From NCBI RefSeq assembly GCF_900104725.1, contig NZ_LT629758.1, positions 8,394,001-8,458,000 of the forward strand: a stretch of 64,000 bases of DNA, given 5' to 3'. The notes under the pieces are model-generated. The model was not told the origin of the DNA. It was given only the letters and a program-made list of their open reading frames with translations, and made no database searches. The DNA comes from Actinoplanes derwentensis. Its GTDB lineage: Bacteria; Actinomycetota; Actinomycetes; Mycobacteriales; Micromonosporaceae. Positions 1 through 64,000 of this stretch are shown piece by piece; position 1 is the stretch's first letter; each line of letters begins with the position of its first letter. The position numbers and the translations under genes are program-made.

Positions 1-199
1 CGTCAAGGGCGCCAAGGGTGAGAGCCTGTCGGCGACGACGGGCTACGTCGGTGACCTGTCGAACGACGGTGTCTCGCTCGCCGAGTTCCACAGCTTCGAC
101 AGCAAGGTCGACGCCGCGCTCAAGACCGAGCTGGAGACCCTCAAAGCCGACGTGATCTCCGGCAAGGTGAAGGTCGAGTCGGCCTCCGCGCCTAAGTGA
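1..199 (+). CDS. BMP-family (PnrA-like) nucleoside-binding lipoprotein, C-terminal end only
   Basis: The frame open from base 2 to a TGA at 197-199 encodes the last 65 residues of a protein cut by the window edge. Residues such as GYVGDLSNDGVSLAEFH and the ending LKADVISGKVKVES match the C-terminus of basic membrane protein (BMP/PnrA) substrate-binding lipoproteins, whose members end with a helix and a short strand of this kind. The family binds nucleosides outside the membrane and delivers them to the ABC transporter encoded next. The call rests partly on that neighbourhood: an ATPase and two permeases of the same transporter type follow on the same strand. The signal peptide and lipobox lie outside the window. 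Confidence 0.72.
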   Translation, partial: VKGAKGESLSATTGYVGDLSNDGVSLAEFHSFDSKVDAALKTELETLKADVISGKVKVESASAPK

Positions 200-316
200 C
201 CCTCGGGTAGGTAACATCTGGCCGCCGCGAGGCCGCGGGTTTCACGACCCGTGGCTGAGCGGCGGCTCGCATTCCACCATCCACCAGGCTCAGTCACTGA
301 ACGTCGGGAGATTCCG

Positions 317-1843
317 CTGAAACTGGAATTGCGCGGCATCACCAAGCGCTTCGGCGACCTGGTGGCCAACGATCACATCGACATCACGGTCGAGCCGGGC
401 GAGGTTCACGCCCTGCTCGGCGAGAACGGCGCCGGTAAGTCGACGCTGATGAACCAGCTCTACGGCCTGCTCCAGCCGGACGAGGGCCAGATCTTCGTCA
501 ACGACGAGCCGGTCGTCTTCAAGAGCCCCCGGGACGCCATCTCGGCCGGCATCGGCATGGTGCATCAGCACTTCATGCTGGTGCCCGTCTTCACCGTGGC
601 GGAGAACATCGCGCTCGGTGCCGAGGAGGTGCGTGGTGGCCCGCTCGGCTGGCTGGACCGCCGCCGGTCGCGCCGCGACGTGATCGACACCTCGAAGAAG
701 TACGGCCTGCCCGTTGACCCGGACGCCCTGATCGAGGACCTGCCGGTCGGCGCCCAGCAGCGCGTCGAGATCGTCAAGGCCCTGACCCGCGAGGTCGACC
801 TGCTGATCCTGGACGAGCCGACCGCGGTCCTGACCCCTCAGGAGACCGAGGAACTGCTCGCCGTCATGCGGTCGCTGACCGAGATGGGCAAGTCGATCGT
901 CTTCATCACCCACAAGCTCAAAGAGGTCAAGGCGATCGCCGACCGGATCACCGTGGTCCGTCGCGGCAAGATCGTCGGTACCGCCAGCCCGGACACCAGC
1001 GAGGACGAGCTGGCCGCCCTGATGGTCGGCCGGGCCGTCAGCCTCGAAGTGCAGAAGGGCCCGGCCGAGCCCGGCGCCGCCGTCCTGAAGATCGACGGCC
1101 TGGTGGTCGACGACGACCGTGGTGTGCGCGCCGTCGACGGCGTCGACCTGGAGGTCCGGGCCGGCGAGGTGCTCGGCATCGCGGGTGTCCAGGGCAACGG
1201 TCAGACCGAGCTGGTCGAGGCCGTGATGGGCCTGCGGACGACCCGGGCCGGCGCGGTCCGCCTGGACGGCGGCGACCTGGTCGGACTGAGCACCAAGAAG
1301 ATCCTCGGATCCGGTGTCGGTTACGTCCCCGAGGACCGCAGCCACGACGGCGTGGTCAAGGAGTTCTCGGTCGCCGAGAACCTGGTCCTCGACATGTACG
1401 ACCGGGCCCCGTTCGGCAATGCGTTCCGCGTCGACGGCGGCAAGGTGGGTGGCAACGCCAAGGAGCGGATCGAGCAGTTCGACATCCGGTGCCAGTCGCC
1501 GGACACCGCGGTCGGCACGCTCTCCGGCGGCAACCAGCAGAAGGTCGTGGTGGCCCGGGAGATGTCCCGTCCGCTGCGCCTGCTCATCGCGTCGCAGCCC
1601 ACCCGCGGGGTGGACGTCGGCTCGATCGAGTTCATCCACAGCCGGATCATTCACGAGCGGGACCAGGGCACCGCGGTGCTCGTGGTCTCCAGCGAGCTGG
1701 ACGAGGTGGTCGGCCTCGCGGACCGGATCGCGGTGATGTACCGCGGCCGGATCCTGGCCATCGTCTCGCCCGACACGCCACGCGAGGAGCTGGGTCTGCT
1801 CATGGCCGGCATCACCAGCTCGACGGCTGAGGGGGAGAAGTGA
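317..1843 (+). CDS. Nucleoside ABC transporter, double ATP-binding subunit
   Basis: Two fused ABC ATPase domains power uptake of nucleosides by the BMP-type importer. The first has Walker A GENGAGKST (about residues 35-43), a Q-loop before HQHFMLV, a degenerate signature VGAQQR and Walker B LLILDEP (about 161-167). The second has a degenerate Walker A (GVQGNGQTE), the YVPEDR motif, signature LSGGNQQ (about 401-407) and an altered Walker B in which ASQPTRGVD replaces the usual Asp-Glu; this asymmetry is normal for the RbsA/YufO-like family. I place the start at a CTG at 317, six bases after GGGAG, because homologues begin KLELRGITKRFG. A GTG at 251 in frame would add 22 residues unlike any ABC domain. 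The last four bases overlap the next gene. Confidence 0.88.
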   Translation: MKLELRGITKRFGDLVANDHIDITVEPGEVHALLGENGAGKSTLMNQLYGLLQPDEGQIFVNDEPVVFKSPRDAISAGIGMVHQHFMLVPVFTVAENIALGAEEVRGGPLGWLDRRRSRRDVIDTSKKYGLPVDPDALIEDLPVGAQQRVEIVKALTREVDLLILDEPTAVLTPQETEELLAVMRSLTEMGKSIVFITHKLKEVKAIADRITVVRRGKIVGTASPDTSEDELAALMVGRAVSLEVQKGPAEPGAAVLKIDGLVVDDDRGVRAVDGVDLEVRAGEVLGIAGVQGNGQTELVEAVMGLRTTRAGAVRLDGGDLVGLSTKKILGSGVGYVPEDRSHDGVVKEFSVAENLVLDMYDRAPFGNAFRVDGGKVGGNAKERIEQFDIRCQSPDTAVGTLSGGNQQKVVVAREMSRPLRLLIASQPTRGVDVGSIEFIHSRIIHERDQGTAVLVVSSELDEVVGLADRIAVMYRGRILAIVSPDTPREELGLLMAGITSSTAEGEK

Positions 1844-3102
1844 CCGCCGAGACCACCACCGAGGCGCCGAGGAAGCCGGAGCCGGCCGGTGACGACTCGT
1901 TCATGAACGTGTTCGTGCGCAATCTCTGGTCGGCGAACAACGTCCTGCTCACGGCGTTGTCGATCCTGCTGGCCGTGCTGATCGGCGCGGTCCTGATCGT
2001 CGTCTCCGACGCCGAGGTGCTGGCCAAGTTCGGCTACTTCACCGCCCGGCCCGGTGACGCGCTGGATGCCAGCTGGGACCTGATCAGTCTGGCCTACGCC
2101 GAGCTGCTGATGGGCGCGTTCGGCGACCCGGCCGTGTTCCAGGCCTGGTTCGCCGGGACGGCCACCTGGCAGCAGGCGTTCACACCGCTCTCCGAGACCC
2201 TGACGTACGCCGCTCCGCTGGTGTTCACCGGTCTCTCGGTGGCGCTGGCCTTCCGCGGCGGCCTGTTCAACATCGGCGCCCAGGGCCAGGCGGTGCTCGG
2301 CTGCATCGTGGCCGGTGTCGCGGGTTTCTCGTTCGGCCTGCCGATTGTGCTCAACCTGGCGGTCGCGCTGGTAGCGGGCGTCGTCGGCGGCGCGTTGTGG
2401 GGCTTCATCCCGGGTCTGCTCAAGGCGCGGACCGGAGCACACGAGGTGATCACCACGATCATGCTCAACTACACCTCGGCGCTCTTCCTGTCCTGGCTGG
2501 TCATCCAGCAGGGCGTCCAGGCACCCGGCCGCACCGACGCGATCAGCAAGTCGGTCGCCGAGTCCGCGCAGCTCCCGTCGCCCGGCGGAGTCCTCCGGGT
2601 GCACCTCGGCATCATCATTGCGGTGTTCGTGACGGCCGGGGTGGCCTGGCTGCTGAAGCGGTCCGCCTTCGGCTTCGAGATCCGCGCGGTGGGCGCCAAC
2701 CCGCACGCGGCGAAGACCGCCGGCATCAGCGTCGCCCGGACGTACGTGCTGCTGATGGCCGTGGCCGGTGGCCTGGCCGGTCTCGGTGGTGCCACTCAGG
2801 TGCTGGGCACCGCCCACTCCCTGACCCCGGCGGTGGCCGGCAACATCGGCTTCGACGGCCTGCTGGTCGCCCTGCTGGGCCGCAACCGGCCGTGGGGCAC
2901 CTTCTTCGCCGCGCTGCTGTTCGGCGCGCTGCGGGCCGGTGGCAACCGGGTCCAGTCGTTCGCCGGCATCTCGCTGGAGCTGGTCACCGTGCTCCAGGCG
3001 CTCATCGTCATCTTCATCGCCGCCCCCGCACTGGTGAAGGCGATCTTCCGACTGCGTGCCGCCCGGTCCACCGGTCTCGGCGCCTCTCTGGCGAAGGGCT
3101 GA
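1840..3102 (+). CDS. Nucleoside ABC transporter permease (first)
   Basis: A 420-residue integral membrane protein of the branched-chain/BMP-type permease family (BPD_transp_2). A soluble N-terminus of about 30 residues precedes a first membrane helix (about 31-52); the rest contains the conserved core with FRGGLFNIGAQGQ, a coupling-helix region around GAHEVITTIMLN, and AVGANPHAAKTAGI, all typical of YufP/NupP-like permeases. The GTG start overlaps the ATPase stop (GTGA), indicating translational coupling, and the next permease follows after four bases. The two permeases probably form a heterodimeric channel for nucleosides. Substrate is inferred from family and from the nucleoside-catabolic genes downstream. 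Confidence 0.87.
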   Translation: MTAETTTEAPRKPEPAGDDSFMNVFVRNLWSANNVLLTALSILLAVLIGAVLIVVSDAEVLAKFGYFTARPGDALDASWDLISLAYAELLMGAFGDPAVFQAWFAGTATWQQAFTPLSETLTYAAPLVFTGLSVALAFRGGLFNIGAQGQAVLGCIVAGVAGFSFGLPIVLNLAVALVAGVVGGALWGFIPGLLKARTGAHEVITTIMLNYTSALFLSWLVIQQGVQAPGRTDAISKSVAESAQLPSPGGVLRVHLGIIIAVFVTAGVAWLLKRSAFGFEIRAVGANPHAAKTAGISVARTYVLLMAVAGGLAGLGGATQVLGTAHSLTPAVAGNIGFDGLLVALLGRNRPWGTFFAALLFGALRAGGNRVQSFAGISLELVTVLQALIVIFIAAPALVKAIFRLRAARSTGLGASLAKG

Positions 3103-3106
3103 GGAC

Positions 3107-4375
3107 ATGTCGACCGCGACTGTGGAGGACCTGACCGAGGTCGCCGCGCCGGAGCCGTTCTGGTCCCGGCCGCGCCGGCTCGGCACGGCCCTGATCCTGC
3201 TCGGTGTGGTGGCCGCCGGCGTGTTCGGCGCGCTGGCGCCGAGCGAGGACGCCCGGTTCACCCTGAGTGAGAACTCCGAGGGCGCCGCGCTCGCCATCAA
3301 CGGACAGTTCGGGGCGGTGCTCTTCGGGGTGCTGACCTTCATCGCCGGTGCGGTGATGGTCGGCGGGCTGCTCAAGCGCCGCTCCAACCTGCTGCTGGTG
3401 CTCGGCATCCTGACCTTCGTGGTGTCGTTCCTGTGCTGGCAGGTGGCGGGCCACTTCATGCCGCTGGTGGACACCACCGAGGGCACGCTCCAGCTGGCGC
3501 TCCCGCTGATCCTCGGCGCGCTGGCCGGGGTCCTCGGCGAGCGGTCCGGTGTGGTGAACGTGGCGATCGAGGGCCAGTTCCTGATGGGAGCCTTCGCCGG
3601 TGCCCTGGTCGGCACGATGGCCACCAGCGTCTGGGCCGGGCTGATCAGCGCGGCCGTCGGCGGTGTGCTGATCGCCGGCATCCTGGCCGTGCTGTCGATC
3701 CGCTACCTGGTCGACCAGACGGTGGTCGGCATGGTGCTGAACCTGTTCGCGCTCGGCATCACCGGCTTCCTCTACGAGCGGCTGATGCAGCCCGACTCGC
3801 AGTCCTACAACCAGCCGCCGCAGCTGCCCGAGTGGCGGATCCCGGCGCTGGCCGACATCCCGGTCGTCGGCCCGGTGCTCTTCGAGGCGAATCTGCTGGT
3901 CTGGCTCGCGATCGGCTTGGTGCTGGCGATCCACTTCGGGTTGACCCGGACCAGGTGGGGCCTGCGGACCCGCGCGGTCGGCGAGCACCCGACCGCGGCC
4001 GACACGGTGGGCATCCGGGTGCGGGGCCTGCGCTACCTGAACGTGCTGCTCGGCGGGGTGGTGGCCGGTATCGGCGGGGCCTACTTCACGCTGGTGGCGA
4101 CCGGCAGCTTCACCAAGAACATGACCGCGGGCGCCGGGTTCATCGCTCTGGCCGCGCTGATCTTCGGCCGGTTCACCCCGTTCGGGGCGTTCGGGGCGGC
4201 GCTGTTCTTCGGGTTCGCCCAGAAGCTGGCGTTCTTCCTGAGCGCGATCGAGAGCCCGCTGCCCAGCCAGTTCCTCAACATGCTGCCCTATCTGGCGACC
4301 CTGGTCGCGGTGGCCGGGCTGGTCGGCCGGGTGCGTGGCCCGGCGGCCTCGGGTCAGCCGTACATCAAGTCCTGA
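3107..4375 (+). CDS. Nucleoside ABC transporter permease (second)
   Basis: A 422-residue membrane protein homologous to the preceding permease, with the family motifs ERSGVVNVAIEGQFLMGAFAG and RAVGEHPTAADTVGI. Several N-terminal helices (about 30-125) precede the conserved core. It would pair with the first permease in a BMP-type nucleoside importer. I use the ATG at 3107, just past the previous stop; the frame stays open upstream to 3056 but that part lies inside the previous gene. A 20-bp perfect inverted repeat begins four bases after the stop and may attenuate transcription into the cytidine deaminase gene or stabilise the transporter mRNA. Confidence 0.87.
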   Translation: MSTATVEDLTEVAAPEPFWSRPRRLGTALILLGVVAAGVFGALAPSEDARFTLSENSEGAALAINGQFGAVLFGVLTFIAGAVMVGGLLKRRSNLLLVLGILTFVVSFLCWQVAGHFMPLVDTTEGTLQLALPLILGALAGVLGERSGVVNVAIEGQFLMGAFAGALVGTMATSVWAGLISAAVGGVLIAGILAVLSIRYLVDQTVVGMVLNLFALGITGFLYERLMQPDSQSYNQPPQLPEWRIPALADIPVVGPVLFEANLLVWLAIGLVLAIHFGLTRTRWGLRTRAVGEHPTAADTVGIRVRGLRYLNVLLGGVVAGIGGAYFTLVATGSFTKNMTAGAGFIALAALIFGRFTPFGAFGAALFFGFAQKLAFFLSAIESPLPSQFLNMLPYLATLVAVAGLVGRVRGPAASGQPYIKS

Positions 4376-4379
4376 ACCG

Positions 4380-4422
4380 GTGTGGTGAGTTCGGGTGCGG
4401 ATCGCACCCGAACTCACCACAC
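4380..4422. repeat. 43-nt perfect palindrome, REP-like unit 0
   Basis: Two 20-nt arms (4380-4399 and 4403-4422) are exact reverse complements around a 3-nt loop. The outer eight bases GTGTGGTG/CACCACAC and the apical GGTGCG/CGCACC are shared with three units at 22328, 22389 and 22470, while the six bases between them differ but remain paired (AGTTCG with CGAACT here). It lies between the permease stop and the cytidine deaminase start. No U-run follows, so it is not a standard intrinsic terminator. Confidence 0.85.
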
Positions 4423-4438
4423 TGAAAGAATCGGCGGC

Positions 4439-5155
4439 ATGGAGATCGACTGGGCGGCGTTGCGGGCTGCCGCCATCGAAACGATGCGGCGGGCGTACAC
4501 GCCGATATCCGACTTTCCGGTCGGGGTGGCCGGGCTGGTCGACGACGGCCGGATGATCGTCGGCTGCAACGTGGAGAACGCCTCCATCGGGATGACCCTG
4601 TGCGCCGAGTGCGGCCTGGTCAGCTCGCTGCACGCGACCGGCGGCGGCCGACTGGTGGCGATCTCCTGCGTGGACGCCACCGGGGCTCCGCTGATGCCGT
4701 GCGGCCGCTGCCGTCAGCTGCTCTGGGAGCACGGTGGCCCGGACCTGCTGGTCGAAGCGTTGCCTCGGCCGCTGCGGATGACCGAGTTGCTGCCGCACGC
4801 GTTCGGCTACGAGGACATGGAACGGGTCACCGGCCCGGTCGGTGCCGCCGACGTACCGCCCGAACTGGCCAAGTGGCGTGGCCGGGGGACGATCTTCGTC
4901 CACCCCGACATCGCCGGCGGGGAGACCATCTGGACCGGCTACTGGGAGCGGTCCTCGGGCAAGCCCGGCTCAGCCGAGGAGAAGGGGATCCTGGAAGAGG
5001 GACCGAACCTGCCCACCACGGCCGCCGCGGTGGCCTGGGGACTGGTCCGGACGCCGCGGATCGTGGTGGTGGACGTCGAGGGCAACCTGTCCTGGGCGGG
5101 CGAGGGTGAAGCCCCCGAGGGCATCCCGCAGCGTTGGGAAGAAGGAAAATCGTGA
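4439..5155 (+). CDS. cdd: Cytidine deaminase with a C-terminal extension
   Basis: Converts cytidine and deoxycytidine to uridine and deoxyuridine in pyrimidine salvage. Residues 1-125 form the normal homotetrameric-type enzyme: NVENAS at 44-49, the zinc ligand and proton-shuttling Glu in CAEC (Cys55, Glu57), and PCGRC (Cys88 and Cys91 as zinc ligands). Family members are usually about 130 residues; this one has 238. The additional 110 residues contain TIFVHPDIAG and WTGYWE and match no domain I recognise. The ATG at 4439 is used because the protein starts at the expected place before the first helix. Its stop overlaps the GTG of the thymidine phosphorylase gene, so both are probably co-translated. 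Confidence 0.85.
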   Translation: MEIDWAALRAAAIETMRRAYTPISDFPVGVAGLVDDGRMIVGCNVENASIGMTLCAECGLVSSLHATGGGRLVAISCVDATGAPLMPCGRCRQLLWEHGGPDLLVEALPRPLRMTELLPHAFGYEDMERVTGPVGAADVPPELAKWRGRGTIFVHPDIAGGETIWTGYWERSSGKPGSAEEKGILEEGPNLPTTAAAVAWGLVRTPRIVVVDVEGNLSWAGEGEAPEGIPQRWEEGKS

Positions 5156-6429
5156 GTGCTTTCGCCGCCGTGGACGTGATCCGCGCCAAACGCGACGGGC
5201 ATGTCCTGTCCGACGCCCAGATCGACTGGGTGGTCGACGCATACACCAAGGGTGTCGTCGCCGACGAGCAGATGTCGGCGCTGGCCATGGCGATCCTGCT
5301 GCGCGGCATGACGCCCGCCGAGATCGCCCGCTGGACGGCCGCGATGATCGCCAGCGGCGAGCGGCTGGACCTCTCCTCGGTGTCCCGGCCGACCGCCGAC
5401 AAGCACTCCACCGGCGGTGTCGGCGACAAGATCACCCTGCCGCTGACCCCGCTGGTCGCCGCGTGCGGGGTGGCCGTGCCGCAGCTCTCCGGCCGCGGCC
5501 TGGGCCACACCGGCGGCACCCTGGACAAGCTGGAGTCGATCGCGGGCTGGCAGGCGCAGATCTCCAACGACCAGTTCAAGCGCCAGCTCCAGGAGATCGG
5601 CGCGGTCATCTGCGCGGCGGGCGAGGGCCTGGCCCCGGCCGACCGCAAGCTTTACGCACTGCGCGACGTCACCGGTACGGTCGAGGCGATCCCGCTGATC
5701 GCCAGCTCGATCATGAGCAAGAAGATCGCCGAGGGCACCGGAGCTCTGGTGCTGGACGTGAAGGTCGGCACCGGCGCGTTCATGAAGGACCTCGCCACCG
5801 CGCAGGAATTGGCCCGGACCATGGTCCAGCTGGGTAAGGACAGCGGGGTCACCACGGTCGCGCTGCTGACCGACATGAGTACCCCGCTCGGTCTCGCGGT
5901 CGGCAACGCCAACGAGGTGGCCGAGTCGGTGGAGGTCCTGGCCGGCGGCGGACCGTCCGATGTGGTGGAACTCACGCTGGCTCTGGCCCGCGAGATGCTG
6001 GCCGCTGCCGGAGTGGACGCCGACCCGGAGAAAGTGCTGGCCAGCGGCCAGGCGATGGACTCCTGGCGGGCCATGATCCAGGCCCAGGGCGGCGACCCGG
6101 ACGCGCCGCTGCCGACCGCCACGCACACCGAGGTCCTCCGGGCCACCGAGGACGGCGTGGTGACCTCGGTCGACGCGTACGGCATCGGGATCGCCGCCTG
6201 GCGCCTCGGCGCCGGTCGCGCCCGCAAGGAGGACCCGGTCAGCTTCGGCGCCGGAGTGCAGCTCAAAGTCCGCCCCGGCGACCGGGTCAAGGCCGGTGAC
6301 GTGCTGCTCGAACTGCGCGCCGACGATGAGTCCCGGATCCCGGTGGCCCGGGCCGACGCGGCCGGGGCGATCGTCCTCGGAGCGACGGCGACCACCCCTG
6401 TCCCGCTCCTGCTCGACCGCATAGCCTGA
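5152..6429 (+). CDS. deoA: Thymidine phosphorylase
   Basis: Phosphorolyses thymidine or deoxyuridine to the free base and deoxyribose 1-phosphate. The 425-residue protein has the family layout: an N-terminal helical domain starting near VDVIRAKRDG, the phosphate-binding KHSTGGVGDKIT, the signature region SGRGLGHTGGTLDKLES, and a C-terminal barrel-sandwich domain with KVRPGDRVKAGDVLLEL. Length is normal. The start is GTG 5152, preceded by GAAGGA at 5141 and overlapping the upstream stop (GTGA). Transporter, deaminase and phosphorylase thus form an import-and-cleave operon. In Mycobacterium tuberculosis deoA also sits beside cdd and add. Confidence 0.95.
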   Translation: MSAFAAVDVIRAKRDGHVLSDAQIDWVVDAYTKGVVADEQMSALAMAILLRGMTPAEIARWTAAMIASGERLDLSSVSRPTADKHSTGGVGDKITLPLTPLVAACGVAVPQLSGRGLGHTGGTLDKLESIAGWQAQISNDQFKRQLQEIGAVICAAGEGLAPADRKLYALRDVTGTVEAIPLIASSIMSKKIAEGTGALVLDVKVGTGAFMKDLATAQELARTMVQLGKDSGVTTVALLTDMSTPLGLAVGNANEVAESVEVLAGGGPSDVVELTLALAREMLAAAGVDADPEKVLASGQAMDSWRAMIQAQGGDPDAPLPTATHTEVLRATEDGVVTSVDAYGIGIAAWRLGAGRARKEDPVSFGAGVQLKVRPGDRVKAGDVLLELRADDESRIPVARADAAGAIVLGATATTPVPLLLDRIA

Positions 6430-6435
6430 ACCGCC

Positions 6436-7116
6436 ATGATTAAGGCCGCCCCCGATCCCCGCGCGGTCCGCGAGGCAAGTCTCGACGAACTGGCCCGGCT
6501 CGGCCTGCCCCTGCCCCCACTGGCGTTCCCGCTGGTCTGGGAGCAGGGCGACACGGTCGAGCTGCGCCCGGTCGCCGAGCTGGAAGCCCGGGCCGCAGTG
6601 CTGCACGTCGTCGTCGCCAGGTGTTTCGGCATGCCCACCGAGGCGGCGATGAGCTGGCTGCTCGGCTCCCACCTGGTCGAACTGGTCACCCCACCGGAGT
6701 GGCAGTTCGTGATCGGCGCGAAAGGCGACCACCGCTCCTTCGTGCTGCACCACGACGCCGTCTTCGCGCTGGCCTGGCTGCTCGGCCTGAGCCGGCACCT
6801 GGACCCGACGGTCCCGCCGGACGACCGGATGATGAGCCAGATGCCGGACCTGCCCGCCGGGGAGAGTTTCACCAGCTGGCGGTCCCGGTCCCTGATGGCG
6901 ATCCGGGATCCGGCCGAGGCGGCGGTGCTGCTCGATCTCTACTACTGCCTGGACTGGGCCTTCCAGGAGGCCGAGCAGAACGGGCGGTCATTGCCCGGCG
7001 AGGTGGACGCCAACGCGATCGGGCAGCGCCGGTGGGCTCTGGAGTGGGCGGTCATCTTCTCCGGGCCGTACCACGACGCGCCTCCGGAATGGGAAGAGGT
7101 CGACCTCTCCGTCTGA
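6436..7116 (+). CDS. DUF4272 domain-containing protein
   Basis: A 226-residue cytosolic protein of unknown function. The C-terminal half, including LLDLYYCLDWAFQEAEQNG and the Arg-Trp-Ala-Leu-Glu-Trp segment, fits my memory of DUF4272; the N-terminal half resembles the region preceding that domain in other actinobacterial members (REASLDELARLGLPLPP). There is no signal peptide or membrane segment. It starts six bases after the thymidine phosphorylase stop and is probably the last gene of the nucleoside operon, though nothing in it points to nucleotide chemistry. The assignment is by recall of family motifs only. Confidence 0.72.
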   Translation: MIKAAPDPRAVREASLDELARLGLPLPPLAFPLVWEQGDTVELRPVAELEARAAVLHVVVARCFGMPTEAAMSWLLGSHLVELVTPPEWQFVIGAKGDHRSFVLHHDAVFALAWLLGLSRHLDPTVPPDDRMMSQMPDLPAGESFTSWRSRSLMAIRDPAEAAVLLDLYYCLDWAFQEAEQNGRSLPGEVDANAIGQRRWALEWAVIFSGPYHDAPPEWEEVDLSV

Positions 7117-7124
7117 ACCGCCCG

Positions 7125-7925
7125 TCAGCGGCGCTGATAGGCCGTCACGTCCACCGCGGCGGTCACCGCGACATCCACTGTGGGCAGAGCCTCCGGTGCC
7201 ACGTGGCGGGCGCTGGGGGTCATTCCGATCAGGGTGCGCGCCTCGGCCGCGGTCAGCTTCAGCTCCCGGCGGTGCCGGGTAGTGCCGACCGGGGTGAAGT
7301 GCGCACCGAGGCTGCCGCTGACCCGGGCCGCCTTCTCCGGGTCGACCTGGATCATCCCGTGCGCGGTGACCAGCTCGGACAGGTGATCGGCGGACGGCGT
7401 GACCACCAGCAGCACGCCGTCCGGCCGCAGGATCCGGTGGAACTCCGGCCCGTTGCGGGGCGCGAAGACGTTAAGGATCACCGAGGCCGTGGTGTCCGCG
7501 ACCGGAAGTGGACGCCACAGGTCGGCCAGTGCCGCCGCGGCCCGGGGATGCGCGCGGGCGGCCCGCCGCAGAGCCGGCTTGGAGACGTCGAGTCCGAGAC
7601 CGATCGCCTCCGGAGAGCCGTCCAGGAACCGGGCCAGATAGTCACCGGTCCCGGTTCCGGCATCCAGGACCAGGCCGTTCGTACGATGTTCGGCAAGTGC
7701 CGCGGCGATGAAGCCGTAGTGTCCCGCGGCCAGGAAACCGGCCCGGTCGGCGACCATTTCGGCACTGTCCCCGAGGTGCGGCAGCCGCCCGCCGCTGAGA
7801 TCGGCGTAGCCCTGTCTCGCCATGTCGAAGCTGTGCCGGGCCGGGCAACGCAGTGTCCGGTCCTGCCTGGTCAATGCGCCGTGGCACACCGGGCACCGCA
7901 GAAACGGAATTGCACCGTCGATCAT
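7125..7925 (-). CDS. RlmA-like 23S rRNA (guanine-N1) methyltransferase
   Basis: A 266-residue SAM-dependent methyltransferase of the RlmA/TlrB family, which methylates N1 of guanine in helix 35 of 23S rRNA (G745 or G748); some members give macrolide resistance. The N-terminus carries the expected zinc finger: CPVC (residues 11-14) and a later Cys/His pair in LRCPARHSF. It is followed by SAM motif I (VLDAGTGTGDYLARFL), the Asp of motif II (GLGLDVSK), and VILNVFAPRNGPEFHRIL for motif IV. Length is typical. It is convergent with the nucleoside operon and divergent from adenosine deaminase, with about 26 bp between the two starts. Resistance versus housekeeping role cannot be told from sequence. 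Confidence 0.85.
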   Translation of the reverse strand: MIDGAIPFLRCPVCHGALTRQDRTLRCPARHSFDMARQGYADLSGGRLPHLGDSAEMVADRAGFLAAGHYGFIAAALAEHRTNGLVLDAGTGTGDYLARFLDGSPEAIGLGLDVSKPALRRAARAHPRAAAALADLWRPLPVADTTASVILNVFAPRNGPEFHRILRPDGVLLVVTPSADHLSELVTAHGMIQVDPEKAARVSGSLGAHFTPVGTTRHRRELKLTAAEARTLIGMTPSARHVAPEALPTVDVAVTAAVDVTAYQRR

Positions 7926-7951
7926 CCAGCGCTTCCCTCTAGGCTCTTCTG

Positions 7952-9037
7952 ATGGCTGGCATCACACACTCCGACATCATCAAGGCTCCGAAGGTCCTGC
8001 TGCACGACCACCTGGACGGCGGACTGCGGCCGGCCACCATCGTCGAGATGGCCGAGGTGGTCGGACACGAACTGCCCTTCACCGATCCGGAACAGCTCGG
8101 CGAGTGGTTCGTCGCGGCCGCCGACTCCGGCTCGCTGGAACGGTACCTGGAGACCTTCGCCCACACCGTGGCGGTCATGCAGACCGTCGAGGGCCTGCAC
8201 CGGGTCGCCAAGGAGTGCGCGCTCGATCTGGCCGCCGACGGTGTCGTCTACGCCGAGGTCCGCTATGCGCCCGAGCAGCACCTGGAGCGCGGTCTCACCC
8301 TGGATGAGGTGGTCGAGGCGGTGCACGCCGGGTTCCAGGAGGGCTGTGCCGAAGCGGCGGCTAAGGGCACGCCCATCCGGATCGGCACCCTGATGACCGC
8401 GATGCGGCACGCCGCCCGGTCCCAGGAGATCGCCGAGCTGGCGGTCCGGTTCCGGGACAGCGGCGTGGTCGGCTTCGACATCGCCGGCGCGGAGGCCGGG
8501 TTCCCGCCCACCCGGCACCTGGACGCCTTCGAGTACCTGCAGCGGGAGAACTTCCACTTCACCATCCACGCCGGTGAGGCGTTCGGGCTGCCGTCGATCT
8601 GGCAGGCGATCCAGTGGTGCGGCGCGGACCGGCTCGGGCACGGCGTGCGGCTGATCGACGACATCACGGTCGGAGCCGACGGGACACCGCCGGAGCTGGG
8701 CCGCCTCGCGGCGTACGTGCGGGACAAGCGGATCCCCCTCGAGCTGTGCCCGTCGTCGAACGTGCAGACCGGGGCCGCGCCGTCGGTCGCCGAGCACCCG
8801 ATCAAGCTGCTGCACGATCTCCGCTTCCGGGTCACGGTCAACACCGACAACCGACTGATGAGCGGTACGTCCATGTCGCGCGAGATGACGCTGCTCATGG
8901 AAGCGTTCGGCTGGGGATGGGCGGAGATGCAGTGGTTGACGATCAATGCGATGAAATCGGCGTTCATCCCGTACGACGAACGTCTCGTTCTGATCAATGA
9001 AGTGATCAAGCCGGCGTACGCCAAACTGCTGACCTGA
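7952..9037 (+). CDS. add: Adenosine deaminase
   Basis: Deaminates adenosine and deoxyadenosine to the inosine forms in purine salvage. The 361-residue TIM-barrel metalloenzyme shows the N-terminal zinc site HDHLDGG (His18 and His20), the substrate-gate region [16 protein letters not shown] with the third zinc His, and a C-terminal VNTDNR carrying the metal-binding Asp region. Length agrees with bacterial adenosine deaminases. It is divergent from the methyltransferase gene and lies just past the import operon with cdd and deoA, the association seen in mycobacteria (Rv3313c-Rv3315c). It has no close neighbour downstream. Confidence 0.93.
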
Positions 9038-9490
9038 AATCCGTCATGTCTGGTTATAGCCGGATCTGAACGAACGTACGTCAAAAGAAATCACCTGTCA
9101 GTCTCTGGTGCCCCGCCGTTCGGCTAGACTGCCGCCTGCAAACTCGGCATACTCTGGCGTCTCGCCTTGCCGATCGCGGGGAACCGAGTCATCGTCACTT
9201 CTATCGCGATCGACTACGATCGGGACCCGGTCGGCCTGCATCCACCCCCCAACGCTGCGCCGACCTACGAAGTGACCTTGAGATATGTGCAGCTCCACAG
9301 GTAGTGATATTGAGACCGGCGATGTCCAACTGCGAGGTTGCAACATCGCGGCACACAACCGGTCCGTGTCCGCCTGCTCTTTCTCTTTGACACTTGTCGT
9401 GATGGAATCTCGGGGGCCCGACGTCGGCGAGTCGGCCGTGTGCGGTGTCCGGTGAGCCGAAAGCCGGGCCCGAATCAGGAGGACGGTGAC
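9038..9490 (+). other. Intergenic region upstream of the cvn operon
   Basis: About 450 bases with no convincing gene; a short minus-strand frame (9098-9358) has no recognisable protein and no good start. The region is visibly less GC-rich than its surroundings around 9040-9110 and 9280-9400. It probably carries the cvn promoter. An excellent ribosome binding site AGGAGG at 9477-9482 stands eight bases before the GTG of the kinase gene. I could not assign a promoter with confidence. Confidence 0.5.
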
Positions 9491-12400
9491 GTGAGCAAGC
9501 GCCCCAGTAGCGCGAACGGCGTCATGTCGCGTCTGCGCCGACCCGCGGGTCGGCTGCGAGACCTACCGATCTGGTCCAAGCTTGGCCTGATCATGTTGGT
9601 GCCGACAGTGGCGACCATCATCGTCGGTGTCAACGGACTTGTTGACCACATCGACGAAGCCAGTAACGCGGAGCGTGCACGCACCCTCTCGGTGCTCTCC
9701 GAAGCCTCCGGTGGTCTGGTCGACCACCTACAGGCGGAGCGCACCTTTGGCGTAATCATCACGAAGACCGCGACGGACAATGCGGCGGCCTTCAAGACAG
9801 CGGTCGACCGGTACAGCAAGGAACACGGCGAGGTCGACGACGCCAAGGCGCCGTACGTCCAGCAGAAGGCCGCCCTAGAGGACGTGCCGGACAACGTGGG
9901 CGATCTGCTGCTGCGTCTGGACCGCAACCTGGAGGACCTACCCACCTTCCGCAGCCGGGTCGCCAAGGGCGATGAGGACCAGAACAACGTCCTGACCACC
10001 TACGACCAGCTGATCAACGACCTTCTCCAGGTTCGCGACATCTCGGCGCAGCTCGCCAACGACCAGACCCTGAGCGACCGGCTCCGGGTCGTGGCCGCGG
10101 TGGCCCGTGCCAAGAACTACGTCGCCGAGCAGCGCTACATCGGCCAGGACGTGGTCGCCTCCGGGCAGCTCACTAACGGCCTGCGCAAGAACTTCCTGGA
10201 GACGCAGACCGGCTACCAGCTGGCCGAGGACACCCTCGGGGCAGTCGGTAACGCCGAGGAGACGGACTACTTCAACAACACCGTCGCCGGCCCGAAGCGC
10301 CAGGCCGCGGAAAACTGGATCACCCCGCTGATGTCGCTGCAGGGCAGCAACAACTCCGCGATCCCGTTCTCCTCAGCCGAGTGGGAGCAGGACCTGTCCG
10401 GTTACAACGACCTGTTCCGGCAGGTCGAGGTCGAGTTCGACCGGAAGATCGTGGCCCAGGCCACCGAGCTGCGGAACGGCACGAACCAGGCGGTCTTCCT
10501 GGAGACGAGCCTGCTGCTCGGCATGCTGCTGCTGGCCATCCTGTTCGCCTGGTTGGTCGCCCGGTCGATGGCGCGCTCACTGCGTGAACTGCGCCAGGGT
10601 GCTCTCGCTGTCGCCCAGTTCGGCCTGCCGCACGCGGTGAGCCGGCTACGTGATCCGGCGCTCTCCGCGTCGCTCACACCGGCACAGGTCGCCGACCAGA
10701 TCGCCGAACCCCTACCGGTGCGAAGCCGGGACGAGTTCGGGCAGGTGACCGAGGCGTTCAACGCGGTCCACCTCGAGGCGGTTCGTACCGCCGCCGAGCA
10801 GGCCGCACTACGTGCCTCCGTCGCGACGATGTTCGTCAACCTGGCCCGCCGTTCGCAGATCCTGGTCGACCGGCTCATCGGTCACCTGGACCGGCTGGAG
10901 CGTGGCGAGGAGGACCCGGACCGCCTGGCCGAGCTCTTCCAGCTCGACCACCTGGCCACCCGAATGCGTCGTAACGACGAGAACCTCCTGGTTCTCGCGG
11001 GCGCCGACTCGACCCGTGTGCAGCGGGAGCCGGCCGCTCTGATCGACGTGCTCCGCGCCGCGCAGTCCGAGGTCGAGCACTACACCCGCATCGAGTTCGG
11101 CATGATCGACCGGGACATCGAGGTCGCGGCACACGCCGTTAACGACATGGTCCACCTGGTCGCCGAGCTCTTCGACAACGCGACAGCGTTCTCGCCGCCG
11201 AACTCCAACGTCATGGTCGAGGCCCGCCGCATCGGTGACAACGCCGTGCTGACGGTCGAGGACCACGGCATCGGCATCAGCCGCGAGCAGCTCCGCGACC
11301 TCAACGAGCGGCTCGCCAATCCGCCGACGGTGGACGTCGCCGTCTCCCGGATGATGGGCCTGGTCGTGGTCGCACGGCTGGCCAGCCGGCACGCGGTCCG
11401 GGTCGAGCTTCGGCCCGCCGACCGCGAGCGCGGCACCGTCGCCGAGGTGGGCCTGCCCATCACGGTGCTGGCCGCCTCCGCCAACGCCCAGGTCCAGGGA
11501 CTTCCGGGCCGGAACGCCTTCGACGGCGGACCCGGCTCCGGGATGCCCGGCTTCGGCGAGCCTCTCGCTCTGGAGAGCGGCGGCTACCACGGTTCGAACG
11601 GCAACAACGGTTCGAACGGCGGTAACGGTGGTTCGAACGGTTCGGTCCCGGCGTGGTCCGACCTCACCGGTGCGGCACCGTCCGGTTTCGGCGGCTACAA
11701 CGCCGGTACCAACGGTTTCGGCGGATCGTCCAACGGCTTCGGTGGAGGTTCCACCAACGGCTTCGGTGGATCGCCGAACGGGTTCCATGGCCCGCGCAGC
11801 AACGAGGTGATCCCGCCGTTGCCGTCCGGTCCGCAGGGCTTCGCAGGCGGCCTGGACGATCTGGCCCAGCGTCGCAACGGTGGCGACTTCCGCCCCGAAG
11901 GCGACGGCAACGGGTTCGGACCGACCATCCCGCGTCAGCTCCCGGCCAACCCGAGTTCGTTCATGCCGCCGGTCTCGGCGCCCCCGGTTCCGCCGGTCTC
12001 GGCGCCTCCGGCCCGGCCTGTGTCGGCAGCGCCCTACTCCGCTCCGCCGGCCGAACCGGTGTCGGCTCAGCCGTACTCGCCGGCCGACCGGAACCCGTTC
12101 GCCTCGGCACCGCCGGCTTGGCCGCCGGTCGCCGCGGACCGGGACTCCACCCCGCACGTGCCGGAGAACCTGGCCGCCGCGCTCGACATGACTGCCGAGA
12201 TCCCGCGGTTCCGCCCGGAGAACTACGAAGCTCAGCCGCAGGTGGCTCCGCCGATCAACCCGCAGACCATCCCGGTTCTGCCGAGTTCGGCTCTGTCGGC
12301 TGACATGCTCGACCCGGCGGAGGCTCAGGCCACTGCCGCCGCGCAGATGGCGTCGGCCCGTGAGGGCGCGGCTCCGTTCGCGGACGAGACGATGGAACTG

Positions 12401-12961
12401 CCGATCTTCCGGGAGCTGGAGTCGGCGTGGTTCGTCACGACGGCCGAGCCGGCCCGGCCCAAGGTGTCCGGTGTGGGCGAGGAATCAGTCGTCTCGCAGC
12501 GGATCCCGACCGGCGAGCCGATGCGGAGCGCTCCTGTTCCGCAACCGCAGCCGGTGGTGGTGCCGGAGGTTCGTGACTTCGATACCGCTAGTGTTGGTGC
12601 GCCGATGGCCGCTCCGGCTGCTCCGGCGGCCTACGGCAACGGGGACGCCCCTGCGGCGAACCCTTGGCGGACCGCGGCTGACGATGGCTGGCAGGCTGCC
12701 CGCCTGGCTGCTGAGACACCGATCGAGACCACCACCACTGCGGGTCTGCCGAAGCGCAAGCCGATGGCTCAGCTCGTCCCCGGCGGTGTGGAACGGGGCG
12801 GTAACTCCGTCCAGCGTCGTACGCCTGAGGGGGTTCGCGGTCTACTTTCCGCTTACCACCGTGGTGTGGCACGCGGTCGCACCAAGGAACAATCGACCAA
12901 CCTGGAGGACACTCCGGGAGGGCAGCAGCCCTCGCAGGCTGGCAAGGAGCATGAGGCATGA
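9491..12961 (+). CDS. Conservon sensor histidine kinase (CvnA-like) with nitrate/nitrite-sensing-type domain
   Basis: First gene of a cvn operon. The 1156-residue membrane kinase has a first helix at about 31-50, an extracytoplasmic helical sensor (about 51-335, NIT-like), a second helix at about 337-358, a HAMP-like linker, and an ATPase domain with N-box [12 protein letters not shown] (about 559-570), G1 VEDHGIGIS and G2 [13 protein letters not shown] phosphoacceptor His is not obvious, as in many CvnA proteins. Then comes a very long disordered tail, rich in Asn-Gly near 700-760 and in Pro-Ala later, ending in conserved short motifs [17 protein letters not shown] and [11 protein letters not shown]. 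The GTG at 9491 has a perfect AGGAGG. The frame is open upstream, but that part looks non-coding. Confidence 0.88.
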
Positions 12962-13362
12962 CATCTACGCAGGATCTGGGTTGGCTTCTGGCCAACTTCG
13001 CCGATCGCGTTCCCGGGGTCGCGCATGCGATCGCGGTCTCCGCCGACGGGCTGCTCCTGGCGTCGTCGCGAGACCTCCCGCGTGACCGCGCCGACCAGTT
13101 GGCGGCCATCGCGTCCGGCCTGGTAAGCCTGACGCAGGGCGCCGCGCGTTGCTTCGAGGGTGGCGCCGTCCTTCAGACGGTCGTCGAGATGGACAATGGT
13201 TTCCTGTTCCTGATGTCCATCTCCGACGGTTCCTCCTTCGCGGTCCTGGCCGCTCGGAGCTGCGATGTCGGTCAGGTCGGCTACGAGATGGCCCTCCTGG
13301 TCGACCGTGTCGGCGAAGCTTTGACCCCCGCGCCGCGCTCGGCGGCCGGGGTACTGGGCTGA
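12958..13362 (+). CDS. Roadblock/LC7 domain protein (CvnB-like)
   Basis: A 134-residue Roadblock/LC7 protein, second gene of the cvn operon. The fold is seen in [31 protein letters not shown] followed by a helix and the [18 protein letters not shown] strands. Roadblock proteins of conservons are thought to act as GTPase-activating or regulatory partners of the CvnD GTPase and to bind the membrane-associated complex. The ATG overlaps the kinase stop (ATGA), so translation is coupled. Size and position match CvnB of Streptomyces conservons. Confidence 0.92.
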
Positions 13363-13487
13363 ACCGGTAGTGGGCCGGCACCATCCAGGGGTTTGTCAGG
13401 GGTTTTACGACCCCGGTAGGCTCAGCCGGCTACTGGTAGAAACTTTGATAACCAATACACTTCGAGGGGCCGAGGGAGGGGTTGACG

Positions 13488-13871
13488 GTGACGATGCCTG
13501 AACGCGATGAGCCGACTGGTGCGCTGGTCAGGCCGTACGCCATGACCCGCGGTCGGACCCGGCCGAAGCTTGAGATAGCGCTGGAAGCGCTGGTCGAGAC
13601 AACCGTGCGCGGCCGTTCCGGAATGGGGCGCGGGCAGGGTGGAAGCGAGCATCAGTACATCGCGGCGATGTGCGACAACGGCCGGGTTCAGTCTCTGGCC
13701 GAAATCGCTGCACGCATGCAACTGCCGCTCGGTGTGGCACGTGTGATCGTTGCGGACATGGCCTCTGACGGCCTGGTCGCTGTGTACGAGCCCACCTCGC
13801 TCGAAGACGAGACTGACGCGGTAGGCACGGATCTGCTGGAAAGGGTGCTGAGTGGACTTCGCAGGCTCTGA
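13488..13871 (+). CDS. DUF742 protein (CvnC-like)
   Basis: A 127-residue DUF742 protein, third gene of the cvn operon. The family motif is visible as LVRPYAMTRGRTRP near the N-terminus, followed by a winged-helix-like region with SLAEIAARMQLPLGVARVIVADMASDGLV. The start is chosen at GTG 13488, six bases after the strong GGGAGGGG; a TTG at 13482 would sit too close to it. A gap of about 125 bases separates it from the roadblock gene, wider than usual in conservons. Its last 20 bases overlap the GTPase gene. Confidence 0.88.
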   Translation: MTMPERDEPTGALVRPYAMTRGRTRPKLEIALEALVETTVRGRSGMGRGQGGSEHQYIAAMCDNGRVQSLAEIAARMQLPLGVARVIVADMASDGLVAVYEPTSLEDETDAVGTDLLERVLSGLRRL

Positions 13872-14460
13872 CATGTCGCACCGTCCCGCTGCGGGACGCG
13901 TGACATCGGCGAAGATTGTCATCGCCGGTGGCTTCGGCGTCGGTAAGACGACGCTGGTGGGGTCGGTCTCGGAGATCACCCCACTGACCACTGAGGCGAT
14001 CATGACCTCGGCCGGTGTGGGTGTCGACGACAACCGGCAGGTGCCGGGCAAGACGACCACTACCGTGGCCATGGACTTCGGCCGTATCAGCATCGACCGG
14101 GACCTGATCCTGTACCTCTTCGGTACTCCGGGTCAGACACGTTTCTGGTTCATGTGGGACGAGCTGGTCCGGGGCGCCATCGGTGCGGTCGTCATGGTGG
14201 ATACGCGTCGGCTCGCCGACTGCTTCGCCGCCATCGACTTCTTCGAGCACCGGAGGCTGCCGTACCTGGTGGCCATAAACTGCTTCGACGGGATGCAGTA
14301 CCACAACGCGCAGGACGTTCGGGACGCTCTGGCGATCTCGAGCGACGTGCCCGTGGTGAGCTGTGACGCGCGTAACCGCGAGTCGACGAAGAACGTCCTC
14401 ATCTCGCTTGTCGAGTATGTGCTGACGATGCGTCGCACTCGCGCTACCGCGCCTGCCTGA
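13852..14460 (+). CDS. Small GTP-binding protein (CvnD-like)
   Basis: A 202-residue Ras-like GTPase closing the cvn operon. It has the P-loop GGFGVGKTT, a switch I Thr region (TTTVAMDFG), the switch II motif FGTPGQTRFWFMWDEL, and VAINCFDG where other GTPases have NKxD; this substitution is usual in the CvnD/MglA-like group. It should act as the molecular switch of the complex containing kinase, roadblock and DUF742 proteins at the membrane. It overlaps the DUF742 gene by 20 bases, and a strong terminator follows 47 bases after the stop, showing that the operon ends here. Confidence 0.92.
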   Translation: MDFAGSDMSHRPAAGRVTSAKIVIAGGFGVGKTTLVGSVSEITPLTTEAIMTSAGVGVDDNRQVPGKTTTTVAMDFGRISIDRDLILYLFGTPGQTRFWFMWDELVRGAIGAVVMVDTRRLADCFAAIDFFEHRRLPYLVAINCFDGMQYHNAQDVRDALAISSDVPVVSCDARNRESTKNVLISLVEYVLTMRRTRATAPA

Positions 14461-14507
14461 GCAGACTCCGCGACACTCGAGGTCGGGCCCGCACCCGCCT
14501 GACCTAG

Positions 14508-14557
14508 AGCCCCGCTTCGACGGCCTGGTTAACCCCACCGGCCGAAGCGGGGCTTTT
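14508..14557 (+). terminator. Intrinsic terminator of the cvn operon
   Basis: Twelve-base arms AGCCCCGCTTCG (14508-14519) and CGAAGCGGGGCT (14543-14554) pair perfectly, and a T4 run follows (14554-14557). The position right after the GTPase gene fits termination of the cvn transcript. Confidence 0.9.
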
Positions 14558-14880
14558 GCGCGCTTTCCGGCCATTCGTCATCGTATACGAGTGATCACCC
14601 GTTGTCATCGCGAGGTCCGGGAAGCCGGATCAATCCGTATTGCCGGCGCAGTCGCTGAGAGCTCCCAGGCGGAGATTTCGACTCCCGGGGATGTGGGATT
14701 AGCGATGGCCTCCGGTCGGGGCGTGTGGAGCCGCTCAGCCCCCGCGCGGCCGATGAAAAGCGGGAGCCGCTCAGCGACCGCATGACGGAAGGCGATCAAG
14801 CATCATTCAGCGGCCGTGCGGCGGGTGGCGATCGGGCCCCTACCTCAACGCCCGCGTGCCGGATGGCGATCGCATGCCAG
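14558..14880. other. Intergenic stretch between convergent units
   Basis: About 320 bases without a supportable gene. It contains several scattered GGCGATC words and a repeated GGAGCCGCTCAG (14727 and 14764), but no long repeat or hairpin. Short frames here have no start signal and no familiar protein. It may be degraded sequence between the cvn operon and the convergent minus-strand gene. Confidence 0.4.
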
Positions 14881-14917
14881 CAACAAAGAAGACCGCGCCC
14901 CACACGGGTCGCGGTCT
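14881..14917 (-). terminator. Intrinsic terminator of the IS110-like/cvn-tail gene
   Basis: On the minus strand AGACCGCG (14910-14917 read in reverse) pairs with CGCGGTCT (14890-14897) around a loop with additional GGG/CCC pairing, and a T-rich segment (reverse complement of CAACAAAGAA) follows. It lies 19 bases past the end of the minus-strand gene. Confidence 0.78.
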
Positions 14918-14935
14918 CCTTGTCGGTCGGGTCGG

Positions 14936-17290
14936 TCAGCGGTTGCCGGCGTTGTTGCTGCGGAACTCGTCGGCGGGCTGGCCGTCGCGGCTGAAGTCCC
15001 AGCCGCCGGCGGCCTCCCGGCCCGGGCGCCCGCCCATGGCGAAGCCGCCGATCTCCTGCCCACGCCGCCAGCCACGGAAGTAGCCGGTGGTGTGCGCCGC
15101 GATGGAGGCGGCGTCGCGGACTATCCGCACCGGCCGTTCCTCGGTGCGGGACGAGCCGGGGACCAGGTTGGCCTGGGGCACACGTTTCGGCAGACCGGCG
15201 TTCGTCTCCGCGGCGACGGCCGGGGTAGCGGCCTTCTGCGCGGCACGCCAGGCGGAGTCGTTCGGGTTGGACCAGTTGACGTCGGTGTCCTCGGTGGTGC
15301 CGGTGAACCACGCGGAGCGGGCGGCGGCGAAGATCAGCAGGTCACCGTCGTTGCCGTCGGCCGAGACCGGCGGGGCGCTGCTCCGGTCCAGTGCGGTGAT
15401 CCGGGTCGAGCGCTCGTCGTCCCGGCGGGCCGGCGGGGAGCCGCCGAGCTGGTCGAGCCCGGGAAGCCGGGCCCGGCCGCCGTTGCTGCGGGGCTGGTCG
15501 GCGAGACGGCGCTCCAGCGGCGAGGGCTCCTGCGGCATGTCCTGCCACGGCGGCTTGATCCGGCTGTCCGGAGCGGGGCTGACCGATGCCGCCGGAGACT
15601 GCCGGGACGGCAGATCGGAGCCGGACTTCAGACCCGACCGGGTGGGCAGCGACGGCGCCGAGGACCGGGTGGGCAGCGACGGCGTCGAGGATCGGGACGG
15701 CAGCGGTGGTGCCGTGGCTCCCCGGGTGGGCAGCGACGGTGCCGACGGGCGGGACGGCAGATCGGGCCGGGCGGCCTCGTCCTTGTCGCCGTTGAGTAGC
15801 GGCCAGTTGGCCCGCGACCCGGGCTCCGGGGACTCCAGCGGCGTCCGCGGAGACTCCAGCGGCGTCCGCGGGGTCTGCAACGGGAGGCTGAAGTCGGTGG
15901 CGCCGTTGGTGGCTGCCGCGGGCGGCCGGGCGCTCGTCGGTGGGCGCGGCGGGATGACCGTGCGCCGCTCGGACCGGGCCCGGTTGAGCTCGGCGTTGGT
16001 CAGGGTCGGGCGGAACGGCTCGCCGGCGTCGGCCGGGCTGCTCACACCGGGCGGCGGCACCGAAGTCGGGGTGGAGGGGTTGCGGGTCGCCGGGGCCGGG
16101 CGGGTGCCGGGCGTGATCGGCGTCATGCCGGGCGGGGGCGGCGGCACCGACACCGGCCGGTTCAACGGTCCGGTGGCGCGGCCGGGCAGCCCGTTAGCGG
16201 CGGCCGGGGCGACCGGCGGGGCCATCAGCGGGTCCGGAGCGGACGGCATGGTGGTCATCGCCTGCGGCATGGCCGGGCCGCTGCCGGTGGAGACCGGCTC
16301 GGGACGGTTGCGGCGGCCGAACCGGGCGACGTCGCCGGTGCCACTGCTCGGCACCGGCTGGAGCGCGGGCGGCTCGGAGACACGGCGTGCGCTGCGACGG
16401 CCGACGTTCGGCCCACCGATGCCGGGCGGGGTGGCCCGGGCGGCGAGAGTGCCGATCAGGGCGGAACAGGCGGCGTCGCAGGCGCGGACCGCGGAGATGG
16501 CCTTGCGGACCGCCTCGGCGGCGGCCGGTGACAGGGACTTGTTGACCCCGCCCCGGCGCGGCGACTCGCTGACCGCGACCTGCAGAGCGGTGATCGCGCT
16601 GGTCAGCTCGCTCTCGCTGCCGGAACCGGCGCGGACCAGATCGGCGGCGATCTCGCGGGCCGCCGGGGCAGGACCGGCGAGACGGCCCGGCTCGGGCATC
16701 GCGTCGAGAACGGCGAGGGCGGTCGGGTGGGACGGGTCCGGGAACGCCCGGAGCGCCGCCGGATAGAGCTCGCGCAGGACCTCGCGCAGGGCGACGGAAG
16801 CGGCGTTCCGGCCGACCAGCATGGCCACGTGGGCCGCCAGGACCGGCTTGTAACTGACCAGCTCGCGCGGTGCCGGCAAGGTCACCGCCGCGATCGCGCC
16901 GGCCTGCAGCGCCCGGGCCAGGCCCACGGCCCGCCGGGCGGCTGCCGGCGCGGAGATCTCCTCGGGGGAGTCGTCGTCGGAGAAGCGCTCGGCGTAGTCG
17001 TCGGCCGCGTCGTCGTCGACTACCACCAGTGGCCGGCCGGCCGCGGTGAGCAGTGACGTGACGACGTGGTCGTCGCTGTCCGCGGCGACCGCCGCGTCGC
17101 TGAAACCGGTCGTCCGCTCCACGAGCAGCGTCCCCAGCTGGGCGTAGCCAGTCGGTTCGTCGCTGATCTCGTGGACACCGAGCAGCCGGCCTGCGTCATC
17201 CACCACGGCGACGGTCAGCGGAGCGGCCGAGGCCGAACGCACCGAATCATCAGCCGACGCCAGACCGCAGTACACGCGCACGAGCGCCAC
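14936..17290 (-). CDS. IS110 transposase-like N-terminal domain fused to disordered region and conservon-kinase C-terminal tail
   Basis: A 784-residue protein. Residues 1-215 resemble the DEDD N-terminal domain of IS110-family transposases: a beta-hairpin start (TVAVVDDAGRLLGVH), DEPTGYAQL, AARRAVGLARALQAG and especially LRELYPAALRAFPDP plus ALAVLDAMPEP (171-201). The catalytic acidic residues expected in IS110 (Asp after the first strand, Glu after the second, the SDxxDA motif) are not evident, and no C-terminal IS110 Ser-containing domain follows. Instead there is a 400-residue Pro/Ser/Arg-rich segment and a tail with SAWF, AGLPKRVP, NLVPG and GYFRGWRRG, the same short motifs that end the cvn kinase at 9491-12961. 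GTG 17290 has GGAGGAG eight bases upstream. Probably a domesticated regulatory or scaffold protein; function unknown. Confidence 0.6.
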   Translation of the reverse strand: MALVRVYCGLASADDSVRSASAAPLTVAVVDDAGRLLGVHEISDEPTGYAQLGTLLVERTTGFSDAAVAADSDDHVVTSLLTAAGRPLVVVDDDAADDYAERFSDDDSPEEISAPAAARRAVGLARALQAGAIAAVTLPAPRELVSYKPVLAAHVAMLVGRNAASVALREVLRELYPAALRAFPDPSHPTALAVLDAMPEPGRLAGPAPAAREIAADLVRAGSGSESELTSAITALQVAVSESPRRGGVNKSLSPAAAEAVRKAISAVRACDAACSALIGTLAARATPPGIGGPNVGRRSARRVSEPPALQPVPSSGTGDVARFGRRNRPEPVSTGSGPAMPQAMTTMPSAPDPLMAPPVAPAAANGLPGRATGPLNRPVSVPPPPPGMTPITPGTRPAPATRNPSTPTSVPPPGVSSPADAGEPFRPTLTNAELNRARSERRTVIPPRPPTSARPPAAATNGATDFSLPLQTPRTPLESPRTPLESPEPGSRANWPLLNGDKDEAARPDLPSRPSAPSLPTRGATAPPLPSRSSTPSLPTRSSAPSLPTRSGLKSGSDLPSRQSPAASVSPAPDSRIKPPWQDMPQEPSPLERRLADQPRSNGGRARLPGLDQLGGSPPARRDDERSTRITALDRSSAPPVSADGNDGDLLIFAAARSAWFTGTTEDTDVNWSNPNDSAWRAAQKAATPAVAAETNAGLPKRVPQANLVPGSSRTEERPVRIVRDAASIAAHTTGYFRGWRRGQEIGGFAMGGRPGREAAGGWDFSRDGQPADEFRSNNAGNR

Positions 17291-17357
17291 GTCGTCGTCT
17301 CCTCCCCGCCAAGTGCTTCTCTTCTACGACCAGGGATTGATGTTCCCTGGTAATCGG

Positions 17358-18215
17358 TCAGTCACGCCAGTCCACAGCGGCGGAGATCTTTCCGATCACC
17401 GAACGCCAGCCGAGACTCGCCTGCTGTGCGCCGATCTTCTTCAACCGGCGGCGGCCGAAGAATCCACCCATCCCGCCCTTCTCGGCGGTCCGGAGGGAGT
17501 CGTCGAGGTCGTCCAGCGGCGAACCGGGCGACAGTGCCAGGATCACCGGCTTGATGCGGAGTCCGAAACCGAGGTCGCGGGCCACTTCACCGGCGTTGAT
17601 GAGCAGCGGCAGGTCCCACGTGTCATGACCGCCACGCAGGTTTTCCACCACGAGGTCGAGCTCGTAGCGGTCCTCCGGCAGGGGGTCGATGTCGCTCGAC
17701 TGTACCCGCTCCACCAGGTCGGCCCAGGTGTCCAATTGTGCGAGATCGTGCGGAGCACCCGAACGAAGGAAGGAGACCAGTGCCTCTGAGCTCTTGAAAG
17801 CGATCAGTCGGCCCTTGTGACTGAGGAACATGGGTACTTCCTCGTCATCCGCCTGGGCGGCGGGCTCATCCTCGAAGTCGGCCGAGTCAGGCTCCTCGGT
17901 GGAACCCTCCTTGCCGTCCACGGGCTCGCCGTCGGCGATGAGAGCCTCGTACTCCTCGTCGACGATGACCTCTTCCTCCTCGGCGCGCTTGCGGCGGGCC
18001 TCGAAGGGGTCGTCCTCGTCGACCACGACCTCGGTCGGGGTGAGCTCGGATGCCTTCCGGTACGCCCGGAGGGTCAGACCCACCCCGCCCGGCAGGGCGA
18101 TCTCGACCGGCTCGACTCGGGCTTGCTCCCAGAGCTCCCGCCCGGAAGACCCCTCGGGCGAGGACTTCTCCGCCACCGGCGCGGACGCCTCGGGCTCGTC
18201 GGACTGGCTGGTCAC
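17358..18215 (-). CDS. Acidic protein of unknown function
   Basis: A 285-residue protein I cannot assign. The N-terminal half is disordered and strongly acidic, preceded by a segment RVEPVEIALPGGVGLTLRAYR. The C-terminal half looks globular: PMFLSHKGRLIAFKSSEALVSF, then DLVERVQSSDIDPLPEDRYELDLVVENLRGG, and ends with GWRSVIGKISAAVDWRD. A short basic stretch FGRRRLKKIG lies near the C-terminus. There is no signal peptide. The start at GTG 18215 follows GGAGG by seven bases; an upstream start would add a proline run. It is the first gene of a possible two-gene unit with the IS110-like protein gene 67 bases downstream. Confidence 0.7.
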   Translation of the reverse strand: MTSQSDEPEASAPVAEKSSPEGSSGRELWEQARVEPVEIALPGGVGLTLRAYRKASELTPTEVVVDEDDPFEARRKRAEEEEVIVDEEYEALIADGEPVDGKEGSTEEPDSADFEDEPAAQADDEEVPMFLSHKGRLIAFKSSEALVSFLRSGAPHDLAQLDTWADLVERVQSSDIDPLPEDRYELDLVVENLRGGHDTWDLPLLINAGEVARDLGFGLRIKPVILALSPGSPLDDLDDSLRTAEKGGMGGFFGRRRLKKIGAQQASLGWRSVIGKISAAVDWRD

Positions 18216-18309
18216 GGTGACCTCCGGGTGATCTGGGGGTGGTGGGACGGGTGACTCTGGGCACACACCCTAGTCGGCAACGCTGTGTGACAGCCGCCCC
18301 GGTAGCCCC

Positions 18310-19149
18310 TCAGTAGCCCTTCGGATGCCACACGGTCTTCGTCTCCAGCAGTGCCGTCATCGGGCGCAGCCCGGGATCCGCGGTGAAATCGGTGGCCCCC
18401 GACGGCCGGATCACCCTCTTCAGCGTCCCTGCGGCGGCCCTTTCCAGCTCGGCCGCCAGCTCCGGGTGCTCGACTCCGGTGAGATCGATCGCGTTGACGT
18501 CGGCGTGTGAGGCGAGCCACGGTGCGGTCTCGGCGTGCCGGCCGGTGAGCAGGTTCACCACACCGCCCGGAACGTCCGAAGTGGCCAGCACCTCGGCCAG
18601 CGTGACCGCGATCTTGGGTCCGCCGGCGAGCACGACCACCGTGTTTCCGGTCACGATCGCCGGGGCGATGACACTGACCAGGCCCAGCAACGAGGCCGGC
18701 GCGACCACCGCGACGACTCCGGTCGGTTCCGGGGCGGAGACGTTGAAGAACGGCCCGGCCACCGGGTTGGCACCGCCGGCCACCTGGGCGATCTTGTCGG
18801 ACCAGCCCGCGTACCAGACCCAGCGGTCGATCGCGGCGCTCACTTCCGCGCCGGGCACGCCCAGCGCGGCGAACTCGGTCCGGCGGGACTCGATCATCTC
18901 GGCGATCCGGTAGAGCACCTGACCGCGGTTGTACGCCGTGGCGCCGGCCCATTTCGGCTGGGCGGCGCGGGCCGCGACCACGGCGTCCCGGGCGTCCTTG
19001 CGCGAGGCGAGGGCCACGTTGTCGCCGTCCACCACGAAGGTCCGTCCTGACTCGCTACGGGGGAACTTGCCACCGATATAGAGCTTGTAGGTCTTGCGCA
19101 CGGAGAGCCGGACCGGCTCGGTCACCGGCGGCTTGGTTGACTTAGGCAA
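18310..19149 (-). CDS. Short aldehyde dehydrogenase-family protein lacking the catalytic half
   Basis: A 279-residue ALDH-superfamily protein with the N-terminal and NAD-binding portions (KTYKLYIGGKFPRSESG, GNTVVVLAGGPKIAVTLAEVLATSDVPGGVVNLLTG). It lacks the ELGGK segment with the general-base Glu, the active-site Cys segment and the whole C-terminal catalytic domain found in the 474-residue neighbour. The frame is open and ends cleanly, so this is not an assembly truncation. I choose a TTG at 19149 because GGAGG lies six bases upstream; it overlaps the 3' end of the full-length ALDH gene. In actinobacteria such a short paralogue often follows a full ALDH next to deoC, which suggests a non-catalytic partner; this is inference. 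Confidence 0.8.
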   Translation of the reverse strand: MPKSTKPPVTEPVRLSVRKTYKLYIGGKFPRSESGRTFVVDGDNVALASRKDARDAVVAARAAQPKWAGATAYNRGQVLYRIAEMIESRRTEFAALGVPGAEVSAAIDRWVWYAGWSDKIAQVAGGANPVAGPFFNVSAPEPTGVVAVVAPASLLGLVSVIAPAIVTGNTVVVLAGGPKIAVTLAEVLATSDVPGGVVNLLTGRHAETAPWLASHADVNAIDLTGVEHPELAAELERAAAGTLKRVIRPSGATDFTADPGLRPMTALLETKTVWHPKGY

Positions 19150-20566
19150 GGTAAGCCTCCAGGCCGTGACGGCCACCTTCGCGGCCGTAGCCGGATTCCT
19201 TGTAGCCGCCGAACGGCGACGCCGGGTCGAACTTGTTGAACGTGTTGGCCCAGACGACCCCGGCCCGGAGCTGGTCGGCCACGGCCAGGATCCGCGAGCC
19301 CTTCTCGGTCCAGATGCCGGCGGACAGCCCGTACGGCGTGTTGTTGGCCTTGGCGACCGCTTCGTCCGGGGTCCGGAAGGTGAGCACCGACAGCACCGGC
19401 CCGAAGATCTCCTCGCGGGCGATCCGGTGGGCTTGGGTGACTCCCGTGAAGATCGTCGGCGCGAACCAGAAGCCCCGGTCCGGCAGCGAACACTCCGGCG
19501 ACCAGCGCTCCGCGCCTTCTTGCGACCCTATTTCCGACAATTCGGTAATGCGGGCCAACTGGGCGGCCGAGTTGATCGCCCCGATGTCGGTGTTCTTGTC
19601 GAGCGGGTCACCGACGCGCAGGGTGGCCATCCGGCGTTTCAGAGACGCCATCACCTCATCGAAAGCGGACTCCTGCACCAGCAACCGCGACCCGGCGCAA
19701 CAGACATGTCCCTGGTTGAAGAAGATCCCGTTGACGATGCCCTCGACCGCCTGATCGATCGGCGCGTCGTCGAACACGATGTTCGCCGCCTTGCCGCCCA
19801 GTTCCAGCGTGAGCCGCTTGCCGGTGCCGGCCACCGACCGGGCGATCTCCCGGCCCACCTCGGTCGACCCGGTGAACGCCACCTTGTTCACGTCGGGGTG
19901 CTGCACCAGGTGGGCCCCGGTGTCACCGGCCCCGGTGACGATGTTGACCACGCCGGCCGGCAGTTCGGCCTGTCGGCAGACGTCGGCGAAGAAGAGCGCG
20001 GACAGCGGGGTGGTCTCGGCCGGCTTGAGCACCACGGTGTTGCCGGTCGCCAGTGCGGGCGCGATCTTCCAGGCCAGCATGAGCAGCGGGAAGTTCCACG
20101 GGATGACCTGCGCGGCCACGCCGAGTGGTCTCGGGTCGGGACCGAACCCGGCGTACCCCAGTTTGTCGGCCCAGCCCGCGTAGTAGAAGAAGTGCGCCGC
20201 CACCAGGGGCAGGTCGACGTCGCGCGACTCCTTGATCGGCTTGCCGTTGTCCAGCGACTCCAGCACGGCCAGTTCGCGGGACCGCTCCTGGATGATCCGG
20301 GCGATGCGGAACAGGTATTTCGCACGCTCGCTGCCGGGCAGCGCCGACCAGTTGCCGAAGGCGCGCCGGGCGGCGGCCACCGCGCGGTCCACGTCCTCCG
20401 GGCCGGCCGCGGAGACCTCGGCCAGCACCTCCTCGGTGGCCGGGTTGACCGTCTTGAAGACGTTGCCGTCCTTGCCGTCGTCGAACGAGCCGTCGATGAA
20501 CAGGCCGTAGGACGAGGCGATCTCTACTACGGAACGGGATTCCGGAGCCGGTGCGTACTCGAACAT
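19142..20566 (-). CDS. Aldehyde dehydrogenase family protein
   Basis: A 474-residue NAD(P)-dependent aldehyde dehydrogenase. It carries VIPWNFPLLMLAWKIAPAL, the GxGxxxG-type turn FTGSTEVGREI, the general-base Glu in LELGGKAANIVFDD, the catalytic Cys in NQGHVCCAGSRL, and EIFGPVLSVLTF near the C-terminus. Length is normal for the superfamily. The ATG at 20566 begins five bases after the deoC stop; the upstream part of the open frame lies inside deoC and is excluded. Next to deoC, its likely job is oxidation of the acetaldehyde released by deoxyribose-phosphate aldolase, but substrate cannot be fixed from sequence. Confidence 0.9.
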   Translation of the reverse strand: MFEYAPAPESRSVVEIASSYGLFIDGSFDDGKDGNVFKTVNPATEEVLAEVSAAGPEDVDRAVAAARRAFGNWSALPGSERAKYLFRIARIIQERSRELAVLESLDNGKPIKESRDVDLPLVAAHFFYYAGWADKLGYAGFGPDPRPLGVAAQVIPWNFPLLMLAWKIAPALATGNTVVLKPAETTPLSALFFADVCRQAELPAGVVNIVTGAGDTGAHLVQHPDVNKVAFTGSTEVGREIARSVAGTGKRLTLELGGKAANIVFDDAPIDQAVEGIVNGIFFNQGHVCCAGSRLLVQESAFDEVMASLKRRMATLRVGDPLDKNTDIGAINSAAQLARITELSEIGSQEGAERWSPECSLPDRGFWFAPTIFTGVTQAHRIAREEIFGPVLSVLTFRTPDEAVAKANNTPYGLSAGIWTEKGSRILAVADQLRAGVVWANTFNKFDPASPFGGYKESGYGREGGRHGLEAYLA

Positions 20567-20571
20567 GGGCC

Positions 20572-21501
20572 TCAGTCCAGGGTGAAGTAGTCGGGGCCCG
20601 CGTAGTGGCCGGTGGTCAGCTTGGTGCGTTGCATGAGCAGGTCGTTGAGCAGCGAGGAGGCGCCGAACCGGAACCGGTCGGGGTGCAGCCACTCGTCGCC
20701 CACGGTCTCGTTGATCAGCACCAGGTACTTGATGGCGTCCTTGGTGGTCTTGATGCCGCCGGCCGGTTTGACCCCGATGATCCGGCCGTGCCGATCCCGG
20801 AAGTCACGGACCGCCTCCAGCATGACCAGCGTGATCGGCAGGGTGGCGTTGACGCTCACCTTGCCGGTCGAGGTCTTGATGAAGTCGGCACCGGCCAGCA
20901 TCGCCAGCCAGGAGGCGCGCCGGATGTTGTCGTACGTCCCCAGCTCACCCGTCTCCAGGATCACCTTGAGGTGAGCGTCGCCGCACGCCTGTTTGACCGC
21001 GGTGATCTCGTCGAAGACGTGCGTGTAGTCGCCGGCCAGGAACCGGCCCCGGCTGATCACCATGTCGATCTCGTCGGCACCGGCGGCCACCGCGTCCCGG
21101 GTGTCGGCCAGCTTGACCTCCAGCGGCGCCTGACCGGACGGGAAGGCGGTCGCCACGCTGGCCAGGTGGACTCCCGAACCGGCCAGGGCGGCGGCCGCGA
21201 CGGGTGCCATCGCCGGGTAGACGCAGATCGCCGCGACCGACGGGCAGGCCGGATCGGCGGGGTCGGGCCGGATCGCCTTCGCGCAGAGCGCGCGCACCTT
21301 GCCGGGGGTGTCGGCGCCTTCGAGCGTGGTCAGGTCGACCATCCGGATGGCGAGGTCGATCGCCGCCGCCTTGGAGCCCGCCTTGACCGAGCGGGTGGCG
21401 AGCGCCGCGGCCCGCGCCTCGACGCCCACCTTGTCGACCCCGGGCAGGCCGTGCAGGAACGAGCGGAGATCGGACGGTTCAGCGGGCGCTGTCACAGTCA
21501 T
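20572..21501 (-). CDS. deoC: Deoxyribose-phosphate aldolase
   Basis: Cleaves 2-deoxyribose 5-phosphate to glyceraldehyde 3-phosphate and acetaldehyde, the last step of deoxynucleoside catabolism started by deoA. The TIM-barrel protein of 309 residues has AAICVYP, DEIDMVISRG, LKVILETGEL, the Schiff-base Lys in ADFIKTSTGK and the second conserved Lys in GVKPAGGIK. The N-terminal 50 residues and the C-terminal extension are typical of the longer actinobacterial type. I start at the ATG at 21501; six more codons upstream are open. It heads the deoC-ALDH-ALDH unit and diverges from upp. Confidence 0.93.
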   Translation of the reverse strand: MTVTAPAEPSDLRSFLHGLPGVDKVGVEARAAALATRSVKAGSKAAAIDLAIRMVDLTTLEGADTPGKVRALCAKAIRPDPADPACPSVAAICVYPAMAPVAAAALAGSGVHLASVATAFPSGQAPLEVKLADTRDAVAAGADEIDMVISRGRFLAGDYTHVFDEITAVKQACGDAHLKVILETGELGTYDNIRRASWLAMLAGADFIKTSTGKVSVNATLPITLVMLEAVRDFRDRHGRIIGVKPAGGIKTTKDAIKYLVLINETVGDEWLHPDRFRFGASSLLNDLLMQRTKLTTGHYAGPDYFTLD

Positions 21502-21561
21502 GAAAGGGATTCTACGCAACCCTGTGACAGTTGATCTTGATTGAACGATAGGTTGTCAGCC

Positions 21562-22194
21562 GTGGACGTCCTTGTAGTAGATCACCCGCTGGCCCAGACG
21601 CGACTCACCGCGATGCGCCGCACCGACACCGACTCCGGTGTCTTCCGCTCCTCGCTGCACGAGCTGACCACCATGGTGGTCTACGAGGCCGCCCGGCTCT
21701 TCGCCGTCGAGAAATACCCCATCGAGACCCCGGTCGCGGCCACCGAGGGCACCCGGCTGGCCACCCCGCCGCTGATCGTCCCGGTGCTCCGGGCCGGTCT
21801 GGGTATGGCCGACGCCGCCCTCGGGCTGCTTCCCGAGTCGTCGATGGGCTTCGTCGGCCTGGCCCGCGACGAACAGACCCACGAGCCGCGCGCCTACATG
21901 GAGTCGCTCCCGGTCGACCTGGCGAACCAGCCGGTCCTGGTCCTCGACCCGATGCTCGCCACCGGCGGTTCGCTGCTGCACTGCTGCAACCTGCTCGCCG
22001 ACCGCGGCTGCACCGACATCATCATCTGCTGCGTGCTGGCCGCCCCCGAGGGCATCGAGCGCCTGGCGAACTCCGGCCTGCCGCTGCGCCTGATCACGGC
22101 GTCGATCGACGAGGGCCTGAACGAGAAGGCCTACATCGTCCCCGGCCTCGGCGACGCCGGTGACCGCCAGTTCGGCGGCATGCGCCGCTTCTGA
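21562..22194 (+). CDS. upp: Uracil phosphoribosyltransferase
   Basis: Makes UMP from uracil and PRPP. The 210-residue protein starts [15 protein letters not shown], typical of the family, and has the PRPP-binding loop DPMLATGGS, the uracil-specific region [29 protein letters not shown] and normal length. The GTG at 21562 is chosen because homologues begin there; the frame opens 21 bases earlier. It is divergent from deoC with about 60 bases between starts. It recovers uracil released by phosphorolysis of uridine or deoxyuridine. The long inverted repeat begins about 35 bases after its stop. Confidence 0.95.
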
Positions 22195-22327
22195 AAACCG
22201 GGTCAACCGCGTTTCTGATACGCCACTGAGGCACCACAACCGCACCACCCCGCCCTGCCGCGTCCCCGCTAGGTCCGGCGACGGCCGGGGCCGCCCAGCG
22301 CCCGCCGGGCCGAATGCGGTTCCCCCG

Positions 22328-22370
22328 GTGTGGTGACTTATGGTGCGCTCCGCGCCCCAAGTCACCACAC
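22328..22370. repeat. 43-nt palindrome, unit 1
   Basis: Outer GTGTGGTG/CACCACAC and inner GGTGCG/CGCGCC match the unit at 4380. The middle six bases are ACTTAT on the left and CCAAGT on the right, so four of six still pair. A GTG/CGC wobble-type change is present at the apex. Confidence 0.75.
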
Positions 22371-22388
22371 GAACTGCGGTGGGCACTT

Positions 22389-22431
22389 GTGTGGTGACGT
22401 GTGGTGCGTTCCGCGCCCTAACTCGGCACGC
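22389..22431. repeat. 43-nt palindrome, unit 2 (decayed right arm)
   Basis: The left arm keeps GTGTGGTG and GGTGCG, while the right arm reads CTAACT then CGGCACGC, so pairing is partly lost. Length is still 43, which supports common descent with the other units. Confidence 0.65.
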
Positions 22432-22469
22432 AGCGCGCGTGGGCGGGTGCCAGGGCGCGGCTGGCTTTT

Positions 22470-22512
22470 GTGTGGTGGGTTGCGGTGCGGAACGCACCGC
22501 AACCCACCACAC
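22470..22512. repeat. 43-nt perfect palindrome, unit 3
   Basis: Twenty-base arms (22470-22489, 22493-22512) pair perfectly around a 3-nt loop. The middle is GGTTGC with GCAACC, unlike AGTTCG/CGAACT at 4380 but equally paired, giving compensatory changes at several positions. Confidence 0.85.
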
Positions 22513-22631
22513 GGAACCACCGCATTCGGCCCGGAAGTCGCTGGGTGGCCTCGGCCGTCGCCGGACCTCGCGGGGACGCGACAGGGCGGGCCGGTGCGGT
22601 GGTGGGGCCGAGCGGCGTATCCGGCCAGGGT

Positions 22632-23120
22632 TTAGAGGGTGTTGAAGTTCCAGCTCGTCGCGCGGCCGTCGGTGAACGGCATGACGCCGTGGAACGCCTC
22701 GGGCTTCTCGGCGAAGACGAGTGGCAGGAAATGGCGGTCGGACTCCCACATCGGGAGTTTTCCGGCCAGTATGTCGGCGATCTCGACCCAGTGCAGGCTG
22801 CCCTCGTCGTTGCCGTCCAGCGGCGTGCCGGTCCAGGCGGTGATCCGGAACAGGAAGCCGAACCAGTTGGCGCCGTCGCGACCGAACCCGGGCCAGGAGA
22901 CCGTGCCGGCCAGTTCGAGCGCGGTGCAGTCGATGCCGGCTTCCTCGTGGATCTCCCGGCGCATCCCGGCGACGACGTCCTCGCCGGGCTCCAGCTTGCC
23001 GCCCAGGCCGTTGTAGTAGCCGTAGTGGATGTCGTCGGCCCGGGTGTCCCGCCGGATCATCAGAACACGCTGACGATCCGGCGAGAAAATGTAACCGAGG
23101 GTAGCGAGGATGGCGTGCAT
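22632..23120 (-). CDS. Nudix hydrolase
   Basis: A 162-residue Nudix pyrophosphohydrolase. The Nudix box is complete: G, then five residues, GE, and REIHEEAGI (within GKLEPGED ... REIHEEAGI). It starts MHAILATLGYIFSPDRQ and uses arginines RRDTRADD for substrate contacts; the pattern with YNGLGGKLEPGE recalls 8-oxo-dGTP diphosphatase (MutT/NUDT1-like) members, so a house-cleaning role on oxidised nucleotides is possible. The ATG at 23120 is used; upstream codons overlap the region before the glycosyltransferase stop. It follows the glycosyltransferase gene by about 10 bases on the same strand. Confidence 0.88.
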   Translation of the reverse strand: MHAILATLGYIFSPDRQRVLMIRRDTRADDIHYGYYNGLGGKLEPGEDVVAGMRREIHEEAGIDCTALELAGTVSWPGFGRDGANWFGFLFRITAWTGTPLDGNDEGSLHWVEIADILAGKLPMWESDRHFLPLVFAEKPEAFHGVMPFTDGRATSWNFNTL

Positions 23121-23130
23121 TCCGGGAACC

Positions 23131-24279
23131 TTAACGGTCCAGGAGTGTGAACAGCGCCTCCCAGCGGTCCATGATGCTGTCCGGGGTGTAGCGCTGCACC
23201 GTCTCGCGTCCGGCGGCACCGAGCCGGACCCGCAGATCGTGGTCCTCGATCAGCCGGCTGAGGGCGTCCGCGAAACCGGGCACGTTACCCGAAGTGATCA
23301 CCAGGCCGCCGCTGACGTCGTCGTCGATCAGTTCCCGGATGCCGGGGGCGCAGTCGAACGACACGACCGGCAGCCCGTAGGCCAGAGCTTCCATCAGTGC
23401 GATCGGGAAGCCCTCCTGACGGGACGGCAGCACGTAGATCGACGACGACGCGAGGACGCTGTCGATGACGTTGGTCTTGCCCCGGAACAGGGTGGTGTCG
23501 TCGAGGTTCAGTTCCCGGGCGAGTGTCCGCAGCGCCTGCTCGTTCGGGCCGGCGCCGTAGATCTCCAGTTGCCAGTCCGGGTGCCGCGGCCCGACCTGTG
23601 CCCACGCCTCGAGCAGCATGTCGAGGCCCTTCTCGTGCGAGAGCCGGCCGAGTGTCACGACCCGCTTCTCGTTGAGAGTGGGCAGCGTCTTCGGGGTGAC
23701 CATCAGCGGGTTCGGCATGGCACCGACGTTGGACATGCCGGCCCGGGCCCAGGCGTCGGCGTCCGCGTCGGTCAGGGACAGGTGCATGTCCATGCCGGTG
23801 TAGAACTTCTTCACCCGGGCGAACCGGCTGCTGGCGCGGCAGGCCTCGTACGACTCGTGGGACATGCCGATGACCTGCATGCCGGTGGTGTCCGCGGCGG
23901 CCACCCACTCGCCGGCCCAGACCTGGGCGGCGATCACGACGGCGCCGGTGCCGCCGGTGCGCAGGATCTCGTTGAGCCGGCGGACGCCGCCCTCGAAGAT
24001 CTGCTGCCGTTTGCGCTCCTGCAGTCCCCGGCCGGGGTTCAGCGCCGCGATCCCGGTCGCCTTCTCGCGCCGGGGCAACCGGTCGGCGTGCAGGATCATC
24101 GTCTGGTACGGCGGTTCGGCGCCGAAGTCCCGCTCGTTGACCGCCGGTTCCACGCCGATCAGCCGGACCCGGTGCCCGCGGGCGGTGAACAGCCGGGCGA
24201 CGTCGTGCGCCCACTGGTTCAGGCCGCCGAGCTCGTTCACGGTGTTGCAGACGATGAAGATGTCACGATGTTCAGCCAC
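23131..24279 (-). CDS. GT4-family glycosyltransferase
   Basis: A 382-residue GT-B glycosyltransferase. The N-terminal domain starts IFIVCNTVNELGGLNQWAHDVARLF, the C-terminal domain has VVTLGRLSHEKGLDMLLEAWAQV and the nucleotide-sugar-binding LPSRQEGFPIALMEALAYGLPVVSFDCAPGIRELI with the E-x7-E motif (first Glu in EGFP, second in MEAL). No signal peptide or membrane segment is seen. Its ATG lies inside the last eight bases of the bifunctional teichoic-acid-type gene upstream, so the two are co-translated and probably build the same cell-wall polymer, perhaps glycosylating it. Confidence 0.88.
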   Translation of the reverse strand: MAEHRDIFIVCNTVNELGGLNQWAHDVARLFTARGHRVRLIGVEPAVNERDFGAEPPYQTMILHADRLPRREKATGIAALNPGRGLQERKRQQIFEGGVRRLNEILRTGGTGAVVIAAQVWAGEWVAAADTTGMQVIGMSHESYEACRASSRFARVKKFYTGMDMHLSLTDADADAWARAGMSNVGAMPNPLMVTPKTLPTLNEKRVVTLGRLSHEKGLDMLLEAWAQVGPRHPDWQLEIYGAGPNEQALRTLARELNLDDTTLFRGKTNVIDSVLASSSIYVLPSRQEGFPIALMEALAYGLPVVSFDCAPGIRELIDDDVSGGLVITSGNVPGFADALSRLIEDHDLRVRLGAAGRETVQRYTPDSIMDRWEALFTLLDR

Positions 24280-27130
24280 GGCGGGTCCCCGTCCCGAAGA
24301 AGCGGTCGACGACGGCCTTGGCGGCGTCTCCGGTGTCGTATTCCCCGAACTCGGCGACGAACTGCCGCCGCTTCTCGGTGAACGTGGTCGTGTTGCCGTC
24401 CAGGTCGGCCAGCGCGGCGAACAGGTCTTCCGAGGTGCGGGTCAGCGGTCCCGGTGCGGTTTCGGCGAGGTCGAAGTACGACCCGCGGGTGGAGCCGACG
24501 TAATGGTCGTAGTCCGGCACGTGGAAGATCATCGGCCGGTTCAGCAGCGCGTAGTCGAACATCACCGACGAGTAGTCGGTGATCAGCGCGTCCGAGATCT
24601 GCAGCAGCGGCGTGATGTCGTGCACGCCCGCGACGTTACGAACCGAGTGACCGTAGGCCGGCGGAAGCGCGAAGGACACCAGGTAGTGCGGGCGGACCAG
24701 CAGGACCATGTCATCACCGAACCGGTGGGTGAACTCGCTCAGGTCGAACGGCAGGCGCAGGCCCGAGCGGCGGTTCACCTCCTCCGGGCGGAAGGTCGGC
24801 GCGTACAGCACCACCTTCCGGTCGTCGGTGAGACCGATCTGCTTGCGCAGCTTCGCGATCTCCTCGTCGTTGCCGCCCTTGACCAGGACGTCGTTACGCG
24901 GGTAGCCGACCCGGAGCAGTTCCGCGCCGACCTGCAGGCCACGGGCGAGGGTCCGCTCGTCGTGCCCGGAACGGACCATGAAGTAGTCGAACCGGTCGAT
25001 CGCCCGGTTCATCCGGGCCTGCTGGGCCTCGGACTGCCGTTTGACGTCGGCCTGGTCGAAACCCATCCGCTTGAACGCCGAACCGTGCCACGTCTGGATG
25101 TAGCTGGTCTCCGGCCGTTTGCGCAGGTCGTGCGGGAAGCCCTGGTTGTCGATCCAGAACTCGGCCTGGGCGAGTGCCTGCAGGTACGCCCACGAGTTGC
25201 GCTTGACCAGCTTGACGTCGGAGGGGAAACCGGTCGGCTGCGAGGCGTACACCCAGATCGGGTTGAACTTGACGCCCCGGCGCTTCATCTCCTCGTAGAT
25301 GGCGCGCGGGCTGTCCGAGAACTGCTTGCCCATGTGGCTCTCGAAGACCACGGAGCCCTTTTTGATCGGCATCTTGAGGAAGACGTTCTCGTACCAGGAG
25401 AGCTTGGTGGCCCGGGTGTTGCGGCTCTGGCGGATCGACTTCTGGAAGGCGGCGGCCCGGGCCCACGCGCGGGCACCGAAGTGCGTGTTGCGCACGCCGG
25501 TGATCGCCGCGGTGCCCAGTTTGGCGGCGCCGCCGTCGGCGTCCAGGCGCAGCGCCAGGTTGCCGCTGTCGGTGCGGTACCCCTGGAGCAGGTCGGCGGT
25601 GAGGCGGCTCAGCCGGGGACGGGTCGGTATCCGGATCGTGTCGAGCACGTCGTCGTCGGCGAAGAGGGCCAGGCTGGCGCTCTCGGCCCCGACCGTGATG
25701 TGCAGGCGCACCGAGTACAACGGGTCGATCAGGCCGACCGGGCGCAGGTCCTTCTCCGGCTCGAAGACGGCGTTCCAGACGATCCGCTGCTCGTCGACGG
25801 AGAGCTGCGCCTTCACCTTGAAGATCCGCTGCTTGCTGCGCCGGTCGGCGATGACCAGCTGAGCTTTCGGCGCGGACTCGACGGTGATCCGGCCGAGCGG
25901 GTTGGCGAACGAACCGGTGATGGTGACCAGGTCACCGTCGCGGTGCAGGCTCTCGACCGCGCCACCGAGGCGCAGCTTGCTGAGCTGGCGGTCCTGGAAG
26001 CCCATCTCCGTGACGTCCAGCACCTCGCGGCCCAGCGGATCGTCCAGGTGCCGGTCGCCCCAGTAGACCCGGCCGTCCTGGATCACCAGTTCGGCGGTCA
26101 GGTGTGGCTGGTACGGCTTGTAGACCATGTAGTCGTGCAGCGCGGCCACACCGTGGTAGTCGCCCTGCCGGACCAGGTAGGCGGCCATCGCGGGCAGCGG
26201 CTTGGCCTCCCGGAACGCGGCGTCGGGGAGGGTCTGCACGTACGGCCGGGCGACCTCGATCATGGCCCGCTGGTTCTCCTCGGACTGCCGGCTCAGCCGG
26301 GCGAGGTGGACGCGCAGGTCGTTCTCGATGAACCGGATGTCCTTCTGCAGGCGCAGGTCACCGGCGTCGTACTTGTCCAGCAGCTCGTCGATCTTGCGGG
26401 AGATGGCCATCCGGTCGGTGATGTTGCGGATCTCGGCGGCCCGGCGGGTGATCGAGAGATTCACCGCTTTGCGCTCGATGTTCCACGTGTAGATGCGCTG
26501 CGGGATGATCGCGATCTTCTTGGCCGCGAGGTACGAGTGCGCCGCGAACAGGTTGTCCTCGTAGAGCCGGTCCTCCACGAAGAGCAGGTTCTCCCGGATC
26601 AGGAAGTCGTGCCGGTAGAGCTTGTTCGTCGACAGCACGTCGTAGAGCAGCTCGGGCTGCTCGTGCAGCGACTCGTAGACCACCTTGCGGCTCACCAGCC
26701 ACGGCATCCACGAGGACTCCTTGCCGGTGATCACGTCGTGCCGGACGCACCGGCCGATGACCATGTCGGCTTCGGTCTGCTCGGCCTCGGCCACCAGGTT
26801 GCGGCAGGCGTGCTGATCGAGGGTGTCGTCGCTGTCGAGGAACATGATGAAACGGCCGCGGGCCGCGGCGATCCCGGTGTTACGAGGCTTCCCCGCGTGC
26901 CCGGAGTTGGCGGGCAGGCGGATGAAACGCACCGCGTCCGGGTGCTCGGCCACCAGTTTCTCGACCACCGCATCGGTGCCGTCGGTGCTGTGGTCGTCGA
27001 CCACGATCACCTCGTGATCGCGCAACGACTGGTCCAGGACCGAGCGCACCGCGTTCGCGACCCGGCCGGCGTCGTTGTAGGAGATGACCACAACTGTGAC
27101 AGCAGGAGTCCTGGACTGGGACGAGGTCAC
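24272..27130 (-). CDS. Bifunctional GT2 glycosyltransferase / CDP-glycerol glycerophosphotransferase (TagF-like)
   Basis: A 952-residue protein with two enzymes. Residues about 10-230 are a GT2 glycosyltransferase: VVVISYNDAGRVANAVRSVL, VVDDHSTDGTD and the metal-binding FLDSDDTLDQ. Residues about 580-945 are a CDP-glycerol glycerophosphotransferase: FESHMGKQFSDSPRAIYEEM (near 593), TWHGSAFKRMGFD (near 678), YAPTFRPE (near 777) and ITDYSSVMFDYALL (near 853). Such proteins polymerise glycerol-phosphate chains of wall teichoic acids at the inner face of the membrane; Actinoplanes and relatives are known to carry teichoic-acid-type polymers. The middle section is a beta-rich linker. It is first in a unit with the GT4 and Nudix genes and divergent from galE. 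Confidence 0.87.
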   Translation of the reverse strand: MTSSQSRTPAVTVVVISYNDAGRVANAVRSVLDQSLRDHEVIVVDDHSTDGTDAVVEKLVAEHPDAVRFIRLPANSGHAGKPRNTGIAAARGRFIMFLDSDDTLDQHACRNLVAEAEQTEADMVIGRCVRHDVITGKESSWMPWLVSRKVVYESLHEQPELLYDVLSTNKLYRHDFLIRENLLFVEDRLYEDNLFAAHSYLAAKKIAIIPQRIYTWNIERKAVNLSITRRAAEIRNITDRMAISRKIDELLDKYDAGDLRLQKDIRFIENDLRVHLARLSRQSEENQRAMIEVARPYVQTLPDAAFREAKPLPAMAAYLVRQGDYHGVAALHDYMVYKPYQPHLTAELVIQDGRVYWGDRHLDDPLGREVLDVTEMGFQDRQLSKLRLGGAVESLHRDGDLVTITGSFANPLGRITVESAPKAQLVIADRRSKQRIFKVKAQLSVDEQRIVWNAVFEPEKDLRPVGLIDPLYSVRLHITVGAESASLALFADDDVLDTIRIPTRPRLSRLTADLLQGYRTDSGNLALRLDADGGAAKLGTAAITGVRNTHFGARAWARAAAFQKSIRQSRNTRATKLSWYENVFLKMPIKKGSVVFESHMGKQFSDSPRAIYEEMKRRGVKFNPIWVYASQPTGFPSDVKLVKRNSWAYLQALAQAEFWIDNQGFPHDLRKRPETSYIQTWHGSAFKRMGFDQADVKRQSEAQQARMNRAIDRFDYFMVRSGHDERTLARGLQVGAELLRVGYPRNDVLVKGGNDEEIAKLRKQIGLTDDRKVVLYAPTFRPEEVNRRSGLRLPFDLSEFTHRFGDDMVLLVRPHYLVSFALPPAYGHSVRNVAGVHDITPLLQISDALITDYSSVMFDYALLNRPMIFHVPDYDHYVGSTRGSYFDLAETAPGPLTRTSEDLFAALADLDGNTTTFTEKRRQFVAEFGEYDTGDAAKAVVDRFFGTGTRRG

Positions 27131-27407
27131 GGTTGACGTGCTCCTTATCTACAAGCTTCGGGGTTCACGCTTCCATGGGGGGAGAAACCGTGACGAGGCC
27201 GGAATGGGCGCGGGGGATGAGCTCGAGGCCGTGCCCGTGGCGGTCAGCATCATAGATTACCGCCGGGTGCCAACCGCCCGGCGCGTGATCAAGGTGCCGG
27301 TGAATATTCAGATCCGGCGTTTTCGGAGCCGGTCGCCGGGCGGACCGGGCCGTCCCGGCGAGGGTGGGCTAGCCTCGTGGCGAAATCGGAACGGGTGAGG
27401 GGTGTTC

Positions 27408-28409
27408 GTGAAGGTTCTGGTCGCGGGTGGCGCGGGGTTCATCGGCAGCACGATCTCATCCTGTCTCCTGGACGCTGGTCATCAACCGGTCATCCTCGAC
27501 AATCTGGTCACCGGCCGCCGGGAGTTCTGCGAGGGCCGCCCGTTCTACGAGGGTGACATCGCTGACACCGCCGTGCTCGACCGGATCTTCGCGGACCATC
27601 CGGACATCACCGCCGTGGTGCACTGCGCTGCCCTGATCGTGGTCCCCGAATCGGTGGAGCACCCGATCCACTACTACCGCGAGAACGTTGCGAAAACCCT
27701 GGAGTTCGTCGATCACCTGATCGCCAAGGGTGTGACCCGGCTGCTGTTCAGCTCCTCGGCGTCGATCTACGAGCCCGGCGCGGACTTCACCGTCGACGAG
27801 AGCTCGAACCTGACCGCCCTCAGCCCGTACGCCCGGACCAAGCTGATCGTCGAGCAGATGCTCGCCGACATCACCGCGGCCACCCCGCTGCGGGTGCTGT
27901 CGCTGCGCTACTTCAACCCGATCGGCTCCGACCCGAAGATGCGGACCGGCCTGCAACTGCGTTCGCCGAGCCACGCCCTGGGCAAGCTGATCGAGGTCTA
28001 CCGGGCGGGGCAGCCGTTCCCGGTGACCGGCGTCGACTACTCGACCCGGGACGGCTCCGGCATCCGCGACTACGTGCACGTCTGGGACCTGGCCGGCGCC
28101 CACCTGCGCGCGCTGGAGGAGTTCGACGCACTGCCGTTCGAGAGCGGCTCGCTGGCGATCAACCTGGGCACCGGTACCGGCACCACCGTGCTGGAGTTCG
28201 TCGAGGCGTTCAACCAGGTCGCCGATCGTCCGGTGGCGATCGAGACGGCGCCGCGGCGTCCCGGCGACTCGGCCGGCGCCTACACCCGCAGCACCCGCGC
28301 GGCCGATCTGCTGGGCTGGCGTGCCGAACACTCGGTCGCCGACGGCATCCGGGACTCGCTGGCCTGGTTCGCGCAGCGGGACAGGATCCTGCCGGATCTC
28401 GCCCGTTAG
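27408..28409 (+). CDS. galE: UDP-glucose 4-epimerase
   Basis: Interconverts UDP-glucose and UDP-galactose. A 333-residue extended SDR with the NAD-binding GGAGFIGS, the Ser of FSSSASIYEPG, the catalytic YARTK (Tyr and Lys, within SPYARTKLIVEQ) and RYFNPIGSDP, then DYVHVWDLAGAHL and GTGTTVLEFVEAF. I start at GTG 27408, six bases after GAGGGG, rather than GTG 27402. It is divergent from the teichoic-acid gene with about 275 bases between, a location that suits supply of UDP-galactose for wall polymers. Confidence 0.93.
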   Translation: MKVLVAGGAGFIGSTISSCLLDAGHQPVILDNLVTGRREFCEGRPFYEGDIADTAVLDRIFADHPDITAVVHCAALIVVPESVEHPIHYYRENVAKTLEFVDHLIAKGVTRLLFSSSASIYEPGADFTVDESSNLTALSPYARTKLIVEQMLADITAATPLRVLSLRYFNPIGSDPKMRTGLQLRSPSHALGKLIEVYRAGQPFPVTGVDYSTRDGSGIRDYVHVWDLAGAHLRALEEFDALPFESGSLAINLGTGTGTTVLEFVEAFNQVADRPVAIETAPRRPGDSAGAYTRSTRAADLLGWRAEHSVADGIRDSLAWFAQRDRILPDLAR

Positions 28410-28516
28410 TTCCTCAACCCGGGGTAACGGCCAGCCGGCCCGGATCGTAGGACCGTCCAGGATCTGACCGACCTGGGGATCGGACCGGATGACCCGGGCC
28501 ACTATCGTTGCGTTAC

Positions 28517-29203
28517 ATGACCCCCATCCCGCTCGCGGAGGAACTGCTCCTCCTCGCGTACGACGACCAGACCGGAAAGGCCTCGGGATCCCGCATCGGG
28601 CTTGACCTGGGCATGGCCGCCGCGGTGTTGATCGATCTCGCTCTGGCCAACCGGATCGCCTACGCCGCCGACGGTCACCTCGTGGTCACCGACGCCACTC
28701 CGCTGGGCGACCCGGTCGCTGACGGGGTGCTGGGAAAGGTGGCCACCGAGGAGCCGCACACCCCCGCCCAGTGGCTCCAGCGCCTCCGGCACCGGCTGCG
28801 CATCCGGGTCCTGGAGGACCTGTGCGCCCGAGGCGTCGTCCGCGACGTCGACGAGACCCAGCTCGGCGTGATCCACGTGCACCGCTACCCGACGTCGGAC
28901 CCGGCGTACGAAGCCGAGATCCGTGGCCGGCTGGCCGCCGCGCTGATCGGCAACACGCTGCCCGACGAGCGGACCGCCGCGCTTGCCACCCTGCTCGTCG
29001 CGGCGCGGATGGAACCGGCCCTGAAACTGCCGCAGGACGAGGTCGACCGGGCCCACGAGCGTCTCGCGGAGATCGCCAGCAACGCCGGCTTCGTCGGTGA
29101 CGTGACCCTGGAGGACTCCATCGTGCGGCCCAGCGTCGCGCTGGTGGTGGCCACCCTGGGCAAGGCGATCCAGGCCGCTCTGGGCACGCCCAGGCCGATC
29201 TAG
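28517..29203 (+). CDS. GPP34 (GOLPH3/VPS74) family phosphoprotein
   Basis: A 228-residue GPP34-family protein, the family of yeast Vps74 and human GOLPH3, which bind phosphatidylinositol 4-phosphate and retain glycosyltransferases; actinobacteria carry many paralogues of unknown role. It starts TPIPLAEELLLLAYDDQTGKA and has LGMAAAVLIDLALANRIAY, then RLAAALIGNTLPDERTAALATLLVAA and ends with the typical hydrophobic helix VALVVATLGKAIQAAL. The ATG at 28517 is chosen over two weaker codons upstream. It follows galE by about 110 bases, and a symmetrical hairpin terminates it and the convergent mutase gene. Confidence 0.88.
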   Translation: MTPIPLAEELLLLAYDDQTGKASGSRIGLDLGMAAAVLIDLALANRIAYAADGHLVVTDATPLGDPVADGVLGKVATEEPHTPAQWLQRLRHRLRIRVLEDLCARGVVRDVDETQLGVIHVHRYPTSDPAYEAEIRGRLAAALIGNTLPDERTAALATLLVAARMEPALKLPQDEVDRAHERLAEIASNAGFVGDVTLEDSIVRPSVALVVATLGKAIQAALGTPRPI

Positions 29204-29209
29204 CCGCCG

Positions 29210-29236
29210 CCCCGGGGGAGTTCACGTCCCCCGGGG
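29210..29236. terminator. Bidirectional hairpin between convergent genes
   Basis: CCCCGGGGGA (29210-29219) and TCCCCCGGGG (29227-29236) pair perfectly over a 7-base loop. The hairpin lies between the converging GPP34 and sugar-mutase genes. No T-run is present, which is common for GC-rich actinobacterial terminators. Confidence 0.6.
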
Positions 29237-29248
29237 ACACTGGTCCCT

Positions 29249-30889
29249 CTAGACGCCGAGCGTTGCCGCGATCTCGGCGCGGAGGGCCTCGAGGTCGGTC
29301 GCCGCCCGGGTCCGGGTGGTCGCCGGGTCGCCGTGCACGACCACTTCGAGGTACGCCTTCAACTTCGGTTCGGTGCCCGACGGCCGGATCACCACACGTG
29401 TCGTCGCCGTGCGGAACGTCAGCACGTCGTTCTCCGGCAGCAGGTCCACCACCGAGGTCACCTCGGCACCGAGCAGGGTCGCCGGCGGGTTGTGCCGGGC
29501 CCGGGTCATCGCCCGGCCGATGTCGGCCAGGTCGTCGAAGCGCGCCGACAGCTGATCGGTGGCGTGCAGCCCGAACTCGGCCGCCAGCTCGTCCAGCCGC
29601 CCGTCCAGCGACTTCCCCTCGGCCTTGAGGCCGGCCGCCAGCTCGGCCACGGTCAGCGCGGCAGTGATGCCGTCCTTGTCACGGACCATCGCCGGGGCCA
29701 CGCAGTAGCCGAGTGCCTCCTCGTACCCGAACGCCAGGTCCTCCGCCGCGCGCACGATCCACTTGAAGCCGGTCAGTGTCTCCGCGTACGGCACGCCCCG
29801 GGCAGCACAGAGCCGGCCCAGCAGCGACGACGAGACGATCGTGGTGGCGTACAAGCCGGGAGTACCACGGCGGATCAGATGGTCGGCCAGGAGCACCCCC
29901 AGCTCGTCGCCGCGCAACGGCCGCCAGCCGTCCGGGCCGGGGATCGCCACCGCACAGCGGTCGGCGTCCGGGTCGTTGGCGATCGCCAGGTCGGCGTGCT
30001 CCGCCCCGGCCAGGGCCAGCAGATGGTCCATCGCACCCGGCTCCTCCGGGTTCGGGAAGGCCACAGTCGGGAACTCCGGGTCCGGTTCGGCCTGCACGGC
30101 CACCACCGCGGGAGCCGGGAACCCGGCCGCGTCGAACGCCCCGACCAGGGTCGAGCCACCCACCCCGTGCATCGGGGTGTACGCGACGACCAGGTCACGC
30201 GGGCCGTCGGCGCTGAGGACGGCGGCCGCGCTCCGGACGTACCCGGCAAGGATCTCGTCGCCGAGAACCGTGCCCGGACCGCCCAGCGGAACCGACGTCA
30301 CGTTCGGCACCGCCCGGATGGCCGCCTCGATCCCGGCGTCGGCCGGCGGGACGATCTGCGCCCCGGAACCGGCCGGACCGCCCAGAGCCGCACCCAGGTA
30401 GACCTTGTAACCATTGTCCTGCGGCGGGTTGTGACTCGCCGTGACCATCACCCCGGCGACCGCACCCAGTTCCCGCACCGCGTAGGCCAGCACCGGCGTC
30501 GGTAGCGTCCCCGGCAGCAGCAGCGCCTCCCGCCCGGCCCCGGTCGCGACCCGGGCGGTGCGCTCGGCGAACTCTTTCGAACCGTGCCGGGCGTCGTACC
30601 CGATGACCAGCGGACCGTCGCCGCCCTGCGCGCCCAGCCAGCCGACCAGACCGGCCGCCGCCCGGGTGACCACCGCGAGGTTCATGCCGTTCGGGCCGGC
30701 CCGCAGCCGGCCGCGCAGCCCGGCCGTGCCGAAGGTGAGCGGCCCGGAGAACCGGTCGCTCAACTCGGCCGCGGTCGTCGGCAGGGCATCGATCACCGCG
30801 CGCAACTCGTCCCGGCTCACCGGATCGGGATCGTCGGAGAGCCAGGCCTCGGCCCGGTCGATCAGGTCAACATAAACTTGTGGTGCCAT
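29249..30889 (-). CDS. Phosphomannomutase / phosphoglucomutase family protein (PmmB-like)
   Basis: A 546-residue alpha-D-phosphohexomutase. It contains FGTAGLRGRLRAGPNGMN, the active-site phosphoserine in VMVTASHNPPQDNGYKVY, the metal-binding DPDADRCAV loop, and the C-terminal phosphate-binding RPSGTEPKLKAY. Length agrees with actinobacterial PmmB proteins, which lie beside purine nucleoside phosphorylase and upp in mycobacteria (Rv3308) and may act as phosphopentomutase in nucleoside catabolism. Either activity, hexose or pentose phosphate mutase, would fit this window. It is transcribed toward GPP34 and is preceded by a Ser/Thr kinase gene on the opposite side of its start region. Confidence 0.9.
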   Translation of the reverse strand: MAPQVYVDLIDRAEAWLSDDPDPVSRDELRAVIDALPTTAAELSDRFSGPLTFGTAGLRGRLRAGPNGMNLAVVTRAAAGLVGWLGAQGGDGPLVIGYDARHGSKEFAERTARVATGAGREALLLPGTLPTPVLAYAVRELGAVAGVMVTASHNPPQDNGYKVYLGAALGGPAGSGAQIVPPADAGIEAAIRAVPNVTSVPLGGPGTVLGDEILAGYVRSAAAVLSADGPRDLVVAYTPMHGVGGSTLVGAFDAAGFPAPAVVAVQAEPDPEFPTVAFPNPEEPGAMDHLLALAGAEHADLAIANDPDADRCAVAIPGPDGWRPLRGDELGVLLADHLIRRGTPGLYATTIVSSSLLGRLCAARGVPYAETLTGFKWIVRAAEDLAFGYEEALGYCVAPAMVRDKDGITAALTVAELAAGLKAEGKSLDGRLDELAAEFGLHATDQLSARFDDLADIGRAMTRARHNPPATLLGAEVTSVVDLLPENDVLTFRTATTRVVIRPSGTEPKLKAYLEVVVHGDPATTRTRAATDLEALRAEIAATLGV

Positions 30890-30912
30890 CAGGGATTGAT
30901 AGCACAGGCCGG

Positions 30913-32874
30913 TCAGAGGTCGAGCTGGAACGTCTCGGTCATGGTGTCGTAGTACTTCTTGTAGTCCGGGAACTTCGCGTCGGTCGTGGTCAGGAAGAAG
31001 GAATACATCTTGCCGCCGACCGTGGTCATCCGCCAGATGCCGTGACGCATCGCGTCGCCCTCACCGCACGTGTACTCCAGCTCGGCTCCCGCGTTGCCGG
31101 AGATGGTCACCTCGGTCGTGGCGACCTCGGTGAACGGCGCCGGGCAGGACTTGCCCTTCCTCAGCCCGGCCGGGGCGGTCTGGGAGACGAACTTGTTCGG
31201 TGCCACCTTGCCCGTCTCCACCAGGATGCGGACCTTGGTGGTCTTGTCGTCGGGCTCGATGTACTCGACGTAGACACCACCGGCCGACCGGGTCCAACCG
31301 GCCGGGACCTGCACGCTGACCGCGGCGTTGCCCTTGTACGCCTGGGTCTCGAAATCGGCGGCCGCGGCGTTGCTCGGCTGCGGGGCGGCCTCGGTCGGCG
31401 CGGTCTTCTCGTCAGTACCGCTCAAGGCGAAGACCAGCACCAGGATCAGCACCACCGCGGCGGCCGCGCCACCGGAGATCAGCTGCTTGTTGCGCGGCCA
31501 CGACTGGAACGTGGCGACCGCCTTCTCGGTGGTCTCCCGGGCGGTGCCGACCACCTTGTCGACAGTGGCCCGACGCTTCGCCGACGGGCTCATCACCACA
31601 GTGCCCGGCCGGGGCGTGCCACCGGGCGGCTGCTGACCCCACGGGCTCTGCGGCGGGATGACACTCGTGGTGTCGCCACCGGCGCTGCCCCGGCCGCGGT
31701 CGGGAAGCTTGAAGGAGGGCATCTGACCGGTCGGGATGCTCACGTTCCCGGCCGGGACCGCGGTCGGCGGCTCCGGCGCACGGCGGCGGCCGCCGCCGTT
31801 CTGCTGCTCCAGCTTGGCCAGATGGTCGGTGAGCGACTCGGCCGGCGACAGCATCGCGCGCCCGCCGATCTGACCGCTGGGCTGCGGCGGGATCGGCTGG
31901 GTCTCGGCGGCCGGCGGCGGGCTGGTCGGACGGGACGAGGGGACGACCGAGTACGGGTCGGTCATCATGTGCGGCGGGCTCTTGCTGGCCAGCGGCCCGG
32001 CGAGCTGCTGCCGCAGGATGGTCCGGGCGGTCTGCACGTCCATCCGCTGGGCCGGGTTCTTCTCCAGCAGGCCCATCAGGACCGGGGTCAGCGAGCCGGC
32101 CCGCACCACCGGGGCGGGCGGGTCCTCGACCACCGAGTGCATTGTCTCGATCGGGTCGCCCTTGTCGAACGGCGGCCGGCCCTCGATCGCGGTGAAGAGC
32201 GTGACACCGAGCGAGAACAGGTCGCTGGGCGGGCCGAAGTCGTGGCCCATGGCCCGCTCCGGCGAGATGAAGTGCGGTGAGCCGAGCACCATGCCCGGCG
32301 TGGTCAGCTGGACGTCGGTGGGCATCCGGGCCACACCGAAGTCGGTCAGCACACACCGGCCGTCCCCACAGATCAGGACGTTCGCCGGTTTGACGTCACG
32401 GTGCAGGACACCGTGCGCGTGCGCCACCTCGAGCGCGCCGAGCAGGGCGATGCCGATCTTCGCGACCACCCGTTGGGGGACCGGGCCGTCCTCGATCACC
32501 ATGTCGGCGAGGCTGCGGGCGTCCAGCAGCTCCATCACGATCCACGGGCGGCCGTTCTCGTGCACCACGTCGTAGACCTGCACCACCGCCGGGTGCTGGA
32601 GCGCGGCCGCGGCCCGGGCCTCACGCATGGTCCGCTCGTACATCGCGTCACGGTCACTGGGGGCCAGACCGGGGGGGAGTATCACCTCTTTGATCGCCAC
32701 GTCGCGGCGCAGCAGAGTGTCCGCCGCGCGCCACACCGTGCCCATGCCGCCGTGTCCCACCGCGGCGCGAAGCGTGTACCGCCCGCCGATGAGCGTGCCC
32801 GGGGCTGCGCGTCCGCTGGTTGGAGACGAGTTCCCACCGCTCCACGTCGGAATTTGAGTCACTGAGGATGCCAC
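30913..32874 (-). CDS. Membrane Ser/Thr protein kinase with extracellular domain
   Basis: A 653-residue PknB-type kinase. The domain at about 30-290 has the Gly loop VGHGGMGTVW, the ATP-binding Lys in VAIKEV, the catalytic HRDVKPANVL (about 157-166), DFGVAR and SPERAMG. A disordered Pro-rich linker (about 300-450) leads to a single membrane helix (about 463-484) and a 165-residue extracellular domain with VPAGWTRSAGGVYVEY and Cys residues that could form a disulphide. No PASTA repeats. This layout, with a secreted tail beginning VPxGW, recurs in the second kinase at 52699-56310. The start is a GTG at 32874; a second GTG four codons later is equally possible. Confidence 0.9.
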   Translation of the reverse strand: MASSVTQIPTWSGGNSSPTSGRAAPGTLIGGRYTLRAAVGHGGMGTVWRAADTLLRRDVAIKEVILPPGLAPSDRDAMYERTMREARAAAALQHPAVVQVYDVVHENGRPWIVMELLDARSLADMVIEDGPVPQRVVAKIGIALLGALEVAHAHGVLHRDVKPANVLICGDGRCVLTDFGVARMPTDVQLTTPGMVLGSPHFISPERAMGHDFGPPSDLFSLGVTLFTAIEGRPPFDKGDPIETMHSVVEDPPAPVVRAGSLTPVLMGLLEKNPAQRMDVQTARTILRQQLAGPLASKSPPHMMTDPYSVVPSSRPTSPPPAAETQPIPPQPSGQIGGRAMLSPAESLTDHLAKLEQQNGGGRRRAPEPPTAVPAGNVSIPTGQMPSFKLPDRGRGSAGGDTTSVIPPQSPWGQQPPGGTPRPGTVVMSPSAKRRATVDKVVGTARETTEKAVATFQSWPRNKQLISGGAAAAVVLILVLVFALSGTDEKTAPTEAAPQPSNAAAADFETQAYKGNAAVSVQVPAGWTRSAGGVYVEYIEPDDKTTKVRILVETGKVAPNKFVSQTAPAGLRKGKSCPAPFTEVATTEVTISGNAGAELEYTCGEGDAMRHGIWRMTTVGGKMYSFFLTTTDAKFPDYKKYYDTMTETFQLDL

Positions 32875-33375
32875 CGAGGGGGTATAGGGGGCTGTCGGCC
32901 AACCACGCTATCTTGCCCGCAGGGTGCCCCCTAACGAAAGCCACTAGGTCACTGTTAACCACACTTCGACCCTGTGTAGTGATCGGGTTGCCCATTGTCG
33001 ACTGGCGACCGACGGAGGGTGGCAAATTCCTCACAGTCGGACGCCTGGTCCGGGGGAAGCTCGTCGTCGGCGGCGGGAACGTCCTACCGTTGACGCAAAA
33101 GAGGTGTTGCGGCTCCGGGCGATCGCGGGGAAGGTGTGTCACACCCTCTGCGGGGTATGAGCCGATCGACGGACCAGTAGTGTGTCGCGTCACCTATGCG
33201 ATCCACTACCCGTTGAAAGGGCTGGTGGGCCGGGACGATCTCCCGAGTGCCCGCCGACCTCGGCCGGGGTGTTTACACCTCTTTACGCGACCGTTACACA
33301 GCGTTACCTGGTTCCGGACTAGGCTGTCGCGCGTTGCGAAATCCGACGAAGTACGAGAGTGATACGGAATCCGAC
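32875..33375. other. Intergenic region between divergent genes
   Basis: About 500 bases separate the starts of the kinase (minus) and the amidohydrolase (plus). No gene is convincing; frames here lack family resemblance. AT-richer patches (32930-33010, 33260-33370) presumably hold the two promoters. TTGACG at 33091 and TTACACAGCGTTACC near 33293 are promoter-like words, but I cannot define a core promoter. Confidence 0.45.
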
Positions 33376-34632
33376 GTGACTACTGCTCTGGAGGCGCCGG
33401 AGGGCGCCGATACGTCGTGGCCCGGGCAACTGCCCGGCACCGACCCGCTCCCCGGCCGGCTCGACCGCTGGCTCGCTTCCAGGGGCGCCGAGCTGGTAGC
33501 GATTCGCCGGCACATCCACGCTCACCCCGAGGCGTCACACTCCGAGTTCGAGACTGCGGCCCTGATCGCCCGGGAGCTGACCGTCGCCGGGCTGAGCCCG
33601 CGACTGCTGCCCCGCGGCAACGGCGTCATCTGTGACATCGGCGAGGGCCCGCGCACCATCGCCTTCCGCGCCGACATCGACTCGCTGCCGCTGCACGACC
33701 TCAAAGAGGTGCCGTACCGCAGCACCGTCGACGGACAGGCGCACGCCTGCGGCCACGACGTGCACACCACGATCCTGCTCGGCCTCGGCATGGCGCTCGC
33801 GCAGCTGAACGACCAGGGCCTGCTGCCCGGCCGGGTGCGGCTGATCTTCCAGCCGGCCGAGGAGGCGATGCCGTCCGGCGCGCCCGAGGTGATCGCGGCC
33901 GGCGCCCTCAAGGACGTCGACGCCATCTACGCGCTGCACTGCTACCCGCAGCTGCCGGCCGGCCTGGTCGGCGTGCGCTCCGGGCCGTTCACTGCGGCCG
34001 CCGACGCGGTCGAGATCAACCTCACCGGCCCCGGCGGGCACACCGCACGGCCACACCTGACCGCCGACCTGGTGTACGCCCTGGGCCGGGTCATCGTGGA
34101 GGTCCCCGCACTGCTCAGCCGACGGGTCGACCCGCGTTCCGGGCTCTCCCTGGTGTGGGGCGCGGTGCACGCGGGTCAGGCGTTCAACGCGATCCCCGGC
34201 GCGGGTGTGCTGCGCGGCACGATCCGGGTGCTCAGCCGGGAAGCCTGGCGTGAGGCCCCGGAGCTGATCACCCGGCTGATCCGTGAGGTGGTCGCGCCGA
34301 CCGGCGCCGAAGCCGACGTCAACTACACCCGCGGTGTCCCGCCGGTGATCAACGACCGGATGGCCTCGGCCGTCATCGCGAGTGCCGCCGGCGCCGCGCT
34401 CGGCCCCGACCGGGTGGTGGAGGCCGAGCTCAGCATGGGCGGCGAGGACTTCTCGTTCTACCTGGAACACGTGCCCGGCGCGATGATCCGGCTCGGCACC
34501 GGGCGACCCGGTGCCGACGTACGCCACGACCTGCACCGGGGCGACTTCGACGTGGACGAGAGCTGCATCGCGTACGGGGTGCGGGTGATGGCGCACACCG
34601 CGCTCGCCGCGCTCGCCACCGGAGCGTTCTAA
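33376..34632 (+). CDS. M20-family amidohydrolase (AmiA/HipO-like)
   Basis: A 418-residue metallo-aminoacylase/carboxypeptidase-like enzyme. It shows RRHIHAHPEASHSEFETA, the metal-site region FRADIDSLPLHDL, ACGHDVHTTILLGLG, FQPAEEAMPSGAPEVIAAGAL with the catalytic Glu pair, the dimerisation domain GPGGHTARPH, and a C-terminal MGGEDFSFYLEHVPGAMIRLG. Such enzymes hydrolyse N-acyl amino acids or small peptides. In mycobacteria two paralogues (amiA1, amiB1) sit near pmmB and upp, as here. The start is GTG 33376. The stop overlaps the end of the convergent lipoprotein gene by four bases. Confidence 0.9.
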   Translation: MTTALEAPEGADTSWPGQLPGTDPLPGRLDRWLASRGAELVAIRRHIHAHPEASHSEFETAALIARELTVAGLSPRLLPRGNGVICDIGEGPRTIAFRADIDSLPLHDLKEVPYRSTVDGQAHACGHDVHTTILLGLGMALAQLNDQGLLPGRVRLIFQPAEEAMPSGAPEVIAAGALKDVDAIYALHCYPQLPAGLVGVRSGPFTAAADAVEINLTGPGGHTARPHLTADLVYALGRVIVEVPALLSRRVDPRSGLSLVWGAVHAGQAFNAIPGAGVLRGTIRVLSREAWREAPELITRLIREVVAPTGAEADVNYTRGVPPVINDRMASAVIASAAGAALGPDRVVEAELSMGGEDFSFYLEHVPGAMIRLGTGRPGADVRHDLHRGDFDVDESCIAYGVRVMAHTALAALATGAF

Positions 34633-35525
34633 GGAGCGGTCGGGGCCGGGGTGCTGCGGCGGCGGTAACGCCGCACACCCTGGATCACCGCCCACACCGG
34701 GACACCGATCGCGACGGCCCACGGCAACAACGCGCCGAGCACCGTGAGCAGCACGCCCATCGAGATCAGCAGCGCCTGCCAGCCGCCGGACAGCCCGGCC
34801 AGGAAGCCCACCGGCTCGTCGTCCGAGTCGTCCCGCACGGCCTCCGGGTCCAGCAGCACCACCGTGATCGTGGAGAGCGCGGTGAGGTCGTCCAGCCGGC
34901 GCTTCTTCGCCTCGAGCGAGGCCAGATCCGACTCCCGGGTCGCCACCTCGCGCTCCAGCATCACCAAGTCGTTCAGGGACTTCGCCTCGGCCAGCAGGCG
35001 CTTGCCGCTCTCCACCCGGGCCTTCTGCACCGAGATCCGGGCGTCCAGGTCGACCACCTGCTCGGTGACGTCCTCGGTGTTGATCCCGCGGCTCTCCTCC
35101 TTGCCCAGTTTGCCGAGCTGGTCGACCACCGAACTGAACTTGGCGGCCGGGATGCGCAACTGGATGTTCGCGGTGGCCGAGCCGGTCCCACTGTGCCGTT
35201 CGTCACCACTGACGAACCCGCCCGAGCCGGTCGCGATCCCGGTGACCTGAGCCGAGGCCGCGGTCACGTCGTCCACCCGGATCGTGATCGAGCCGGTGTA
35301 GATGATCGAACGCTGATCGACCTGCAGGTTCGGCGCTTGGGCGGGAGTGTCCTGCCCGGCCGCCTGCTCCGGCGCCGCCTTGTTCTCCGCCGCCCCGCCC
35401 GCGGTGTCCTGCTGTCCCACCGCTGGTTCGGCCTGGCTGCTCATGCCCGAGTCGCTGTTGTCCGCGCCGCAACCCGCCAGCATCAGACACGCCAGCAGCG
35501 CGGCCGTGATTCCCCGTTTATCCAT
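34629..35525 (-). CDS. DUF4349 domain lipoprotein
   Basis: A 298-residue membrane-anchored lipoprotein. The signal peptide AALLACLMLAGCGADN ends in a lipobox (LAGC, Cys19). After an Ala/Gln-rich linker the DUF4349 domain begins at RSIIYTGSITIRVDD, with GGFVSGDERHSGTGSATANIQLRIPAAKF and a long coiled coil (VVDLDARISVQKARVESGKRLLAEAKS and the following helix), then ALSTITVVLLDPE. A C-terminal hydrophobic segment (about 250-280) and basic tail RRYRRRS indicate a second membrane anchor. Function unknown; family members sit in the envelope. It converges on the amidohydrolase gene. Confidence 0.86.
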   Translation of the reverse strand: MDKRGITAALLACLMLAGCGADNSDSGMSSQAEPAVGQQDTAGGAAENKAAPEQAAGQDTPAQAPNLQVDQRSIIYTGSITIRVDDVTAASAQVTGIATGSGGFVSGDERHSGTGSATANIQLRIPAAKFSSVVDQLGKLGKEESRGINTEDVTEQVVDLDARISVQKARVESGKRLLAEAKSLNDLVMLEREVATRESDLASLEAKKRRLDDLTALSTITVVLLDPEAVRDDSDDEPVGFLAGLSGGWQALLISMGVLLTVLGALLPWAVAIGVPVWAVIQGVRRYRRRSTPAPTAP

Positions 35526-35636
35526 CTGGCAGCTCCGATTCTCAAGTCTTCACTGACCGTGGGACGTACGGCAGGTACATCCCGGTTCCGGCAGACTGCG
35601 AGATGAGCGGTCACGAATCAGTAGCGGAGGGGTCCC

Positions 35637-36266
35637 GTGCGCGTCACGAAGTTCACGCATTCCTGCTTACGCCTCGAAAGCGGGGGCGTACTCGTCGTAG
35701 ATCCTGGCGAATTCTCCGAAGCGTCCGCATTGGCCGGAGCGGACGCCGTGCTCATCACCCACGAACACTTCGACCACCTCGACGTCGCGGCGGTGACGAC
35801 GGCCGTGGACCGGAACCCGGCCCTGCGGATCTACGCGCACGAGGCGGTGCTGCCGGTACTCGGCGACGCGGCGCGGGCGGCGGTCGCGGTCGCGGTGGGC
35901 GACGATTTCGAGGCGGCCGGTTTTCAGATCCGGGCGTACGGCGGACAACACGCGATCATCCACCCGTACGTGCCGGTCTTCGCCAACCTCGGCTACCTGA
36001 TCTCGGACGGGGCGGAGAACCTCTACCACCCGGGTGACTCCTTCGTGGCACCCGGCGAACCGGTGGAGACCCTGTTCGTGCCGATGAACGCGCCGTGGGC
36101 CACCATCGCCGAGTCCCTGGAGTTCGTCCGCGGGATCGAACCCGGCCGGGCCTTCGCCCTGCACGACGGGCTGCTCAACGAACGGGGCGCGGCCGTCTAC
36201 GGCAAACACCTGGAGAGTTTCGCCGAGACCTCCTTCCGTCAGGTGGCACCCGGCAGCGTGCTGTGA
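35637..36266 (+). CDS. MBL-fold metallohydrolase (UlaG-like)
   Basis: A 209-residue metallo-beta-lactamase-fold hydrolase. It begins MRVTKFTHSCLRLESGG and has the metal motif THEHFDHLD, the later His in HPGDSF and FALHDG; this short single-domain form resembles the UlaG-like branch (lactonase or phosphodiesterase-like, function unproven). The GTG at 35637 follows GGAGGGG closely. Its stop overlaps the start of the next gene (GTGA), so the two are translated together, although the partner has no recognised function. Confidence 0.88.
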   Translation: MRVTKFTHSCLRLESGGVLVVDPGEFSEASALAGADAVLITHEHFDHLDVAAVTTAVDRNPALRIYAHEAVLPVLGDAARAAVAVAVGDDFEAAGFQIRAYGGQHAIIHPYVPVFANLGYLISDGAENLYHPGDSFVAPGEPVETLFVPMNAPWATIAESLEFVRGIEPGRAFALHDGLLNERGAAVYGKHLESFAETSFRQVAPGSVL

Positions 36267-37111
36267 ACGACGGCGGCGACATCGTCCGGCGGCTGTACGA
36301 GTCACCACCGGACGGATTCGTCGCGGCCCGGACCGCCGCCGTCGCCGAGGCACGCCGGGCCGGTGACGTGGCGGCCGCCCGACACCTCGCCGCCCTCAAG
36401 AAGCCGACCGTGGCGGCCTGGATCGTCAACCTGGTGGCACTGCAGCGGCCCGAACTGCTCGACGAGCTGGCCGGTATCGCCGACGCTCTGCGCGCCGCTC
36501 AGCGTGACCTGCAGGGCGATCAGATGCGGGAACTCTCCCTGCACCGGCGGCGGTTCGTCACCTCCCTGGTCGAGGCGGCCCGGCGGCTGGCCGTCGAAGC
36601 CGGTACGCCGGGGGCCAAACTGCCGCTCGCCGAGGTGGAGGCGACGTTCACCGCGGCGCTGGCCGAACCGGAGATCGCCGGGCAGATCCGGAGCGGGCGG
36701 CTGATCCGGGCGGTCAGTTACGCCGGTTTCGGTGAGGTGCCCCGCCCTCGCCTGCGCCTGCTGACCGGCCTTTCACCGGCCCCGGCACTCCCTCCGGCTC
36801 CGTCCCTTGTTCGGGATGAGACAGCCCAGCGCCGCCGGGAACTGGAACGGGAGATGACCGCCGCGGAGGACGCCGAGAAGCGGGCGGATCTCCGGGTGAC
36901 ACGTGCCGAACAGGCCGAGCGGGACGCCGAACATCTGGTCGAGGACCTGGAGGCGGAACTCGCCGAGCTGGACCGGCGCCGGGCCGAGGCGGTGGCCGAC
37001 GTGGCCCGGCGCAGACTGGGCCGCCGGACCGCTGAACGCGAGGCCGCCACCGCCCGGCGCGCGGTCGGTGAGGCACAGGCGGCCCTCGATGATCTATCCG
37101 GACACCAGTGA
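36263..37111 (+). CDS. Conserved actinobacterial protein with C-terminal coiled coil
   Basis: A 282-residue protein of unknown function. The N-terminal half is helical and begins DIVRRLYESPPDGFVAARTAAVAEARRAG in outline, with a KKPTVAAWIVNLVA motif that I recall from unassigned actinobacterial proteins. From about residue 185 to the end it is a charged Arg/Glu/Ala coiled coil. There is no signal peptide or membrane helix. The GTG at 36263 overlaps the stop of the MBL gene. Suggested role: structural partner of the hydrolase, purely by coupling. Confidence 0.75.
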   Translation: MNDGGDIVRRLYESPPDGFVAARTAAVAEARRAGDVAAARHLAALKKPTVAAWIVNLVALQRPELLDELAGIADALRAAQRDLQGDQMRELSLHRRRFVTSLVEAARRLAVEAGTPGAKLPLAEVEATFTAALAEPEIAGQIRSGRLIRAVSYAGFGEVPRPRLRLLTGLSPAPALPPAPSLVRDETAQRRRELEREMTAAEDAEKRADLRVTRAEQAERDAEHLVEDLEAELAELDRRRAEAVADVARRRLGRRTAEREAATARRAVGEAQAALDDLSGHQ

Positions 37112-37171
37112 GTTTCCTTACCGGCCAGCAATGATTTTCTTTAGACGGTCAAGGGGAGCAGAATCGGGCAG

Positions 37172-37909
37172 GTGACCCCGGAACAGGCTGCCGCCAACGC
37201 CCGCGTGGGACTCGCCGCCATCGTCCGCGCCTTCTCGGAATCACCGCGCACCCTCCAGGGCGCCCGGCTGCTCGGCCTCTCCGGCTGGGCGTACCACGTG
37301 TCCGCCCGCGCCGGAGCGCTCGGCGACGTCAAACCGGAGACCGTGGCGGCCGTACTCGCCTTCATCGCCCCCGAGGCGGTGACCGACGGCTGGGAGGCGG
37401 CCGTGAAATCGTCGGCCCCGGCCACCGTGGCCGCCTGGCATCTCGGTGAGCTGTGCAACTGGGGTGCCGAGCACCTCGGCGGTTTCCCCCGCCTGACCCG
37501 GTTGCACGATCTCGCCCAGCGGGTCGTCGACCGGGTCGACACCGCCGGCCTCCCGCTCTTCGCGGCCTGGCGGGCGATGGTCGCGCCGAACACCGAGCCC
37601 GGCGCCCGCGCCGCGGTGCTGCTGCACCTGCTGCACGAGCACCGGCAGGGGGTGCACGTGATCGCGGTGCGGGCCAGTGGTCTCACCCCGCTGGAGGCGA
37701 TCATCGCAGGCCCCGATGGCGAGACCGACGCGGTCGCGCTCGGCTGGCAGGCGCCCTACCCGCCGGCCGGCCCGCTGATCCGCCGCCTGCTGTGGGCCGA
37801 CGCGGTGACCGACGCGCTGGCCGGTCAGGCGTACGCCGCCTTGGATCAGCCGGAGCGCATCGAGCTCGCGGGCCTGCTGGAGTCGCTGGGCCACCGCCTA
37901 ACCCGCTGA
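37172..37909 (+). CDS. SCO6745-family protein
   Basis: A 245-residue protein matching the SCO6745/PadR-unrelated helical family as I recall it: TPEQAAANARVGLAAIVRAF at the start, LLGLSGWAYHVSARAGALGDV, PLFAAWRAMVAPNTEPGARAAVLLHLLHEHR, GVHVIAVRASGLTPLEAII and a final helix. Members are about 240-290 residues and of unknown function, possibly DNA- or ligand-binding. The GTG at 37172 stands 60 bases after the coiled-coil gene and is preceded by AAGGGGAGCAG. No membrane segments. Confidence 0.72.
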   Translation: MTPEQAAANARVGLAAIVRAFSESPRTLQGARLLGLSGWAYHVSARAGALGDVKPETVAAVLAFIAPEAVTDGWEAAVKSSAPATVAAWHLGELCNWGAEHLGGFPRLTRLHDLAQRVVDRVDTAGLPLFAAWRAMVAPNTEPGARAAVLLHLLHEHRQGVHVIAVRASGLTPLEAIIAGPDGETDAVALGWQAPYPPAGPLIRRLLWADAVTDALAGQAYAALDQPERIELAGLLESLGHRLTR

Positions 37910-37967
37910 GAAGCGGCCGTTCGAAACTCGGTTGAGATCCGCCACCGGGGCGTGTTGCGATGCCGGT

Positions 37968-38918
37968 ATGACGGAACTCCCGCACGGCTGGACCACTCGC
38001 CGGCCGACCCTCGACGACGTGCCCGCGATCCTCGAACTGGTGCACGCCAGCGACGTCGCCGCGGTGGGGGAGCCCGACTACACCGCCGACGATGTCCGCG
38101 ACGACCTGACCACGCCGCACACGGACCTCGACCGGGACTGCTGGCTCGCCCTCGACGACTCCGGCAAGATCGTCGGCTGGGCCTTCCCCGGCAACTCCAC
38201 CGGCGGCGCCCGGGACATGGCCAACGTCTACTTCTGGCCCGGCGACGGCCGGTCCGCCCTGAAACCGCTGCTCGCGCTCCTGATGGACCGGATGCGGGAG
38301 AGGGCCGCCGAGTTGGGGCACTCCACCTATGAGGTCCGGGCCGGTGCGATCCCCGGGGAGACCGAGCTGATCGAGGCGCTGACCGGTGCCGGGTTCGTCT
38401 TCCTCAAGCAGTTCGCCCGGATGCAGATGTCCCTCGACGGGGTTTCCCCGGTCGCTCCCGAGCCGCCGGCCGGTGTCACGGTGCGTCCGGTCCGGTCCGG
38501 TGACGAGGCCGAGCTGCGGGCCTTCCACGCGGTGATCGAGGAGTCGTTCACCGACTCCGACCATCGGGCGATGCCGTTCGAAGGCTGGCAGGCCAAGATC
38601 AACCGGCCTGGTACGCCGTTCGGCGAGTGGTTCGTCGCCGAGGTGGACGGGCGTGTCGTCGGGGCACTGCAGAGCTCCGACGGTGGCGAGGACTCCAGAG
38701 AGGGCTGGGTGAAGGGTTTGGCCGTGCTCCGGACGTACCGGAAAAGGGGTGTGGGTGAGGCTCTGCTGCGCCGGGCCTTCGCGACCTATGCCGGAAACGG
38801 GCGGCCGAAAGCGGGCCTCGGCGTCGATCTGGCGAACCCGACCGACGCCGCGAGCCTCTACTTCAAGGTCGGCATGACCCCGTTGTACCGGGCGAACATC
38901 TACCGCACCGAGGTTTAG
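37968..38918 (+). CDS. GNAT-family acetyltransferase, tandem domains
   Basis: A 316-residue protein with two GNAT domains, a layout shared with mycothiol synthase MshD and others. The N-terminal domain (about 5-155) has a degenerate acetyl-CoA site; the C-terminal one (about 165-310) keeps VRPVRSGDEAELRAFHAVI, VVGALQSSDGG, and the pyrophosphate-binding VLRTYRKRGVGEALLRRAF, then GVDLANPTDAASLYFKVGM. Substrate unknown. The gene starts at ATG 37968 and its stop overlaps the convergent cyclotransferase-like gene by four bases. Confidence 0.87.
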   Translation: MTELPHGWTTRRPTLDDVPAILELVHASDVAAVGEPDYTADDVRDDLTTPHTDLDRDCWLALDDSGKIVGWAFPGNSTGGARDMANVYFWPGDGRSALKPLLALLMDRMRERAAELGHSTYEVRAGAIPGETELIEALTGAGFVFLKQFARMQMSLDGVSPVAPEPPAGVTVRPVRSGDEAELRAFHAVIEESFTDSDHRAMPFEGWQAKINRPGTPFGEWFVAEVDGRVVGALQSSDGGEDSREGWVKGLAVLRTYRKRGVGEALLRRAFATYAGNGRPKAGLGVDLANPTDAASLYFKVGMTPLYRANIYRTEV

Positions 38919-39376
38919 ACCTCGGGAGCCGCGGTTCCGGTCGGCCGGCTGCGCAGATCGGCGACGTAGTCGTCCGGTGCACCGGCTTTCTCGGCTGCGT
39001 TCGCGATCTCCGACAGGTACCACTCGGTGGGCAGGCCGCCCTCGTAACCAGCGAAGACGTACACCCATGCCGGTACTTCACCGTCAAGTGTCGATATACG
39101 CACGGTTACTTTCTGGTACGCCCCAGCGGTGACGCCCTCGACTTCGTCGAGTTGTGACGCGTCCCACTGATGGACGTCGTAGAGCGAGACGAAGACGCGG
39201 TCTCCGGGCGACTCGACAATCGTCGTGACCGCCCCCTCCCAGCCCATTTCTCCCTCACCGGCAAAGGTGAGGCGCCAGCCTTCGATCCACCCCACGCCAA
39301 CCATCGGCGAGTGCGGACAGTAGGCCCGCATGCGGGCGGGATCCATGTTCGAGCCATACGCGGCGTAGTGACGCAC
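38915..39376 (-). CDS. Gamma-glutamylcyclotransferase-like protein
   Basis: A 153-residue protein of the AIG2/GGCT cupin-like fold. It starts VRHYAAYGSNMDPARM, the nucleotide-free YGSN signature of gamma-glutamylcyclotransferases, and has a catalytic-type Glu in DEVEGVTAGAYQKVTV, followed by VYVFAGYEG. The enzymes release 5-oxoproline from gamma-glutamyl peptides or amines. The start is placed at the GTG at 39376 in agreement with the YGSN motif; the frame continues far upstream on the minus strand but only as the shadow of the lpdA gene. It diverges from lpdA with about 100 bases between the starts. Confidence 0.85.
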   Translation of the reverse strand: MRHYAAYGSNMDPARMRAYCPHSPMVGVGWIEGWRLTFAGEGEMGWEGAVTTIVESPGDRVFVSLYDVHQWDASQLDEVEGVTAGAYQKVTVRISTLDGEVPAWVYVFAGYEGGLPTEWYLSEIANAAEKAGAPDDYVADLRSRPTGTAAPEV

Positions 39377-39475
39377 GGCGACGACGATAGTCGTAGCAAG
39401 CGGTGGTGAGAATATGAGGAGTGCGTGTCGGCACAACTGTTCGGCATCAGTTGCCGCTTTTGGAGGTTTTGAGTC

Positions 39476-40876
39476 GTGAGTCGGATCGTGATCATCGGTG
39501 GCGGACCGGGAGGGTACGAGGCGGCACTGGTCGCGGCTCAGCTCGGCGCGGAGGTCACCCTCGTCGAAGCGGACGGGCCCGGTGGCGCCTGTGTGCTGAC
39601 CGACTGCGTCCCCTCCAAGACGTTCATCGCCAGTTCGGAGGTGGTGACCGGACTCCGCTACGACGAGCGGTTCGGGATCCGCTCGCCCGGCCTGGACGGG
39701 GTGACCGTCGACGCGAAAGCCGTCAACGAGCGGGTGAAGAAGCTGGCCCTGGCCCAGTCGGGTGACATCCAGACCAAGCTGATCAAAGCCGGGGTGGACG
39801 TGGTCCGCGGCCGGGCCCGGCTCGGTGAGGACCGGCTCGGCCACACCCACCAGGTGCTGATCACCCCGGAGGGTGGCGAGACCTACGCAGTCGAAGCCGG
39901 CACGGTGCTGCTGGCCACCGGGGCCACCCCGCGGGTGCTCGCCACGGCCCGGCCGGACGGCGACCGCATCCTCGACTGGCGGCAGGTGTGGGACCTGGAG
40001 GAACTGCCCAGCCACCTGATCGTGATCGGCTCCGGCGTGACCGGTGCCGAGTTCGCCAGCGCCTACCTGGCGATGGGCGTGAAGGTGACGCTGATCTCCA
40101 GCCGGGAGCGGGTCATGCCGCACGAGGACGCCGACGCCGCCATGGCGATCGAGCGGGTCTTCCGCGAGCGGGGCATGACCATCCTGAGCCAGTCCCGTGG
40201 CGACGCGGTGGAGAACACCGGCGACGGCGTACGGGTGACACTCTCCGACGGCCGGACCGTCGAGGGCTCACACGTCCTGATGGCGGTCGGTGCCATCCCC
40301 AACACGGGCGACCTGGGCCTCCCGGAGTACGGCGTGGACGTCTCCGACGGCGGTTACGTGACCGTCGACCGGGTGTCCCGTACCAACGTGCCCGGCATCT
40401 ACGCCGCCGGCGACTGCACCGGGGTCCTGCCGCTCGCCAGCGTCGCGGCCATGCAGGGCCGGATCGCGATCTGGCACGCCATGGGCGAGGCGGTGGCCCC
40501 GCTGCGGCTGCGGACCGTCTCGGCGAACGTCTTCACCGACCCCGAACTCGCCAACGTCGGGGTGTCGCAGAACGAGGTGGACTCCGGCCGGTTCCCGGCC
40601 CGCCAGGTGATGCTGCCGCTGACCGGCAACGCCCGCGCCAAGATGGCCGGGCTCCAGGACGGCTTCGTGAAACTCTTCTGCCGGCCCGGCACCGGGCAGA
40701 TCGTCGGAGGTGTCGTGGTGTCACCGAAGGCGAGTGAGCTGATCCTGCCGATCACCATGGCGGTCGAGAACAACCTGACGGTCGATCAGCTGGCGCACAC
40801 CATCACGATCTATCCGTCGCTGTCCGGGTCTATCGCTGAGGCTGCCCGTCAGCTGATGCAGCACGAGGTTCAGTGA
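39476..40876 (+). CDS. lpdA: NAD(P)H-quinone dehydrogenase, LpdA-like flavoprotein disulphide reductase
   Basis: A 466-residue FAD-dependent reductase. It has FAD motif IIGGGPGGYEAA (residues 7-16), the redox-type disulphide GGACVLTDCVPSKT (Cys39 and Cys44), a second Rossmann GSGVTGAEFASAY, and FAD-binding PGIYAAGDCTG. Mycobacterium tuberculosis LpdA (Rv3303c) lost one of the two Cys, while this protein keeps both. The C-terminal active-site dyad HAHPTLSE of true lipoamide dehydrogenases is absent here (the segment reads IYPSLSGS), so quinone or other substrates are more likely than lipoamide. GTG 39476 follows GGAGG at 39462. The 3' end overlaps the convergent DedA gene by 47 bases. Confidence 0.88.
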   Translation: MSRIVIIGGGPGGYEAALVAAQLGAEVTLVEADGPGGACVLTDCVPSKTFIASSEVVTGLRYDERFGIRSPGLDGVTVDAKAVNERVKKLALAQSGDIQTKLIKAGVDVVRGRARLGEDRLGHTHQVLITPEGGETYAVEAGTVLLATGATPRVLATARPDGDRILDWRQVWDLEELPSHLIVIGSGVTGAEFASAYLAMGVKVTLISSRERVMPHEDADAAMAIERVFRERGMTILSQSRGDAVENTGDGVRVTLSDGRTVEGSHVLMAVGAIPNTGDLGLPEYGVDVSDGGYVTVDRVSRTNVPGIYAAGDCTGVLPLASVAAMQGRIAIWHAMGEAVAPLRLRTVSANVFTDPELANVGVSQNEVDSGRFPARQVMLPLTGNARAKMAGLQDGFVKLFCRPGTGQIVGGVVVSPKASELILPITMAVENNLTVDQLAHTITIYPSLSGSIAEAARQLMQHEVQ

Positions 40877-41507
40877 CGGGTCCTTTTCCGCCTTCGGCTT
40901 CGTCCTTGCCTCCGAACAGGGCGAGGACCCAGCCGGCGGTGCCGAAGACCAGGGCGGCCGCGGCGGCGACGGCGAACAACCGCCAGGCGGACTGGGTGAT
41001 CGCGGTGCCCCCGAGGTGCCCGACCAGTCCGCCGTAACTGGCCCAGCCCAGCGCCGCCAAGCCGTCGTAGAGGACGAACAGGCGGATCGGGTAACCGGTG
41101 CGGCCGGCGTGGTAACCCGACGCCATCCGGCCGCCGGGGACAAAACGGCAGAGCAGGATCACCAACGGGCCGGGGCGGCGCAGGCCGCGGGTGAACCGCT
41201 CGGCCGCCCGCCGGGTCCGGGAGTCGTGCTCCTCGTTATGCGGCGCGAACCGGGCCCGCAGCGCGCTCAACTGGGCCCCGGTGGACCGGCCCAGCACGAA
41301 GGCGATGGTGTCGCCGGTGAACATGCCGACCGCCCCGATGATGATCACCGCGGCGAGATCGAGATCGCCGTACACCGTCAGGGCGCCGGACGTGATCATG
41401 ACGGCCTGGATCGGGACTACCGGGACCAGAGCGTCGACCGCCAGCAACGCGAACAGGGCGAGGTACGCCCACGCCGGTGTCATCACCATCGTCAGCAGTT
41501 CGGTCAT
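40830..41507 (-). CDS. DedA-family membrane protein
   Basis: A 225-residue SNARE-associated/DedA membrane protein. The N-terminus has helices VALLAVDALVPVVPIQAVMI and VIIIGAVGMFTGDTIAFVLGR, then the family motif LCRFVPGGRMASGYHAGR with its conserved Arg and Gly residues; further helices follow and a charged C-terminal tail ends the protein. DedA proteins take part in lipid (undecaprenyl phosphate) flipping and membrane homeostasis. I use the ATG at 41507; a GTG four codons earlier is possible. It is convergent with lpdA and overlaps its stop region. Confidence 0.86.
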   Translation of the reverse strand: MTELLTMVMTPAWAYLALFALLAVDALVPVVPIQAVMITSGALTVYGDLDLAAVIIIGAVGMFTGDTIAFVLGRSTGAQLSALRARFAPHNEEHDSRTRRAAERFTRGLRRPGPLVILLCRFVPGGRMASGYHAGRTGYPIRLFVLYDGLAALGWASYGGLVGHLGGTAITQSAWRLFAVAAAAALVFGTAGWVLALFGGKDEAEGGKGPVTEPRAASADGQPQR

Positions 41508-41858
41508 CGGTGCGGCCACCTCGCGGCTTCAGGACTCCCGGCATTCTGCGACAGACCGGCTGAGAGAGCGCTGTGCTCACAGCATGCGCCCCGTCGTGTG
41601 CGTTCTGCGGTGATGCGGGACACGCTACGGCCAGGACTTTCGCCTCACTCCCGGTTCGCCGCTGCCGAGTGTGCCGGTTCTCGCCGCCCGCCGATGCTGG
41701 GCGCGCCGGTTCACGCTGAGCACGGACGTTGGGCGCGCCGGTTCTCGCCGGGCGCGGGTGCCGGGCGTACCGTTGTGACGCCCGCGTCGCATGGTCGGCG
41801 CGCAGCCGCGGGCCGTCGGTAGGTCCCGTATCGGCGGCCCGCTCCTTGACCCCGCCGG
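41508..41858. other. Intergenic region with 32-base repeats
   Basis: About 350 bases between the DedA and accA3 genes. No gene is supported. The right half carries three imperfect 32-base units starting at 41673, 41705 and 41737. The left half is ordinary GC-rich sequence where the DedA promoter should lie. Confidence 0.5.
41673..41768. repeat. Three imperfect 32-base tandem units
   Basis: Units at 41673, 41705 and 41737 each begin GCCGGTTC and end GGGCGC or GGGCGT, with spacing of exactly 32 bases. The middle of each unit varies. A fourth, more degraded CCGGTTC lies at 41651. Confidence 0.6.
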
Positions 41859-43607
41859 TTACTCCGCGTTGATCTCGCAGATCACGGTGCCGGCCGTGAC
41901 CGTGGCACCCGCCTCGACGGCGAGACCCGCCACCATGCCGGCCCGATGTGCCTGCAACGGCTGCTCCATCTTCATCGCCTCGATCACCACGATCGTGTCG
42001 CCCTCGGCCACCACGTCGCCGTTCTGCACCGCCACCTTCACGATCGTGCCCTGCATCGGGGCGGTCAGACCACCGGTGGCCGCCTTGCTCGACGCACCCC
42101 GGCCCACCCGGGTCGCGGCACGGCGCGGGGCCTTGTCACCCGTACCGCCGCTGGTCAAGGTTTTGGGAAGTCGCACCTCGATGCGCCGCCCGCCGACCTC
42201 GACCACGACGGTCTCGCGCTCCTCCGGCTCGCCGCCGATCGCGGGTGTCGTGAACGGCGGCACCTCGTTGGCCCATTCGGTCTCGATCCAGCTGGTGTGC
42301 ACAGTGAACGGCTCGTTGGTGAACGCCGAGTCGCGGATCACCGCCCGGTGGAACGGCAACACCGTGGCGATGCCCTCGATCACCGTCTCGTCCAGGACCC
42401 GCCGTGACCGCTCCAGCGCCTCCGCCCGGGTCGCCCCGGTCACGATGATCTTCGCGAGCATCGAGTCGAAGTTGCCGCCGACGACCCCGCCCTTCTCCAC
42501 GCCGGAATCGACCCGCACCCCCGGCCCGGCCGGCCAGACCAACTCGGTGACCGTGCCCGGCGCCGGCAGGAAACCGCGCCCGGCGTCCTCGCCGTTGATC
42601 CGGAACTCGATCGAGTGCCCACGCGGCACCGGATCCGTCGTCCACGGCAGCTCCCCGCCCGACGCGATTCGGAACTGCTCCCGCACCAGATCGATACCGG
42701 TCGTCTCCTCACTGACCGGATGCTCCACCTGCAGGCGCGTGTTGACCTCCAGGAACGAGATCGTCCCGTCCCGGCCGACCAGGTACTCCACCGTGCCCGC
42801 GCCGTGATAGCCGGCCTCCCGGCAGATCGCCTTCGCGCTGTCGTGGATGCTCTGCCGCTGCTCCGCACTCAGGAACGGTGCCGGAGCCTCCTCCACCAGC
42901 TTCTGATGGCGGCGCTGCAACGAGCAGTCCCGCGTGCCGACCACCACCACGTTGCCGTGGGTGTCCGCCAGAACCTGCGCCTCCACATGGCGGGGCCGGT
43001 CCAGATAACGCTCGACGAAACACTCGCCGCGCCCGAACGCGGCCACCGCCTCCCGGGTCGCGCTCTCGAACAGCGCCGGGATCTCCTCGACCGTGCGGGC
43101 CACTTTCAGCCCCCGGCCGCCGCCGCCGAACGCCGCCTTGATCGCCACCGGCAGCCCGTGCTCCCCGGCGAACGCCACGATCTCCGCCGCGTCCACCACC
43201 GGCTCCGGCGTGCCCGGCACCAGCGGCGCGCCCGCACGCTGCGCGATGTGCCGCGCGGTGACCTTGTCCCCCAGGTCGCGGATCGCCTGCGGGGAAGGGC
43301 CGATCCAGATCAATTGCGCGTCTTGTACGGCCTGGGCGAACTCGGCGTTCTCCGAGAGAAACCCATAACCCGGGTGTACGGCGTCAGCCCCGCTGCGTTC
43401 CGCGATCACCAGCAGCTTGTCGACACGCAGATAGGTGTCGGCGGCGGTCTCACCGTCCAGTGCGTAAGCCTCGTCGGCCAGGCGCGCGTGCGGCGCGTCC
43501 CGGTCGCTGTCGGCGTAGACGGCGACGCTGGTGAGGCCGGCGTCCTTGCAGGCCCGGATGACCCGGACGGCGATCTCGCCCCGATTGGCGATCAGAATCT
43601 TCCGCAC
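41859..43607 (-). CDS. accA3: Acyl-CoA carboxylase alpha subunit (biotin carboxylase plus BCCP)
   Basis: A 582-residue biotin-carboxylase/biotin-carrier fusion. Residues 1-450 form the ATP-grasp carboxylase ([69 protein letters not shown]). The C-terminal BCCP domain carries the biotinylated Lys in [11 protein letters not shown] (about residue 547). It carboxylates biotin for acetyl-, propionyl- or longer acyl-CoA carboxylation together with a beta subunit such as accD at 57378 and epsilon at 52400; birA at 59914 attaches the biotin. In mycobacteria accA3 serves several beta subunits. Confidence 0.93.
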
Positions 43608-43702
43608 CGCCCGAGCCTAACGGTTCTTCAGGCCGTTTCGTCCCCGCATCTGCGCCGCGGTTCTCCGGTCCGGCTTCGATACGTAGTTAGGCCGGATTCG
43701 CG

Positions 43703-44317
43703 TCAGTGACGCCACAGGGCGGTGATCGGGATGCCCATGTCGGCGAGCAGCTTCCGCAGCAACGGCAGCGACAGCCCGATCACGTTGCCCGGGTCACCCT
43801 CGATCCGGTCCACGAACGCGCCACCCCGCCCGTCCAGCGTGAACGCACCGGCCACCTGCAGCGGCTCACCGGACGCCACGTACGCCTCGATCTCGGCGTC
43901 GGTGACATCGGCGAAATGCACAGTGGTCCGGCCCACCGCCTCCGCCTGCAGCCCGCTGACCAGCCCCGTCAGGTGATGCCCGGTGTGCAGCACACCCGAT
44001 TTGCCGCGCATCCGCGACCAGCGTTTGGCGGCCTCCTCGGCGTCGGCGGGCTTACCGAACACCTCGTTCTCGAACGCCAGCACCGAATCACAACCGAGAA
44101 CCAGAGCAGCCGGGTCAGCCGGAAGCTGAGCCGCCACCGTGCGGGCCTTCATCCGGGCCAGCGCGAGACTGGTCGTGTAGGCGTCCTCATGCTCGACGAC
44201 GCTCTCGTCCACCCCGCTGACGATGACCTCGGCATCGATGCCGGCCCCGGTGAGCAGAGCCCGTCGGGCAGGGCTGGCGGAGGCGAGGATCAGGCGATAT
44301 GCGATGTCGGTCTGCAC
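43703..44317 (-). CDS. maf: Maf-family nucleoside triphosphate pyrophosphatase
   Basis: A 204-residue Maf protein, which hydrolyses modified or non-canonical NTPs and influences septum formation. It shows LILASASPARRALLTGAGI at the N-terminus, VSGVDESVVEHEDAYTTSLALARMKA, the conserved Asp in LVLGCDSVLAFENEVFGKP and GVLHTGHHL, ending with GNVIGLSLPLL. The GTG at 44317 is chosen since the family begins a few residues before LILASAS; the frame upstream is open but unsupported. In mycobacteria maf directly follows accE in an operon; here it is preceded by the ESX array. Confidence 0.9.
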   Translation of the reverse strand: MQTDIAYRLILASASPARRALLTGAGIDAEVIVSGVDESVVEHEDAYTTSLALARMKARTVAAQLPADPAALVLGCDSVLAFENEVFGKPADAEEAAKRWSRMRGKSGVLHTGHHLTGLVSGLQAEAVGRTTVHFADVTDAEIEAYVASGEPLQVAGAFTLDGRGGAFVDRIEGDPGNVIGLSLPLLRKLLADMGIPITALWRH

Positions 44318-44441
44318 GAAAAACGAGCCTACAAGCCCCAGCCACGCTTTCGGGTGGACAAGCACCGTGTCTCGGCCACGATCTGCGACAAATCTCCGGC
44401 AGTCCCGTGCGGGCCGCGGCCTTCATCAGCCGCGGCCCCAC

Positions 44442-44562
44442 CGTCTCATCGGTTCGAGCGGTGCCGTCATCTCATCGGTCGAGTCGTGCCGCCGTCTCAT
44501 CGGTTCGAGCGGTGCCGTCATCTCATCGGTCGAGTCGTGCCGCCGTCTCATCGGCTCGAGTG
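44442..44562. repeat. 51-bp tandem repeat, about 2.4 copies
   Basis: Units beginning CGTCTCATCGG start at 44442, 44493 and 44544, exactly 51 bases apart. Each unit is itself two related halves of about 25 bases (CTCATCGGTTCGAGCGG and CTCATCGGTCGAGTCG). The third, partial unit overlaps the stop codon of the mycosin gene, so the array looks like repeated duplication of that gene's 3' edge. Confidence 0.85.
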
Positions 44563-45717
44563 GCGCCGGCGGATGCGAGCCACGCGGAACGCGGCCACCA
44601 CCGCGAAGCCGAGCACCAGCGCTCCGATTCCGGCGACGGACGCCAGAGTGGAAGTCGCCGGCCTCGATCGGGACGCCGCCTCCGCATCCGGCTTCTTTTC
44701 CGGGGCTGTGCTGGTTGCCGTGTTCGGGGCCGCGCTCGTGTCCGGGGCAGTGCTGGATCCCGTGCTCGTCGCTCCGACCGGCAGCGGCGGCACCTCGGCG
44801 GTCAGCGCTTTGACGACGTTGAGAACGCCGTACCCGCACTGGTCGTCCTTACCGGGCGTCCCGAAGTCGTCAGCCGTGGCGGTGAGCCGGTGCACGACCT
44901 CCGGAGCCGACAGTTCCGGAAACTTGGCCCGGACCAGGGCTGCGGCCCCCGACACCACCGCGGTGGCCGCGGATGTGCCGTTGTTCAGGAGATACTTGCC
45001 GTTCAACCCGGTGGAAGCCACATCCACGCCGGGAGCGCAGATCCCCACCTTCTCCCCGGTCCGGGAGAAACTGGCGAGCTTGCCGTTCTGGTCGATCGCG
45101 CCCACCGCGAGAACGTCGGGCATGGCAGCCGGATAAGCGAACAGGAGCACATCAGCCTTGTTCCCCGCCGCCGCGACGACCACGGCATCCGCCTTGACAG
45201 ACCGGGCGATCGCCTCGTTGAGATCCCGGGACTGGATTCCGGCTCCCGAGACGTTGATGACATCTGCGCCCGCTTTGGCAGCCCAGGCGATCCCCGCCGG
45301 GAGCCCGTCTCTGTTGTCCTCGTCGCTCAACACCTTGACCGGCAACAGATCGGCCTCGGGCGCGATTCCGAGAACACCGTCGTTCGCGCCCCGACCGTGC
45401 CCGGCGATGATGCCGGCCATCGAGGTTCCGTGGCCGCTGGTGTCCTTCTGGCCGATGCCGTCTCCGCCGGAGAGGATGTCGGTCCCCTTCTTCAGGTTTC
45501 CCTTGAGATCCGGATGAGGGGAGATCCCACTGTCGACGACCGCGACCGTTACACCAGCGCCCTTGGTGATCCGCTGGGCGGTCGGAAGGTCGAGGAACTT
45601 GATGTGCCATTCCGCGTTCCGCACCCGGTCGGCGTACGCCGGAACCCCGGGCCACAGAACGACGGAGGCCACCGCGGTGACGGCGGCGAGAGCCGCCGCC
45701 TTTCTGCTCGTCCCCAC
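44548..45717 (-). CDS. Type VII secretion subtilisin (mycosin-like), cassette 1
   Basis: A 389-residue S8 protease of the mycosin kind, which associates with ESX secretion machines and processes substrates outside the membrane. A signal peptide (about 1-29, ending VPAYA) precedes the protease domain with catalytic Asp62 (VVDSG), His96 (GHGTSMAG) and Ser249 (NGTSAA). A Ser/Thr/Pro/Ala linker leads to a C-terminal membrane helix (about 360-380) and basic tail. Length is a little shorter than mycobacterial mycosins. The stop lies in the 51-bp repeat. It starts right after the PPE-like gene stop; the three cassette genes form one transcription unit. Confidence 0.88.
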   Translation of the reverse strand: MGTSRKAAALAAVTAVASVVLWPGVPAYADRVRNAEWHIKFLDLPTAQRITKGAGVTVAVVDSGISPHPDLKGNLKKGTDILSGGDGIGQKDTSGHGTSMAGIIAGHGRGANDGVLGIAPEADLLPVKVLSDEDNRDGLPAGIAWAAKAGADVINVSGAGIQSRDLNEAIARSVKADAVVVAAAGNKADVLLFAYPAAMPDVLAVGAIDQNGKLASFSRTGEKVGICAPGVDVASTGLNGKYLLNNGTSAATAVVSGAAALVRAKFPELSAPEVVHRLTATADDFGTPGKDDQCGYGVLNVVKALTAEVPPLPVGATSTGSSTAPDTSAAPNTATSTAPEKKPDAEAASRSRPATSTLASVAGIGALVLGFAVVAAFRVARIRRRHSSR

Positions 45718-47145
45718 TCAGCGGCCTCCGATGGAGGGGCCGGGATCGATACGCTGCTCCTGCGCGGGAAGTAGAACCGGATCGACGCCGTCGTCGGTCT
45801 CCCACGGGTTGTCCGGATCCCAGCGCCGGTTCTGCGGGTCCTCGTCGTTGCGCCCGTTCCCGCGGCGTCCCGGCGGTCCGCCCATACCGCTCTGGCCCGC
45901 GCCGTTCGCACCACGACCGTTCGCGGTCTGCCCACCGATCATGCCACCGGCCGGATTGACCCGCTGACCACCACGGGCCCCAGAACCCGCCTGGCCGCCG
46001 CGGCCGCCGGCACCCCCGGGCATTCCGCCGGGCGTGCCACTGGACATCCCACCTCGGCCACCCGCCGCCGGGCTCCCGCCGATGACCCCGTTGTTCGGGA
46101 ACGATCCACCCCGGGTGGCCCCGGTACCGGTCGGGATCCCGCCGGAAGTCGCCGGGGTGAACCGCCCGCCACCAACGCCCGGCGAGGTCACGTTCGTGGA
46201 CGGCGTGAACGGGAACGGCCCAGCCGGAGAGCCGGTGTTCGGCGGCAACGTGGTGGTGTTGGTCGGTGTCGTGGGGTTGAAGGGGTTCGTGACGTTCGGG
46301 TTCGTGGTCGGATTCGTCTCCACCAGGGTCGGCCCTTGCGACGGCGGCTGGTTGCCCGGCCCCGACGTGTCGACGCTGGTGTCCGGAACGGTCGTCCGGT
46401 CGCTCGTCGTGGGCGTGGTGACATTCGACGAACCGGTCGGGGTGGAGCCCCGCGGGGTGAACCCCGGGGTCAGGCCCGAGGCGCTGCCGCCACCGACGCC
46501 GCCACCATTGGACAGACCCTCGGTACCGCTCTGATCCACGAACGGCTCGTATGGGCGGGGAGCGACGAAGGACGTCTGAGCTGTCGCCAGCTCGGCACTC
46601 AGCGACTGCATGATGCCGGCTGCCTGCTGCTGGAGCTGAACCTGCCGTCCCGGCACGACCGGCGGGGTCTGCGGTGACGGCGATGGAGTCGGAGTCGGGG
46701 TCGGAGTGCTCCCCGACGTGGTCGACGGAGTCGGGTTCTGCGCGTTGTACTCGGCGAGAAGACCCGCGTTGGCGGTGTGCTCCTGCTGGATCTTGTCCAA
46801 CTCGCGGCGTGCTTCCTCGACCGCCAGGGTCGCGGTGGAAAGCGCCGTGTGGTTGGAGATCGCCGCGTCGTACGTCTCCTGGAGGTTCTCGATCAGCCCG
46901 TTGAGTTCCTGCACGTACGCGGCCGCGGCCTTGCTCTTGTGCGGTGGCCAAGCGGTAGCCAGGTTGTCCCGGTACTGCGTCACCTGGCTGATGTGGGTGA
47001 GGAGCAGTTCGTACGACTTCTGCCAGGCACCGACCATCTTCCAGTGCGGCGCACCGTCGTAGTCCTTCAGCGCGGCCCACATCGTCGGAACGGGCGTGCC
47101 GGCCCAGCCGCTGGCGAAGGTTCCCCCGCCGTCATGGACAGCCAT
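45718..47145 (-). CDS. PPE/WXG100-like ESX substrate, cassette 1
   Basis: A 475-residue protein with an ESX-type helical hairpin at about 25-150 and a long Gly/Pro/Asn-rich secreted region. The hairpin turn has Trp66 in AWPPHKSKAAAAYVQEL, a WxG-like position. It ends in a conserved tail (DPDNPWETDDG ... IDPGPSIGGR) shared almost residue for residue with the paralogue at 50543-51862. No signal peptide is present, as expected for T7SS substrates. The ATG overlaps the PE-like gene stop by one base (TGATG), so the pair is co-translated, like PE-PPE pairs. Function of the secreted part is unknown. Confidence 0.78.
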   Translation of the reverse strand: MAVHDGGGTFASGWAGTPVPTMWAALKDYDGAPHWKMVGAWQKSYELLLTHISQVTQYRDNLATAWPPHKSKAAAAYVQELNGLIENLQETYDAAISNHTALSTATLAVEEARRELDKIQQEHTANAGLLAEYNAQNPTPSTTSGSTPTPTPTPSPSPQTPPVVPGRQVQLQQQAAGIMQSLSAELATAQTSFVAPRPYEPFVDQSGTEGLSNGGGVGGGSASGLTPGFTPRGSTPTGSSNVTTPTTSDRTTVPDTSVDTSGPGNQPPSQGPTLVETNPTTNPNVTNPFNPTTPTNTTTLPPNTGSPAGPFPFTPSTNVTSPGVGGGRFTPATSGGIPTGTGATRGGSFPNNGVIGGSPAAGGRGGMSSGTPGGMPGGAGGRGGQAGSGARGGQRVNPAGGMIGGQTANGRGANGAGQSGMGGPPGRRGNGRNDEDPQNRRWDPDNPWETDDGVDPVLLPAQEQRIDPGPSIGGR

Positions 47146-47669
47146 CAGCCCTCCCCGGAGTTGTTGAAGTCGGTGGCTGTCGGAGTGCCGTCCAGCGGAA
47201 GCTCGATATTGGGCAGGGTGGTGTTGGTGTTACCCGAGCCGCCGGTGCTGGTGCCGGTGCCGGTGCTGGTGGTGGTGGCACCAGCACCCAGGTACTGCTG
47301 GACGTCGGTGACCTTGGCTCGCGAGAACGCGTCCGAGTCGCTGTACTTGTCACCGATCTGATCGGCGGCACTGGCGAACCGGTACGTGTTGTCGATGTAT
47401 CCGAACACGTTCTTCTGCGTCGCCAACTGGACCTGGTCGTGGGCGTACAGGAAGAGGTGCAGCTCGTAGAAGTTCGGCGCCTCCGGCAGCGGAGTCATCA
47501 TCGTGTCGCTGACCGTCTGGGCATGCGGGGCATAACTGCCCTCGATGTTCAACGTCAGCTTCGCCGCGAACTCCTTCATCGCCTGAATGTCCGCCTCGAT
47601 ACCGCCGAAGTCGGAGTAGTCGTAGTCCCGTAGCCAAGCCGGACCAAGGTCCTCCTCAGGAATCCCCAC
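47145..47669 (-). CDS. PE/WXG100-like ESX partner protein, cassette 1
   Basis: A 174-residue protein likely to form a helical hairpin partner for the PPE-like protein. It contains FGGIEADIQAMKEFAAKL and FYELHLFLYAHDQVQLATQ, then GYIDNTYRF and the T7SS-like signal YxxxD at Tyr109-Asp113 (KYSDSDAFSRAKV). It ends in a Gly/Thr/Ser-rich tail. The GTG at 47669 has GGGGAGGGGG eight bases upstream. Paralogue at 51862-52290 is clearly related. The first gene of cassette 1; its upstream leader is duplicated in front of the remnant cassette 2. Confidence 0.75.
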   Translation of the reverse strand: MGIPEEDLGPAWLRDYDYSDFGGIEADIQAMKEFAAKLTLNIEGSYAPHAQTVSDTMMTPLPEAPNFYELHLFLYAHDQVQLATQKNVFGYIDNTYRFASAADQIGDKYSDSDAFSRAKVTDVQQYLGAGATTTSTGTGTSTGGSGNTNTTLPNIELPLDGTPTATDFNNSGEG

Positions 47670-47733
47670 CGGAGCCCCCTCCCCATCGATCCCTCACTGA
47701 ACAGCACCTGAGAGGTTAACCTGCTACGGCACG
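47667..47733 (-). promoter_or_regulatory. Leader/promoter region of ESX cassette 1
   Basis: This stretch, read on the minus strand, holds TTAACCT, then CTGTTCAG, GATCGATGGGGAG and CTCCGGTG, and is about 80 percent identical to 49041-49108. TAACCT resembles an actinobacterial -10 (TANNNT), with the ribosome binding site and start about 45 bases further on. A more diverged copy lies upstream of cassette 3 (about 52291-52340). Shared regulation is inferred. Confidence 0.55.
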
Positions 47734-47771
47734 CCCCCTGAACTCTGTTTACCGGCTGTCCCGCCAGCCTC

Positions 47772-47820
47772 GCTGTCCGCTCATCACCGGGCGTCCTGTC
47801 GTCCGCTCATCGGTGCGGCC
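47772..47820. repeat. Imperfect short repeat after the mycosin pseudogene
   Basis: Two units with CTGTCCGCTCATC and CTGTCGTCCGCTCATCGG lie 24 bases apart and run into the stop codon (47807-47809) of the pseudogene. It resembles the arrangement at 44442 where repeats also overlap the mycosin stop. Confidence 0.5.
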
Positions 47821-48944
47821 GTCCGGCGTTCCGAATGATCACGAACGCCAGCAGCCCCGCCAGGACGGCCACCAAGGTCCCGATGCCGACGACCGCAGCC
47901 GAACTGGAACCCTCAGCCTCCGGTGCAGCCTCGACCTGTGACGGCTTGGGCGCCGCGGCCGCCGGCCCGGTGGGTGCCACCGATGTGGCGGTGGATGCGG
48001 CGGGTGTCAACGGCGCCACCTCGGCGGTCAGCGCTTTGACGACGTTGAGAACGCCGTACCCGCACTGGTCGTCCTTTCCGGCCGGACCGTTGTCGTCAGC
48101 TGTGGCGGTGATCCGATGAACGACCTCCTCAGCCGACAGTTCCGGAAAATTCGCCCGAACCAGAGCCACTGCCCCCGAGACGACCGCCGCCGCCTCCGAG
48201 GTGCCGTTTCCCCGGTAGTACTTGTTGTTCCGATCGGTGGAGACGATGTCGACCCCGGGCGCACAGATGTCGATCTGGTCTCCGGTCACGGAGAAATCGG
48301 CCAAAGCCCCCGTTCCGGTCCACCGCGCCGACCGCGAGTACCTCAGGAATAGCCGCGGGATAGGCGAACAGCAGGTCCTTGGCCTTGTTGCCGGAACTAG
48401 CCACGACGACCGTGTCAGCATCGACCGCTCCGGCGACAGCGGTGATGAGACCGCGAGACAGAACTGCCGAAGCCGAGACGTTGATGACTCCCACACCGGC
48501 TTCGGTCGCCCATTTGATCCCGGCCACGAGCCCCGCACCGTTGTCCCGGCCACCGATCACCTTGACCGGAACCACCTTCGCCTCGGGGGCGATCCCGATG
48601 ACACCGTCGCCGGAACCATGCCCATGCCCGGCGATGATCCCGGCCATCTGAGTGCCATGCCCCTGACTGTCCACCCGGCCGGACCCGTCTCCGCCGGCGA
48701 CGGTGTCGGTGCCCTTCTGAAGGTTCCTCTTCAGATCGGTGTGCGCAGACGTTCCGGAGTCGAGAACGGCGACCTTCACCCCGGAGCCGTTGGTGATCTG
48801 GTGAGCCTCGGCGATCTTCAGATAACGGAGATGTCACTGAGAATCCCGAATCTGATCAGCGCTGGCCGGGCTCGCCGGATAGAGAGATGCGCCGAGTGTT
48901 ACGAGGACAGCACCGGCCGAGGCGACCTTCTTATGCGTTTTCAC
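47807..48944 (-). pseudogene. Mycosin-like subtilisin, cassette 2, inactivated
   Basis: The reading frame of a third mycosin is recoverable from GTG 48944 but is broken twice. A TGA at 48834-48836 replaces Trp at codon 37 (the intact paralogue has DSQWFVS, here DSQ-stop-HLRYLK). Further on, a run of five C on the plus strand (48307-48311) carries one base too many, shifting the frame between AVGAVDRNG and ALADFSVTGD. The catalytic Asp (VLDSG), His (GHGTQMAG) and Ser (NGTSEAAA) segments and the C-terminal membrane helix are all still there, so loss is recent, or sequencing error twice. Signal peptide VASAGAVLVTLGASL is intact. The ribosome site AGAGG precedes the start. Confidence 0.85.
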
Positions 48945-48969
48945 CTGGTTACCTCTGTGGCTCGGATGC

Positions 48970-49044
48970 TCACTTCGCCGCTGCCGAAACCGGTGCGGAG
49001 GAGGCCCCGCCGGCATGCGGGACCATCGTGTCCCTCAGTGCCAC
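48970..49044 (-). pseudogene. 24-codon remnant of the cassette 2 PE-like gene
   Basis: A GTG at 49044 follows the same leader (GATCGATGGGGAG and CTCCG) as the PE-like gene of cassette 1, but after 24 codons (including MVPHAGGASS) a TGA follows. The mycosin start lies 26 bases beyond the stop. This fits an internal deletion removing nearly all of the PE-like and PPE-like genes. Translation is possible, function is not expected. Confidence 0.45.
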
Positions 49045-49108
49045 CGGAGCCGTCTCCCCATCGATCTAGTCGCTGAACAGCATCTGGGAGGTTAACCTGC
49101 CGCGGACA
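49041..49108 (-). promoter_or_regulatory. Duplicated leader of ESX cassette 2
   Basis: Closely similar to 47667-47733: it retains AGGTTAACCT, CAGATGCTGTTCAG, GATCGATGGGGAG and CTCCGGTG on the minus strand. It confirms that cassette 2 once had the same first gene as cassette 1. TAACCT may be a -10 element. Confidence 0.55.
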
Positions 49109-49270
49109 CCTTCAGGCCGCCCCGAAAGACCTCGTCACACTGCATCCCGCGATCCGCGCGCCTGCTCATTCACCGAGTTCGCACGCCGTTTCCGGGCTGT
49201 CGCTCTCCGCTGAACAGGCCACGGTTGCCTGTCCCTGAAGAGATCGCTGTGCCCCGGGCCGAGAGGTACT

Positions 49271-49290
49271 TTCTCGCCCCGGGGCGAGAA
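49271..49290. repeat. Perfect 20-base palindrome
   Basis: TTCTCGCCCC and GGGGCGAGAA (49271-49290) are exact reverse complements with no loop; pairing continues imperfectly outward. It lies between cassettes, upstream of the remnant and downstream of the cassette 3 mycosin, and might act as a terminator or binding site. Confidence 0.6.
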
Positions 49291-49293
49291 ATA

Positions 49294-49393
49294 CTGCTCC
49301 GCCCCGAAAGAGACTGCTGCGCCCGGAAGGGCTGCCGTGTCGGGAAAGAACAACTGTTCCGGGAAAGGGCTGCTGTTCCGGGGAGGGGCTGCC
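49294..49393. repeat. Degenerate repeats of about 20 bases after the cassette 3 mycosin
   Basis: CTGCT/CTGCC/CTGTT words followed by a GGAAAGG-like G-rich part recur at about 49294, 49314, 49332, 49354, 49370 and 49389, spacing 16-22 bases, ending four bases before the stop of the mycosin gene. Confidence 0.5.
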
Positions 49394-49396
49394 GAC

Positions 49397-50542
49397 TTAC
49401 GACGACACCCGCCGCCTCCGCATGGCCACGAACGCCAGCAGACCCACTAGGACGGCAACCGCACCCCCGATCCCGGCAACGGCCGCCACCCCGATCCCGG
49501 ATGACTCCGGTCCAGGCGCGGCCGATCCAGCGGAAGCAGGGGCTCCACCGGCCGGAGCAGAGCCGCTCCCAGACGGAACCGACGCGGAGCCCGATCCACT
49601 GGGCGTGAGCGGAGGAGCATCAGCGGTCAACGCTTTAACGATGTTCAAAACCCCATACCCACACTCATCATCTTTCCCAGGCGGCCCGTTGTCATCAGCC
49701 GTAGCGGTAAGCCGATGAACAACCTCAGGAGCCGAAAGCCCCGGAAACTTAGCCCGCACTAGAGCCGCAGCCCCCGAAACAATAGCCGCGGCCTGCGACG
49801 TTCCTTGGCTTTTGGAGTACTTGTTGTTGAGGTCGGTGGTAACCATGTCAACGCCGGGAGCGCATATGCCGACCTTGGGATCCGTGACCGAGAATTTTGC
49901 TACTTTCCCGTTTCGGTCTATAGCTCCTACTGCCAGAACCTCAGGTAGTGCGGCTGGGTGAGCGATGCTCAGGTCATCCGAGGTGTTGCCACTTGCCGCG
50001 ACAACCACGGAATCTTCTTTGACTGCTGCGGTGATAGCTGCACTCAGGTCTCGTGAGCGCCCAACATCGGCTGAGACGTTGATTACCCCGGCACCCGATT
50101 TAGCCGCCCATTCGATGCTTGCTGGAAAATATGGACCATTTCCAATTTTTCCTGAAGCTTTTACCGGAACAATGCTTGCCCTCGGAGCAATCCCTATTAC
50201 GCCGTTTCCTGAGCCGTGTCCGTGTCCAGCGATCAGGCCAGCCATCCGAGTGCCGTGGCCCACGCTGTCAACTTGCCCGGTTCCGTCGCCGTCCGGCCCG
50301 AAGTCTGTTCCTTTTTTTAAATTCCTAGTGAGGTCCCTGTGGGCGGAAACCCCGGTGTCAACGACGGCGATAGAAACTCCGGCACCCTGGCTGATCTTAT
50401 GCGCCTCTTCAAGCTTCAGGTAGGAGACAAACCATTGACTGTCCCTTACCTGATCGGCCTTCGCTGGAAGGGCTGGCGCGATAACGGTGACAATGATGGC
50501 AGCGGTGCTGGCCAAAATTGCTGCCTTGTTATGTGATCTCAC
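49397..50542 (-). CDS. Type VII secretion subtilisin (mycosin-like), cassette 3
   Basis: A 381-residue mycosin with signal peptide (about 1-29, LPAKA), catalytic Asp62 (VVDTG), His96 (GHGTRMAG) and Ser249 (QGTSQAAA), a Gly/Ser/Ala linker and C-terminal membrane helix (about 350-372) with an Arg-rich end. Closest visible relative is the cassette 2 pseudogene. The GTG at 50542 abuts the stop of the PPE-like gene. Codon use is unlike its surroundings: many A/T third positions in 49600-50500 (for example near 50140), which suggests transfer or relaxed selection. Confidence 0.88.
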   Translation of the reverse strand: MRSHNKAAILASTAAIIVTVIAPALPAKADQVRDSQWFVSYLKLEEAHKISQGAGVSIAVVDTGVSAHRDLTRNLKKGTDFGPDGDGTGQVDSVGHGTRMAGLIAGHGHGSGNGVIGIAPRASIVPVKASGKIGNGPYFPASIEWAAKSGAGVINVSADVGRSRDLSAAITAAVKEDSVVVAASGNTSDDLSIAHPAALPEVLAVGAIDRNGKVAKFSVTDPKVGICAPGVDMVTTDLNNKYSKSQGTSQAAAIVSGAAALVRAKFPGLSAPEVVHRLTATADDNGPPGKDDECGYGVLNIVKALTADAPPLTPSGSGSASVPSGSGSAPAGGAPASAGSAAPGPESSGIGVAAVAGIGGAVAVLVGLLAFVAMRRRRVSS

Positions 50543-51862
50543 CTATCGGCCACCGATGGAAGGGCCGGGATCAATTCGCTGCTCCTGCGCTGGAAGCAAA
50601 ATTGGGTCCACCCCATTTTCGGTCTCCCATGGATTGTCCGGATCCCAGCGGAGCCGGTCGGCTTCTTCATTATCGCGGGCGGAGCGACGTTGTCCGGGGC
50701 GAGAAGCTCCGTCTTGGCCGATCATGCCGCCTACGGGGTTCGCCTTTTGTGTGCCTCGAGCTGAGGGCCCAGGTTGCCCGCCGCGGCCTGAGTTTGGACC
50801 GCCGAGGGCAGGACTTCCTCCGATGACATTTCCATGCGCGCCAGCAGTCCCGCGTGCGCCTGCAGGTCCCGGGGAAAGCGGTAATCCGCCGGTGGGAGTG
50901 CCATTGGTCGCCGGGTAGCGAGGGAGTGTGGTTGATGATGGTCCAGTTGACGGCGGAAAGTTGTACGGCCCAGGCGTGCTGGTGCTTGGCGGGATCGTTC
51001 CCGTTGGATTAGTAGGCGTTCCTGGAAGCCCAGGACTAGGCGAGCTCGGATTAGGTTTTGCTCCACCAAGGATCGGGCCGTGCGAGGGATTGTTGATCGT
51101 TGCCGGTTGCCCTGTTTTAGTGCGATCTGGAGTTGTTATTCCTCTTTGGTTATCTGGATGAGGGACAACTGAATTTGAAGGTCGCGTCCGGCTTGTCGTC
51201 CGACCGGAGGAAGCGGACGGTGTTGGCGTAGGGATGGCCATTCCGGAAATGCCTGGACTGACCGAGTCGACTTGATCGTCGCGCACGTGATTCGGAGAGT
51301 AGGGCCTCGGGTGAACGAGGGAAGTCTGGGCGGCGGCCAGTTCGGCGCTCAAGGACGTCATGATGACGGCTGCCTCTTGGCGCAGCTGTTCCTGGCGGCC
51401 GTTGGCTACCGGAGACTTTGGGGGCGTGTACTTGGTCGGCAGGTGTTGTAGGTCTTCCTCGTGCTTAGCGAGCAGCGTCGTGTTCGACGCGAACTCCTCC
51501 TGGAGGGGCTTCATGTTGCTTTTCGCGGAAGCCACTGCGGAGATCGCCGAGGAGAACGTCGTGTAGTTGGCGACCGAAGCCTCGTAGGTTTCGTTTAGGC
51601 TTTCGATCAACTGGTCGAGGCGCTCAACGTAGGCACGTGCGGCCTTGTTGCGCTCCGGCGGCCAGGCCTGGATCAGCTTGTCCTTGTAGGCCTCAACCCG
51701 AGTTCGGTGTATCAGGACGAGTTCGTATGACCGGCGCCAGCCGTCGACCGCAGGCTGGTAGGGGCCGCTCTCGTGACCGCTCACCATCTCCCACATGTAG
51801 GGAAGATCGCTGGACGACCAGTTGATGTCGCCGGCGAGTCCACTGTCGTCGTACCGGGCCAT
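50543..51862 (-). CDS. PPE/WXG100-like ESX substrate, cassette 3
   Basis: A 439-residue paralogue of the protein at 45718-47145. The helical hairpin (about 35-150) has Trp67 in AWPPERNKAARAYVERL; the middle is Pro/Ser/Thr/Gly-rich; the tail again reads DPDNPWETENG and IDPGPSIGGR, nearly identical to cassette 1 while the middle has diverged. That pattern suggests the tail is functionally constrained. The ATG overlaps the PE-like stop by one base. Base composition is notably AT-richer than the rest of the window. Confidence 0.78.
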   Translation of the reverse strand: MARYDDSGLAGDINWSSSDLPYMWEMVSGHESGPYQPAVDGWRRSYELVLIHRTRVEAYKDKLIQAWPPERNKAARAYVERLDQLIESLNETYEASVANYTTFSSAISAVASAKSNMKPLQEEFASNTTLLAKHEEDLQHLPTKYTPPKSPVANGRQEQLRQEAAVIMTSLSAELAAAQTSLVHPRPYSPNHVRDDQVDSVSPGISGMAIPTPTPSASSGRTTSRTRPSNSVVPHPDNQRGITTPDRTKTGQPATINNPSHGPILGGAKPNPSSPSPGLPGTPTNPTGTIPPSTSTPGPYNFPPSTGPSSTTLPRYPATNGTPTGGLPLSPGPAGARGTAGAHGNVIGGSPALGGPNSGRGGQPGPSARGTQKANPVGGMIGQDGASRPGQRRSARDNEEADRLRWDPDNPWETENGVDPILLPAQEQRIDPGPSIGGR

Positions 51863-52290
51863 CAGACCTCCCCGGGATGGTAGGTCGTGTCAGCAGCGAC
51901 ACCGGGGTCTTTGAATGCGGCCTCGACGTCAGAGACCTTGGCGCGTGAGAAGGCATCTGATCCGCGATATTGCGCGCTGATCGCCTCGGCCGACGTAGCG
52001 AACCGGTATGTGCCGTCGATGTAGCCGTCGACGTTCTGTTGGGTTGCGTCCTGGGCCTGTTGGTGTGCGTACAGGAACAGGTGCAGGTTGTAGAACCCGC
52101 CGCCGGACGGCAGTGTGGCGAACATGGCTTCAACCGCGGCGTCCGCGTGTGGCATGTAGTTGTCGACCAGGTCTGCTTTTAGGCCGGCGGCGAACTCCTC
52201 CATGGCTGCGATGTCCGCTTCAATCCCATTGATGCTACTGAGATCGTAATTGTCGACTGAACTCCGATATGCGGGCCCGTCCACCGGCAT
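51862..52290 (-). CDS. PE/WXG100-like ESX partner protein, cassette 3
   Basis: A 142-residue paralogue of the protein at 47145-47669. Shared features are NGIEADIAAMEEFA, FYNLHLFLYAHQQAQDATQQ, GYIDGTYRFA and the YxxxD signal (Tyr108-Asp112, YRGSDAFSRAKV). It lacks the long Gly/Thr tail of cassette 1. The ATG at 52290 is preceded by GGAGG at eight bases; upstream codons (GTG at 52311) are possible but less well placed. It is the first gene of cassette 3, downstream of a diverged copy of the ESX leader. Confidence 0.75.
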   Translation of the reverse strand: MPVDGPAYRSSVDNYDLSSINGIEADIAAMEEFAAGLKADLVDNYMPHADAAVEAMFATLPSGGGFYNLHLFLYAHQQAQDATQQNVDGYIDGTYRFATSAEAISAQYRGSDAFSRAKVSDVEAAFKDPGVAADTTYHPGEV

Positions 52291-52399
52291 CGGCGCTACC
52301 TCCATCGACACTCAACGAATGACCCTGAAAGGTTAGCGAATCGCGGCCTCGGCTTCTGCCCCCTGTGGATGACGCGATGGTGCCGCTGTGGATGGCTCC

Positions 52400-52597
52400 T
52401 CAGCGGGGGAGGCTTGAGGTTCGCCAGCTGCTCGGGGTGGTTGTTGGGAGGGCGGAACGCATCCATTCTGAGGCGGGTTGCGGTGGTGTGGGGTGATTGA
52501 CCGAAGTAGATCGAGATGCCAGGATGGCGGCCAGTGCGGCCAACTCATGATCGTCTAGGCTTCCGCGTACGACGCTGACCAGCGGTTCCGCTTTCAT
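52400..52597 (-). CDS. accE: Acyl-CoA carboxylase epsilon subunit
   Basis: A 65-residue protein matching the small actinobacterial epsilon subunit. The N-terminus PLVSVVRGSLDDHELAALAAIL is the interaction helix with the typical VVRG and ELAAL motif; the C-terminus SEWMRSALPTTTPSSWRTSSLPR in outline has the two Trp residues (SEW, SSWRT) and ends SLPR like other AccE proteins. Epsilon stabilises the alpha-beta carboxylase. In mycobacteria accE5 directly follows accD5; here it lies alone, about 4.8 kb from accD, between the ESX array and the large kinase. The ATG at 52597 is used; a frame upstream adds 21 residues without support. Confidence 0.82.
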   Translation of the reverse strand: MKAEPLVSVVRGSLDDHELAALAAILASRSTSVNHPTPPQPASEWMRSALPTTTPSSWRTSSLPR

Positions 52598-52698
52598 CAG
52601 CCGAGCGTACGACGCACCGCCGGAGATCCGGTGACACGTGTCCCACACTCGGCTGATCAATTCGCGGCCGCTCGACAGAACCAGGTATTTTCTGCGTG

Positions 52699-55600
52699 AT
52701 GTCTTCTTCTCCCCCTCCCGTGGTCGCTGATCGGTACCGGCTCGTTGCGCCGCTCGGTCAAGGCGGGATGGGTCGTGTCTGGCGAGCGACCGATGTCGTC
52801 CTGCACCGGGAAGTGGCGATCAAGGAGCTCGTGCCGCCGCCGGGGCTGACGCCCAGTGAGCGGCAGGAGATGCGCGAGCGCTCTCTCCGTGAAGCGCGCG
52901 CCATCGCCCGGCTCAACAACGTCAACGTGGTGCGCGTCTTCGACGTGCTCAGCACGGACGCCGATCCCTGGATCGTGATGGAGTACGTTCCGTCGCGCTC
53001 GCTTCAGGACGTTCTGGCGCAGGACGGGCCGTTCAACGCGCTGCGTACCGCCGAGATCGGCCTTGGTGTGCTGAACGCGCTGCGTGCGGCACACCGCAAC
53101 GGTGTCGTCCACCGGGACGTCAAGCCGGGCAACGTGCTGATGGGCGCCGACGGTCGTGTGGTCCTCACCGACTTCGGCCTGGCCACGGTGCCGGGCGACC
53201 CCAACGTGACCCGGACGGGCCTGGTGCTGGGCTCGCCCGCCTACATCGCTCCGGAGCGCGCCCGGGACGGCACGGCCGGTCCGGCCGCCGACCTGTGGTC
53301 GCTGGGCGCCACGCTGTACGCCGCGGTCGAGGGCCAGTCGCCGTTCGCGCGCCCATCGGCGATCGCGACGCTGGCCGCTCTGGCTACTGAGAACGTGCCG
53401 GTCGCCCGGAACGGCGGCCCGCTCAAACCGGTGCTCAACGGCCTGTTGCGCAAGGACCCGGCGCACCGGATCAACGCTGAGGAAGCCGACCGGCTGCTGT
53501 CGCGCGCGGCCGGCCGACGATCCAAGATTACGTTCCCGATGAGCCCGACGATGCGCCGTCCGGGTGCTGGCCGGGAGCGTCCGTCGCTACCGAGCGGCCC
53601 CGGTGGCCCGCCGGTTCTGCCCGGTGCCGGTTGGGCGACGGCCACCGGTTCCGCCCCGGTCGTGCCGAACCCCCGCCCGCCTGTCGCGCAGCCGCCCGCC
53701 GCCGACGGCCGCCCGCCGCACTTCGCGCAGGGCAAGGCCCAGGTGGCACCGGAGGCGCCGCGGCGCCCGGTGAAGCCCCTCGACGCGACGCGGCTCGACA
53801 CCCCGCCGGTCAAAGACGAGGTCAAACCCGTTTCCGGTGGTACGGGTAACGCCCCCGCCCGCCACCCCGGCCAACTGCCTCGTCCTGTCTCCGGCCCGGG
53901 TCAGCAGTCTCGTCCCGCCCCCGGTCAACTTCCCCCGGCCCAGGGGCAGTTCCCGCCCGGCCAGGGTCATTTTCCGCCGGCCCCGGAGCGGCGCGCCACC
54001 GGCCGTTCGACGGTGAGCCGCTCGCCCCTCGACCGTCCGTCTGCAGGTCAGCCGTCTGCAGGTCAGTCGCCGATTGACCGGCCGGTCGGCGGCCAGCCGC
54101 CAGCTGACCGTCCGTTCGCGGGTCAGTCACCAGCTGCTGGTCAGTCGCCGTTGGACCGGCCGTTCGCGGGTCAGTCGCCGGTGGATCGGCCGTCCGCCGG
54201 TCGGCCTTCGCTACCGATGCCGTCCGCGGGTGGGAAACCGGTGGAGGTACCGCAGAGCGCGGGGGGCAGCGCGGCTCCCACCAATGCGTTGCGTACCGGT
54301 TTCACCGCTGCCGACGTGGTCGCCAACCGGAAGAAGCAGGCGGCTCCCGAGCACGAGCGTTCGCTGGCGCAGGCTACTTCAGGTTTCCCGATAGTCACGC
54401 CACGTAATGCTCCGGCTGCCGAACCGTCCGCTGAGGACGCAAAGGCGCCAGGCGAGACGAAGAACACACCGCTGGATTCTGAGCCGAGCGCGACGGCCGC
54501 ACCGCAGGTTGCGCCTGAGGCGAAAACGGAACCCGCGACGACGCCTGAGCTCGCCGCGTCGCCGGAGCCCACCACGTCGCCGAAGTCCGCATCGCCGAAG
54601 TCCGTGGCCGCCGAGGACAAGGCCGAGGACAAGGCCGAGGACAAGGCCGAGGACAAGGCCGAGGACAAGGGCACGCCGACCGTCGAGGAGCAGGCGCGGA
54701 AGGCCGCTGAAGCATTTGCGGAAGTAGCTGCGGAGACTTCGGCGGCGAAGGCCGCCGAAGCCGCGAAGCCGGAGGGCGAGTCCGACGGCAAGGCCTCGGT
54801 CACGACTTCCCCGACGAAGCCAGCCGAGGCGCCGGAGCTGACCGAGGCGCCGGAGTTGACCGAGACGTCGAAGGCGGCCGAGGCGCCGGAGCTGACCGAG
54901 ACATCGAAGTCGGCTGAGATGCCGAAGGTGGCAGAGGCGTCGCAAGCGACCGAGGTGCCGGAGGTGGCAGAGGCTTCGCAATCAACGGAGACGCCGCAAC
55001 CGGCCGAGTCGGCGAAGACCGCCGAGCCTGTCGGTTCACCCGAGCCGGTCACGTCGCTGGCCGCCGTCGCGGCGCAGACTGGCGTCGCATCGTCGGCGCA
55101 GGTCGAGCCCTCGAAATCGGCTGAGCCGGCCGAGGCGCCGAAACCTGCCGATCCGGTGGAGCCGCCTCTGGCGGAGGAGAAGACTTCCCTGCTGGCGCCA
55201 ATGGCGACAGCTGAGGAGAAGACGTCGATGCTCGCTCCGACGGCAAGGGCCGAAGAGCGCGCGGCGATGCAGTCGGCAGCTGACGACCGAAGGACGGCGC
55301 AGTCGTCGGCCGAGGATCGGACGACGATGCTGTCGGCTGCTGACGACCGGACGGTGATGCAGCCGGCTGCTGACGACCGGACGACGATGCTGTCGCCGGC
55401 CGAAGGCCGAAGGGCTACGCAATCGGCGGCTGAAGATCGAACGACGATGCTGTCGCCTCCGGAGGATCGGACGACGATGTTGTCCCGGCCTCCGGTGGAT
55501 GACGACCGCACGTCGGTGGTCAGCATGCCTCCGCGTCGCCGGATCGTGACGAGCAACCCGGAGCCGCAGCCCGCCGGTGGCGGAGCCGGTGGATTCAACC

Positions 55601-56310
55601 GGCCGAACCGTCCGGCGTGGACGCCGATGCAGTTGCGCCCGGCGGCCCGCCGCGGTGGCGTGACCATCTTCGGCACCACCCTGACCCGTCGGCAGGCGGT
55701 GATCGGCCTGGGCATCGTGCTGACGTTCGTGCTGCTCGTCGGCATCATCCTGGTGCAGGCGTTCGGCAACGAGGAGTCCGGCGGCGACACGCCGGTCGCG
55801 CAGGGCGGCGCCGCCTCGGCAGCCCCGGCCCAGTCCGGCGGCGGCAAGGCGCCCTCGGGCACGTCGTCGAGTAAGCCCTCGGCGTCCAGTTCGCCAGCCG
55901 CCGCAGCGGTTCCGGACGGCTGGCGCACCCAGAGGTTCTCCGGTTTGAGCTTTCCGGTCCCGGACAGCGCGTCGAGTTCCGGCGGCGGCAACAACACGAC
56001 CCTCAGCTGGGGGAAGGGCCGCCAGTTCCGTATCGACGTGGTGCCCGGCAAGATCGATCCGATCGAGTACCTGAACAGTGACGGCAACACCGGCAGCAAC
56101 AAGGTCGGTCCCACTTCGGTCGACTTCAACGGCAAGAAGGCCGCCGACCTGGAGTACGACCGGGGCAGCGGCTACCGGCAGCACGTGGTGCGGCGGGTCG
56201 TCAACAACGGCGGCAACACGTATGTGCTGACGTGGTACACCGAGTCGAAGGACTGGGACGCCGGGCAGTCGGACATCGAAGTGATCTGGGCGAACTTCAC
56301 ATTCAAGTAA
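52699..56310 (+). CDS. Large membrane Ser/Thr protein kinase with repeat-rich linker
   Basis: A 1203-residue kinase. The domain at about 10-270 has LGQGGMGRVW, VAIKELVPPPG, catalytic HRDVKPGNVL (139-148), DFGLA and APERARDG. It is followed by a 730-residue disordered linker with Gly/Pro/Ser/Asp-Arg-Pro repeats (about 430-520), five copies of AEDK (638-657) and eleven copies of a decapeptide containing D/E-R-T-T-M-L (about 840-944). A single membrane helix lies at about 1000-1022, then a 180-residue extracellular domain opening VPDGWRTQRFSG, comparable with that of the other kinase (30913-32874). ATG 52699 is used; a GTG precedes it by one codon. Confidence 0.9.
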   Translation: MSSSPPPVVADRYRLVAPLGQGGMGRVWRATDVVLHREVAIKELVPPPGLTPSERQEMRERSLREARAIARLNNVNVVRVFDVLSTDADPWIVMEYVPSRSLQDVLAQDGPFNALRTAEIGLGVLNALRAAHRNGVVHRDVKPGNVLMGADGRVVLTDFGLATVPGDPNVTRTGLVLGSPAYIAPERARDGTAGPAADLWSLGATLYAAVEGQSPFARPSAIATLAALATENVPVARNGGPLKPVLNGLLRKDPAHRINAEEADRLLSRAAGRRSKITFPMSPTMRRPGAGRERPSLPSGPGGPPVLPGAGWATATGSAPVVPNPRPPVAQPPAADGRPPHFAQGKAQVAPEAPRRPVKPLDATRLDTPPVKDEVKPVSGGTGNAPARHPGQLPRPVSGPGQQSRPAPGQLPPAQGQFPPGQGHFPPAPERRATGRSTVSRSPLDRPSAGQPSAGQSPIDRPVGGQPPADRPFAGQSPAAGQSPLDRPFAGQSPVDRPSAGRPSLPMPSAGGKPVEVPQSAGGSAAPTNALRTGFTAADVVANRKKQAAPEHERSLAQATSGFPIVTPRNAPAAEPSAEDAKAPGETKNTPLDSEPSATAAPQVAPEAKTEPATTPELAASPEPTTSPKSASPKSVAAEDKAEDKAEDKAEDKAEDKGTPTVEEQARKAAEAFAEVAAETSAAKAAEAAKPEGESDGKASVTTSPTKPAEAPELTEAPELTETSKAAEAPELTETSKSAEMPKVAEASQATEVPEVAEASQSTETPQPAESAKTAEPVGSPEPVTSLAAVAAQTGVASSAQVEPSKSAEPAEAPKPADPVEPPLAEEKTSLLAPMATAEEKTSMLAPTARAEERAAMQSAADDRRTAQSSAEDRTTMLSAADDRTVMQPAADDRTTMLSPAEGRRATQSAAEDRTTMLSPPEDRTTMLSRPPVDDDRTSVVSMPPRRRIVTSNPEPQPAGGGAGGFNRPNRPAWTPMQLRPAARRGGVTIFGTTLTRRQAVIGLGIVLTFVLLVGIILVQAFGNEESGGDTPVAQGGAASAAPAQSGGGKAPSGTSSSKPSASSSPAAAAVPDGWRTQRFSGLSFPVPDSASSSGGGNNTTLSWGKGRQFRIDVVPGKIDPIEYLNSDGNTGSNKVGPTSVDFNGKKAADLEYDRGSGYRQHVVRRVVNNGGNTYVLTWYTESKDWDAGQSDIEVIWANFTFK
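54610..54669 (+). repeat. 12-base tandem repeat encoding AEDK, five copies
   Basis: GCCGAGGACAAG repeats five times without change (54610-54669), in frame, inside the kinase linker. Perfect DNA identity suggests recent slippage. Copy number is likely to vary between strains. Confidence 0.9.
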
Positions 56311-56379
56311 GTGATCACCTCCATGCGTGAGTTCCTGATGACTGGGGTAGCTATCCAGAGTCACGGATGGAGGTACGAC

Positions 56380-56598
56380 ATGAACTACCGACGGTACGAC
56401 GTGAAGCCCAAGATCGCCCTGTGGATGCTGGTTGCGGTCGCTGACGTCGCGATCATCGTGGCGTCTGCTGGACTACTCACCGTGGTGCTGATCCTGACTG
56501 CTCTCGCGGTGATCGCCGCGGGTGGTGTGCTCGCCGCCCGGACGTTCGCCGGCCGTGAGCCGGAGCCCGCCAAGGTCGTGCTGCGCAGACGCGCGTAG
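56380..56598 (+). CDS. Small membrane protein
   Basis: A 72-residue protein with two predicted membrane helices (about 10-28 and 31-50), ending in a basic tail (VVLRRRA). It starts MNYRRYDVKPKIALWML; GGAGG lies six bases before the ATG at 56380. Family unknown. It sits about 70 bases after the large kinase, same strand, and could be co-transcribed with it and with the M50-like gene. Confidence 0.65.
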   Translation: MNYRRYDVKPKIALWMLVAVADVAIIVASAGLLTVVLILTALAVIAAGGVLAARTFAGREPEPAKVVLRRRA

Positions 56599-56640
56599 CG
56601 AAAGCAGACGCGCATAGCGGAATCGGCTACAGTCCCCGGC

Positions 56641-57381
56641 GTGTCGATCGAAGGTGTGACTGACCTGTGGGACCAGTTGTTCGGTGCTCAGCCCGACCCT
56701 CCGGGGATGCTGGTTCTGCTCACGGCGCTTGCCGGTTTTCTGGCGGTGGCGATCCGCCCGGTGTGGCGGGTGGCCCGTAACGCGGTCACGATCGCCCACG
56801 AGGGCGGCCACGCGCTGATCGCGCTGTTGACCGGGCGAAAGCTGAAAGGCATCCGCCTCGAGTTCGACACGTCCGGCTTGACGCTCTCGTCCGGCCGCCC
56901 GACCGGGCTCGGCATGATCCTCACGCTGCTCTTCGGCTACATCGCGCCGTCGCTGGTGGGTGTGCTGGGTGCGTGGCTGCTCGGCGGCAACCGGATCACG
57001 CTGCTGTTGTGGCTCGCGGTGGTGCTCCTGCTGCTCATGCTGATCAACATCCGGAACCTGTTCGGTGTGGTGTCGCTGCTGATCACCGGCGCGATCGTGT
57101 TCGCCGTGTCCTGGTTCGCCGAGCCTCAGACGCAGGCTGCTTTCGCGTACGCGGGCGTCTGGTTCCTGCTCTTCGGTGGTGTCCGCCCGGTCTTCGAGCT
57201 GCAGAGTCTGCGCAGCCGGGGCCGGATGCGCGATTCGGACGCCGACCAGTTGGCGCGGCTGACTCACCTGCCGGCGCTGTTCTGGGTCGGCGTCTTCCTC
57301 GTCATCAACCTGTTCGCCGTGGTGACCGGCGCCTTCCTGCTGGCCGGCCAGTGGCTGTCCGAGGCGTTGGCGATCCTTTAG
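56641..57381 (+). CDS. M50-like intramembrane zinc metalloprotease
   Basis: A 246-residue integral membrane protein with the zinc motif HEGGHAL (HExxH, about residues 57-61) within a helix, as in site-2 protease relatives; about six further helices follow. In this actinobacterial M50 branch the second zinc ligand motif (NxxPxxxLDG) is not evident; a region [11 protein letters not shown] may substitute. No PDZ domain. It starts at GTG 56641, just past the small membrane protein, and its stop overlaps the end of convergent accD by four bases. Possible partner in envelope stress or sigma-factor release; inference only. Confidence 0.75.
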
Positions 57382-58952
57382 AGCGGGATGTTGCCGTGCT
57401 TCTTCGGCGGCAGGGTCTCCCGTTTGGTGCGGAGCATGCGCAGTGCTTTCGTCACCTGGACCCGGGTCTGTGATGGTTGGATGACCGCGTCGACGTAACC
57501 GCGTTCGGCAGCGATGTACGGGTTGGCGAGGGTGTCCTCGTACTCCCGGATCAGTTCGGTCCGGCGTTCGGCGGGATCGTCGGCGGAGGCGAGTTCGGCC
57601 CGGTAGAGGATGTTGACGGCGCCCTGGGCGCCCATCACGGCGATCTGTGCGGTGGGCCAGGCGAAGTTGACGTCGGCGCCGAGGTGCTTGGAGCCCATCA
57701 CGTCGTACGCCCCGCCGTAGGCCTTCCGCGTGATCACGGTCACTTTCGGGACCGTGGCTTCGGCGTACGCATAAATCAGTTTTGCGCCCCTCCTGATGAT
57801 GCCGTCCCACTCCTGTCCGGTTCCGGGCAGGAAGCCGGGAACGTCCACGAAGGTCAGCACCGGGATGTTGAAGGCGTCGCAGGTGCGCACGAACCGGGCC
57901 GCCTTCTCCGACGCCGCGATGTCGAGGGTCCCGGCCATGCTCATCGGCTGGTTGGCGACGACGCCGACCGGCCGGCCCTCGACCCGCCCGAACCCGACCA
58001 CGATGTTCTGCGCGTAGAGCTGCTGGACTTCCAGGAACTCGTCGACGACCGTCTCGACGACCTTCTTGATGTCGTACGGCTGGTTCGGTGAATCGGGGAT
58101 CAGCGTGTCCAACTCGAGGTCATCCGCGCTGTCCCCGGAAGAGTCGAAGAAGACCGGTTCGTCCAGGTTGTTGCTCGGCAGGTAGGAGAGCAGCGCCCGG
58201 ACGTACTCGATCGCGTCCTCTTCGTCGTCGGCCAGGTAGTGCGCGTTGCCACTGCGGGTGTTGTGGGTGCGCGCCCCGCCCAGTTCCTCCATGCCGACCT
58301 CTTCACCGGTGACCGTCTTGATCACGTCTGGTCCGGTGATGAACATGTGCGACGTCTGGTCGACCATGACGGTGAAGTCGGTGATCGCGGGGGAGTAGAC
58401 GGCGCCACCCGCGCACGGCCCCATGATCAGCGAGATCTGTGGGATGACACCGCTGGCCCGGACGTTGCGGAAGAAGATGTCGGCGTAGAGCCCGAGCGCG
58501 ACCACACCCTCCTGGATGCGGGCGCCGCCGGAGTCGTTGATGCCGATGATCGGGCAGCCGATCTTCATGGCCAGGTCGAGCACTTTGACGATCTTCTCGC
58601 CGAAGACCTCGCCGAGGGAGCCGCCGAAGACCGTGAAGTCCTGGGAGAAGACGCAGACCTGCCGGCCGTCGACGGTGCCGTACCCGGTCACCACGCCATC
58701 GCCGTACGGCCGGTTCCGCTCCAGGCCGAAGGCGGTGGACCGGTGCCGGGCCAGCTCGTCCAGCTCGACGAACGAGTCCTTGTCGAGGAGTAGCTCGATG
58801 CGTTCGCGAGCGGTCTTCTTGCCGCGGGCGTGCTGCTTCTCGATGGCGCGGGCGGAGCCGGAGTGCACCGCTTCATCGGTCCGGCGGGCGTGATCAGCGA
58901 GCTTGCCAGCAGTGGTGTGGATGTCGGGCTGCGTTGTCACGGTGATCTCCAC
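57378..58952 (-). CDS. accD: Acyl-CoA carboxylase beta subunit (carboxyltransferase)
   Basis: A 524-residue carboxyltransferase of the AccD5/PccB type. It has the N-terminal [16 protein letters not shown], the oxyanion [13 protein letters not shown] region, [31 protein letters not shown] with the carboxybiotin site, and [19 protein letters not shown]. It transfers CO2 from biotin to propionyl- or acetyl-CoA with accA3 as alpha partner and accE as stabiliser, making methylmalonyl- or malonyl-CoA. Which acyl-CoA is favoured cannot be read from sequence without the known Asp/Ile specificity residue alignment. Gene order accD-accE-maf-accA is kept on the minus strand, with foreign-looking genes in between. 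Confidence 0.93.
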
Positions 58953-59061
58953 GCTCTGAAAGCGGCCAAGTGTTCGTTCAGGCTAGCGAATTCGATATCG
59001 CACAGGGCGGGCGTCGCTACGTGCGCGTTTCATACCTAATGCCCCATTCGTTACAACCGTC

Positions 59062-59904
59062 GTGACAAACTGGATGACCGCGGCCGGGCTCGCCTTCATC
59101 GCAGGCGGCCTCGCCACGCTGATCAGCTTCCGCGCCGTGCTCTTCGGTGGCGGGGCTCGCCGGTCGGACCGGGCCGGCTCATCCGCTCGCCGCCGGCGCT
59201 CGGAGACCGTGCGGTCCGCTCCCGAACCTCGCGCGATGGTGCAGGTCGAGACCGCGGAGTCCCCGGCCGTGCCACGACGCCGGTTGGTGGCCGCTCTCAG
59301 CGAGCGGGAGCCCGACGCCCTCAGCGGTCAAGAAGGCGGTCAAGAAGGCGAGCGGGAAAGCGCGCGGCAGCCCGTCGCGGAGACGGCGAGTGCGGCCAGT
59401 GGCCTGGCCTCGATAGGGCTGGCCGATGACGAGGACGACGCGGGAGACGACGAGGACGTGGAGCGCGACGATGAGCCGGACTCTTCCTGGCCTCCGCGCC
59501 GGCTGCGGCGGGAACCGGAACCGGACAGCCGGGCCTGGGCCCGGCGGGACGCCGAGATCCCCAGCGGGTACGCCGGGCGCTTCGGTGACCTCGAGGACAA
59601 ACCGGCCTCGGACTGGGACCGCCACTCCGGCGCCGACGATCGCCCGCCGGCCGGCGACTACTGGACTCCGGTGCCGGACGACCTCTACGCGGCGTCCGCC
59701 ATGGAGCCGTTGCCGCCGGTCCCCGATTACGAGCCGGCGACCGGTTTTGATCTGCCACCGATCCCGGCGACCGGCCCGATGCCGGAGTGGCCGCCCCGGA
59801 AACGCCGGGTCCAGTTGCCGCGGGCATGGGCCGAGCGGGACGATCCCGAGAAGCGCCCCAGCCCGCGCCCCTATGTCAGCCGTCACTCGGTGGAGGGGCA
59901 CTAA
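59062..59904 (+). CDS. Single-pass membrane protein with disordered acidic tail
   Basis: A 280-residue protein of unknown function. A short N-terminus leads into one membrane helix (about 5-25, TAAGLAFIAGGLATLISF), then a long cytosolic tail rich in Arg/Glu/Asp/Pro (residues 30-280) with no recognisable domain; WPPRR and WPPRKRR motifs occur twice. It begins at GTG 59062, with about 110 bases separating it from the start of divergent accD. It lies about 10 bases before birA, so they may be one transcript. Confidence 0.65.
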   Translation: MTNWMTAAGLAFIAGGLATLISFRAVLFGGGARRSDRAGSSARRRRSETVRSAPEPRAMVQVETAESPAVPRRRLVAALSEREPDALSGQEGGQEGERESARQPVAETASAASGLASIGLADDEDDAGDDEDVERDDEPDSSWPPRRLRREPEPDSRAWARRDAEIPSGYAGRFGDLEDKPASDWDRHSGADDRPPAGDYWTPVPDDLYAASAMEPLPPVPDYEPATGFDLPPIPATGPMPEWPPRKRRVQLPRAWAERDDPEKRPSPRPYVSRHSVEGH

Positions 59905-59913
59905 GCTGCCCTG

Positions 59914-60735
59914 ATGGGCTATACCGAGCTTGACCGGCCGCCGCTGTCCGAACGGGCGCTGACCCGGGCCCTGGTCACCCCGGGCGGCTTCTGGTCGCGG
60001 ATCGAGGTGCGCGAGGAGACCGGCTCGACAAACGCCGACGTGTCGGCGGCGGCTGCTCAAGGCGTACCGGAAGGCCTGGTGGTGGTGGCCGAGAGCCAAG
60101 TCGCCGGGCGTGGCCGCCGGGACCGGCAGTGGATGTCCCCGCCACGGGCCGGGCTCACCGTGAGTGTCCTGCTGCGGCCCGGGCCGACGGTGCCCACCTC
60201 GGCGTTCGGCTGGCTGCCGCTGCTGGCCGGGGTGGCCCTGGCCGAGGCGGTGAACCGGGTGTCCGACGTGGACGCGACCCTGAAATGGCCGAACGACCTG
60301 ATCGTCCACGACCGCAAGTGCGCCGGGATCCTGGCCGAAGTGGCCGGCGATGCGGTGGTGGTCGGGATCGGCCTGAACGTGAGCACCCGTGCCGAGGAGC
60401 TGCCCGAGACGACCGGGGTGCCGGCCACGTCGCTGCGGCTGGCCGGTGCCGAGAACATCGACCGGGACCCGCTGCTGCGGGCGCTGCTGCGCGGTGTGGA
60501 CAGGTGGTACGGGGGCTGGCGGGACGCGGCCGGGGACGCCGAGATGTGCGGGCTGCTCGCCACCTACCAGCGGAGCTGCGCGACGATCGGCCGGGACGTG
60601 CGGGTGCTGCTGCCGGCCGGCGGGGAGAAGGCCGGCGAGGCGATCGCGGTCGACCGGGACGGGCAGTTGGTGATCCGTACGGTGGAAGGCAGTGAATTTC
60701 GGGTCTCGGCAGGGGATGTCCTGCACGTACGCTGA
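59914..60735 (+). CDS. birA: Biotin-[acetyl-CoA-carboxylase] ligase
   Basis: Attaches biotin to the BCCP Lys of acyl-CoA carboxylase (accA3 here). The 273-residue single-domain ligase lacks the N-terminal DNA-binding domain of E. coli BirA, so it is enzyme only. It has the biotinyl-AMP loop GRGRRDRQWMSPP, GLTVSVLLRP, KWPNDLIVHDRKCAGILAEVAG and the C-terminal SH3-like domain. Length and motifs are normal. ATG 59914 is used. The PH-domain gene starts four bases after its stop. In mycobacteria birA (Rv3279c) is likewise next to accD5 and the PH protein (Rv3278c). Confidence 0.92.
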   Translation: MGYTELDRPPLSERALTRALVTPGGFWSRIEVREETGSTNADVSAAAAQGVPEGLVVVAESQVAGRGRRDRQWMSPPRAGLTVSVLLRPGPTVPTSAFGWLPLLAGVALAEAVNRVSDVDATLKWPNDLIVHDRKCAGILAEVAGDAVVVGIGLNVSTRAEELPETTGVPATSLRLAGAENIDRDPLLRALLRGVDRWYGGWRDAAGDAEMCGLLATYQRSCATIGRDVRVLLPAGGEKAGEAIAVDRDGQLVIRTVEGSEFRVSAGDVLHVR

Positions 60736-60739
60736 CCGC

Positions 60740-61273
60740 GTGTCGTTCCCGGAGGAACTGCTCGCCGACGAGGAGGAGATCGTCCTCCACTTGCGCGGGC
60801 ACTGGAAGGCGGCGGTCGTCCCGGCCGTCGTGCTGCTGCTGGCCGTGACCGGTCTCGTGATGGCCTGGGTGCTGCTCCCGCCGACCGAGGGCGGCCGGAT
60901 CGGCCTGCTGATGGTGTTCGCCATCATGCTCTACTACGGATCCCGGTACGGCCTGCTGCCATTGTTCGGCTGGTGGACCACCGAGTTCGTGCTGACCAGC
61001 GAGCGCCTGCTGATCCAGCGGGGTGTGCTCGTGCGGGAGCGGCGCGACCTGCCGCTGAACCGGGTCAACGACCATGCGCTGACGCAGACCCTGCTGGACC
61101 GGATGTTCGGCAGTGGGACGCTCGTCATCGACTCGATCGGGGATCAGAGCGCCGTGCTGGCCGGGATTCCCGCCGCCCAGCTCGTGCAGAGCACCCTGTA
61201 CGAGCTGATCGAGCTGGCCCCGGAACCGGAGCCGGTCAGCGAGGATCCAGCTCCGGCCGCAGATCGAGGTTAG
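60740..61273 (+). CDS. PH-domain (bPH2/DUF304) membrane protein
   Basis: A 177-residue protein. N-terminal EELLADEEEIVLHLRGHW precedes two membrane helices (about 25-45 and 50-70), then a bacterial PH-like domain with TEFVLTSERLLIQRGVLVRERRDLPLNRVNDHA, a typical bPH_2 motif. Its function is unknown; family members lie at the membrane. It starts at GTG 60740 just after birA. Its last 38 bases overlap the convergent GtrA gene. Confidence 0.87.
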   Translation: MSFPEELLADEEEIVLHLRGHWKAAVVPAVVLLLAVTGLVMAWVLLPPTEGGRIGLLMVFAIMLYYGSRYGLLPLFGWWTTEFVLTSERLLIQRGVLVRERRDLPLNRVNDHALTQTLLDRMFGSGTLVIDSIGDQSAVLAGIPAAQLVQSTLYELIELAPEPEPVSEDPAPAADRG

Positions 61274-61793
61274 CCGCGCTGCCCGGCTCGTCGACCGCGC
61301 TGAGTTCGGCGAACCCGGCGGTCGCGTCCATGTCGGCGATGGCGCCCTCGTTCCCGTCGACCGGCGGCTTCAGGAAGACGAACGTGCGATACGACCAGAA
61401 CCGGAAGATCGTGGCGATCCCGATGCCCAGTGTCGTCATGGCGAGCAGGCGCAGCTTGTCGTCGTGTTCGGAGAGACCGAACCCGTACTTGCCGAGCGCC
61501 GTCATGCCGGACTGGATCAGCATGCCGAGCAGATTGAAGCCGAAGAACAGGGTGTACTCCCGGCGCAGGGCGGTCCGGGTGTGGTGCCGGTACGTCCAGT
61601 ACCGGTTCGCCAGGTAGGCCAGGGTGGTCGTGATGACCGTGGCCAGGACGCTCGACTTCACCGGCCCGATCGGCATCGCCACGTAGTAGATAGCCAGGTA
61701 CAGCAGCGTGTTACCGGCCCCGATGACGCCGAAGGCGATCGCCTCGGGGGCAAGGTGACGGACTCGTTCCGTCAACGTGCTGACTGATGGCAT
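61236..61793 (-). CDS. GtrA-family membrane protein (first)
   Basis: A 185-residue four-helix GtrA/DPMS-like protein. It has the family pattern FGVIGAGNTLLYLAIYYV and the motif NRYWTYRHH with TALRREYTLFFGFNLLGML, then a C-terminal FRFWSYRTFVFLKP. GtrA proteins assist transfer of lipid-linked glucose or other sugars across the membrane. An acidic tail of about 40 residues follows the last helix. It overlaps the PH gene at its 3' end. A second paralogue lies 37 bases upstream on the same strand. Confidence 0.88.
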   Translation of the reverse strand: MPSVSTLTERVRHLAPEAIAFGVIGAGNTLLYLAIYYVAMPIGPVKSSVLATVITTTLAYLANRYWTYRHHTRTALRREYTLFFGFNLLGMLIQSGMTALGKYGFGLSEHDDKLRLLAMTTLGIGIATIFRFWSYRTFVFLKPPVDGNEGAIADMDATAGFAELSAVDEPGSAANLDLRPELDPR

Positions 61794-61830
61794 TGGGCAA
61801 CCTTACGGGAGCGGGGGCGATTACAGCGGG

Positions 61831-62340
61831 TCACTGTGAGGCTGGCGACTGTGCCGCGGGGGCGACGTTGACCCGGAAGACGTAACGGCGGTAGGACCAG
61901 AATCGGAACAGGGTGCCCAGCGCGGTCCCGACACCCAGACCGGCGATGTTGTCGGCGAGTCTGCTCCGCGCGGGCGCCCAGACCGAGCCCAGTCCGTAGT
62001 GGCTGATCGCGAGACAAGCCAGGGCGATGCCGAGTCCGATCAGGTTGAGCACGAAGAACGTGGTGTACTGCCGGGTCATGCTGACGTGATCGCCGTCGTC
62101 GCGCCAGGTCCAGAATCGGTTGCCGAAGAACGCGATCGTGGTGGCGACAGTGGTGGAGACGGTCTTGGCGATCAGCGTTTCGATGCCCTGCTGCAGCAGC
62201 AGGTTGTAGAGCACCAGGTCGACGGTGAAGGCGAAGCCGCCGACGGCGCCGAACTTGCCCAGTTCGCTGACGAGTCCCCGGAGCCGGGAGCGCAGGTCGG
62301 GGTTCGGGGGCACGGAACCGAGGGTACCGGTGCCGGTCAC
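61831..62340 (-). CDS. GtrA-family membrane protein (second)
   Basis: A 169-residue GtrA protein with KFGAVGGFAFTVDLVLYNLLLQQ, GNRFWTWRDDGD and FRFWSYRRYVFRVN, the same family landmarks as the neighbour. Start is at GTG 62340, nine bases after GAGGA; an ATG at 62385 is possible but has no ribosome site and would overlap the sigma gene. The two GtrA genes may come from duplication and follow the sigma factor gene on the same strand by 26 bases. Confidence 0.85.
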   Translation of the reverse strand: MTGTGTLGSVPPNPDLRSRLRGLVSELGKFGAVGGFAFTVDLVLYNLLLQQGIETLIAKTVSTTVATTIAFFGNRFWTWRDDGDHVSMTRQYTTFFVLNLIGLGIALACLAISHYGLGSVWAPARSRLADNIAGLGVGTALGTLFRFWSYRRYVFRVNVAPAAQSPASQ

Positions 62341-62365
62341 GTACGGCAGTCCTCGTTGCCGAGCC

Positions 62366-63130
62366 TTAACCGGGCGTCTCTGCATGGTGACGCTGCCGAT
62401 ACGGAGCGTTACGAAAACTGTCCACTTCGCGGATCTCAGCGAGGCGGTCGCGGCACTCGGAGCACCAGGTGAGGTGGGCGCCCATCCGATGCGCGTCCCG
62501 GGGGGCGAGCCGTCCGCGCACCTGCCCACCGAGGCGTTCGCCGGCCCACCGGCACTCCGGATGGTCGCCGGTTGCGACGTGCTGCTGCAGGTAGAGGCTG
62601 CGCAGGCCCTCGCGGGCGCGGTGAGCGAGGACGGCCACCGCGTTCGGGGTCAGGCCCATCCGGGGTGCCAGTTCGGCCGGGGTGCTGCCCTCGATCTCGG
62701 TCTGCCACAGGACGTCCCGCCAGCGTTCGGGTAGCTGCCGGAACGCGGCGGCCGCGAAGGTGCGCTCCAGCCGGTCCAGGGCCGGATCGGTGAACGGCTC
62801 GCCCGGGTCGTACCGGGACAGGTCGTCGGTGAACTCCAGTCGCCGGTCCAGTCGCGCCCGCTGGTAACAGAGGTGCCGCATGGTCGTGTGCAGGTAGGCG
62901 CGGAACGCCACGAGGGGGCCACGCCCGGCTCGCAGCGTGGCGAACACCTTGACGAACGTCTCGGCCACCAGGTCGTCGACGTCGGCGGGGCGGTTGACCA
63001 GACCGAAGGCGAACCTGCGGGCTGCCGTGCGGTGTCGCTCGTAGAGCGTCCCGTAAGCGGCGGTGTCGCCGGCCCGGACCGCGGCGAGCAGGCCGGTGTC
63101 CGAGTCCGCGTCGTTGCCCGGGATCGTCAT
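62366..63130 (-). CDS. ECF-type RNA polymerase sigma factor with C-terminal zinc-binding anti-sigma-like segment
   Basis: A 254-residue sigma-70 family factor. Region 2 spans about 20-95 (PADVDDLVAETFVKVFATL; YLHTTMRHLCYQRAR), region 4 about 125-180 (LPERWRDVLWQTEIEGSTPAELAPRMGL, NAVAVLAHRAREGL). Residues 190-235 carry an H-x3-C-x2-C motif (His219, Cys223, Cys226, AHLTWCSEC) and Cys193, like the zinc-binding anti-sigma (ZAS) segment, fused to the sigma in one chain. That form is known from some actinobacterial ECF groups. It is transcribed before the two GtrA genes; the target promoter is unknown. Confidence 0.87.
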   Translation of the reverse strand: MTIPGNDADSDTGLLAAVRAGDTAAYGTLYERHRTAARRFAFGLVNRPADVDDLVAETFVKVFATLRAGRGPLVAFRAYLHTTMRHLCYQRARLDRRLEFTDDLSRYDPGEPFTDPALDRLERTFAAAAFRQLPERWRDVLWQTEIEGSTPAELAPRMGLTPNAVAVLAHRAREGLRSLYLQQHVATGDHPECRWAGERLGGQVRGRLAPRDAHRMGAHLTWCSECRDRLAEIREVDSFRNAPYRQRHHAETPG

Positions 63131-63441
63131 TCCGCCTCCTGTGGCCGGAACTGCGAAGAAAGCCCGATTACGCGAAAGTCTAAGGCGTTAAGTCCCTTTT
63201 GTGAAAGTTGTCAGGAGTGCCGGTGTGGCTCGCCCTGATTCGGCGCCCGTGCGCACTGCTGCACGTTGCGGCGAAGAATCGATCGTTAACGAGCATGTAC
63301 GCCAAAGATTGTGCGGTTGTCCACAGATTCAGCCGATGAACTCAACGTGTTGTCGGGCTTACGCTGACGTGACTCCCGTGACGAGGCCGGTTTGCCCGGC
63401 CCTGTCAGTCATAGGTCAGTGCCGACCGAAGGAGCTTCATC
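63131..63441 (+). other. Intergenic region between sigma factor and PEP carboxykinase genes
   Basis: About 310 bases between divergent starts. AT-richer around 63150-63200 and 63260-63350, where both promoters presumably lie. No gene or notable repeat seen. The ribosome site AAGGAG precedes the carboxykinase TTG at about 9 bases. Confidence 0.45.
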
Positions 63442-64000
63442 TTGTCTCAGCCCCCTACCTCGCATCCCCGCCTGCTGGCGTGGATCGACGAGGTCGCCGC
63501 CCTGACCACACCCGACCGCATCGTCTGGTGTGACGGTTCCGAGGCCGAGTGGACCCGTCTCACCGACGAACTGGTCGACTCCGGCGCCCTGGTCCGCCTC
63601 GACCAGAAGAAGAAACCGAACTCGTTCTGGGCGCGCACCGACCCGTCCGATGTGGCCCGGGTCGAGGAACGCACCTACATCTGTTCCGACGACGAGGCCG
63701 ACGCCGGGCCCACCAACAACTGGATGGCCCCGGCCGAGATGAAGCAGCTGATGACCGGGCTGTACCGGGGCTGCATGACCGGCCGGACGATGTATGTCGT
63801 CCCGTTCTGCATGGGCCCGCTGGACGCCGCCGATCCGATGTTCGGTGTGGAGCTGACCGACAGCCCCTACGTCGTGGCCAGCATGCGGATCATGACGCGG
63901 ATGGGCTCAGACGTGCTTTCCTCGATGGGAGCGGACGCGGACTTCGTTCCGGCCCTGCACTCGGTCGGCGCACCGCTCTCCAAAGATCAAACAGACGCCG
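63442..64000 (+). CDS. pckG: Phosphoenolpyruvate carboxykinase (GTP), N-terminal part
   Basis: The frame from a TTG at 63442 runs off the window and encodes 186 residues of GTP-dependent PEP carboxykinase, which makes PEP from oxaloacetate in gluconeogenesis. Recognisable parts are [12 protein letters not shown], the Asn-Asn-Trp-Met (TNNWMAP) segment and [21 protein letters not shown], characteristic of the family. AAGGAG lies about nine bases before the TTG. Kinase-type active-site motifs lie further downstream, outside the window. Confidence 0.93.

Follow-up and report, generated by a model that had tools for sequence, protein, structure and literature searches.

The 784-aa protein encoded in the analysed stretch of the Actinoplanes derwentensis genome (64,000 nucleotides, hereafter the window) consists of the N-terminal half of an IS110-family recombinase, a long linker and the C-terminal extension of a conservon sensor kinase. 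Its residues 1-290 derive from IS110 (bridge-RNA) recombinases, namely from the half that is made up of RuvC domain and coiled coil, and its last ~136 residues are homologous to the C-terminal extension of CvnA. On balance we favour the reading that the protein is a domesticated fragment of an IS110-family recombinase, put to new use as a CvnA counterpart that lacks the kinase and docks a roadblock protein. Conservons, the G protein systems of actinobacteria, control development and specialised metabolism. If so, an IS110-family recombinase would have been domesticated for a role in signalling, and among the matches listed from open-licence PMC, judged by titles and abstract starts, no report of such a case was found. 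Public databases already name many members of the 784-aa family 'transposase'; this label, carried by many database entries, is misleading.

The features of the locus are as follows (coordinates and strand in the window).

14936..17290 (-): ORF, whole gene of the 784-aa transposase-derived protein, GTG start
17299-17305: RBS-like GGAGGAG before the GTG of the 784-aa gene
16871..17290 (-): residues 1-140, catalytically dead RNase H/RuvC-like domain (IS110 type)
16421..16870 (-): residues 141-290, coiled-coil / Nop-like helical region of IS110 type
15347..16420 (-): residues 291-648, linker rich in Pro/Ser/Arg, predicted to be disordered, net charge +14
14936..15346 (-): residues 649-784, tail homologous to the conservon kinase C-terminal extension, stop codon included
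15305..15346 (-): tail box 1, GDLLIFAAARSAWF
15155..15274 (-): tail box 2, W...ND.AWRAA to T.AGLPKRVPQANLVPG
15182..15193 (-): LPxR motif (LPKR, residues 700-703), inside box 2
15047..15127 (-): tail box 3, RIVRDAASIAAHTTGYFRGWRRGQEIG
17358..18266 (-): 302-aa conserved neighbour upstream of the 784-aa gene, weakly SatS-like
9338..12961 (+): CvnA, conservon kinase (NIT, HAMP, HATPase_c; domain search), putative start
12647..12889 (+): boxes 2-3 of the CvnA tail, with homology to the 784-aa tail
12958..13362 (+): CvnB, roadblock/LC7 protein (domain search)
13482..13871 (+): CvnC, DUF742 (domain search)
13852..14460 (+): CvnD, Ras-like GTPase (Pfam ATP_bind_1; domain search)

The ORF for the 784-aa protein is real; its start is common to the relatives, and before the GTG stands a ribosome-binding site of the GGAGGAG type. 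The host genome is one contig, on which the N-terminal half of the gene occurs as a single copy (E<=1). Pfam and NCBIfam gave no match to the window protein at E<=10, a sequence search of the PDB gave none at E<=1, and the names which the sources attach to the 120 relatives listed are only 'transposase' or 'hypothetical protein'. Actinoplanes missouriensis, too, has a homologue. A role in anti-phage defence was rejected, as neither the 784-aa protein nor its upstream neighbour has a PADLOC match at E<=1. This neighbour, a 302-aa protein without Pfam match, is encoded 67 bp upstream in the same orientation. It resembles the mycobacterial export chaperone SatS weakly (32 bits, far short of the cut-off of 700), and the two genes may be co-transcribed.

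The first-pass annotation had likened the first 215 residues to the N-terminal domain of IS110 transposases. Profile, alignment and structure all confirm this likeness, but its extent has to be corrected, because it reaches about residue 290. Profile-profile comparison with IS110, the check proposed at that time, gave a probability of 99.5 over residues 5-291, and the match ends just before PF02371. In the reverse direction, a profile built only from the 784-aa family matched 19/19 full-length IS110 transposases at 40-94 bits, 17 of which had originally been picked up by their likeness to this family; the other two, copies from the host's own genome found independently via PF01548, score 42.5 and 40.4 bits. 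Among the shuffled controls, 711 of 760 scored, the best at 7.3 bits. Pfam detects the IS110 similarity in 3/50 aligned family sequences (E<=1, best 0.0061). A RuvC-like (RNase H fold) N-terminal domain is present in the 784-aa protein, and the coiled-coil / Nop-like region which follows is the probable dimerisation part. IS621 and ISCro4 were the top matches in the structure comparison: with residues 1-290 alone Foldseek returned four matches at E<=0.001, all to IS621 or ISCro4, and with the full-length model nothing below E 0.001 (best 1.3e-3). The second IS110 domain had been reported as missing, and PF02371 (Tnp, with the catalytic serine) was indeed found neither in the window protein (E<=10) nor in the 50 aligned family sequences (E<=1).

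According to the accessible text of PMC11208158, IS621 requires D11, E60, D102, D105 and S241. We compared the DEDD positions in a joint alignment of 41 members of the 784-aa family (the window and 40 loci) with 19 IS110 transposases, and the earlier impression that catalytic acidic residues are absent holds. The window protein carries A11, D71, A117 and R120 at these positions. The first D is lost in 41/41 family members, which have A, T, V or S instead; the second position is D in 36/41, E in two, Q in two and S in one; and D is kept at positions 3 and 4 in 3/41 and 2/41, with uncertain placement in the most diverged members. All four residues are kept in 19/19 full-length IS110 transposases. 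The window protein is CATALYTICALLY dead: it has lost three of the four catalytic acids as well as the serine Tnp domain.

In the class as a whole 53/394 genomes are matched by the N-terminal half. The matches outside the bacterial family look like IS110s, judging from 27 loci (L047-L073): 17/27 have frames of 400-470 aa (three of these were Pfam-scanned and all 17 aligned), and of the other ten, nine contain Pfam PF01548 or PF02371 and one, L064, neither. Two genomes with a standard 784-aa-type copy have a second, weaker match in frames of 506 and 466 aa (G055:C133:11318-12058 and G075:C127:16258-16650), which is a paralogue or an IS110. At L066, from another family, a short IS110-like stretch and a phospholipase D-like domain share a 307-aa frame (1133-2053, +); this is either a frame artefact or another fusion.

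Within the host's bacterial family, whose members live in soil, the N-terminal half is matched in 147/150 genomes. In total 40 loci were read, each in a different genome and together covering 35 genera; one of them (L076) was picked because it is a paralogue. The conservon genes cvnD-C-B-A are convergent (tail-to-tail) with the 784-aa-type gene in 36/40 loci, and cvnD faces it in 74 of 80 named loci, some of which share a genome, the other six being cut by contig ends. N-terminal half and tail lie in one frame in 40/41 members and in 78/80 named loci, and the 302-aa neighbour is present in 38/40 loci, the exceptions being L091, which the fetched stretch truncates, and the paralogue L076. The 784-aa gene is under purifying selection: NG86 estimates from two comparisons put dN/dS at 0.13 and 0.16 in the tail, 0.20 and 0.26 in the N-terminal half, and 0.44 and 0.50 in the linker. 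Conservation in the family, fixed gene order and selection together support the domestication that had been suggested from the sequence. Distances of the N-terminal half and of CvnB+C+D are strongly correlated (Mantel r 0.907, 0/2000 permutations, n=37), a value that would also be expected from vertical inheritance alone. If inherited vertically, the 784-aa-type gene would be older than the split of Glycomyces from the rest.

Some single observations belong here. L083 (G031) is the only one of the 40 loci in which the 784-aa-type gene and cvnA are both split across frames, probably by sequencing errors in the assembly, or else as broken copies. The L076 paralogue (9019-10521, +) is a diverged 501-aa frame with 41% identity to the N-terminal half of the window protein; it has the tail, and no conservon, roadblock gene or 302-aa neighbour was found within about 10 kb, while its genome also contains a standard 784-aa-type copy. 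In the window an inverted repeat, strong by eye and followed by TTTT, lies after cvnD (14508-14554). The terminator scan did not report it, probably for its long loop, and it would separate the two convergent operons.

The tail of the 784-aa protein is homologous to the CvnA C-terminal extension, and three boxes are common to both. This extension with its conserved LPxR motif is already known as a signature of conservon kinases, as the accessible part of PMC4316618 reports. A profile built from 39 tails of the 784-aa family only scores 51.4-77.6 bits on 36/37 CvnA post-kinase regions, the highest value among 1001 controls (925 shuffled, 37 reversed, 39 linker) being 7.8 bits. L083, where both genes are broken across frames, did not contribute to this profile, and the single CvnA of the 37 that received no score comes from this locus; L076 is absent because the motif pattern missed it. 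The tail was found in 110/246 genomes of the class, among the matches listed mostly in kinase-sized frames. On these numbers we reject both a low-complexity coincidence, which the first-pass annotation had named as a possible refutation, and a tail private to the window locus: it is the CvnA tail.

That annotation had also treated the tail motifs as common to both proteins. They are homologous between the 784-aa protein and the window CvnA but not identical throughout: SAWF is exact, YFRGWRRG corresponds to YHRGVARG, and NLVPG to QLVPG. The two tails do lie about 2 kb apart, as that annotation had it (12961 to 14936). With the single tail sequence as query, the own genome yields the window CvnA (E 9.5e-7, 34%) and the CvnA of a second conservon (E 2.9e-8, 36%); the nine remaining matches, the 784-aa protein itself aside, all have E >= 0.1. 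L700, P701 and R703 of the LPKR motif are invariant in 50 aligned sequences. AlphaFold predicts short helices only for the tail, with pLDDT mostly below 60. Other conservon kinases of the own genome (L114, L117, L120) end, partly judged by eye, in degenerate tails before a roadblock gene, which suggests a graded tail family and perhaps a specificity code.

The partner of the tail is indicated by its gene neighbours. In 13/40 loci (L079, L080, L086, L090, L091, L093, L098, L099, L101, L105-L108) a CvnB-type roadblock gene directly follows the 784-aa-type gene on the same strand, the roadblock domain beginning 19-149 nt past the stop. Identity to the N-terminal half of the window protein is 28-45% in 12 of these loci and 55% in L080, so that the gene pair is found mostly, not exclusively, in diverged lineages. 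At 7/9 junctions read, the stop overlaps or touches the start codon (ATGA, GTGA, TGATG, TAAGTG or TAGGTG), just as cvnA and cvnB of the window have four bases in common. The private roadblock proteins are Robl_LC7 in 8/8 scanned, and all 13 form one clade (support 0.999, midpoint-rooted FastTree) which excludes the conservon CvnB proteins and the other eight roadblock proteins found in the own genome. No cvnC (DUF742) or cvnD (GTPase) gene was found on the pair strand in 13/13 loci. Three pairs (L098, L099, L107) stand alone, with no conservon within about 10 kb and a CvnA-sized tail protein elsewhere in each genome; their roadblock proteins might be the orphan actinobacterial MglB clade mentioned in the available portion of PMC4316618.

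Among the 30 best-scoring class-wide tail matches, one per genome, 27 loci do not belong to the 784-aa family, and in 27/27 the next gene in the same orientation, at a distance of 24-254 nt, is again a roadblock gene. Seventeen of these 27 ORFs are recognised as CvnA by a kinase profile and ten are too cut or diverged. The other three loci of this set, the window among them, are of the 784-aa family and have no same-strand roadblock gene behind the tail. Taken together, the 13 pairs and the 27/27 loci make a roadblock protein the most constant companion of the tail. The 27/27 count alone cannot single it out, because in true conservons cvnC and cvnD follow cvnB; only the 13 pairs do so. Docking of a roadblock protein by the tail, which the first-pass annotation had named as one possibility, thus gains indirect support from the dedicated gene in 13/40 loci, and the docking itself is what we infer from it. 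Near G000:C1:6142384 in the own genome, a DUF4388 protein (L118, 360-1962, +) is encoded directly before a roadblock gene and ends in ...RRKPGAKLPKE..., which is tail-like by eye only and goes unrecognised by the tail profile; it is a possible second kinase-free partner.

Several other explanations were weighed. An ordinary or decaying IS110 transposase that lies near a conservon by chance, or a coincidental low-complexity tail, has next to no probability left. Many family members are named transposase in public records, but the N-terminal half is single copy in the genome, it is matched in 147/150 family genomes at a fixed synteny, the DEDD set is lost (its first residue in 41/41), dN/dS is well below 1, and the tail controls stop at 7.8 bits; an active or decaying transposase was rejected on these grounds. 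An unlikely proposal is that the tail acts on the GTPase and not on the roadblock protein; the LPxR arginine would then be an arginine finger or clamp which both the 784-aa protein and CvnA offer to CvnD in trans. R703 of LPKR is invariant in the 50 aligned sequences, and the accessible text of PMC4316618 calls the CvnA LPxR arginine notable because a conserved arginine finger is missing from Group 2 MglA/MglB. However, the same text is itself cautious about the idea, 12 of the 15 invariant columns of the tail fall outside LPxR, no GTPase or DUF742 gene was found on the pair strand in 13/13 pair loci, and three of these 13 are without a conservon within about 10 kb.

We give still less credit to an output arm, in which the dead IS110 half would still bind structured RNA or DNA and the tail would link it to the conservon G protein, either as a nucleic-acid-directed effector or as an RNA-sensing input. 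The net charge of the N-terminal half has a median of -14 in the 784-aa family (range -20 to -1, n=41) against +2 in the corresponding IS110 relatives (range -7 to 10, n=19), and nucleic-acid binding is spoken against because this half has become acidic. A more far-reaching reading is also rather unlikely. In it an RNA-guided recombinase was dismantled within a conservon, where an IS110 element took the place of the sensor and kinase in a duplicated cvnA; its dead RuvC-Nop half, joined to the roadblock-docking tail and to a private roadblock gene, would have become a receptor for the Ras-like G protein system that works without a kinase and possibly senses RNA or a ligand. Were this receptor reading true, conservon tails would be swappable sockets for new input domains.

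For the kinase-free CvnA counterpart that docks a roadblock protein, the following course can be proposed. Most likely, going by the structure of the pairs, an IS110 element became fused into a duplicated cvnA-cvnB unit, and the dead RuvC domain and coiled coil would have taken the place of the sensor and kinase domains of CvnA. Fusion to the kinase tail probably lets the dead recombinase plug into a bacterial Ras-like switch. The product would be a soluble scaffold whose N-terminal half dimerises via the coiled coil and may bind some ligand or protein, and two long flexible arms would carry the tails, each of which might dock a roadblock dimer. Where the private roadblock gene was kept (13/40 loci), its product would be the partner of the tail. 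In Actinoplanes none of the nine roadblock genes found falls in the private clade, and the assignment of a partner there is by inference because no same-strand roadblock gene follows in the window; CvnB of the convergent conservon is the most likely candidate, shared or contested with CvnA, and via CvnB the 784-aa protein would tune the GTP cycle of CvnD. In the accessible part of PMC8510531, CvnA9 is reported to bind CvnB9 as well as CvnC9, and CvnD9 to interact with each of these two. Where the dedicated roadblock gene has been lost, the tail is no closer to the CvnA tail (median identical residues 30 vs 29.5, n=26 and 10), and a convergence of the tail on CvnB after such loss was rejected on these medians. 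With the CvnA extension moved onto an unrelated dead recombinase and a roadblock gene kept beside it in 13/40 loci, the link between tail and roadblock protein is separated from the kinase and becomes directly testable.

Compared with known systems, the 784-aa protein shares the RuvC-like fold and the coiled coil (residues 5-291) with IS110-family recombinases such as IS621 and ISCro4, which combine PF01548 and PF02371. Unlike these it has no DEDD set, the Tnp domain with the catalytic serine was not found by the searches above, and it possesses an acidic N-terminal half, a linker and a kinase-type tail; unlike mobile IS110 elements its gene is single copy at a fixed synteny. With CvnA it has in common the three-box C-terminal tail with LPxR and, in 13/40 loci and not in the window, a roadblock gene directly behind its own. 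It differs from CvnA in its IS110-derived N-terminal part, and NIT, HAMP and HATPase_c were not found in it (Pfam/NCBIfam, E<=10). As an extra protein encoded with a conservon, which it likely modulates, it is comparable to CvnE (P450) and CvnF (GAF), as far as these are described in the accessible text of PMC13343842, but it has no Pfam match to a P450 or GAF domain. CvnE/F overwhelmingly accompany CvnA proteins without a sensory NIT domain (same text of PMC13343842), whereas the CvnA adjoining the 784-aa gene has one. Among more distant relatives by structure, the RuvC-like domains of SPT6/Tex superpose on residues 4-133, and the Nop-type coiled coil of Nop5/Nop56/Prp31 on residues 139-289. 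Nop-domain proteins have other partners and a C-terminal RNA-binding Nop part which is not seen in the 784-aa protein; the box C/D Nop proteins are themselves called 'dead RuvC-like' in the accessible part of PMC12045711.
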